This document shows, in pieces, positions 1-36,091 of a stretch of DNA of 36,091 nucleotides. The stretch is from Tissierellia bacterium (GTDB lineage: Bacteria > Bacillota > Clostridia > Tissierellales > Sedimentibacteraceae): NCBI GenBank assembly GCA_012519555.1, contig JAAYPY010000027.1, forward strand, positions 1-36,091. The letters run 5' to 3'. Made by a program: the position numbers and the translations under genes. Below the pieces are notes generated by a model. That model made no database searches, was not told the DNA's origin, and was given only the letters and a program-made list of their open reading frames with translations. How positions within the stretch are numbered: position 1 is the stretch's first letter; each line of letters begins with the position of its first letter.

Positions 1-1709
1 ACATTGGGATTAATCATTTAACATTATTGCCCTATTATGAACAATTTGAGGTTGAACCATCAGACATTATATTATCTATAGTGCCTACACCTTTAAAAAA
101 CATCACAAATAAAAGAATAATCTATGTGAAATTCAGTGACCTGAATATATATACATTAATGAAGATATTTGTAGAATTAAAACTGACATCAGATAAGTTA
201 ATTCCAATACTAAAAAAATATACTGAATATATGTCTCTTTCTAATCACCACATGGCTATGATGAACCAGAATTTACAGGGAATTTTAGAAATAGTATCAG
301 AAGGTATCCTATGTATAGATAAAAATGAAAATACTATATTCTGCAACAAGTCATTTTCGGAATTATTAGATATTGACTATCATGAATTGTTATCGAAAAA
401 CTATAAAGAAATTGAATTTGAACAATGCTTAAAAAATATTATATACAAAAAAGATGATGTTTTATATGAAGTAATAAACTATAAAGATAAAAAACTACTT
501 GTGACAAAACTTAATTTACCTAATAGTCTTAAGGGATTCATTTTAAATATCCAAAAAGTATCGCATATACAAGCAGTAGAATCAAATGTAAGAAAGAAAC
601 TTATGGATAAAGGTTTTACAGCTAAATATTCTTTTGAAAATATAATTGGGGAAAGTGCTATAATAAAGTCTAAAATAAATGAAGCTAAAAAAATTGCAAA
701 GAGCAACTTTGCAGTGTTGATACAAGGAGACAATGGAACAGGAAAGGAAATGTTTGCTCAAGCAATACATAACGGATCTACGAGGGCACATGGACCTTTT
801 ATAGCCATTAATTTAGCATCCCTTCCGGACAACCTTGTTGAAAGTGAATTATTCGGTTATGAAGAAGGCTCTTTTACAGGAGCTGTTAAAGGCGGTAAAG
901 CAGGATTATTTGAATTAGCACATAATGGAACAATATTTATTGATGAAATAGGAGATATTTCTCTTCATATTCAGCAAAGGCTATTACGTGTGCTGCAAGA
1001 AAAGGAAATCATGCGAATTGGAGCAAATAAGATTATTCCAATAGATGTTAGAGTTATTTCAGCTACAAACAAAGATCTTTATTCTCTTGTTGAAAAGGGC
1101 AAATTCAGAAAGGATCTATATTACAGGCTGAAGGTCTTATATATTAACCTTCCTAACTTAAACAGCAGATCCGAGGATATTCCTTTATTTGCCAGATACT
1201 TTTTTGATAACCTTAACAGTACAAAATATTTTAATAATGATTCTATCAGCATACTCAAAAGATATTCTTGGGCTGGTAATGTCAGAGAGCTTCAGAATCT
1301 AATTTACTATTTAGAAACACTATGTGATACTGATGAGATAACGCCAGACGATATTCCTGATGAATTTAAAATAAATATGGATTTAAAATCATCATATAAC
1401 ATTGAATTTGAGAATGTGCTGTCCAATTACAAAGAATCTACTATCAGGGAGTTTCATGTAATACTTAATAGTCTCTATGCAGCCTATACAGAAAAGTCCT
1501 CAATGGGCAAAACCGCTATTTGTAGATTGATGAATAATTTAGGTATTGAAATTTCAGTTGAACAGGTTCGCCACAGACTTTCAAAACTTAGCTGCCATGG
1601 ATTTATCAATGTTGGTAAAACAAAACAAGGAAGTAAAATAACACAAAACGGTATTTTGTTTTTAAATTATATAGATATTAAATTAAGGAAAGAGAATTAT
1701 CATAAATAA
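1..1709 (+). CDS. Sigma-54-dependent transcriptional regulator (PAS + AAA+ sigma-54 interaction domain), 5' end truncated by window
   Basis: Walker A-like GDNGTGKE, GSFTGA (GAFTGA-like) motif, FIDEIGD Walker B, WAGNVRELQN. Frame stays open upstream of the predicted TTG start to the window edge (..IGINHLTLLPYYEQF). Confidence 0.93.
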   Translation, partial: IGINHLTLLPYYEQFEVEPSDIILSIVPTPLKNITNKRIIYVKFSDLNIYTLMKIFVELKLTSDKLIPILKKYTEYMSLSNHHMAMMNQNLQGILEIVSEGILCIDKNENTIFCNKSFSELLDIDYHELLSKNYKEIEFEQCLKNIIYKKDDVLYEVINYKDKKLLVTKLNLPNSLKGFILNIQKVSHIQAVESNVRKKLMDKGFTAKYSFENIIGESAIIKSKINEAKKIAKSNFAVLIQGDNGTGKEMFAQAIHNGSTRAHGPFIAINLASLPDNLVESELFGYEEGSFTGAVKGGKAGLFELAHNGTIFIDEIGDISLHIQQRLLRVLQEKEIMRIGANKIIPIDVRVISATNKDLYSLVEKGKFRKDLYYRLKVLYINLPNLNSRSEDIPLFARYFFDNLNSTKYFNNDSISILKRYSWAGNVRELQNLIYYLETLCDTDEITPDDIPDEFKINMDLKSSYNIEFENVLSNYKESTIREFHVILNSLYAAYTEKSSMGKTAICRLMNNLGIEISVEQVRHRLSKLSCHGFINVGKTKQGSKITQNGILFLNYIDIKLRKENYHK

Positions 1710-1750
1710 TAAATCCTTTCCTTAACTTCTCATTATTTAATTTAAAGTGT

Positions 1751-3400
1751 TCAATGTATGGCCTTTTCTATTCTTCTTCTGACTTTTGCTTCTCCCATTA
1801 TCTGCTGCAGCTCCCACACGTCAGGTGATGATGCGCGGCCTATAATTGCAATTCTTATTACAGTGCTTACATCTCCCACGTGTCCCTTATACATATGGGG
1901 ATTTTTCTTATAGTCCTTTGGCTTTGCTGCATATCCGTTCTCAGATGCGATAATCCTGATTTTTTCAAACCACTGACTTTGGTCGTCTGTGTGGTCGTAG
2001 GTATTCAAGTAAGCTAAGAGTAGTTTTTTAGCTTCTTCTTCATTAATATTCTCGGGATAAGAGTCTTCAATTTTAAAGTATTCATCAAAGTAATAGCTTA
2101 TAAAGTCAAAAATTTGCCTGCAATACATTAAATCCTTACGGGGCTTTTGCCCATCTCTTCCTAGAGACAGCAGCCTAATTACCTCATCTTTGTTGGAGGA
2201 TAATAGAGTAGCTGCTTCTTTCTTATGTTCATTTGCCCAGTTAAGCAAAAATTCATATATTTCTTCTGAAGGAATTTTCAAGAGAACATCCTTGCTGATA
2301 TTGTTCAACTTGTCTAAATCAAACAAGGCTCCCGAAGTGCTCATTTTTTCCAAAGTGAATTCAAAATCATCAATCGGGCTGTCCGGATTCTCCATTCTCC
2401 ATTCTTCAAAATTCGAATTTAATATGGTAAGAAGATATTCTCTGACAGATTCAGGATGATAGCCTAATTCTCTGTAATACCCTAATCCTAATTCAGGGTC
2501 TTTTCTTTTTGAAAGCTTTCTTTTGGCTCCATCATCCATTTTCATTAAATGTGCAGTATGACAATAAACAGGTGTTTCCCATTCGAATGTTTTAAACATT
2601 TCATAATGAATAGGAAGTGTTGAAAGCCATTCTTCGCCTCTTACCACATGAGTTATGCGCATTAGATAATCATCTACCACATGGGCAAAATGATATGTAG
2701 GTATACCGTTTGTTTTTAAAATTACAACATCTTGGAAATTTTCATGAATTGATAATCGCCCTCTTATGGCATCGTCTATTTCAAATGTTCCTTCTTCTCT
2801 TCCTTCGGAGCGGAATCTTATTACAAATTCTTCATTGTTGTTTAAGTGTTTCTCTACTTCTTCAAGTGTTAGGTTTCTGTCTCTTGCCCACTTGCCGTAA
2901 TATCCGGTATTTACATTTTCCTTGACCTGCCGGTTTCTTATTTCTTCCAGTTCTTCTTCTGTGCAAAAGCAAGGATATGCTCTTCCCATTTCAATCAAGT
3001 GTTTGGCAAAACACTGATATATTTCAGCTCTCTTGCTTTGAAAATACGGTCCGTAATTTCCTGTTTCTCCTTCAATGCCTGCGCCCTCGTCAAATTTTAA
3101 GCCAAAGAATTCAAGAGATGAAATTATTGTTTCTACGGCACCTTCTACCTTTCGTTTTTCATCGGTGTCTTCAATTCTAAGCATAAATACACCACCGCTT
3201 TGATGTGCCAATCGTTCATCAACAAAAGCTCCATACAAATTTCCCAAATGAATAAAACCTGTGGGACTTGGTGCCAGTCTTGTTACCTTAGCACCTGCAG
3301 GCAGCTTACGCTTTGGATATACTTCATTTTCATAATATTCAATTGTGTTTTTTATATTTGGATATAACAGTTCTGCTAATTTTTTATAATCCATTTCCAT
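1751..3400 (-). CDS. gltX: Glutamyl-tRNA synthetase
   Basis: PSPTGFIHLGN HIGH-type motif, KLSKRKDPE KMSKS-type motif, class I aaRS architecture. Confidence 0.95.
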   Translation of the reverse strand: MEMDYKKLAELLYPNIKNTIEYYENEVYPKRKLPAGAKVTRLAPSPTGFIHLGNLYGAFVDERLAHQSGGVFMLRIEDTDEKRKVEGAVETIISSLEFFGLKFDEGAGIEGETGNYGPYFQSKRAEIYQCFAKHLIEMGRAYPCFCTEEELEEIRNRQVKENVNTGYYGKWARDRNLTLEEVEKHLNNNEEFVIRFRSEGREEGTFEIDDAIRGRLSIHENFQDVVILKTNGIPTYHFAHVVDDYLMRITHVVRGEEWLSTLPIHYEMFKTFEWETPVYCHTAHLMKMDDGAKRKLSKRKDPELGLGYYRELGYHPESVREYLLTILNSNFEEWRMENPDSPIDDFEFTLEKMSTSGALFDLDKLNNISKDVLLKIPSEEIYEFLLNWANEHKKEAATLLSSNKDEVIRLLSLGRDGQKPRKDLMYCRQIFDFISYYFDEYFKIEDSYPENINEEEAKKLLLAYLNTYDHTDDQSQWFEKIRIIASENGYAAKPKDYKKNPHMYKGHVGDVSTVIRIAIIGRASSPDVWELQQIMGEAKVRRRIEKAIH

Positions 3401-3446
3401 CCTCCAAGTACAGAGACATTTCCTCCGTGTCCCCTATATTAAACAA

Positions 3447-3469
3447 AAGACGGTCATAGACCGCCCCTT
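3447..3469 (-). terminator. Putative intrinsic terminator of tRNA-Glu transcript
   Basis: Minus-strand hairpin GGCGGTC-TAT-GACCGTC followed by TTTTGTTT. Confidence 0.55.
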
Positions 3470-3475
3470 CCTTAA

Positions 3476-3547
3476 TAACCCATAGGGGAGTCGAACCCCT
3501 GTTTCCACCGTGAGAGGGTGGCGTCTTGACCACTTGACCAATGAGTC
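3476..3547 (-). tRNA. tRNA-Glu (anticodon CTC)
   Basis: Minus-strand cloverleaf: anticodon arm CCACC-CTCTCAC-GGTGG, T-arm AGGGG-TTCGACT-CCCCT, acceptor GACTCAT/ATGGGTT. Confidence 0.9.
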
Positions 3548-3674
3548 ATGTTAACCTATTATTAGGGACCTTCCATCCTGAAAGACTATCACAATAATAG
3601 AATGTGTGTCCCTGCACTTTTTTATTATATAATAACCCATTGCCTTTGTCTATATATTTTTCTATGCTTATTTA

Positions 3675-4097
3675 TTATTTTGATGAGCTGCCGCAGCAAC
3701 CGCCTACATCTCCTTCTTTAACCATCAGGGTTTTATCATTTGATATTCTGATAAATCCTATCTTTTCCAAAATTTTTTGAAGGTCTTTATCAGATTCTAT
3801 ATAAGTTTTTTCAGCACCGATGGTAACTGCTTTTCTAACTAAGAGTCTAATAAGCAAATCCTCATAATTTAAACCCTTAAATTGTTTTTTGACACATAAC
3901 ATGTCGATAAAGTACATACCATCTTTAAATAACAGCCTTGCTGTTCCTGCAGGCACATCGTCTACGTATAAAACAGCGTTAAAGGCAAATTCATCATAAA
4001 AGTCGCTTAGTGTATCTGTATCAGCATATACTTCCTTCCTGATACTCAGGACATCGCTTAAGTTATTATTTCCTTGAAACCACCTTGTAGAAATCAT
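3675..4097 (-). CDS. GNAT family N-acetyltransferase-like protein with Gly/Cys C-terminal tail (GGCCGSSSK)
   Basis: GNAT-like fold pattern (VLYVDDVPAGTARLLFKDGMYFIDMLCVKKQFKG...); short Cys-Cys tail. Confidence 0.7.
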   Translation of the reverse strand: MISTRWFQGNNNLSDVLSIRKEVYADTDTLSDFYDEFAFNAVLYVDDVPAGTARLLFKDGMYFIDMLCVKKQFKGLNYEDLLIRLLVRKAVTIGAEKTYIESDKDLQKILEKIGFIRISNDKTLMVKEGDVGGCCGSSSK

Positions 4098-4245
4098 TAT
4101 ACACCTCTTTTAGCGGTGCCAGGCACCACTTAGTAAACTAAAGTAAACTTATTATACCATATGATTTCTATTTATCAAGTTTCGCCCAATATTTTGAGGA
4201 CCAAAAAAAAAGTATATTAATTAAATAATCTTAATAATTTTAGTA

Positions 4246-4274
4246 TTGAAATAATGATGAATGTGTGTTAATTT
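4246..4274 (+). promoter_or_regulatory. Putative sigma-A promoter of TM1266-ABC operon
   Basis: TTGAAA - 17 nt - TAATTT with TGTGT extended -10 context. Confidence 0.45.
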
Positions 4275-4307
4275 TATAACATATCTAAGCTTAAGGATCT
4301 TCTAAGA

Positions 4308-4366
4308 GCAAGGAATACATTTATTAGTATTAAAGTATTATTCCTTGTGGTGCAAGGAATTTTTTT
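4308..4366 (+). promoter_or_regulatory. Candidate transcription attenuator (mutually exclusive hairpins)
   Basis: Terminator ATTCCTTG(4340-4347)/CAAGGAAT(4353-4360)+T7; competing stem GCAAGGAATA(4308-4317)/TATTCCTTGT(4339-4348). Confidence 0.6.
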
Positions 4367-4378
4367 ATTGAGGTGTAT

Positions 4379-4627
4379 ATGGATAAGAGAATCGGAGTAA
4401 TTGGTATTGTAATTGAAGATACATCCCAAGTTGCCGAAGTGAACAGTCTTCTTCATGAGTATTCTCATATTATTATAGGAAGAATGGGTATCCCTTACAG
4501 GGAGAGAGGTCTTAATGTTATCTCTCTCATTGTTGACGGCACTAATGATGATATAGGAGCTCTTAGCGGAAAGTTAGGCAAAATAAAAGGGCTGAGTGTT
4601 AAAAGTGCTTTGTCCAAAAAACATTAG
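4379..4627 (+). CDS. TM1266-family putative iron-only hydrogenase system regulator (ACT-like)
   Basis: RIGVIGIVIED...VNSLLHEYSHIIIGRMGIPYRERGLNVISLIVDGTNDDIGALSGKLGKIKGLSVKSAL pattern; ATG 4379 preferred over GTG 4373. Confidence 0.85.
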   Translation: MDKRIGVIGIVIEDTSQVAEVNSLLHEYSHIIIGRMGIPYRERGLNVISLIVDGTNDDIGALSGKLGKIKGLSVKSALSKKH

Positions 4628-4635
4628 GAGGCAAT

Positions 4636-5667
4636 ATGAAAAAAATTTGTTTTTTATTGGTGGTACTTTTTGTGCTAAGTTTTACAGCAGGCTGCAGCAA
4701 TGAACCTCAAGAAGCACCGGCACCTGAAAAGCCTGCCGAAGAAACACCCGTGCCAGTTGAAGAGCCGGCAGCTGTTGAACCTGTAAATGTTACAATTGCG
4801 GGGCTTAAGGGGCCTACATCCATTGGTATGATTAAAATGATAGATGAGAAGGCACTGCAAAGTGATAAATACAATGTGGAATACATTCAAGAAGCAGCAC
4901 CTGATTCATTGACGGGAAAAATCATAAACGGCGACATACAAATATCATCTGTTCCCATAAACTTAGCCTCTGTTCTATATAATAAAACTCAAGGCAAGGT
5001 CCAGTTGTTGGCGGTTAATACGATCGGCAATCTATTTATAGTTGGAACTGAGGATATAAACTCTGTCTCACAATTGGATGGCAAAACACTTGGCATGAGT
5101 GCAAAGGGTTCAACTCCGGATTTTGCCATGAATTATATTTTAAAACAAGCAGGACTTGAAGGCAAAACCGAACTGAATTATGTACTTGACCATGCTAGTC
5201 TTGCCCAGTCCGTGATTGCAGAAGATACGACAGTTGCGCTTTTACCTCAGCCTTTTGTGACACAAACTAGGCTGAAAAATCCCAATGTAAAAATTTTAGT
5301 TGATTTAAATGAAGCATGGAATGAAGCAACAGGCGGAAAAAGCGACTTATATACCGGATGTATTGTCATAAATAAAGAGTTTGCAGAAAACAACTCGGAC
5401 TTTGTAAGTGAATTTTTAGAACAGTATGAAAGCTCTGTTAACTGGGTGATGGAAAATCAAAAAGACGCATCTGTATTAGTTGCCAAACATGAAATAATGC
5501 CCGATGCAGCCTTAGTTGAAAAGGCTATTCCAAATTGCGGTATTACATTTAAAAAGGCAAGGGAAGCTAAGTCAGGTTTAAATGACTTTTATCAAATATT
5601 ATTTGATTCAAACCCTGCTTCAGTAGGAGGAAGCATGCCGGATGATGAATTCTATTTTACGGAATAA
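4636..5667 (+). CDS. NitT/TauT-type (NMT1-like) ABC transporter substrate-binding lipoprotein
   Basis: Lipobox FTAGCS; periplasmic binding protein pattern; followed by permease and ATPase. Confidence 0.85.
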   Translation: MKKICFLLVVLFVLSFTAGCSNEPQEAPAPEKPAEETPVPVEEPAAVEPVNVTIAGLKGPTSIGMIKMIDEKALQSDKYNVEYIQEAAPDSLTGKIINGDIQISSVPINLASVLYNKTQGKVQLLAVNTIGNLFIVGTEDINSVSQLDGKTLGMSAKGSTPDFAMNYILKQAGLEGKTELNYVLDHASLAQSVIAEDTTVALLPQPFVTQTRLKNPNVKILVDLNEAWNEATGGKSDLYTGCIVINKEFAENNSDFVSEFLEQYESSVNWVMENQKDASVLVAKHEIMPDAALVEKAIPNCGITFKKAREAKSGLNDFYQILFDSNPASVGGSMPDDEFYFTE

Positions 5668-6391
5668 AAACAAATTATTTATAATACTTTTTTGGATTTT
5701 TATTTGGGAGATACTGTCACTGATAATAGCTCAGGAGATATATCTCCCATCTCCTCATGCTGCATTTTCTTCTCTCATTAATCTGCTGACTTCAAAAGAT
5801 ACCTATATCACCATTTACTACAGCACTTACCGAACATTGGCAGGATTTTTTTTATCTTGTCTTTCAGGCATCTTGTTGGGAATTATATGCGGTATATATA
5901 AGCCCATATACGATTTGTTTAATCCTTTGATAATAATTATGAGAACAATCCCTGTAATGAGTATTATCATTATTGCAATAATATGGTTCAAAGACACCAA
6001 TGTACCTATTTTTGTCGCATTTTTAATGTGCTTTCCAATAATTTGGACTAATACTGTTTCCGGAATCCGTTCAACGGATAATAAGCTGCTTGAAATGTGT
6101 GAAGTTTATAAGATAAAAAAAATAAGAGTAATAAGTTCAGTATATTTATATTCCTCCCTGCCTTACATTCAAGCAGGAATGGTTTCTGCTTTAGGAATAG
6201 GCTGGAAGGTAACTTCCGCAGCGGAAGTTCTAAGTCTTCCCAAATATTCCATCGGGAGATTTTTGTATGATTCCAAGGTATATCTTGAAATCCCGGATTT
6301 ATTTGCCTGGACGATTATTATTGTTTCTCTGAGCTTTTTGTTTGAAACTCTGCTTAAAACTGTTTTTAGTTCTGGAGATAAAAATGATTAA
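5642..6391 (+). CDS. ABC transporter permease (NitT/TauT family)
   Basis: Multi-TM protein with a BPD-type loop (SSVYLYSSLPYIQAGMVSALGIGWKVTSAAEVLSLP). Confidence 0.88.
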   Translation: MMNSILRNKNKLFIILFWIFIWEILSLIIAQEIYLPSPHAAFSSLINLLTSKDTYITIYYSTYRTLAGFFLSCLSGILLGIICGIYKPIYDLFNPLIIIMRTIPVMSIIIIAIIWFKDTNVPIFVAFLMCFPIIWTNTVSGIRSTDNKLLEMCEVYKIKKIRVISSVYLYSSLPYIQAGMVSALGIGWKVTSAAEVLSLPKYSIGRFLYDSKVYLEIPDLFAWTIIIVSLSFLFETLLKTVFSSGDKND

Positions 6392-7049
6392 ATTAGTTGA
6401 TGTTACTAAAAAATATGATGACCTGATTTTATTGCAGGATTTTAACATTAGTTTTGAAAAGAATAAAATAACGTGTTTATTTGGCCCTTCAGGTGTTGGA
6501 AAAACAACAATTGCAAATATTGTGGCAGGAATAGTTCCTGTTGACAGGGGTTTTGTGGAAGGTATCGACAACTCATTGTTTTCCTATGTTTTTCAGGAAC
6601 CGCGCCTTCTTAAATGGTACAATGTATATGAAAATATTGATTTTGTACTGAAGGATGTTTATGAACCTGAAAAAAGGGTAGATACAATTAATTCTTATTT
6701 AAAAATGGTCGAATTAAGCCAATATAAAAATTATAAAATTGATGCATTAAGCGGCGGTATGGCTCAAAGGGTATCTTTGGCAAGGGCTTTTGCTTATCCG
6801 TCACATATACTGATTATGGATGAACCCTTTAAAGGTCTTGATATTAAACTTAAAAATGAAATGAGCTCCTTGTTTATAAAAATGTGGAGCCTTAGTCAAA
6901 GAACGGTAATTTTTATAACTCATGATGTCGAGGAAGCAATTAATTTGTCACATGTTATTTATACTTTAAAAAACAGACCCGTCGATATTGTTGATAGAAT
7001 AATCGTTAATAATAAAGAAGAAATAAAAAACCTGCTTCTAAACCTTTAA
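6384..7049 (+). CDS. ABC transporter ATP-binding protein (NitT/TauT family)
   Basis: GPSGVGKTT Walker A, LSGGMAQRVSLARAFAYPSHILIMDEPFKGLD; ATG at 6384 preferred over upstream start. Confidence 0.92.
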   Translation: MIKLVDVTKKYDDLILLQDFNISFEKNKITCLFGPSGVGKTTIANIVAGIVPVDRGFVEGIDNSLFSYVFQEPRLLKWYNVYENIDFVLKDVYEPEKRVDTINSYLKMVELSQYKNYKIDALSGGMAQRVSLARAFAYPSHILIMDEPFKGLDIKLKNEMSSLFIKMWSLSQRTVIFITHDVEEAINLSHVIYTLKNRPVDIVDRIIVNNKEEIKNLLLNL

Positions 7050-7174
7050 TGAGTTAGCCGTATAGACATATATCTAGATTATTCTTATCGAAGGAATGTC
7101 CCAAATTATATGTGATTAAATCACTGATTATATTTTTTGTTCGTATAAGATAAAGCAAAAATGGAGGCGAATTT

Positions 7175-7447
7175 ATGAATATTGAAATAACCGACAGAGC
7201 AAAAGAGATGCTTTTGTTGATGAAAGAAAAAAATATACCCATTACTTTAATGAAATATCCGGTGGGATGAGCAGGCTTTAAATACAAAATTGTTTCGTCG
7301 AAACAAAAGGAAAATGATAAGTTGTATAATGTTGACGGTATTGATATAATAGTTTCCGGAGACAGCGAATTTGAATTGAAGGGTGCAAAGATTGATTTTG
7401 GCGGACTGTTATTCAAGGATTTTATTGTATCTCCAAAATTCTCATAA
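7175..7447 (+). CDS. HesB/IscA-like selenoprotein with in-frame UGA (Sec) at 7268-7270
   Basis: Reading through UGA gives MNIEITDRAKEMLLLMKEKNIPITLMKYPVG-U-AGFKYKIVSSKQKENDKLYNVDGIDIIVSGDSEFELKGAKIDFGGLLFKDFIVSPKFS*. U aligns with the first conserved Cys of IscA (GC-SG-xxY). ATG has an upstream GGAGG. Confidence 0.85.
7290..7306 (+). promoter_or_regulatory. Candidate bacterial SECIS hairpin
   Basis: TTGTTTC-GTC-GAAACAA perfect hairpin; apical loop begins with G, 26 nt after the UGA. Confidence 0.7.
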
Positions 7448-7458
7448 TAAAAAGTGAA

Positions 7459-7488
7459 CCTGCCTGAGTTATCAAGCAGGATTTTTTT
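7459..7488 (+). terminator. Intrinsic terminator after HesB-like gene
   Basis: CCTGCcTGA/TCAaGCAGG hairpin followed by ATTTTTTT. Confidence 0.75.
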
Positions 7489-7524
7489 ATGTCCCATATA
7501 TTAGGGCATTTGAGAGACGGCAAA

Positions 7525-7797
7525 TTAGTCAAAAAAGTTAAATAATGCCACCAATAATAGGAAGAACCACAGCAAAGTATCAAAGTCAATGTCACAGTCG
7601 CTTTGACAAACTATAACAACCAATAATAAAAAGAAAAACAACAATGAAGAATCAATTCCGCCTGTACCTAAAACACGATCTCGGTCTCGTCTTTTGAAGT
7701 CTCTGTTTCTTCTTTCTCTGTCACCCCGCACACAGTCGCATTGTGCATTGGCTTCTTCACTAACTTCTACAATATCTTCACATTTATTACACTCCAT
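7525..7797 (-). CDS. Small uncharacterised protein: N-terminal CxxC, Arg/Asp-rich segment, two hydrophobic C-terminal segments
   Basis: 90-aa ORF with upstream AGGAGG; composition suggests a small membrane protein. Confidence 0.6.
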   Translation of the reverse strand: MECNKCEDIVEVSEEANAQCDCVRGDRERRNRDFKRRDRDRVLGTGGIDSSLLFFFLLLVVIVCQSDCDIDFDTLLWFFLLLVALFNFFD

Positions 7798-7961
7798 ATA
7801 TAACCTCCTAATTACATATAACGATTTAATTTATTATATTCATTTGTAAATTTTTTGTTAATAATTTGTGGTTTCCATAGATTTTTTGAAATAATGCATA
7901 ATATAGAAAAATTATGAAATAATAATTCTATATTTTATTCATAATATGAGGAGGATAATAA

Positions 7962-8159
7962 TTGGATAAATTTGCATTGGTATTAGTAATTATTGGAGCC
8001 ATAAATTGGGGACTGATAGCGTTATTTCAGTTTGACTTAGTCGCTGCTATTTTTGGCGGTCAGACAGTTCTGTTCAGCCGATTGGTATACGGGCTGGTAG
8101 GCTTGGCAGGTTTATACTGTATAACATTATTATTCAATGAACGCGAAAGAGTCGATTAA
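7962..8159 (+). CDS. DUF378 family small membrane protein
   Basis: LVIIGAINWGLIALFQFDLVAAIFG...LVYGLVGLAGLYCI; TTG start with AGGAGG upstream. Confidence 0.85.
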   Translation: MDKFALVLVIIGAINWGLIALFQFDLVAAIFGGQTVLFSRLVYGLVGLAGLYCITLLFNERERVD

Positions 8160-8170
8160 CCCTATTTTTC

Positions 8171-8265
8171 TGACCAAGGAGAGAGAGAAATGGCGGTAGG
8201 CCATTCGCAAGGAAATCCCAATTTTGTGACCAAAGGGGGCTAAAACATTGGTGATTGAGACTGCG
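8171..8265 (+). repeat. Structured repeat element copy R1 (contains 17-aa sORF 8190-8243, MAVGHSQGNPNFVTKGG)
   Basis: Similar by eye to minus-strand 19890-19985 (GTAGG..C....CGCA..GAAATCCCAATTT..GAC.AAAGG....ATTGG.GAT); conserved paired arms. Confidence 0.6.
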
Positions 8266-8279
8266 AGATGCACTAACGG

Positions 8280-8313
8280 AAAAAGACAATCCAAATTCGG
8301 ATTGTCTTTTTTA
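8280..8313. terminator. Bidirectional intrinsic terminator
   Basis: AAAAAGACAATCC-AAATTC-GGATTGTCTTTTTT between convergent genes. Confidence 0.8.
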
Positions 8314-8326
8314 CTTCTAAATTTGC

Positions 8327-9679
8327 TTACTCTCCTGCAATTGAAAGTTTTTTTATTTTTAGCGATGGTGAGCCTATATAAGCTCCGCCCGGCAGGCCAA
8401 ATTTTAAATCCGAGCCGGTCTCTTCGATATTTTTTAGCATTTCAAAGTAATTACCTGCAACTGTTATTTGCTCCACAGGTCTTGAGATTTTTCCGCCCTC
8501 TATCAAATATCCCAAAGCTGCCAATGAAAAATCTCCTGATATGGAATTCAAGCCCGAATGAAGACCCTGCAGCTCAGTTATAAGTATACCTTTATCTAAG
8601 TCTGCAATCATTTCATTTAAATCTCTTTCTCCCTTTTCGACATAGAAGTTTGAAGGAGATATACCTATTGATGATTTGTAGGAACCCTTGCTTGCATTTC
8701 CTGTTGTTTCGACGCCATCTTTTTTAGCCGTCTTTAAATTATGAAAATAAGTTTTTAAAACTCCTTTGTCAATAACCTTTTTATATTTACAGGCAACGCC
8801 CTCGCCGTCAAAGGATTTGGACGCAAGACCACCCTCCATATATGGGTCATCAATTAAAGTGAATTTATCACTTGCAATTTTTTCGTTTAATTTTCCTTTC
8901 AATAGGGAAAGATTCTTTTGTACTGCCTCAGCTGAGAATATTCCTGTAAATGCCTCCAATAAATCCGCAGCAGCTGAATTTTTGATAATTACTTTGTAGT
9001 CTCCTGATTTTACAGAGCTTGCTCCAAGAAGGGCCAATGCCTCATCTACAGCCTCCTTAGCAATTTCCTCTGCTATAAATTTATTGAAATCATTCCCTGT
9101 CCTATATGCCAAACCTGTCTTAATATCTTCCCCTTCCTTTGCAACCACTGATATGTAGGTATATGCAATGTTGCTTTTATCCTCTAGAAAAAGACCCTTG
9201 GTATTGGACATAATTGTTTCTCCATAACCGTCACCAAAGACACATGCCTGAACAGATGTAATTCTCTTATCTAATTTGAATGCTTCTTCTTCAAGCTTCT
9301 TAACAAATTTAATTTTTTCTTCTTCGCTTATTTTAGACAAGCCCAAATTGAAAGAATCAACCTTTTTATATTCCTTTGAGCCTTCGAATATATCCTCCTC
9401 ATCTTCGGAATCTATTATTGTTGCATTTTCTACAACATCTCTAACCAATTGCTCAATGGAAGCTTCATCCACCCTTTCGGTGTATGAATATCCCATTTTC
9501 CCCTTGTAAACTCCTCTTAAGGAAAGTCCTTCGCTTTCAGAAAGGTTATAAGTGTCAAGCTCCGTTTGAAAAACCTTCAGCGTAAGGCTGCTGCCTGCAG
9601 AATAATATACCTCCATATCATTTAAGCCGCTTTCCCTGCCTTTTTGAAATATCTTATCAATCAATGCTTTCATTTCCAC
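8327..9679 (-). CDS. pmbA: TldD/PmbA family metallopeptidase subunit (PmbA/TldE-like)
   Basis: Family sequence pattern and pairing with tldD immediately upstream. Confidence 0.88.
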   Translation of the reverse strand: MEMKALIDKIFQKGRESGLNDMEVYYSAGSSLTLKVFQTELDTYNLSESEGLSLRGVYKGKMGYSYTERVDEASIEQLVRDVVENATIIDSEDEEDIFEGSKEYKKVDSFNLGLSKISEEEKIKFVKKLEEEAFKLDKRITSVQACVFGDGYGETIMSNTKGLFLEDKSNIAYTYISVVAKEGEDIKTGLAYRTGNDFNKFIAEEIAKEAVDEALALLGASSVKSGDYKVIIKNSAAADLLEAFTGIFSAEAVQKNLSLLKGKLNEKIASDKFTLIDDPYMEGGLASKSFDGEGVACKYKKVIDKGVLKTYFHNLKTAKKDGVETTGNASKGSYKSSIGISPSNFYVEKGERDLNEMIADLDKGILITELQGLHSGLNSISGDFSLAALGYLIEGGKISRPVEQITVAGNYFEMLKNIEETGSDLKFGLPGGAYIGSPSLKIKKLSIAGE

Positions 9680-11070
9680 TATTTTTCACCTTCCCTTCCG
9701 CCTACTGTTAATTCCGAAACCCTTATCATGGGCTGACCTACATTTGCGGGTATGCTTCCGCTCACAGAGCCGCACATGCCTTGACTTTGAAGCAGATTAT
9801 TTCCAACCATATCTATTTTATTAAGTACTTCAGTACCCTTGCCTATGAGTGTAGCACCCCTTACAGGCTCTTTGATTTTGCCCTTTTCTATTATGTATCC
9901 TTCCATTACGGCGAAGTTGAATTCTCCAGTGCTGGGGTTTACGGACCCTCCCCCCATATGCTTTGCATAAAGCCCCTTTTCCGTATTTGCGAATATTTCT
10001 TCCGGAGTGGAGCTGCCCTTGTCAATAAAAGTGTTTGACATTCGTGAAGTCGGAGGGAATCTGTAGGACTGACGTCTTGATGAACCTGTTACGTCCATGT
10101 TCATTCTTCTGCCGTTTAACTTATCAACCATGTATCCTTTAAGTATTCCATTCTCAATAAGTACATTTCGCTGTGACTCGGTTCCTTCGTCATCTATACT
10201 GTAAGAACCCCACTGATTCGGAATCGAGCCATCATCTATGGCAGTAACTATGGGTGAAGCTATCTGCTGACCAATTTTTCCTGCAAATACGGAAAGACCT
10301 TTTGCAACTGAAGTTGCTTCCAATCCGTGGCCGCATGCTTCGTGGAAAATTACTCCTCCAAATCCGTTGTCTATTATTACTGGCATTCTGCCGCTGGGGC
10401 TGTACTTGGCATTAACCATTGTTACAGCGATTCTTGATGCTTCCTTTGCATAATGGTCAATATCAAGGTCTTCAAAAAACTCGTAACCTTTGCTTGCTCC
10501 GGGACCGAAGAACCCTGACTGCATTTCTCCGTTTTTACTGGCTACTGATGAAATCCCCAGCCTTGAGCGAACTCTGGTATCTTCTTTCCACAAACCTTCG
10601 GAATTTGCCACCATAATATTTTGTGTATAATCTGTATAAGAGACCGTGACCTGTGTAATCAGCTCATCATAATTAAAGGCTGTATCATAGGCTTTTTTCA
10701 TCACCTGAACCTTTTTGGTTTTCTCAACACTTGATGGGTCTATTAGTATGGTGTTTATTCCTTTAACATCTGTCTTGGTAAGATTTATTGTAAGGTTTAG
10801 GTTTGGTCCTTCTAAGGCCTTAGCAGCCTTTTTTGCAGTATCAATTAAAGTGTTTCTATCAGATTTATTGGTATATGCGTAAACACTGTTAAATCCTTTA
10901 AATATTCTGATGCCTAGGCCATAATCTCTTCCTGACATTGTGCTTTCTACCTTGCCGCCTATCATAATTATTCCGTTGTTAGTTCTGTCTTCCACAAAGA
11001 TTTCAGCAAAGTCTCCGCCGGTGGATAAGGCAGCTGTAAGTGTATCTTCAATCAGCTTTCTATTTAACAA
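9679..11070 (-). CDS. tldD: TldD family metalloprotease
   Basis: HEACGHGLEA (HExxxH) motif; GGGSVNPSTGEFNFAV. Confidence 0.92.
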   Translation of the reverse strand: MLNRKLIEDTLTAALSTGGDFAEIFVEDRTNNGIIMIGGKVESTMSGRDYGLGIRIFKGFNSVYAYTNKSDRNTLIDTAKKAAKALEGPNLNLTINLTKTDVKGINTILIDPSSVEKTKKVQVMKKAYDTAFNYDELITQVTVSYTDYTQNIMVANSEGLWKEDTRVRSRLGISSVASKNGEMQSGFFGPGASKGYEFFEDLDIDHYAKEASRIAVTMVNAKYSPSGRMPVIIDNGFGGVIFHEACGHGLEATSVAKGLSVFAGKIGQQIASPIVTAIDDGSIPNQWGSYSIDDEGTESQRNVLIENGILKGYMVDKLNGRRMNMDVTGSSRRQSYRFPPTSRMSNTFIDKGSSTPEEIFANTEKGLYAKHMGGGSVNPSTGEFNFAVMEGYIIEKGKIKEPVRGATLIGKGTEVLNKIDMVGNNLLQSQGMCGSVSGSIPANVGQPMIRVSELTVGGREGEK

Positions 11071-11167
11071 TTTATCACTCCTTTTTTCTAATATAAGAGT
11101 ATTTTACCATATTTTCCTTAAAGTATTAATAATTTTTTGTATAATGAAAGGGGATTTTCTCAATCCC

Positions 11168-12400
11168 CTAACTTAATTTTATTCTATGGTATGTTTTCTT
11201 GCCTTTTTTTATCATCAGCTTTCCGTCTTCAAAATCTTTTTCCGTAACGCTTGCCCCTATATCGTCTATTATAAGATCATTTACGGAAACGCCTGACTGC
11301 TCTATAAGCCTTCTGCCTTCGCTTTTTGATTTTATTAATCCTGCCCTTTGCATTAAATCAATGACAGGCATTCCTTCGCTTAATTCGGATTTTGTCAACT
11401 CTGTTGTGGGAACATTGTCTGAATCAGCTCCGCCTCCAAATAATGCTCTTGCTGCTTCTTGAGCATTTAGTGCATCTTCTTCAGAATGTATCAGCTTAGT
11501 TACTTCAAATGCAAGAACTTCTTTAGCCTTATTTATTTCAGCACCTTTTAGTGCTCCCAATCTTCTCACTTCATCCATGGGTAAAAATGTAAGGAGTGCC
11601 AAACATTTTTCCACATCTGCATCATCAATGTTTCTCCAGTATTGATAGAATTCATAAGGTGTTGTTTTGTCTCTGTCAAGCCATAAAGCTCCTTTTTCTG
11701 TTTTTCCCATTTTCTTGCCTTCACTGTTTGTCAATAAGGTAAATGTCATTCCATAAACCTGTTTTCCAGCTTTTTTCCTTGTCAGTTCAACACCGGCTAT
11801 TATATTTGACCATTGGTCATTTCCGCCTAATTGCATTTTACAGTCGAATTTTTGATTTAACATATAGAAGTCATAAGCTTGCATAAGCATATAGCCAAAT
11901 TCAAAAAATGTAAGACCCTGTTCCATTCTATTTTTATAACAATCTGCGGCAATCATTTTGCTTATTGTAAAATGTATTCCCACTTCCCTCATGAATTCAA
12001 GGTAATTCAAAGGTAAAAGCCATTCTGAATTTCTTGGCATAATAGCTTTTCCATCTGAAAAGTCAAGAAACTTCTCAAATACCTTTTTAAAGTTTTCAGC
12101 ATTTTGAGTTATGGTTTCAAATGACATGACCGAGCGCATTCCGGTTCTGTCACTGGGGTCCCCTATCATGGTGGTTCCATCTCCAAGCAAGGCAATAGGT
12201 CTGTGTCCGTGTTGCTGCATTATTGACATTACCATTATCTGTATGAAGTGACCTATGTGAAGACTGTCTGCAGTCGGATCAAATCCTATATAGAATGTTA
12301 CGGATTCTTTACCCAATAATTCTTTTATTTCTTCTTCATGAGTACATTGTTCCAAATATCCTCTTTCTTTTAACACATCAAAAACATTTCCTTTTTCCAT
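11168..12400 (-). CDS. tyrS: Tyrosyl-tRNA synthetase
   Basis: [31 protein letters not shown]-terminal S4-like domain. Confidence 0.96.
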
Positions 12401-12439
12401 CGTATCCTCCTTATGTTAATTTGATATTTATTCTCATAA

Positions 12440-12674
12440 ATTAAGGGTTATCTCATCCAAAAGGACGAGATAACCCGTGGTACCACCTTAATTTGCTGCT
12501 GCCTCTTGCTGATGTAACGGTCAGATAAGCCGCTGTGCTTTCACACAGAACTCAGGAGTCGTATTTCACACCTCGTGCTGTGAATCTTTCACCACCCGAT
12601 TCACTCTCTATCTTGTAACCAAGGTGTTACTTAAGTTCCTTCATAGTCATGTAACATAGTCATGTAACGTGTTA
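12440..12674 (-). ncRNA. T-box leader (tyrosine) of tyrS
   Basis: T-box AAGGTGGTACCACGG; specifier loop GAAATACGACTCC (TAC=Tyr); terminator hairpin GGGTTATCTCGTCC...GGATGAGATAACCC; TTGACA-17-TATCAT promoter upstream. Confidence 0.92.
12642..12667. repeat. Perfect 13-bp tandem duplication (CATAGTCATGTAA x2)
   Basis: Direct reading; at the extreme 5' end of the predicted tyrS T-box transcript. Confidence 0.9.
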
Positions 12675-13009
12675 ATTTGAATGATAATATATATATTATA
12701 TGTTGTCAAGAAGTAAATTTGTTAATAAAATACATACTTTACATATAATGCTCTAAAAATTAACCTTTTATTAAGTATTTTTGAATAAACATTCGATATT
12801 TGTCATAAATTTGTATTTATTTCTTTTGTTTGCAAAATTGTGTAATATAATTGACACAATTGGTAATCTATCAAGTTATTGTGTGTTTTTTTAGCGGATT
12901 TACAGTGCTATAATTTAAAACATGACGGAGCTCATTAACAAGTTCTAAAGTTTCAAGGAAGCAGGCCTGCCCTGTTTCCAAAAAATCTAAGACTATATAG
13001 GAGTGAATT

Positions 13010-13747
13010 ATGAAAAAAAGAATTATTGCATTAACATTAGCTGCATTAGTAGCATTGTCATCAACATCAGCATTTGCTGCAACAACAAATTGTACAACGA
13101 TAAATTATAAGTATAAACTAAATGATTTATTAAAAAATAGCACAAGCAAATATGCTAATGAAAACAGACAGTACAAGGTTACTGTTAACGGAAAAGAAGT
13201 GGATTTGAAAACAATTGACTGGAAAGCGATATTAAAACAATATAAACCATCTGAAAAAACGTCTGCTCCGGTTGAAAAACCAGCGGCACCGGTTGAAAAG
13301 CCAGCTGCTCCGGTTGAGAAGCCAGCTGCTCCGGCAGAAAATAATACAACCGTTTCTTCGTCAAATATAACATATGAACAAAAAGTAGTAGAACTTGTAA
13401 ATGTTGAAAGACAAAAAGCAGGCTTGCCGACATTAAAAATGGATTCAGCAATTTCAAACGTAGCAAGAGCTAAATCCAAAGACATGGCAGTAAACAATTA
13501 CTTTGCCCACCAATCACCTACCTATGGCAGTGCGGGCGATATGTTAAGACAATTTGGAATCAGTTGGCGTGCATGGGGTGAAAATATTGCAGCAGGACAA
13601 AGAACACCTGAAATTGTTGTAAATGCTTGGATGAATTCACCGGGACATAGAGCAAATATCCTTTCACCTAATTTCTCAAAGATTGGTGTGGGATATGTAA
13701 CAAACTCAAGCGGAAGACCATATTGGACACAAATATTCACTAATTAA
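13010..13747 (+). CDS. Secreted CAP-domain (SCP/PR1, YkwD-like) protein with PVEKPAA repeats
   Basis: Signal peptide; VELVNVERQKAGLP...HQSPTYGSAGDMLRQFG...WGENIAAGQ...WMNSPGHRANIL. Confidence 0.92.
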   Translation: MKKRIIALTLAALVALSSTSAFAATTNCTTINYKYKLNDLLKNSTSKYANENRQYKVTVNGKEVDLKTIDWKAILKQYKPSEKTSAPVEKPAAPVEKPAAPVEKPAAPAENNTTVSSSNITYEQKVVELVNVERQKAGLPTLKMDSAISNVARAKSKDMAVNNYFAHQSPTYGSAGDMLRQFGISWRAWGENIAAGQRTPEIVVNAWMNSPGHRANILSPNFSKIGVGYVTNSSGRPYWTQIFTN

Positions 13748-13796
13748 AGATACTCTAACCCTACGAGATGCCTTAAGCAATTCAAATAATGATTGT

Positions 13797-13829
13797 TAAA
13801 GCAGGTTGAAAATTCAACCTGCTTTTTTA
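13797..13829 (+). terminator. Intrinsic terminator
   Basis: AAAGCAGGTTGAA-AA-TTCAACCTGCTTTTTT hairpin. Confidence 0.85.
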
Positions 13830-14028
13830 ATATAAGAATTATTTTTCTTTTTGTACCAATTTAATTTGATATAATACGAACATTAAATAAAAATTTTTGT
13901 TGCACTTTTGTATATTAGGCGTTATAATACTATTTGTGATTAATTCTTGGTTCAAATGTTCATGATAATAGAATATTTGAATTTCCATTAGACCTATTGA
14001 ACATAATAAACAATTGAAAGGAGAAATT

Positions 14029-15486
14029 ATGGAAGGATTTTTTAAACTAAAAGAAAACGGAACTAATGTATCTACTGAAATTATGGCAGGGTTCACCACA
14101 TTTTTTACAATGTCTTATATTATTTTTGTTAACCCCGCAATACTATCAGCAACAGGAATGCCTTCACAAGCAGTATTTTTAGCAACAATTATAGCAGCAG
14201 CAATTGGAACTTTGGTAATGGGATTATTTGCGAACGTTCCTTATGCTCAGGCACCGGGCATGGGTCTTAATGCATTTTTTACCTACACAGTAGTATTCGC
14301 TTTAGGCTTCTCTTGGGAACAGGCATTAGCATTAGTATTCATATGTGGAATGTTAAATATATTTATTACCGTTACAAAGATTCGCAAGAGTATTATAAAA
14401 GCTATACCTGAAAGTTTACAAAATGCAATCAGCGGAGGCATCGGCATATTTATAGCATATATAGGTATCAAAGGCGCAAATATTATAGAGTTCCTCTCAG
14501 ACAATACAAATATTATCGCAGTAAACGGTGAGCCATTTGCAGCAGATGGAACATACAGTAATATATTTTCATTGGTAACCAATGGAGGAATTGTACCTGC
14601 AGTTGTTGATTTTACTAATCCGGCAACACAACTGTCAATTATAGGTTTGTTTATATTGGTTATTCTTATTGTTCTAAAAGTAAAAGGAGCTATACTTATC
14701 AGTATCATAGTGACAACATTAATTGGAATACCATATGGTATAGTTGACCTTTCTAATGTATCAATAAATGCCGGAGGATTATCTTCAGCATTTGCTGATT
14801 TAGGTATTACATTTGGAGCAGCTTTTGGTCCTAAAGGGATGCAATCCTTGTTTTCTGATCCATCACGTATACCATTGGTTTTAATAACAATATTTGCATT
14901 CAGTTTGTCAGATACATTTGATACAATCGGAACATTTATAGGTACAGGCAGAAGAAGCGGGATTTTTAGTGAAGAAGATCAAAAAGCTCTTGAAACAAGC
15001 ACGGGATTTAAATCAAAGATGGATAAAGCATTATTTGCAGATGCAATAGCAACCTCCATCGGAGCAATCTTTGGAACATCAAATACTACAACCTATGTTG
15101 AAAGTGCGGCAGGAATAGGTGTAGGAGGACGTACAGGCTTAACAAGCGTTGTAACGGCGTTATTGTTTATTGCTTGTATATTAATTGCACCAATTGCAGG
15201 AATTGTACCTTCAGCAGCGACAGCACCGGTTTTAATAATTGTGGGTGTTATGATGATGTCATCCTTTACTAAAATAAATTGGGAGGATTTAGATGAAGCT
15301 ATACCTGCATTCTTTGCATCGGTTTTCATGGGACTCGGATACAGTATATCATACGGAATAGCAGGCGGCTTCATATTCTACTGTATTGTAAAAGCATGCA
15401 AGAGAGAGCTTAACCAGGTACATCCAATCTTGTTGGTATCAACATTATTATTTATTATAAACTTCATTGTATTAGCCGTAATATAA
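14029..15486 (+). CDS. NCS2 family purine (adenine/guanine/hypoxanthine) permease
   Basis: STEIMAGFTTFFTMSYIIFVNP, AQAPGMGLNAFFTYTVV, FSLSDTFDTIGTFIGTG motifs; ATG 14029 follows AGGAG. Confidence 0.92.
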   Translation: MEGFFKLKENGTNVSTEIMAGFTTFFTMSYIIFVNPAILSATGMPSQAVFLATIIAAAIGTLVMGLFANVPYAQAPGMGLNAFFTYTVVFALGFSWEQALALVFICGMLNIFITVTKIRKSIIKAIPESLQNAISGGIGIFIAYIGIKGANIIEFLSDNTNIIAVNGEPFAADGTYSNIFSLVTNGGIVPAVVDFTNPATQLSIIGLFILVILIVLKVKGAILISIIVTTLIGIPYGIVDLSNVSINAGGLSSAFADLGITFGAAFGPKGMQSLFSDPSRIPLVLITIFAFSLSDTFDTIGTFIGTGRRSGIFSEEDQKALETSTGFKSKMDKALFADAIATSIGAIFGTSNTTTYVESAAGIGVGGRTGLTSVVTALLFIACILIAPIAGIVPSAATAPVLIIVGVMMMSSFTKINWEDLDEAIPAFFASVFMGLGYSISYGIAGGFIFYCIVKACKRELNQVHPILLVSTLLFIINFIVLAVI

Positions 15487-15534
15487 ATCGATGGGGACAT
15501 TCCTTGAAAAATCATGGTGTGTCCCCTTTTTCTC

Positions 15535-15789
15535 TTGCATCTTGCATCTGGTCTTGCATATTCTTTCTTTTTTCGACATGGAATATATAGAATTATAGGT
15601 TATTTAGCTTGCAAAAATGCATTTCTTGCATTTTTTGATTTTTTGCAAGATAGTCATGCAAGTTGCAAAGCATTGAAATTATAATGTTTTGCGAGATTGC
15701 CAAAAGCAATCTTGCAATTTCCTCAGCTATAATGCGCTTTCCTCAAAAATATTTTAATTTTTTTGAAAGTTTTTGTTTACAAATTGCAT
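15535..15789. repeat. Cluster of about 11 TTGCAW/ATGCAW motifs
   Basis: Copies at about 15535, 15542, 15554, 15609, 15617, 15626, 15643, 15656, 15663, 15712, 15784, in both orientations. Confidence 0.75.
15689..15717. repeat. 12-bp inverted repeat TTGCGAGATTGC-CAAAA-GCAATCTTGCAA
   Basis: Direct reading; one G/A difference between arms (G-U in RNA). Confidence 0.85.
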
Positions 15790-15834
15790 TTTTGATGATA
15801 TAATAAGTTAAGTTTAGAAGAAGGAGATTTTGTT

Positions 15835-15987
15835 ATGGGTGTAGCTGTGAAAGATATTAGAGATGTAGTTGCAAAAATGAACTTTAGAAAATGTGGTACT
15901 ATTACCTGTATATATAATGTTGATGGAAAATGTAGCCAAAAAGAATGTGAATTGCATGAAAGAGGATTAAGACAAGAAGAAGACTAA
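15835..15987 (+). CDS. 50-aa Cys-rich small protein (MGVAVKDIRDVVAKMNFRKCGTITCIYNVDGKCSQKECELHERGLRQEED)
   Basis: ATG preceded by AAGGAG; CxxxxC..NVDGKC...C; followed by terminator. Below ORF-track length cutoff. Confidence 0.7.
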   Translation: MGVAVKDIRDVVAKMNFRKCGTITCIYNVDGKCSQKECELHERGLRQEED

Positions 15988-16030
15988 ACAGGGATGGTAA
16001 TGAAGATGATAAAACTGAATATAAAGATTT

Positions 16031-16067
16031 AAAGCGAAAGAAACTAATGAGTTGTCTTTCGCTTTTG
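16031..16067 (+). terminator. Intrinsic terminator after Cys-rich sORF
   Basis: AAAGCGAAAG...CTTTCGCTTTT. Confidence 0.75.
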
Positions 16068-16084
16068 ACTTATAAGATAATTTT

Positions 16085-16125
16085 GTCCGGAGGAAACCGT
16101 CCGAAAGGGACGGTTCGTGGACATT
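16085..16125. repeat. REP-like hairpin (ACCGTCC-GAAA-GGGACGGT ... GTGGACA)
   Basis: Palindromic intergenic element between convergent genes. Confidence 0.5.
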
Positions 16126-16142
16126 TCTTGTGTGTTTTTTTT

Positions 16143-17165
16143 CTATAAAATAATTTTATCTCTTGTTATGTCACTAATATTTTTGCATCCTGTCATTATC
16201 ATTGTTTCTCTCAATTCAGCACCGATTTTTTCGGTATACAGTTCCACGCCTTCAACTCCGCCTCCAAAGGCAGCAATGGCATATGGCCTTCCTATCAGTA
16301 CTGCGTCTGCTCCCAATGCAAGAGCCTTAAATACATCGGCTCCCGAACGAATTCCTCCGTCAACGAAGATTTTAAGCTTATCTCCCACGGCTTCTTTAAT
16401 TTCAGGAAGCATGGCACATGTAGCCGGCGAATCAGCTAATACCCTTCCCCCGTGAGAAGATACCACAATTCCGTAAGCCCCTGCCTCATAGGCCTTTATG
16501 GCGCCCTTTGCCGTCATAACCCCTTTAACTATGAAAGGAATTCTTGTTGCATCAGTTAATTCTTTAAGCTCCTCAACGCTTTTGGCAGAAACCGGTTTGC
16601 CAGCCAAGGCTAAATTTATAAGCCCGGCTGAATCGATGTCCATAGCAAATGCCATAACATTTACTTCTTCAATCATTTTGATTTTTTCTAAAACCTTATC
16701 ATTTTTCCAAGGTTTAAGTGTAGGCACAGCTCTTCCTTCAACTTCCTTTATTATGGGAAGGCTGTCCAAGAACAAATTATCCGCAGGTCCATCTCCCGTA
16801 AATCCTGCACCCCCTGCCTTTAGTGTGCCCTTAACTATTGCTTCGATATATTCTGCTTCTGTTATGGAGCCGTTGTAATTTAAACTCATACCTCCAATGG
16901 GAGCTGCAAAGAAAGGATATTTAAAATTCTTACCAAATAACGATATGGAAGTATCCTGTCCTTCATTTTTGTAAATGGTGTCCATATTAATTTTAATGGA
17001 AGCCAAAAAGTCAATACATATTTTAAATGCATTGCCGTTTCCTTTCCCACCGGTTCCAGGAATTTCTCCCTTGCACACTAGTCCGTTGCATTCCTTGCAA
17101 ACTCTGCAATTAGGTGCCATTTTTTCTCTTGCTCTGTTTAATAGTTCGTTATAATCCATAATCAT
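16143..17165 (-). CDS. FMN-dependent alpha-hydroxy-acid oxidizing protein
   Basis: FFAAPIGGMS, VVSSHGGRVLAD, IFVDGGIRSGADVFKALALGADAVLIGRP; N-terminal CRVCKECNGLVC. Confidence 0.88.
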   Translation of the reverse strand: MIMDYNELLNRAREKMAPNCRVCKECNGLVCKGEIPGTGGKGNGNAFKICIDFLASIKINMDTIYKNEGQDTSISLFGKNFKYPFFAAPIGGMSLNYNGSITEAEYIEAIVKGTLKAGGAGFTGDGPADNLFLDSLPIIKEVEGRAVPTLKPWKNDKVLEKIKMIEEVNVMAFAMDIDSAGLINLALAGKPVSAKSVEELKELTDATRIPFIVKGVMTAKGAIKAYEAGAYGIVVSSHGGRVLADSPATCAMLPEIKEAVGDKLKIFVDGGIRSGADVFKALALGADAVLIGRPYAIAAFGGGVEGVELYTEKIGAELRETMIMTGCKNISDITRDKIIL

Positions 17166-17200
17166 CTTCTCCTTTTATTAGTCCATAGTCCACCGGGTTA

Positions 17201-19852
17201 TTATTTTTGCATTTGCTCTAATCTTTCAAGTACCTTTTCCATCATTAGCTTATATTTTTGAAGCTTTTCTTTCTCTGCGTTAACAACACTTTCCGGTGCC
17301 TTGCTCATGAACTTTTCGTTGCTTAATTTACCCTTGACCCTTTTAAGCTCATCTTCAAGCCTTGCCTTTTCTTTTTTCAGCCTTTCGATTTCCTTTTCAT
17401 AATCAATTAAATCAGCTAAAGGCAGATAAATTTCTGTTCCGTAAATAACCGAAGAAGCTGTATCTTCACCTATTTCAGTCTTATCATCCACTATTTTAAT
17501 TTCAGTAATATTAGCCAATGTTGAAAAATACTTAGCACCTGATTCGATAAATTGTTTAGTTTTTGAGTTTGAAGGAATAAATATCGCCCTTGCTTTTCTT
17601 GAAGGCAATACATTCATTTCTGCTCTTATATTACGGATACTTCTAACTGCTTCCATTATAAATTCAAGGTTTTCTTCTGCTTCTTCAAAGATTTCTTTCT
17701 CCAAATATTCAGGCCAGGCTGCCCTTACCAATCTGCTGTTAGTTTCCGGCAGGTATGACCAGATTTCTTCTGTTATAAATGGCATAAAGGGGTGCAAAAG
17801 CTTAAGCATGTCTTTCAGAACTTTTATCAATACAAACTTGGCTGTATCCTTATCATCACCATCTGCTCCGTAAAGTCTGGGTTTAACAATTTCAATATAC
17901 CAATCACAGTATTCGTTCCATATAAAATCATAAATCCTCTGTGCAGCCATTCCAAGTTCAAATTTTTCAAGGTATTCCGTAGCTTCCTTAGCTGCCTTGC
18001 CTGCTTTGGAAATTATCCATTTATCTTCTGCCTTGTAGTTTTTCTTTGCTCTTTCTTTATCTGTCAATTTCCCGTCTATATTCATCAATACAAATCTTGA
18101 AGCATTCCACAGCTTGTTTGCAAAGTTACGGCTTGATTCCAATCTGTCATAATTAAAACGTGTATCGTTTCCGGGAGAGATTCCTGTCATCAACATGAAA
18201 CGGAGTGCATCTGCCCCATAGTTATCTATAACATCAAGAGGGTCTATGCCGTTTCCCAAGGATTTGCTCATTTTTCTTCCTTCTGCATCTCTCACTAAAC
18301 CATGGATAAAGGTATATTTAAAGGGTGACTTGCCCGTAACCTCTAAAGCTGAAAATACCATCCTTATAACCCAGAAGAATATAATATCATATCCTGTAAC
18401 CAAAACATCCGTAGGATAAAAGTATTCTAAGTCTTCTGTTTCATGAGGCCAGCCTAAGGTTGAAAATGGCCAAAGCCCCGATGAAAACCATGTATCTAAA
18501 ACATCTTCGTCCTGGCTGATCTTGGTGCTACCGCACTTATTACATTTTTCCGGCGCTACTTTTTGAACCATCATTTCATGGCAGTCCTGACAGTAGTATG
18601 CAGGGATTCGGTGTCCCCACCACAATTGCCTCGAGATACACCAATCTCTTATATTTTCAAGCCAATGATTATAAATTTTTGTGAAACGCTCCGGTACCAG
18701 CTGCATGTCTTTATCTTCAACTACCTTTAATGCAGGTCCTGCCAATGGTTTCATTTTTACAAACCACTGGTCGGAAATTCGAGGCTCAATAATATTGTGG
18801 CATCTGTAACATGTTCCTACATTGTGGTCGGTATTCTCTGTCTTAATCAAATATCCGTTTTCTTCAAGTTCCTTTACAAATGCTTCTCTGCATTCAAAGC
18901 GATTCATACCTTCATATTTGCCTGCAACTTCATTCATGGTTCCGTCTTCGTACATACAGCTTATTTGTTCTAAATTATGGCGAAGGCCTATTTCAAAGTC
19001 GTTGGGGTCATGAGCCGGAGTTATTTTTAAGGCCCCTGTACCCTTTTCCATATCCGGATATTCATCTGCTATAATGGGGATTTCCCTTCCAACCAAAGGA
19101 ACAATTACTTTCCTGCCGATTAAGTTTTTGTATCTTTCATCATCAGGGTGTGCAGCTATGGCAACGTCTCCAAATATTGTTTCAGGTCTTGTGGTTGCAA
19201 TAATAAAATATTCGTCTTCATTATCAAGGAATGGATATTTTACATAATAATATTTACCGGCAGTGTCCTCGTATTCAACTTCTATATCAGACAGTGTTGT
19301 CAAGCAGTCGGGACACCAGTTTATAATTCTTTTTCCCTTATAAATAAGCCCTTTTTCGTAGAGCCTGATGAAAAACTCAGTAACGGCTTCATTGCAGCCT
19401 TCATCCATGGTGAATCTTTCCCTTGACCAGTCACAGGAATTACCAAGTTTCTTAACCTGCTCAACTATTCTGCCTCCGAATTCTTCCTTCCATTTCCAAG
19501 CTCTTTTAAGGAATTCTTCTCTACCTATATCTTCCTTGGTTTTTCCTTCTTCTTTTTTTAGTCTTTCAACTACTTTTACTTCTGTTGCGATGCTTGCATG
19601 GTCAGAGCCGGGAAGCCACAAGGCTTCATAACCCATCATTCTTTTCCATCTGATGAGAACATCCTGCAAGGTTTGGTCCAAGGCATGCCCCATATGAAGC
19701 TGCCCCGTAATATTTGGGGGTGGCATCACAATGGTAAATGGTTCCTTATCTTTGTTTACTTCTGCTCTAAAACAATTTTCATCCAGCCAGATTTTATAAA
19801 TTTTATCTTCAAATTCTTTCGGATTATACTTACTTGGTATGTTTGTTGACAT
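17201..19852 (-). CDS. valS: Valyl-tRNA synthetase
   Basis: PPPNITGQLHMGHALDQTLQD, GRKMSKSLGNGIDP, coiled-coil C-terminus. Start set at MSTNIPSKYN behind AAGGAAGG rather than ORF-track 19903. Confidence 0.95.
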   Translation of the reverse strand: MSTNIPSKYNPKEFEDKIYKIWLDENCFRAEVNKDKEPFTIVMPPPNITGQLHMGHALDQTLQDVLIRWKRMMGYEALWLPGSDHASIATEVKVVERLKKEEGKTKEDIGREEFLKRAWKWKEEFGGRIVEQVKKLGNSCDWSRERFTMDEGCNEAVTEFFIRLYEKGLIYKGKRIINWCPDCLTTLSDIEVEYEDTAGKYYYVKYPFLDNEDEYFIIATTRPETIFGDVAIAAHPDDERYKNLIGRKVIVPLVGREIPIIADEYPDMEKGTGALKITPAHDPNDFEIGLRHNLEQISCMYEDGTMNEVAGKYEGMNRFECREAFVKELEENGYLIKTENTDHNVGTCYRCHNIIEPRISDQWFVKMKPLAGPALKVVEDKDMQLVPERFTKIYNHWLENIRDWCISRQLWWGHRIPAYYCQDCHEMMVQKVAPEKCNKCGSTKISQDEDVLDTWFSSGLWPFSTLGWPHETEDLEYFYPTDVLVTGYDIIFFWVIRMVFSALEVTGKSPFKYTFIHGLVRDAEGRKMSKSLGNGIDPLDVIDNYGADALRFMLMTGISPGNDTRFNYDRLESSRNFANKLWNASRFVLMNIDGKLTDKERAKKNYKAEDKWIISKAGKAAKEATEYLEKFELGMAAQRIYDFIWNEYCDWYIEIVKPRLYGADGDDKDTAKFVLIKVLKDMLKLLHPFMPFITEEIWSYLPETNSRLVRAAWPEYLEKEIFEEAEENLEFIMEAVRSIRNIRAEMNVLPSRKARAIFIPSNSKTKQFIESGAKYFSTLANITEIKIVDDKTEIGEDTASSVIYGTEIYLPLADLIDYEKEIERLKKEKARLEDELKRVKGKLSNEKFMSKAPESVVNAEKEKLQKYKLMMEKVLERLEQMQK

Positions 19853-19889
19853 AATATCCTTCCTTTCTAAAATAATCGAAATATGCACA

Positions 19890-19985
19890 GGCTTCATCTC
19901 CAATTTGTTCGCTCCTTTCGTCGCGCAAATTGGGATTTCGCTGCGTCTGACCTACTATCAATTCCTTTCTCCTTTACAGTCGAAG
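19890..19985 (-). repeat. Structured repeat element copy R2, in valS leader (contains 43-aa sORF 19961-19830, MIVGQTQRNPNLRDERSEQIGDEACAYFDYFRKEGYYVNKHTK)
   Basis: Similar to 8171-8265; pairing ATCCCAATTTG/CAAATTGGAGAT; SD AGGAG upstream of TTG. Confidence 0.6.
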
Positions 19986-19999
19986 TCTTGGGTTAGGTC

Positions 20000-20237
20000 A
20001 TTAAAAAAAACGGGTTTTCTCCATCAAAAGGACGAGAAAACCCGCGGTACCACCTAATTTCCATTACGGCTCTTTAACTATATAACGGTAATCCGTTTAA
20101 TCTTACTGTTACTTCAGATTAAATGCTCAAAAGCTACCTTCAGCACACATCGACCTATGAAACCTTTCATCCGGTGGATTTCACTCTCTGGAAGGTTTAT
20201 GTACTTACTCCTCTTTTTCATCGCAAATATTTAATTA
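20000..20237 (-). ncRNA. T-box leader (valine) of valS
   Basis: AGGTGGTACCGCGGG T-box; specifier GAAGGTAGC (GTA=Val); terminator GGGTTTTCTCGTCC..GGAGAAAACCC+T8; TTGACA-17-TAATAT promoter. Confidence 0.9.
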
Positions 20238-20350
20238 CATATCATATTATTAAATATAAATGTTCTTGTCAACAACTTTTTATTATTTTTAATGGAATTT
20301 TTAGGTTTGTTCGATTATAATAATATCAGTGATTTATGACGGAGGAATTT

Positions 20351-21199
20351 ATGAGTACCATTAAATTATTTTCAGACAGTACCTGTGATTTGCCCCTAGA
20401 AGAAATAGAGCGCATGGATATTGGAATAGTACCGCTTATTGTAACCTTTGATGGAGATGTTTATAGTGACGGTGTCAACATCACACCATCAGAGTTATTC
20501 AATATTGTAAATGAGAGAAATATGCTGCCTAAAACATCTGCCCCTTCACCTGTTGACTTTTATAATGCTTTCAAGCCATATACAGATGAAGGTAAAACTA
20601 TTATATACATTGGTCTTTCATCAAAAATTTCAACAACGATACAAAATGCACAGCTTGCCGCAAGTCATTTAGGAAGGGATAAGGTGCATGTAATAGACTC
20701 ATTAAACCTATGTGGTGCAATCGGCGGTTTAGTGAGAAACGCTTATAATTACATAAATGAAGGCTTGTCAGTTGATGAAACAGTCAAAAAAATAAATGAA
20801 ATAGTTCCAAATTATAAATTATATTTTACAATGGATCAATTGGATTATTTGCGAATGGGCGGTCGTTGCAGCAGTGTTGAATCAATAGTCGGTTCAATAT
20901 TAGATATAAAACCAATAATAAGCATGTCTCCTTCTGGATTAGAATTATGGAAAAAGTTCAGAGGCAAGGGGAAGGCAATTAAAATGATGATACAGGAAGC
21001 AGCCCAAGATAAGGACCGCATCCTCTTTAATGAAATACACCTTGCCTATTCTGTGGGAAGCGAAGAGGAAGCACAGAGAATTAAAGAAATGTTGATTAAA
21101 GAAACCGGTATTACAAAATATCATGAGTATACAATAGGCTGTGTCATATCAAGTCATTGCGGACCCGGTACGGTCGGTTTTGGTTATTTTCTTGATTGA
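20351..21199 (+). CDS. DegV family fatty-acid-binding protein
   Basis: LFSDSTCDLP, KTSAPSPVDFYNAF, CGPGTVGFGYF; ATG 20351 follows GGAGG. Confidence 0.92.
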   Translation: MSTIKLFSDSTCDLPLEEIERMDIGIVPLIVTFDGDVYSDGVNITPSELFNIVNERNMLPKTSAPSPVDFYNAFKPYTDEGKTIIYIGLSSKISTTIQNAQLAASHLGRDKVHVIDSLNLCGAIGGLVRNAYNYINEGLSVDETVKKINEIVPNYKLYFTMDQLDYLRMGGRCSSVESIVGSILDIKPIISMSPSGLELWKKFRGKGKAIKMMIQEAAQDKDRILFNEIHLAYSVGSEEEAQRIKEMLIKETGITKYHEYTIGCVISSHCGPGTVGFGYFLD

Positions 21200-21244
21200 C
21201 AATATCTATTTAATGTAATATACTTAACTAAATTAAACATTTTC

Positions 21245-21522
21245 GATATTGGTGCGCAGAAATGCGATAATAGGGAATCAGGTTAAAATCCTGAACAGTC
21301 CTGCTGCCGTAATGAGTGAGCGGTTTTTATGCTTTAAGCAACCACTGGAATCTCCGGGAAGGTAAAAACTTGCGATGACCTCTGAGTCGGAAAACCTGCC
21401 AGTATTATTTGCGTAGATACCGCAAATGCTATGCTTTACAGAGGATAATAGCGATAGCGCATAAAAATTGGTTAATCCAAAACATTTGTGGAATTTACGT
21501 TTCGGGAACGAGACGTTTTTTT
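21245..21522 (+). ncRNA. Cobalamin (B12) riboswitch with terminator platform
   Basis: GGTGCGC, GGGAATCAGGTTAAAATCCTGAACAGTCCTGCTGCCGTAA, GGGAAGG, GATGACCTCTGAGTCGGAAAACCTGCC; terminator ACGTTTCG-GGAA-CGAGACGT-TTTTTT (21497-). Confidence 0.95.
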
Positions 21523-21588
21523 ATGTCTTACCTCATAAATTATATAGCTCTTCCTCATATATTTATACTACAATAATCGGAGGATAAA

Positions 21589-22527
21589 ATGAAAAGAAAT
21601 AGTATTTTAGTTTTAACATTTATTTGTATTATGATGCTTCTTGCTTCTTGCACCGGAGGGAATGCAACTCCTCCTAAGTCAGAGGGGCAAAACTCAAAAT
21701 TGCCTGCAAAAGACAGAGCCGGCAATGAAATATCAATACCAAATGAAATCAACAAGATAATTTCAATATCACCCGGCAATACAGAAATATTAATAGAATT
21801 AGGTTTTGGTGATAAAATAATTGCAGTCGATGAATATTCAAAAGATATTGAAGGGCTGCCTCAAGGTATACCCTTATTTGACATAATGACACCGGATGCG
21901 GAAAAAATGGTTGCTTTAGAACCGGATATAATTTATACCACCGGAATGGTGATGGCAGAAGGGAATGATCCTTACAAACCAATTAAGGATATGGGTATTT
22001 GTGTAGCATATATACCGGCCAGTTTAAGTATAGAGGGAATTTATGAGGATATACTTTTTATTGCAAACTCCCTTAATGCTGAAGAAAAAGGTGTAGACTT
22101 AGTAAACAGCATGATAAGAAAAATTGAAGAGATTGAAAAAATAGGAAGCTCCATCGAGGATAAAAAGACTGTATATTTTGAACTAGCTGCAGCGCCTACG
22201 CTTTACAGCTTCGGCAAAGGGGTATTCTTAAATGAAATGATTGAAATAATAGGTGCTAAAAATGTGTTATCAGAGTACGACTGGTGGATTTCAGTTTCCG
22301 AAGAAATTGTTATTACATCTGACCCTGATGTTATAATAACCAATGTGGATTATGTTGAAAATCCCGTAGAAGAAATCAAATCCCGCTCCGGGTGGGAAAA
22401 TATGAAAGCCGTTAAAAATGATGATGTTTATTATGTTGACAATTATGCAACCTCCCACTCCAACCACAACATTATTATCGGCTTAGAGCAAATGGCAAGA
22501 GCAATATACCCGGACATATATCAATGA
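21589..22527 (+). CDS. btuF: Cobalamin ABC transporter substrate-binding lipoprotein (BtuF-like)
   Basis: Lipobox LASC; helical-backbone SBP pattern; downstream of B12 riboswitch. Confidence 0.85.
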   Translation: MKRNSILVLTFICIMMLLASCTGGNATPPKSEGQNSKLPAKDRAGNEISIPNEINKIISISPGNTEILIELGFGDKIIAVDEYSKDIEGLPQGIPLFDIMTPDAEKMVALEPDIIYTTGMVMAEGNDPYKPIKDMGICVAYIPASLSIEGIYEDILFIANSLNAEEKGVDLVNSMIRKIEEIEKIGSSIEDKKTVYFELAAAPTLYSFGKGVFLNEMIEIIGAKNVLSEYDWWISVSEEIVITSDPDVIITNVDYVENPVEEIKSRSGWENMKAVKNDDVYYVDNYATSHSNHNIIIGLEQMARAIYPDIYQ

Positions 22528-23549
22528 AACAAAAATATAAAATAATATTATCAATAATATCCAGTATTATAGTAATAATGATGGGAGTGGGATTAGGAAG
22601 TATCAAGGTTTCCCCTTCACATATAATCAATATTATAATTAACAAACTATTTTCTATGCCTCTTCATGCTGATATTGAAGGTGCTACGGCTGTATCAATA
22701 ATATGGAAATTAAGACTTCCAAGAACACTTTTGGCATTTTTAGTGGGCGGGGCTGTAGCTGTAAGCGGCTCGGTAATGCAATCGGTATTGAAAAATCCTT
22801 TAGCATCATCCTATACCTTAGGTGTGTCTTCAGGTGCTTCATTAGGAGCAGCTCTAGTAATAGTTACAGGGTTTTACATACCCATTTTGGGATTATTCAC
22901 TCTGCCTGTTACCGGATTGGCATTTGGTATGGCGACGGTTTACTCGGCTGTAAAATTTGCAGCCATGATGGATAAAAATTTAGAAACAAATACAATTATC
23001 TTGGTAGGTATGGTTTTTTCATTGTTTGTCAATGCCATACTGACTCTGATAATGGCAGTGGCAAAAGATCATCTTGCGCAGCTTACTTTTTGGCAAATGG
23101 GGTCTTTTTCACTTAAGGACTGGTCTAGTGTAATAATATTGTTTCCCATAGTATTAATAGGTGTAATAGTAATACAAAGCTTTTCAAAAGAAATGGATAT
23201 AATGACTTTTGGAGAAGAGCAGGCATTTACAATGGGAGTGGATGTTCATAAAGTCAAATGGAGCCTTCTTAGCCTGTCAGCCGCGCTGACAGGCAGCGCA
23301 ATTGCTTTTGTGGGAGTAATAGGATTCATTGACTTGATTGCTCCTCATGTAGTGAGAAAAATATTCGGCTCCAATCACAAAACTGTTATCCCCATGTCAA
23401 TGCTTTTTGGCGGTTCATTCATGGTTATTTGCGACCTGATTGCCAGAACAATCGTATCGCCTTCTGAACTGCCGGTAGGAGCAATTACGGCCTTAATAGG
23501 AGCACCGTTTTTTGCCTATGTATACTTTTCAAGGAGAAAGGGGTTATAA
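22524..23549 (+). CDS. btuC: FecCD-family permease (BtuC-like)
   Basis: LRLPRTLLAFLVGGAVAVSGSVMQSVLKNPLASSYTLGVSSGASLGAA. Confidence 0.9.
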   Translation: MKQKYKIILSIISSIIVIMMGVGLGSIKVSPSHIINIIINKLFSMPLHADIEGATAVSIIWKLRLPRTLLAFLVGGAVAVSGSVMQSVLKNPLASSYTLGVSSGASLGAALVIVTGFYIPILGLFTLPVTGLAFGMATVYSAVKFAAMMDKNLETNTIILVGMVFSLFVNAILTLIMAVAKDHLAQLTFWQMGSFSLKDWSSVIILFPIVLIGVIVIQSFSKEMDIMTFGEEQAFTMGVDVHKVKWSLLSLSAALTGSAIAFVGVIGFIDLIAPHVVRKIFGSNHKTVIPMSMLFGGSFMVICDLIARTIVSPSELPVGAITALIGAPFFAYVYFSRRKGL

Positions 23550-24353
23550 ATGCTTACTTTACAAAATGTAAACGCTGGTTACAACGGAATTGATGTAATA
23601 TATAATATTTCCTTTAGTGTTAAAGAAGGTGAAAGCCTCTGCATCATAGGTCCCAACGGCTGCGGAAAGACAACGCTTATTAAGGCTATTTCAGGACTTA
23701 TCACCCATGAAGGAAGCATAAAGATAGACGGAGTCGAAATAAATAAAATGAAAAGGGCTGATGTAGCAGAGAAAATAGCTGTTATGAGCCAAATTTCAAC
23801 TATTTACTTTTCTTACAGCATTTATGAAACAGTACTCTTAGGAAGATATCTTCATATGAAGGGCAGAACATTCAAAGAGCCCTCTGTTAGAGACAGAGAA
23901 TACACGGATAAATGCTTAAAGGCTGTTGGACTTTTCAATATTAAGCACAAACAAATAAATGAATTATCAGGGGGGCAGCTTCAGAGAGTATATTTAGCAA
24001 GAACCTTGGCACAAGAACCTGATATAATACTTCTGGATGAACCAACAAACCATTTGGACTTAAAACATCAGACAGAATTAATCGACTTCTTGAAAGATTG
24101 GTCAAAATATAAAGGTCATTCGGTAATAGGCGTAATGCATGACTTAAACTTGGCAATAAAATTGTCTGACAACATATTGGTTTTAGACAAGGGAAATATG
24201 GCTGCTTACGGTAATACACATGAAGTAATTTCCTCCAATATCTTAAATAAGGTCTATGATATGAATATAACAGAGTACATGGTTGACTCCTTAAGACAAT
24301 GGGAGAGCTATAACCCTTATCTAAACATAAATAAATTACGCAAAGTAAATTAA
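23550..24353 (+). CDS. btuD: ABC transporter ATP-binding protein (BtuD-like)
   Basis: GPNGCGKTT, LSGGQLQRVYLARTLAQEPDIILLDEPTNHLDL. Confidence 0.9.
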   Translation: MLTLQNVNAGYNGIDVIYNISFSVKEGESLCIIGPNGCGKTTLIKAISGLITHEGSIKIDGVEINKMKRADVAEKIAVMSQISTIYFSYSIYETVLLGRYLHMKGRTFKEPSVRDREYTDKCLKAVGLFNIKHKQINELSGGQLQRVYLARTLAQEPDIILLDEPTNHLDLKHQTELIDFLKDWSKYKGHSVIGVMHDLNLAIKLSDNILVLDKGNMAAYGNTHEVISSNILNKVYDMNITEYMVDSLRQWESYNPYLNINKLRKVN

Positions 24354-24354
24354 C

Positions 24355-24380
24355 AATAACCGAAACCCGGTTATTTTTTT
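24355..24380 (+). terminator. Intrinsic terminator of btu operon
   Basis: AATAACCG-AAACC-CGGTTATT followed by T-tract. Confidence 0.85.
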
Positions 24381-24448
24381 ATACCGCTAATTAATAGTGG
24401 TAAATTCGGGTATAATAAAGAACAAAATTATGCAAAAAGGAGAGTATC

Positions 24449-25471
24449 GTGAAAAAATTATTATTTATAGCAGCAGCCTTAGCTATGATATTTACAGCAT
24501 GTAATAATACAACTCCTCAACCCGAAGAACCTATTAATCAGGAAGTGTCCATAGAAGAATATTATCCAATCATGGAAAACACCAAATATTCTTATGAAGG
24601 CGAAGGAAATGAATTTGCCACATACACGGTGTTAGTTGATTATATTTCTGATAACCGTATTCAAATCAGAAACGACAACGGCGGAACAGAATCAATAACC
24701 GTGTTGGAAATAAAAGATGAACAACTTTCTATCTTGTATTCAAGAGGTGAAACTTATTTTAGACAAAACTTCTTAAATGGTGAGTACGAAGACGGAAAAG
24801 TACTTCTGAAAACTCCCCTCAAAGAAGGAAATTCATGGGCTTATGATGAAAACACCAGGGCCACTATTACCAGCCTGTCTAAAGAAGTGGTCACCAGACT
24901 TGGGAATTATGAGGCCCTTGAAGTTACCTTGGAGGGAGAGCAAGGAAAGACTATAAATTATTATGCAAAGGATATGGGTTTGGTGAAAACAATAAGCTTA
25001 GGTGATGGTTATGAGGTGTCATCTACCTTATCATCTGTTGAAAACAACATGCCTCTGATACAAACAATAACTTTATTTTATCCAAATGCAGATGGCTCTC
25101 TTGATACAATAGATGTTCAGATTGAATTTAATACCAATGATGAGCCTATAGATGTAATAGAAAAGATGGTCAAGGAGCTGTCCCTTCATGAGGTTTTAAG
25201 TCCCAATACCACAATCAATGAACTGTATTTTGATGAGGAAGAAAACAGCGTACATGTAGATTTGTCAGAAGATTTTATAAGAGAAATGAATGCGGGAGCA
25301 AGTTTTGAAGCATTGATACTCCAAAGTTTAACCAACACATTAGGAAACTACTACGGGGTTGGGGAAGTATATATAACAATAGACGGCGGTCCTTATGAAT
25401 CAGGACACATAATAATAAGGGAGGGTGAACCGTCATTAGTAAACTTTGATAATGTTAATCCTAAAGAATAG
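24449..25471 (+). CDS. Lipoprotein with C-terminal GerMN domain
   Basis: Lipobox FTAC; TLFYPNADGSLDTI...LSPNTTINELYFDEEENSVHVDLSEDF. Confidence 0.8.
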   Translation: MKKLLFIAAALAMIFTACNNTTPQPEEPINQEVSIEEYYPIMENTKYSYEGEGNEFATYTVLVDYISDNRIQIRNDNGGTESITVLEIKDEQLSILYSRGETYFRQNFLNGEYEDGKVLLKTPLKEGNSWAYDENTRATITSLSKEVVTRLGNYEALEVTLEGEQGKTINYYAKDMGLVKTISLGDGYEVSSTLSSVENNMPLIQTITLFYPNADGSLDTIDVQIEFNTNDEPIDVIEKMVKELSLHEVLSPNTTINELYFDEEENSVHVDLSEDFIREMNAGASFEALILQSLTNTLGNYYGVGEVYITIDGGPYESGHIIIREGEPSLVNFDNVNPKE

Positions 25472-25532
25472 AAAGTATGGATTACATAATTGACATTATG
25501 TAAATAAAGGGGGGGCACAAGGTGTGTCCCCA

Positions 25533-26108
25533 TTAAATTGCATATTCGTTCAAGTTGATAATTTTGCTTCCTTTTTTTACTTCTTCTGCAGGAATGCCGA
25601 CAACAGTTGAATTTGGATTAGTACTCTTGAGTACTACTGCATTTGCACCTACCTTTGTACCTGAAGCAATATAAATGTTACCAAGAATTTTTGCAGATGC
25701 TCCTATTACTACATTATCTCCAACTGTAGGATGCCTTTTCCCTTTTTCATTTCCGGTGCCTCCCAATGTAGCTCCATGGAACATAGTAACATTATTCCCT
25801 ACAACTGCTGTTTCTCCTATTACAACACCCATGCCGTGGTCAATAAAAAGTCCCTTCCCTATTGTTGCTCCAGGGTGAATTTCAATTCCCGTCCTGTGTC
25901 TTGCTATGTTTGAAATAAACCTTGCTAAGAAATATCTTTTCTTTAAATATAACTTATGAGCAATCTTATATGCTATCAAGGCTTTAATATGAGGATACAA
26001 AAACAAAACTTCCATCCTGTTTCTTGCAGCAGGGTCTCTCCCAAACACGGAATCTATATCTTCAATTATTGACTTTATGAATTTAATCATTACCATCATT
26101 CCTTTCAA
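25533..26108 (-). CDS. cysE: Serine O-acetyltransferase
   Basis: Hexapeptide repeats, [46 protein letters not shown]. Confidence 0.95.
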
Positions 26109-26999
26109 TCAATACTTAATTACCGACAGATACTTTTCTCCTCCGTCAGGAGCTATGGTTAAAATCTTTTTGTTATTGCCGTATTTTTGCGCTAATTTTC
26201 TTGCTGCTGCAACATTTGCCCCTGATGAAATACCTATGAGCATTCCTATTTTTGCTGATACTTCCACAGCAGCATCAATTGCTTCCTCATCGGCAATTGT
26301 AACTATTTCATCTACGAAATCTCCATTGTATGCACCTGGTATGAATCCTGCACCTATTCCCTGAATTTTATGAGATGACGGACTTCCGCCGGATAATACC
26401 GGTGATTTTGAAGGCTCAGCTCCTGCAATAATTATATTTTTGTTATATTCTTTCAGCCTTTTTCCAACTCCTGATATGGTTCCTCCGGAACCGACCCCGG
26501 CTGTAAATATATCAATATCATTTAACTGCTTTATGATTTCCTGTCCTGTTGTATCATAATGAATTCTGGGATTTGCAGGGTTATTAAACTGGTCAGGCAT
26601 GAAATAATTTTTATCGCTGTTGAGCAGTTCACTGGCCCTTGCTATGGCTCCGCTCATTCCTTTTTGCCCTTCGGTAAGAATAAGTGTGGCCCCATGTGCC
26701 TCAATTATATTTCTTCTTTCCACGCTCATGGTTTCCGGCATTATTATAATTACCTTATATCCCTTCAATCTACCTATGAGTGCTAATGCAATACCAGTGT
26801 TTCCGCTGGTGGGCTCCACAATAATGCTGTTTTTATTTAAGTATCCTTTTGCTTCAGCATCTTCAATCATCCCCAATGCAGCTCTGTCCTTAACGCTTCC
26901 GCCGGGATTAAATTTTTCCATTTTCAAATAAATATTTTCTCCGGGCAATTTTACCAGGGGAGTATTTCCTATTAAGTTTAAAGTATTGTAATATATCAT
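26109..26999 (-). CDS. cysK: Cysteine synthase A
   Basis: MEKFNPGGSVKDRAAL, PTSGNTGIAL, GVGSGGTISG. Confidence 0.94.
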   Translation of the reverse strand: MIYYNTLNLIGNTPLVKLPGENIYLKMEKFNPGGSVKDRAALGMIEDAEAKGYLNKNSIIVEPTSGNTGIALALIGRLKGYKVIIIMPETMSVERRNIIEAHGATLILTEGQKGMSGAIARASELLNSDKNYFMPDQFNNPANPRIHYDTTGQEIIKQLNDIDIFTAGVGSGGTISGVGKRLKEYNKNIIIAGAEPSKSPVLSGGSPSSHKIQGIGAGFIPGAYNGDFVDEIVTIADEEAIDAAVEVSAKIGMLIGISSGANVAAARKLAQKYGNNKKILTIAPDGGEKYLSVIKY

Positions 27000-27027
27000 G
27001 TTTTACCTCTTTCTTTTTTCCACTAAA

Positions 27028-27296
27028 TTAAAAAATCCGCCTCTGCAAAGAGACGGATTGAAATCCGCGGTTCCACTCAATTTGGCTTTAAGCCCTCTTA
27101 TATAGCACCATCATGCTACTCCATTATAACGGATGGTTCCGCAGCAGCCTACTTAATTCGGTGCTGTACTCCAAAGGGCACTTCACATATACTTCCAATA
27201 AGCATCCTTTCAGCCTTGAGACGCTCTCTCTGCAAATTCGTTATATGCTACTTTCCTTCTTCGCCGTATTTCCTACTAATTTAGTTGGGTATATTT
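27028..27296 (-). ncRNA. T-box leader (cysteine) of cysK-cysE
   Basis: GAGTGGAACCGCGGATTT T-box; specifier GTGAAGTGCCC (TGC=Cys); terminator AATCCGTCTC-TTTGCA-GAGGCGGATTTTTT; TTGCAT-17-TATAAT promoter. Confidence 0.9.
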
Positions 27297-27404
27297 TCTT
27301 TTATTATATTATAGAGTTTTATAAAATGCAACACTTTTTTGAAATATTTTTTAATGTTTTTCTAGTCCACAGGATAGTCCCTTATCTGTCCTCAAGATGA
27401 CAGA

Positions 27405-29777
27405 TTAATTGAAGGCTTGCTCTGTTCTTTCAATTATTTCATCCTGCAAGGATTTTTCAAGATTGTTAAAATGGTCAGAATAACCGGCTACCCTTACTAT
27501 TAAATCCTTGTATTCCTCAGGATGTTTTTGTGCATCCAAAAGTGTCTTTTTATCTATTACATTAAATTGAATATGATGACCCATCAGTTCAAAATATGAT
27601 CTGATAAGGGAAGACACGTTTTCTATTCCTTCCTCACCTGCTATGGAGGAGGGTGAAAATTTTTGGTTCAACAGGGTTCCTCCCGTAGATGTATGGTCCA
27701 TTTTAGAGCAGGATTTAATTACTGCAGTAGGTCCCTTCACATCTGCGCCTTTTTCCGGAGATATACCGTCTGATACAGGTTTTTCTGCTAATCTCCCGTT
27801 TGGAGAGGCACCCATTACAGAGCCGAAGTATACGTGGCAGGTGGTCGGAAGCATATCAATTTGATATGTACCGCCGCACACAGTCTTTCTTCCTCTTATT
27901 ATATCTCTCGTAGCGGTAAATATATCCAGCATTATATCATCAGCATAATCATCATCATTGCCGTATTTGGGAGTGTGATTCAATACCAAATTCCTGATAT
28001 GGGCATATCCTTCAAAATTTGATTTAAGTGCTTCCAACAATTCTCCCATGGTAAATCTTTTATTATCGTATACATTGTATTTAATTGCTGACAAACAATC
28101 GGTAATTGTAGCTATTCCTACAACTTGAATGTATCTGGTGTTGTACTTTGAGCCTCCTGCGTTATAGTCTCTGCCGCTTTCCTTGCATCCGTCCGTCAAC
28201 ACAGACATAAAGGTTGAAGGCATGTGTTTAGCAAATATTTTTTCGATTACATTATTTCCTCTTATCTTAACTTTAATAATATAATTAAGCTGCTTTACAA
28301 AGGCATCAAAAAGCTCTTCATAGGAGCTGAAATCCTCCGGGTTTCCTGTTTTTATCCCGATTTGTTTACCCGTATAATTGTCAAATCCGTCATTTAATGT
28401 AAGCTCCAATATTTTGGGAACATTCAAATAACCTGTCAAAACATAGGCTTCTCTTCCATGACAGCCTGTTTCAACACATCCGCTTGCTCCTCCAAATCGA
28501 GCATCTTCCAAGGTCTTGCCTGCATTTAAGAGCTCCTGAATCAATTCCTCAGTATTGTAAAATGCCGGTTGCCCCCAACCCTTTCTTGAAATTTCAACAG
28601 CTCTTTTTAAGAATTCATCGGGAGTTTTAACACTTATCTGAACATTTGAGCTTGGCTGAAGAAGCTTCAACTCATCCATTACGTCAAGTATCATATATGA
28701 TATTTCATTTACACCGTCTTCTCCCGTGTAGGGGTTTATCCCTCCGGTATTTATATTTGCAAAGTCCGTGTAAGTTCCGCTTTCCTTCAAGGTAATTCCT
28801 ACCTTGGGCGGTGCCGGCTGGTTGTTGAATTTTATCCAAAAGCATTCCAATAACTCTCTTGCTTTATGATAATCAATCATCCCCTCCTCCTTTTCTTTTT
28901 TATAGAAGGGATAAATATATTGGTCAAGCCTTCCCGGTGAAAAGGAATCCCATGTATTAAGCTCCGTGGTTACACCTATATGGACAAACCAATACATCTG
29001 CAAGGCTTGTGCAAAAGTTTCAGGTTTATGTGCAGGTACGACATCACAGTTATTTGCAATCCACAACAATTCTTCTTTTCTTTTTGGATTTGTTTCCTTT
29101 GAAGCTAACTCTCTTGCATACTGTGCATATCTTTGACCGTAAATGATTATTGCGTCACATGAAATAGCCATTCCTTCAAGCTGTGCTTTTTTGTCGTAGG
29201 CATCAGGGTCATTCATGAAATCTATCTTTTCTATTTCTTCTTCTATTTCTTTCTTGAAATCAAGGAATCCTTTTTCATAGATTTTCCCGTCTGCAACTGT
29301 ATGTCCGGGAGCCCTTTGCTCCATGAATTCAGTAAACATTCCTGCAGCATAACAATCCTTCCATTCCCCTGTCATGGATTCAAGAATTTTATGTCTTATG
29401 GAGCGCTTTTCCCAATACGGGATAATTTTTTCCTGCTGCAGTTTTTTGTCTTCTTCCTTAACTTTAAAACTTATATATTTTCTGTCATTCATCACGGTCA
29501 TATCTTCAACGGTATGGCAGCATAGCTCCGGAAATGTGGGGGCTGCCTGAGGCCCTTCGCCTTTCTCTCCTACTATGAGTTCATCCTGACCAATATAGAG
29601 CTTTCTTTTTTTCATTAAATTTTTAAAATTTAAGGCCCTTAATACGGGAGTTTCGACCGTACCGTAATACTTCTCATAAAATTCAGTTTCTAATAAAGCC
29701 CTTTCCAAGCTTATGGAGGGTTGTGTGTTAGTGCTTATTTCTCTCAATTTCTTTGTTCTTTCAGTATAACCTCTCAT
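27405..29777 (-). CDS. hypD: Glycyl radical enzyme, trans-4-hydroxy-L-proline dehydratase (HypD)-like
   Basis: GASGCVETGCHGREAYVLTGY active-site Cys/Glu, EFMEQRAPGHT, TYTDFANINTGG, glycyl radical motif RVAGYSDHFNNL. Confidence 0.9.
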   Translation of the reverse strand: MRGYTERTKKLREISTNTQPSISLERALLETEFYEKYYGTVETPVLRALNFKNLMKKRKLYIGQDELIVGEKGEGPQAAPTFPELCCHTVEDMTVMNDRKYISFKVKEEDKKLQQEKIIPYWEKRSIRHKILESMTGEWKDCYAAGMFTEFMEQRAPGHTVADGKIYEKGFLDFKKEIEEEIEKIDFMNDPDAYDKKAQLEGMAISCDAIIIYGQRYAQYARELASKETNPKRKEELLWIANNCDVVPAHKPETFAQALQMYWFVHIGVTTELNTWDSFSPGRLDQYIYPFYKKEKEEGMIDYHKARELLECFWIKFNNQPAPPKVGITLKESGTYTDFANINTGGINPYTGEDGVNEISYMILDVMDELKLLQPSSNVQISVKTPDEFLKRAVEISRKGWGQPAFYNTEELIQELLNAGKTLEDARFGGASGCVETGCHGREAYVLTGYLNVPKILELTLNDGFDNYTGKQIGIKTGNPEDFSSYEELFDAFVKQLNYIIKVKIRGNNVIEKIFAKHMPSTFMSVLTDGCKESGRDYNAGGSKYNTRYIQVVGIATITDCLSAIKYNVYDNKRFTMGELLEALKSNFEGYAHIRNLVLNHTPKYGNDDDYADDIMLDIFTATRDIIRGRKTVCGGTYQIDMLPTTCHVYFGSVMGASPNGRLAEKPVSDGISPEKGADVKGPTAVIKSCSKMDHTSTGGTLLNQKFSPSSIAGEEGIENVSSLIRSYFELMGHHIQFNVIDKKTLLDAQKHPEEYKDLIVRVAGYSDHFNNLEKSLQDEIIERTEQAFN

Positions 29778-29778
29778 A

Positions 29779-30675
29779 TCAGCCTCCTATTTTAACCTTG
29801 TATCCTTCTTTTTCAAACATTTCTTTATATTTTTTCAGCTTCTCATCTCTTGGTTTTTTCATATCCTTTGAATATCCACGGCATAATTTTTCGTACTTAT
29901 GCCTTGCTATATCATGATAAGGCAGCAGATTAACCTTCTTGATATTCATATTCTTAATTATCTTTAATATTTCTAAGATATGATTTTCATCAGCATTAAT
30001 TCCCTCAATCAAGGGCAGTCTCAAATTAATGTTGTTATGAATCTTTGATAATTTTATTAAGTTGTTAATAATAATTTTATTTGAAACTCCCGTATAAAAT
30101 ATATGCTTGACATCATCCGTGAGTTTTAAGTCATATAAAAATAAATCCGTATATTTTGATATCTTTTCAAATACTTTAAAGTCTGCATAACCGCAAGTAT
30201 CAACTGCAGTATGAATATTTTCTTTTTTTAACCTCATTAACAACTCTTCGATAAATTCTTTATATATAAGGGGCTCTCCCCCGGATAAGGTTACACCGCC
30301 CTTGGAGTTTTTATAAAACACTCTGTCTTTTAGGACTTCTTTCATAACCTCATCAAGAGTATATTCTCTACCTGCAATCTGCCTTGCAGAATTTATGCAA
30401 GAAACAATGCAATCCCCCTTGAAGGAACACTTGTCCATATTGGTTATAAGAGTATTGCCTTTCTTTTCTATAGCATTGTTTGCACATACCCTTATACAGT
30501 TTCCGCATAAGGTGCATTTGTATTTATCGTATAAAATTTCTTTACTTAAATTTTGGCTTTCCGGATTATGGCACCACAGACACTTGAGGGGGCACCCTTT
30601 AAAAAATACTGTTGTTCTGATTCCGGGTCCGTCGTGGACAGAAAATTTTTGAATGTTAAATATATTGGCTTTCAT
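29779..30675 (-). CDS. hypE: Glycyl-radical enzyme activating radical SAM protein (HypE-like)
   Basis: HDGPGIRTTVFFKGCPLKCLWCHNPES plus ferredoxin-type Cys motifs; adjacent to GRE. Confidence 0.9.
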   Translation of the reverse strand: MKANIFNIQKFSVHDGPGIRTTVFFKGCPLKCLWCHNPESQNLSKEILYDKYKCTLCGNCIRVCANNAIEKKGNTLITNMDKCSFKGDCIVSCINSARQIAGREYTLDEVMKEVLKDRVFYKNSKGGVTLSGGEPLIYKEFIEELLMRLKKENIHTAVDTCGYADFKVFEKISKYTDLFLYDLKLTDDVKHIFYTGVSNKIIINNLIKLSKIHNNINLRLPLIEGINADENHILEILKIIKNMNIKKVNLLPYHDIARHKYEKLCRGYSKDMKKPRDEKLKKYKEMFEKEGYKVKIGG

Positions 30676-31307
30676 TTATTTTCCTCGTTGTCATCACAAT
30701 TTGTCAGTGCTTTAATGAAAGAGTAGGTTATTTTTGCAGTCAAACCCCATATTATATAGTTGTAATATTTATAGAAATAAACCGGATATCTTATACTTTC
30801 CCAATTATAATCCTCCCCGTTATTGACCATGTGATATGGAAAATCCTTGTCGGCCTTCGGATAATAATTCATATAATATTTTTCGGGTTTGTTCTCTAAA
30901 AAGAATGACAGAGGAACAAAAAAAACTTCGGATACTTCATCAATACTGTAGTCTATTTCATAGGGGTCGATGTTCTTAATAAGCCCTAAAAATGTAAATA
31001 CAAAAGCACCGCTTTTGCTTGAAGCATAATTAAGTTCTGTAATAATTTCAATATTTGCCTTGTTTAACAATAATTCCTCTGATGTTTCCCTTATTGCGGC
31101 ATCCCTTGGACTCTCGCCTTCTTCAATCCTACCGCCCGGAAAAGAAATTTCTCCCGGTTGCGTAATGGAATTTGACCTAACCTCATAGACTAGGTTTAAT
31201 TCTCCGTCAATTTCAATTAATGGAACCAATACCGCAAAGCTTACATCATAGTCCATCGGTTTTGGTCTAAAGTTTTTTAATTTATCTTTTATGTTTATTA
31301 TATTCAT
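30672..31307 (-). CDS. NUDIX hydrolase, CoA-pyrophosphatase-like
   Basis: NUDIX box GGRIEEGESPRDAAIRETSEEL. Confidence 0.9.
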   Translation of the reverse strand: MNIINIKDKLKNFRPKPMDYDVSFAVLVPLIEIDGELNLVYEVRSNSITQPGEISFPGGRIEEGESPRDAAIRETSEELLLNKANIEIITELNYASSKSGAFVFTFLGLIKNIDPYEIDYSIDEVSEVFFVPLSFFLENKPEKYYMNYYPKADKDFPYHMVNNGEDYNWESIRYPVYFYKYYNYIIWGLTAKITYSFIKALTNCDDNEENK

Positions 31308-31859
31308 TTATATCATCAGCCTCATTATTCCGAATATTATAAATATCAGTCCGGATATTGTTTTTATTATATAAGAAGGAAGAAATTTAGTCAATGATGT
31401 TCCAATTATAATTCCCACAAATCCAATGGTCAGCATTGCGGTTACAGAGCCTGCCAAAACTGTTAAAGGATAGACGGCATCCATAGACAGGGTCATGCAT
31501 GTCAGCTGAGTTTTATCTCCCATTTCTCCAAGAAAAAAGGTCAGAGCAGTAGTAACGACAGGACTTAAACTGTATTGCTTTTTATTTTCGCCCTCATCTT
31601 CAAATACAATAGTTATGATTCCGAAAGTTATGAAAATAAGACCTGCAAATAATTGAAGGAGATGTTGGTCTGTCATGTCAGATATAAAACATCCTATATA
31701 AACTGCAAAACCATGGTTTAATAAAACACCAAGCAGTATTCCCAAAAGTACTTGAATTACTGAATATTTGGCTGCCAAAGTCATCAGCATCAATTGGGTT
31801 TTGTCTCCCATTTCCGCAACAAATACCAAAATAAAGGTCTCAAAAAATTCCTTATACAT
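31308..31859 (-). CDS. TMEM165/GDT1 (UPF0016) family transporter
   Basis: Two EMGDKTQL motifs in duplicated TM halves. Confidence 0.92.
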   Translation of the reverse strand: MYKEFFETFILVFVAEMGDKTQLMLMTLAAKYSVIQVLLGILLGVLLNHGFAVYIGCFISDMTDQHLLQLFAGLIFITFGIITIVFEDEGENKKQYSLSPVVTTALTFFLGEMGDKTQLTCMTLSMDAVYPLTVLAGSVTAMLTIGFVGIIIGTSLTKFLPSYIIKTISGLIFIIFGIMRLMI

Positions 31860-31968
31860 TTTTCCTCCCTAAATATTACATTCTGCTCTCTTTCATTTAT
31901 CAAAGTTATATACTATAATATTAGAAAGGACTTACAATCAGAACAAATATAATTATTCCGGAGGTATA

Positions 31969-33066
31969 ATGGATAAAAATATATTAATAACCACCGCTCC
32001 CTTTGGAAACGGTCATAAAATGGTTGCAACTGCAATAAAAAATGCATTTATTAAAAAGGGTTATAACAATGTGGTGGTTGTAGATTTGTTTACGGAAACA
32101 CATCCGAAAGTCACTGAAGCCATAAAAAAGGCATACATTAAAAGCTATGATTTTGGAAAAGCTTATTCAAAGCTTTATTTTGGCTCGGAAAAACTTACGG
32201 ATAAGCCTGTAGTAGAATTATACAGGAATTTTGGATATAGAAAATTAAAGAATATTTCTGAAGTATTTAAACCCCATGTAATAATTAACACTTTCCCCAT
32301 ATTGGCATCATTGAAGCTGAAAAATAACCAAGGCATGAATATACCGGTTTTCAATATAGTAACCGACTATTATGCTCATAAACTTTGGATAAGCAAAGAA
32401 ATTGACAAGTTTTATATTGCAACTGATGAGCTGCAGGAGGAATTCAAAAAGATGAATATCCCACCGGAAAAAATTGTTGTTTCGGGAATACCTATAAGAG
32501 ACGCTTTCGAAGAAATAGAAAATATATCAAAACTCCATACCAAGTACAATTTTAAAAGAGGGAAAAGAATAATACTTATAAATTCTGGGGCATTTGGTGT
32601 GTTCAGGGATATAAAAAAGGTATGCAGAGAATTATGCAAACATAAAAACATACAGGTTGCGGTAGTTTGCGGAAATAATATCTTTTTGAAGCTGAAATTA
32701 GAATCTTTAGGCCTCAGAAATTTAAGGGTATTCGGGTTTGTTGAAGATATCCATGAACTGTACAAAATTGCTTGCTGTATGATAACCAAGCCGGGAGGTA
32801 TTACACTGACAGAAGCCTTGTCCGTTCAGCTGCCTCTCATTATAATTAAGCCGGTACCCGGTCAGGAAAAGGAAAATGCCTTGTATTTTGAAAGAAAAGG
32901 TGCCGCAATCATAGCCTATAATTCCTATCAAATTGTAAACAGCACTGTTGATTTAATAAATAATCCCGAGCTTTTGTCTGCTATGCGCAAAAACATGAAG
33001 AAGATGTACAATAAATCTTCATCCGAGAGAATTGTGGAAGATGTGCTGGGAAGTTTAAAAGTATAG
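31969..33066 (+). CDS. MurG/UgtP-like glycosyltransferase (processive diacylglycerol glucosyltransferase family)
   Basis: APFGNGHKMVATAI, VTDYYAHKLW, TKPGGITLTEAL. Confidence 0.85.
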   Translation: MDKNILITTAPFGNGHKMVATAIKNAFIKKGYNNVVVVDLFTETHPKVTEAIKKAYIKSYDFGKAYSKLYFGSEKLTDKPVVELYRNFGYRKLKNISEVFKPHVIINTFPILASLKLKNNQGMNIPVFNIVTDYYAHKLWISKEIDKFYIATDELQEEFKKMNIPPEKIVVSGIPIRDAFEEIENISKLHTKYNFKRGKRIILINSGAFGVFRDIKKVCRELCKHKNIQVAVVCGNNIFLKLKLESLGLRNLRVFGFVEDIHELYKIACCMITKPGGITLTEALSVQLPLIIIKPVPGQEKENALYFERKGAAIIAYNSYQIVNSTVDLINNPELLSAMRKNMKKMYNKSSSERIVEDVLGSLKV

Positions 33067-33088
33067 GGACACACTAAGTGTCCCACAT

Positions 33089-33544
33089 CTATTCCTTTTT
33101 ATTGGACATATATTCTCTTAAAACCTTATACAGGCATTTTTTAAAGTTTTCATCTTGTTCTTTTCTTCTTTTGGATGGTCCCTTGGTTTTTCCGCCTTGT
33201 TTCCTTATTCTTTCGCTTATATATCTGGATTGAAGCAAGGTGTCAATATTATTCTTATTAATAAAAAAACCTGCTGTATGAATGATTGCCAAAGCTTTTC
33301 CCAAAAGAAGGCTTGCAAGCCCGTAATCTTGAGTTATTAATATATCCCCCTTCCTAAATATTTGAACTATTTTATAATCGACGGACTCCCTTCCTTGTTC
33401 TACAACTATAACTTCAAAGTCGCTGACAATGTAATGGTCAATGTCTGACACAATTATCAAGCCTACTCCAAAATCCTTGGCTGCTTTTTCACATATTTCT
33501 CTTACCTTCTGGGGGCATGCATCTCCATCTATAATAATTCGCAT
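33089..33544 (-). CDS. YaiI/YqxD family DUF188 protein
   Basis: IIDGDACPQKVREI, DILITQDYGLASLLLGKALAI, SKRRKEQDENF. Confidence 0.92.
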   Translation of the reverse strand: MRIIIDGDACPQKVREICEKAAKDFGVGLIIVSDIDHYIVSDFEVIVVEQGRESVDYKIVQIFRKGDILITQDYGLASLLLGKALAIIHTAGFFINKNNIDTLLQSRYISERIRKQGGKTKGPSKRRKEQDENFKKCLYKVLREYMSNKKE

Positions 33545-33620
33545 GAAAAACTCCTTTTTTAATTAAGTTATGATATTATATCTGTATTTGTTAAAGAAAT
33601 GCAATTTATTTTTGAATATA

Positions 33621-33660
33621 AGAATCCGCCTGAATAATCTCTTATTCAGGCGGATTTTTC
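33621..33660. terminator. Strong intrinsic terminator of TRAP operon
   Basis: AATCCGCCTGAATAA-TCTC-TTATTCAGGCGGATT with flanking T/A tract. Confidence 0.8.
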
Positions 33661-33666
33661 AATAGT

Positions 33667-34930
33667 TTATAGTATTAATGACGGTATGAAAAGCGGCAGG
33701 TATATATAAATGAAGTATACTATTATCAAGCCTATAAGATAGGGCACAACCTTTTTGGCTATTCTTTCAATGGGCATTCCAGTTATTGAAGATGCCACAA
33801 AAAGGTCGATGGCAACAGGCGGCGTAATCATACCGATTGCAATACCGATTGTGAATATCAAACCAAAGTGAATAAGGTCAATACCAAGCATTTTTACAAG
33901 GGGAAGGAATACCGGAGTAATAAGTATGATAGCCGAGGATGTTTCCATAAAAACACCGGCAATCAGTATTATAACAGCCATCAAAAATAGTATAATATAC
34001 TTGTTGCTTGAGATTGAAAGCACTGCCTGAGCAATTGCCTCCGGTATCTGCCAGTTGGCAAGAGCCCATCCGAAAACACCGCTGCATGCTATTATTGTCA
34101 TGATAATTGCAGAAGTCTTTCCGCTGCCAAGCATTATCTGGCCAAGCTCTTTAAGAGTCAAATCCTTGTATATAAACATTGAAGCAAACATGGAATATAC
34201 CACGGCAACACCGGCGGCTTCAGATGGAGTGAAGTATCCGGAAAATATGCCGCCGAGGATAATAAGCGGCATTATCAATGCCCAAACAGCCTTCTTTAAG
34301 GTCTCAACCATATATTTGAATTCAAATGCCCTTCCGTCCGGGTAATTGAATTTTTTGGCCTCAAAAAGGGAAATTGCAATTAATATGCCCCCCATCATGA
34401 AACCGGGAAAGAAACCATTCTTGAATAATCTAGTTACACTTTGTTCGGCTATTACAGCATATAGAACCATGGGAACAGACGGAGGAATAACAACTCCGAT
34501 ACACCCTCCTGAAGCTATTAAGGCAGCCGCACGATCTACCTCGTACCCCCTTTTTTTCAAGTTCAGGAAGCATGGATGTTCCAACTGCTGCAGTAGTTGC
34601 AGCTCCTGAGCCGGATATAGCTGCAAAGAACATGGACGCCAATACGGAAACCGCCGATAGTCCTCCCTTAATTTTGCCTATACATGCTTCTGCAAATGCA
34701 ACCAGCATTTTTGACATTTCTCCCCTAGCAAGCAAATCCCCTGCCAAAATGAAGAAAGGTATTGCAACCAATGAAAATGAATCCGAAGAAGCAAACAAAC
34801 GCTGTACCACTATCAAAAGGTTTACATCTCCTATTATCAATACGACTACGCCGGCAACAGCAACAGAAAATGCAATGGGGACACCTAATGCAAGACATCC
34901 TAAAAAGGTTAAAAGAAGTATACTACCCAT
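33667..34930 (-). pseudogene. dctM: TRAP transporter large permease (DctM-like), apparent frameshift near 34546-34557
   Basis: ORFs 34430-34930 and 33667-34626 are N- and C-terminal parts of one DctM; continuity restored by removing one G from AAAAAAAGGGGG (ELEKKG|YEVDRAAALIA). Confidence 0.85.
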
Positions 34931-35424
34931 TATTCTGCCACCTCCCTAGTAACTAAAATTTCAAAAATTGCATTTAGGGCGTGAAGAAGCATTACTCCGC
35001 ATCCGATTGGAATTGCCATATACATTAAATTCATTCTAATGCCCAAGGCAGGTGAGCTTTGCGCTCCTTGTTTCATCATGTAGATTAGGCCATAATAAAC
35101 TGCAATAATGAAAAATGCAATGCAAATCAGGTGTACAAGTATCTTTACATATTTATTTGACTTACCCTTAAATTTATCCTGAATGAAGGACACATTAATG
35201 TGCCCTCCTCTTTTATAAACACACCCTGCTCCTATGAAGGTTGACCATACAAGCAAATATCTTGTTAATTCTTCACTCCATGCAAGAGCAGTGAAGAATA
35301 CTCTGGCTATTATTTGAAGGCTTGTAAAGAATACCATCCCTACCATAGTCAGTATTAAGAGGCCGCAGCCAATCTTATCTACAAAGTCGCTTGCTTTTTT
35401 TATTACCTTAGCAATGACAACCAC
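34930..35424 (-). CDS. dctQ: TRAP transporter small permease (DctQ-like)
   Basis: Four-TM pattern with WSEELTRYLLVWSTFIGAG. Confidence 0.88.
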   Translation of the reverse strand: MVVIAKVIKKASDFVDKIGCGLLILTMVGMVFFTSLQIIARVFFTALAWSEELTRYLLVWSTFIGAGCVYKRGGHINVSFIQDKFKGKSNKYVKILVHLICIAFFIIAVYYGLIYMMKQGAQSSPALGIRMNLMYMAIPIGCGVMLLHALNAIFEILVTREVAE

Positions 35425-35449
35425 CTCCTATTAACAATAAGTGACTTAA

Positions 35450-36091
35450 TTACTTAATTGCTTCATTTATTTTTGTCAGGTATTCGCTGTATTGCGAATA
35501 TTGTTCATATACCGGTTGTACCGCTTGTCTGAAGCTCTCCAAATCCGGTTCTTCTATAACTTCCATGCCGTTTGCTTTAAGGTCTGCAATTTGAGCCGCT
35601 TCATTTTCTGCAACCCATGCTCTTTCATATTCTGCCGCTTCCTGAGCTGATTGAATAAATATCTCCTGTACATCAGCCGGAAGACTGTTGAATTTTTCTT
35701 CGCTGAATGTTATAACAGCTGCTGCATATGCATGTCTTGTCAAGGTAACATGTTTTTGTGAATCCCACATTTTATATGCATGAATAACATTTACCGGGTT
35801 TTCCTGTCCTTGTATTGTACCCTGCTGCAGGGCGGTAAGTGCTTCAGTCCATGCCATAGGCACAGCATTTACACCCATTGCCTTAAATGCAGCTATATAA
35901 ACTTCATTTTCCATTACACGAACCTTTAAATCCTTAATATCCTCAGCATTTTGTACAGGTCGAACACTATTTGTTAAATTACGGAACCCTCTTTCTGCAA
36001 AGGCAAGTCCTTTAAGGTCGTGATCTTCAAGCTTAGAGAGAATTTCCTTTCCGATTTCGCCGTCAAGGACCTTGTAAGCGGAAGCGTTGTC
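35450..36091 (-). CDS. dctP: TRAP transporter substrate-binding protein (DctP-like), N-terminus beyond window
   Basis: Open frame to window edge: ...GLAFAERGFRNLTNSVRPVQNAEDIKDLKVRVMENEVYIAAFKAMGVNAVPMAWTEALTALQQGTIQGQENP. Confidence 0.9.
   Translation of the reverse strand, partial: DNASAYKVLDGEIGKEILSKLEDHDLKGLAFAERGFRNLTNSVRPVQNAEDIKDLKVRVMENEVYIAAFKAMGVNAVPMAWTEALTALQQGTIQGQENPVNVIHAYKMWDSQKHVTLTRHAYAAAVITFSEEKFNSLPADVQEIFIQSAQEAAEYERAWVAENEAAQIADLKANGMEVIEEPDLESFRQAVQPVYEQYSQYSEYLTKINEAIK

Follow-up and report, generated by a model that had tools for sequence, protein, structure and literature searches.

Layout and folding of the leader

The stretch of DNA analysed here (the window, 36,091 nucleotides from a Tissierellia bacterium) contains an operon that begins with a gene of the TM1266 family and continues with those of an ABC transporter, and an intrinsic terminator sits between its promoter and this first gene, as an attenuator requires. 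A regulatory role has been suggested for TM1266, but no mechanism has been given. The locus raises the question of whether its leader is a regulatory switch, which genes such a switch governs and what operates it.

The probable promoter (4246–4274, + strand) is inferred from TTGAAA at 4246–4251, a 17-bp spacer ending in TGT and TAATTT at 4269–4274, and the arrangement TTGAAA...TGTTAAAT was seen again in relatives. This promoter, already proposed in a preliminary description of the DNA, is plausible by position and conservation and weak by consensus; judged from its position, transcription would start at about 4281. The most conserved part of the leader is a hairpin of 31 nucleotides at 4284–4314 (+), the motif of the covariance models R1–R3 below, which was recognized by comparative conservation and covariation. 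It is composed of a 5′ half-site (4284–4297, TCTAAGCTTAAGGA), a loop (4298–4300) and a 3′ half-site (4301–4314, TCTAAGAGCAAGGA), and is pseudo-two-fold symmetric (UCU-AA-GCUU-AA-GGA / UCU-AA-GAGC-AA-GGA). Segment A (GCAAGGAATA, 4308–4317, +) belongs to the 3′ strand of this hairpin and can alternatively pair, as the 5′ strand of an antiterminator, with segment B, as indicated by sequence, energies and re-matching across loci. Segment B (TATTCCTTGT, 4339–4348, +) serves both as the antiterminator 3′ strand and as the 5′ arm of the terminator (4340–4366, +: stem 4340–4360, loop 4349–4351, seven T at 4360–4366), and the ribosome-binding site of TM1266, GAGGTG, follows in the sequence at 4370–4375 (+). 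On re-check, the coordinates of A, B and the terminator in the preliminary description were exact, but it had begun the element at 4300 and therefore overlooked the 5′ half; the true start is 4284.

The computed energies were −9.5 kcal/mol for the A:B antiterminator, −9.4 for the terminator, −6.5 for the hairpin and −15.9 for hairpin plus terminator, and the latter two (4284–4314 and 4340–4360), which do not overlap, were both present in the minimum-energy fold. Since the 3′ strand of the hairpin carries segment A, hairpin and terminator are compatible, while the A:B antiterminator excludes both. In computed folding of the growing transcript, the hairpin appeared first, A:B pairing was found with the RNA end at about 4345–4354, and hairpin and terminator prevailed together from 4357. 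The full leader was more stable than its shuffles (z = −2.43; 7/200); the truncated leader alone was not (z = −0.86). The terminator pattern by itself was not beyond chance (3 terminator-like sites in 6 kb versus 3.4 expected), so comparison across loci was needed.

Conservation of the hairpin in relatives

An ortholog search with the substrate-binding protein of the transporter over 27 genomes of the source's family (f1) yielded 25 further loci, in most of which TM1266 adjoined the gene of that protein. At the orthologous loci of f1 the stretch TCTRAGCTYAAGG...TCTRAGRGCAAGGA was nearly invariant while the rest of the leader varied, and hairpin, A, B and terminator were retained, with terminator letters differing between loci. 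Altogether the hairpin was conserved at 22 loci of f1 and at 7 of a second family of the same order, f6. In 22 of the 27 f1 genomes model R1 found a single strong copy each (E = 6.8e-13 in the source's own genome), and it found seven copies in f6, where Dethiosulfatibacter aminovorans is one of the motif genomes; these copies preceded the same operon wherever the contig was long enough. The preliminary description had named absence of A, B and C upstream of orthologs as a refutation and a covariance search as a check; the elements proved to be conserved, and the motif was recovered by covariance models upstream of TM1266/ABC operons. The sequences of alignment A1 were too similar for a first covariation count to show changes on both sides of a pair, and it was the distant loci that resolved the matter, the first compensatory changes (G-C to A-U and A-U to G-C) appearing in f6. 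One locus (L010, about 2560–2680, − strand) carries a decayed allele, which has lost the leader between the two copies of GCAAGGAAT as well as most of TM1266 and has a G-to-A change in its hairpin.

By cmscan, no Rfam family reached its gathering score at the motif, either in the window (4284–4366) or at 25 related loci, in line with the earlier remark that the element matches no recognized riboswitch class. No description of the RNA family was found in the open-licence literature; a description behind subscription is possible.

A wider RNA family

A generalized descriptor was set up as CURA-N4-RARG, a loop and YURA-N4-RARG, in which the two N4 pair with each other. With the common letters only (CURA-N4-RARG twice), it gave 53 distinct matches in 1.24 Mb versus 1.3 in shuffled sequence, and relaxed letters gave further matches, so that the motif was matched across Clostridia and in lactobacilli. 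Wider searches with model R2 gave weak matches that were inspected singly and precede TM1266, hydG, hydE, aspA and a hydrogenase NuoE-type gene. The weak matches L069, L073, L075, L077, L079, L082, L088 and L333 were discarded as chance because they fell within coding regions or lacked a suitable context.

The internal-loop letters CURA/RARG hardly varied while the central 4-bp helix did (GCUU/GAGC, UUAC/GUAA, UUGC/GCAA, GAAC/GUUU, CCGC/GCGG, UGAG/CUCA, GUCA/UGAC and others). Alignment A5 (42 sequences) had 106 both-side-changed cells versus 33 in shuffles, with a score of 0.835 versus 0.294. Because pairing had partly been demanded in choosing A5, this count is biased, and the analysis was repeated without that demand: in this fair test, with selection on unpaired and edge letters only, all four central pairs formed in 45 of 67 matches, whereas under the same selection shuffled sequence (ten sets) yielded 37 matches altogether (3.7 per set), a single one of which had four pairs (about 0.1 per set). 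At two conserved pairs the commonest type was G-U (U-G at columns 3–33, G-U at columns 12–24). Comparison of the sequences thus establishes the predicted family hairpin as one of about 30–35 nt in which two CURA-N4-RARG half-sites are inverted relative to each other and each contains an R-A/R-A internal loop, and we have hardly any doubt that the family is real and structured. Tandem motif copies before one gene were seen at L246 (1359–1430), L171 (391–468), L176 (326–400), L240 (686–768) and L150 (3721–3801), the second copy being weak in several of them.

These data bear on two simpler accounts of the leader. That it is an ordinary terminator beside a chance repeat, without any regulation, could be entertained as long as only one locus was considered, since a lone terminator-like site is not unexpected in AT-rich sequence; the 22 conserved loci, the R1 matches and the letter-only pairing test refute this, and its chance of being right is negligible. 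The inverted symmetry and the location just after the promoter would also suit a DNA operator for a transcription factor, the terminator being incidental, but in DNA the conserved G-U pairs would not match, the central helix is exchanged entirely by compensatory changes, and a terminator-like hairpin lies downstream of the motif in 56 of the 57 loci examined. On the grounds of the G-U pairs and the compensatory helix changes we rejected the operator, for which no more than a very small chance is left.

Genes and organisms led by the motif

The genes led by the motif were TM1266, hydG, hydE, hydF, aspA, hydrogenase NuoE/F genes and those of an SsuC-type permease, an ECF S-component and FecCD transporters. 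In NCBIfam searches, HydG (685 bits), HydE (593) and HydF (544) were all over cut-off, as was NuoE (158); aspartate ammonia-lyase (619) was over the subfamily cut-off, and the SsuC-type permease (176 bits) was below cut-off. The organisms include Caloranaerobacter, Peptoclostridium, Fervidicella, Thermoanaerobacter, Acetobacterium, Caldicoprobacter and Thomasclavelia, as well as the lactobacilli Agrilactobacillus and Loigolactobacillus. Judged by sequence comparison alone, the leader belongs to a so far undescribed family of cis-regulatory RNAs in the regulon of [FeFe]-hydrogenase maturation. The earlier proposal of attenuation of this transporter operon was supported in substance but too narrow in scope, since the family also controls the maturation genes. 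To our knowledge, regulation of the costly radical-SAM pathway that makes the CO and cyanide ligands of the H-cluster is largely open.

In Acetobacterium bakii (L346, 2120–4770, − strand) the motif precedes an aspA-hydF operon, which fits aspartate ammonia-lyase as the ammonia source for the azadithiolate bridge. In a lactobacillus (L233, 750–7777), a group A [FeFe]-hydrogenase gene was found near the motif, TM1266, a FecCD transporter, HydE and a NifH-like gene, and related Agrilactobacillus loci (lactobacillus set L233, L342, L195 and L345) carry nitrogenase-component-1-like genes. Neither hydG nor hydF was seen in the examined stretches of these four loci, which possibly reflect an alternative route of H-cluster maturation. 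The motif can serve as a genomic marker for missing parts of the pathway, such as transporters and the lactobacillus variants without hydG nearby.

Inferred mechanism of the switch

Across 56 loci, the terminator 5′ arms paired better with the 3′ strand of their own motif than with those of others (mean −10.3 versus −7.9 kcal/mol, p = 8e-5). This signal emerged with the terminator finder restricted to single hairpins, none being obtained with long branched folds, and individual loci, for example L080, L147, L270 and L322, have no good A:B match. The mutually exclusive A:B and terminator pairings of the preliminary description are supported by this re-matching and by the energies, and its transcription attenuation through A/B/C alternatives gains from the conservation of the elements and from the re-matching of B to A when both change.

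We infer that, without effector, A would pair with B, the terminator would be blocked and the operon would be transcribed; an effector that holds the hairpin would keep A occupied and leave B to pair with C, so that transcription would end at about 4366, amounting to feedback repression. Because hairpin and terminator do not overlap, any stabilizer of the hairpin should promote termination, and the motif probably acts as an OFF switch, the sign being inferred in the absence of termination data. In hydG leaders without a terminator (for example L084–L086, L123 and L194) only a few bases separate the end of the hairpin from the Shine-Dalgarno sequence, which suggests translational control of the same sign: at these genes the hairpin would cover the ribosome-binding site and act on translation instead.

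TM1266 as candidate effector

The first gene behind the motif is most often TM1266, the window's operon included. The protein of the window (4379–4627, +; 82 aa, ACT-like) belongs to this family by TIGR03959 (121 bits; curated cut-off 60.8) and also matches PF21699. Its predicted fold (pLDDT 89) matches the Thermotoga maritima namesake (2nzc) and the sensor domain of the nickel-responsive regulator NikR. TM1266 thus shares the fold of the metal-sensing C-terminal domain of NikR; unlike NikR, it has no ribbon-helix-helix domain or other DNA-binding part in the predicted fold, and no His or Cys is invariant among the aligned members. In the lactobacilli L342 (2337–3428) and L195 (5286–6371), a TM1266-like domain (PF21699) forms the C-terminal part of an ABC ATPase, which is what one would expect if it senses a ligand.

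Among 291 genomes surveyed within the class, TM1266 was present in 38 of the 40 that carry the motif versus 141 of the 251 that do not (p = 3e-7), and where the motif leads hydG, hydE or aspA, TM1266 is usually encoded elsewhere in the same genome. Model R3 gave 39 matches in 80 named TM1266 loci, 38 of them on the sense strand and 32, from 30 of the 80 loci, lying 92–238 nt upstream of the TM1266 start; in 50 of the 80 it found no motif upstream. Of the 25 loci in which the ABC genes are retained, 3 (L021, L023 and L024) have neither TM1266 nor the motif upstream, and L013 has the TM1266 gene without the motif. TM1266 was not found in three motif genomes, G377 (61% complete), G435 (93%) and G262 (97%); sister species of the latter two do have it.

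The symmetry of the RNA, autoregulation and a sensor that is presumably oligomeric and lacks a DNA-binding domain jointly speak for TM1266 as an RNA-binding regulator. The effector would most likely be a TM1266 oligomer, its NikR-like ACT domain sensing a ligand, probably an intermediate or an imported building block of organometallic cofactor assembly; being the first gene of this and many other motif-led operons, TM1266 would regulate itself too. The encoded ACT-like regulator had been suggested as a possible effector before; its co-occurrence with the element is now documented, its identity as effector is not, and without binding data we favour TM1266 only mildly. The same slight preference applies to the view that the leader attenuates the [FeFe]-hydrogenase maturation regulon by feedback, with a TM1266 oligomer as likeliest effector, for which neither binding nor termination data exist. 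We know of no RNA-binding protein of the NikR/ACT type. It is a tentative proposal, and rather doubtful as a whole, that stand-alone TM1266 constitutes a new class of RNA-binding regulator that reads the family governing H-cluster assembly in Firmicutes and senses an organometallic H-cluster precursor, and that the linked ABC, FecCD and ECF transporters import this precursor or a building block. The compact, testable RNA target before hydE, hydF, hydG, aspA and TM1266 offers a direct handle on the mechanism of TM1266, and the motif may supply a natural sensor for an organometallic intermediate.

The arrangement resembles the pyr leaders of PyrR (RF00515), where the regulator is often the first gene and autoregulated and its hairpin is an anti-antiterminator that frees the terminator; the structural alternatives found here fit this by energy and comparison, without protein-binding data. 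The hairpin, however, is unrelated to that of PyrR leaders in sequence and structure (RF00515 was not matched by the leader: 17.4 bits against a gathering score of 54, E = 2.3), the regulon comprises hydrogenase maturation and transporters, and PyrR is a phosphoribosyltransferase whereas TM1266 has the ACT/NikR-like fold.

The main competitor of TM1266 is a small molecule: the hairpin would be a riboswitch that binds one or two ligands in its two R-A/R-A internal loops, for instance an iron-carbonyl-cyanide synthon, another H-cluster precursor or the substrate of the transporter, and TM1266 would have a separate role. As with metabolite riboswitches, a sensor is coupled to terminator and antiterminator, sometimes to Shine-Dalgarno occlusion, and the motif leads pathway genes with several unrelated types of transporter; loop letters that hardly vary beside a varying helix would suit a ligand site, and three motif genomes lack a detected TM1266. 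Such a riboswitch would be a minimal one, with a sensor of about 31 nt, two symmetric sites, only some 16 conserved letters, no junction or pseudoknot seen and no Rfam class match, while its two-fold symmetry suits an oligomeric protein well, and the presence of TM1266 in nearly all motif genomes and its loss together with the motif at three ABC loci also count against it. We consider this reading possible, the lesser part of our belief; it keeps that share because of the three genomes without TM1266, because the association of TM1266 with the motif may run only through hydrogenase, and because an RNA-binding protein of this kind has no known precedent. Another RNA-binding protein, either of the LicT type or a general one, could also bind the hairpin, with TM1266 merely co-regulated. 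Dimeric antiterminators of the LicT/SacY family are known to bind symmetric hairpins of similar size, and the RAT hairpins of LicT, SacY and GlcT are likewise of about 30 nt, near-symmetric, with internal loops and placed before a terminator. A RAT, however, overlaps its terminator and protein binding leads to antitermination, whereas the hairpin of the window is separate from the terminator 5′ arm, can form alongside the terminator and shuts out the antiterminator, and so does not show the overlap asked of a RAT/LicT-type antiterminator. A regulon as narrow as this one, confined to hydrogenase maturation and linked transporters, calls for a specific factor, and no other protein was seen recurring beside the motif, so that a third-party protein is improbable.

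The transporter and other features of the window

The ABC transporter behind TM1266 consists of a lipoprotein substrate-binding protein (NMT1/SsuA-like, 4636–5667), a permease (5642–6391, best NCBIfam matches SaoP-like/SsuC-like, below cut-off) and an ATPase (6384–7049), all on the + strand. The substrate-binding protein is 40% identical to one of A. bakii that lies behind its own motif, the two genomes being distant, and transporters of the SsuC, FecCD and ECF types stand behind the motif in other lineages. In the source's own genome we found hydE and, at the end of a contig, a fragment of hydG. The genome G016 (L344, 97% complete) has the motif, TM1266 and the ABC operon, and no match to hydG or hydE was found in it; the transporter may accordingly serve cells that import a cofactor part they do not make, which is a lead only.

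Elsewhere in the window, a HesB/IscA-like gene (7175–7444, +; PF01521) contains an in-frame TGA at 7268–7270 (YPVG-U-AGFK) and probably encodes a selenoprotein, although a stable SECIS-like hairpin was not evident immediately downstream. A PrdR-like sigma-54 activator is encoded at 27–1709 (+); the gene at 3675–4097 (−), divergent from the operon, encodes a GNAT protein whose tail reads GGCCGSSSK. Three stretches exceeded Rfam thresholds, at 20025–20230 (−), 27046–27273 (−) and 21233–21417 (+), representing two T-box leaders and a cobalamin riboswitch.
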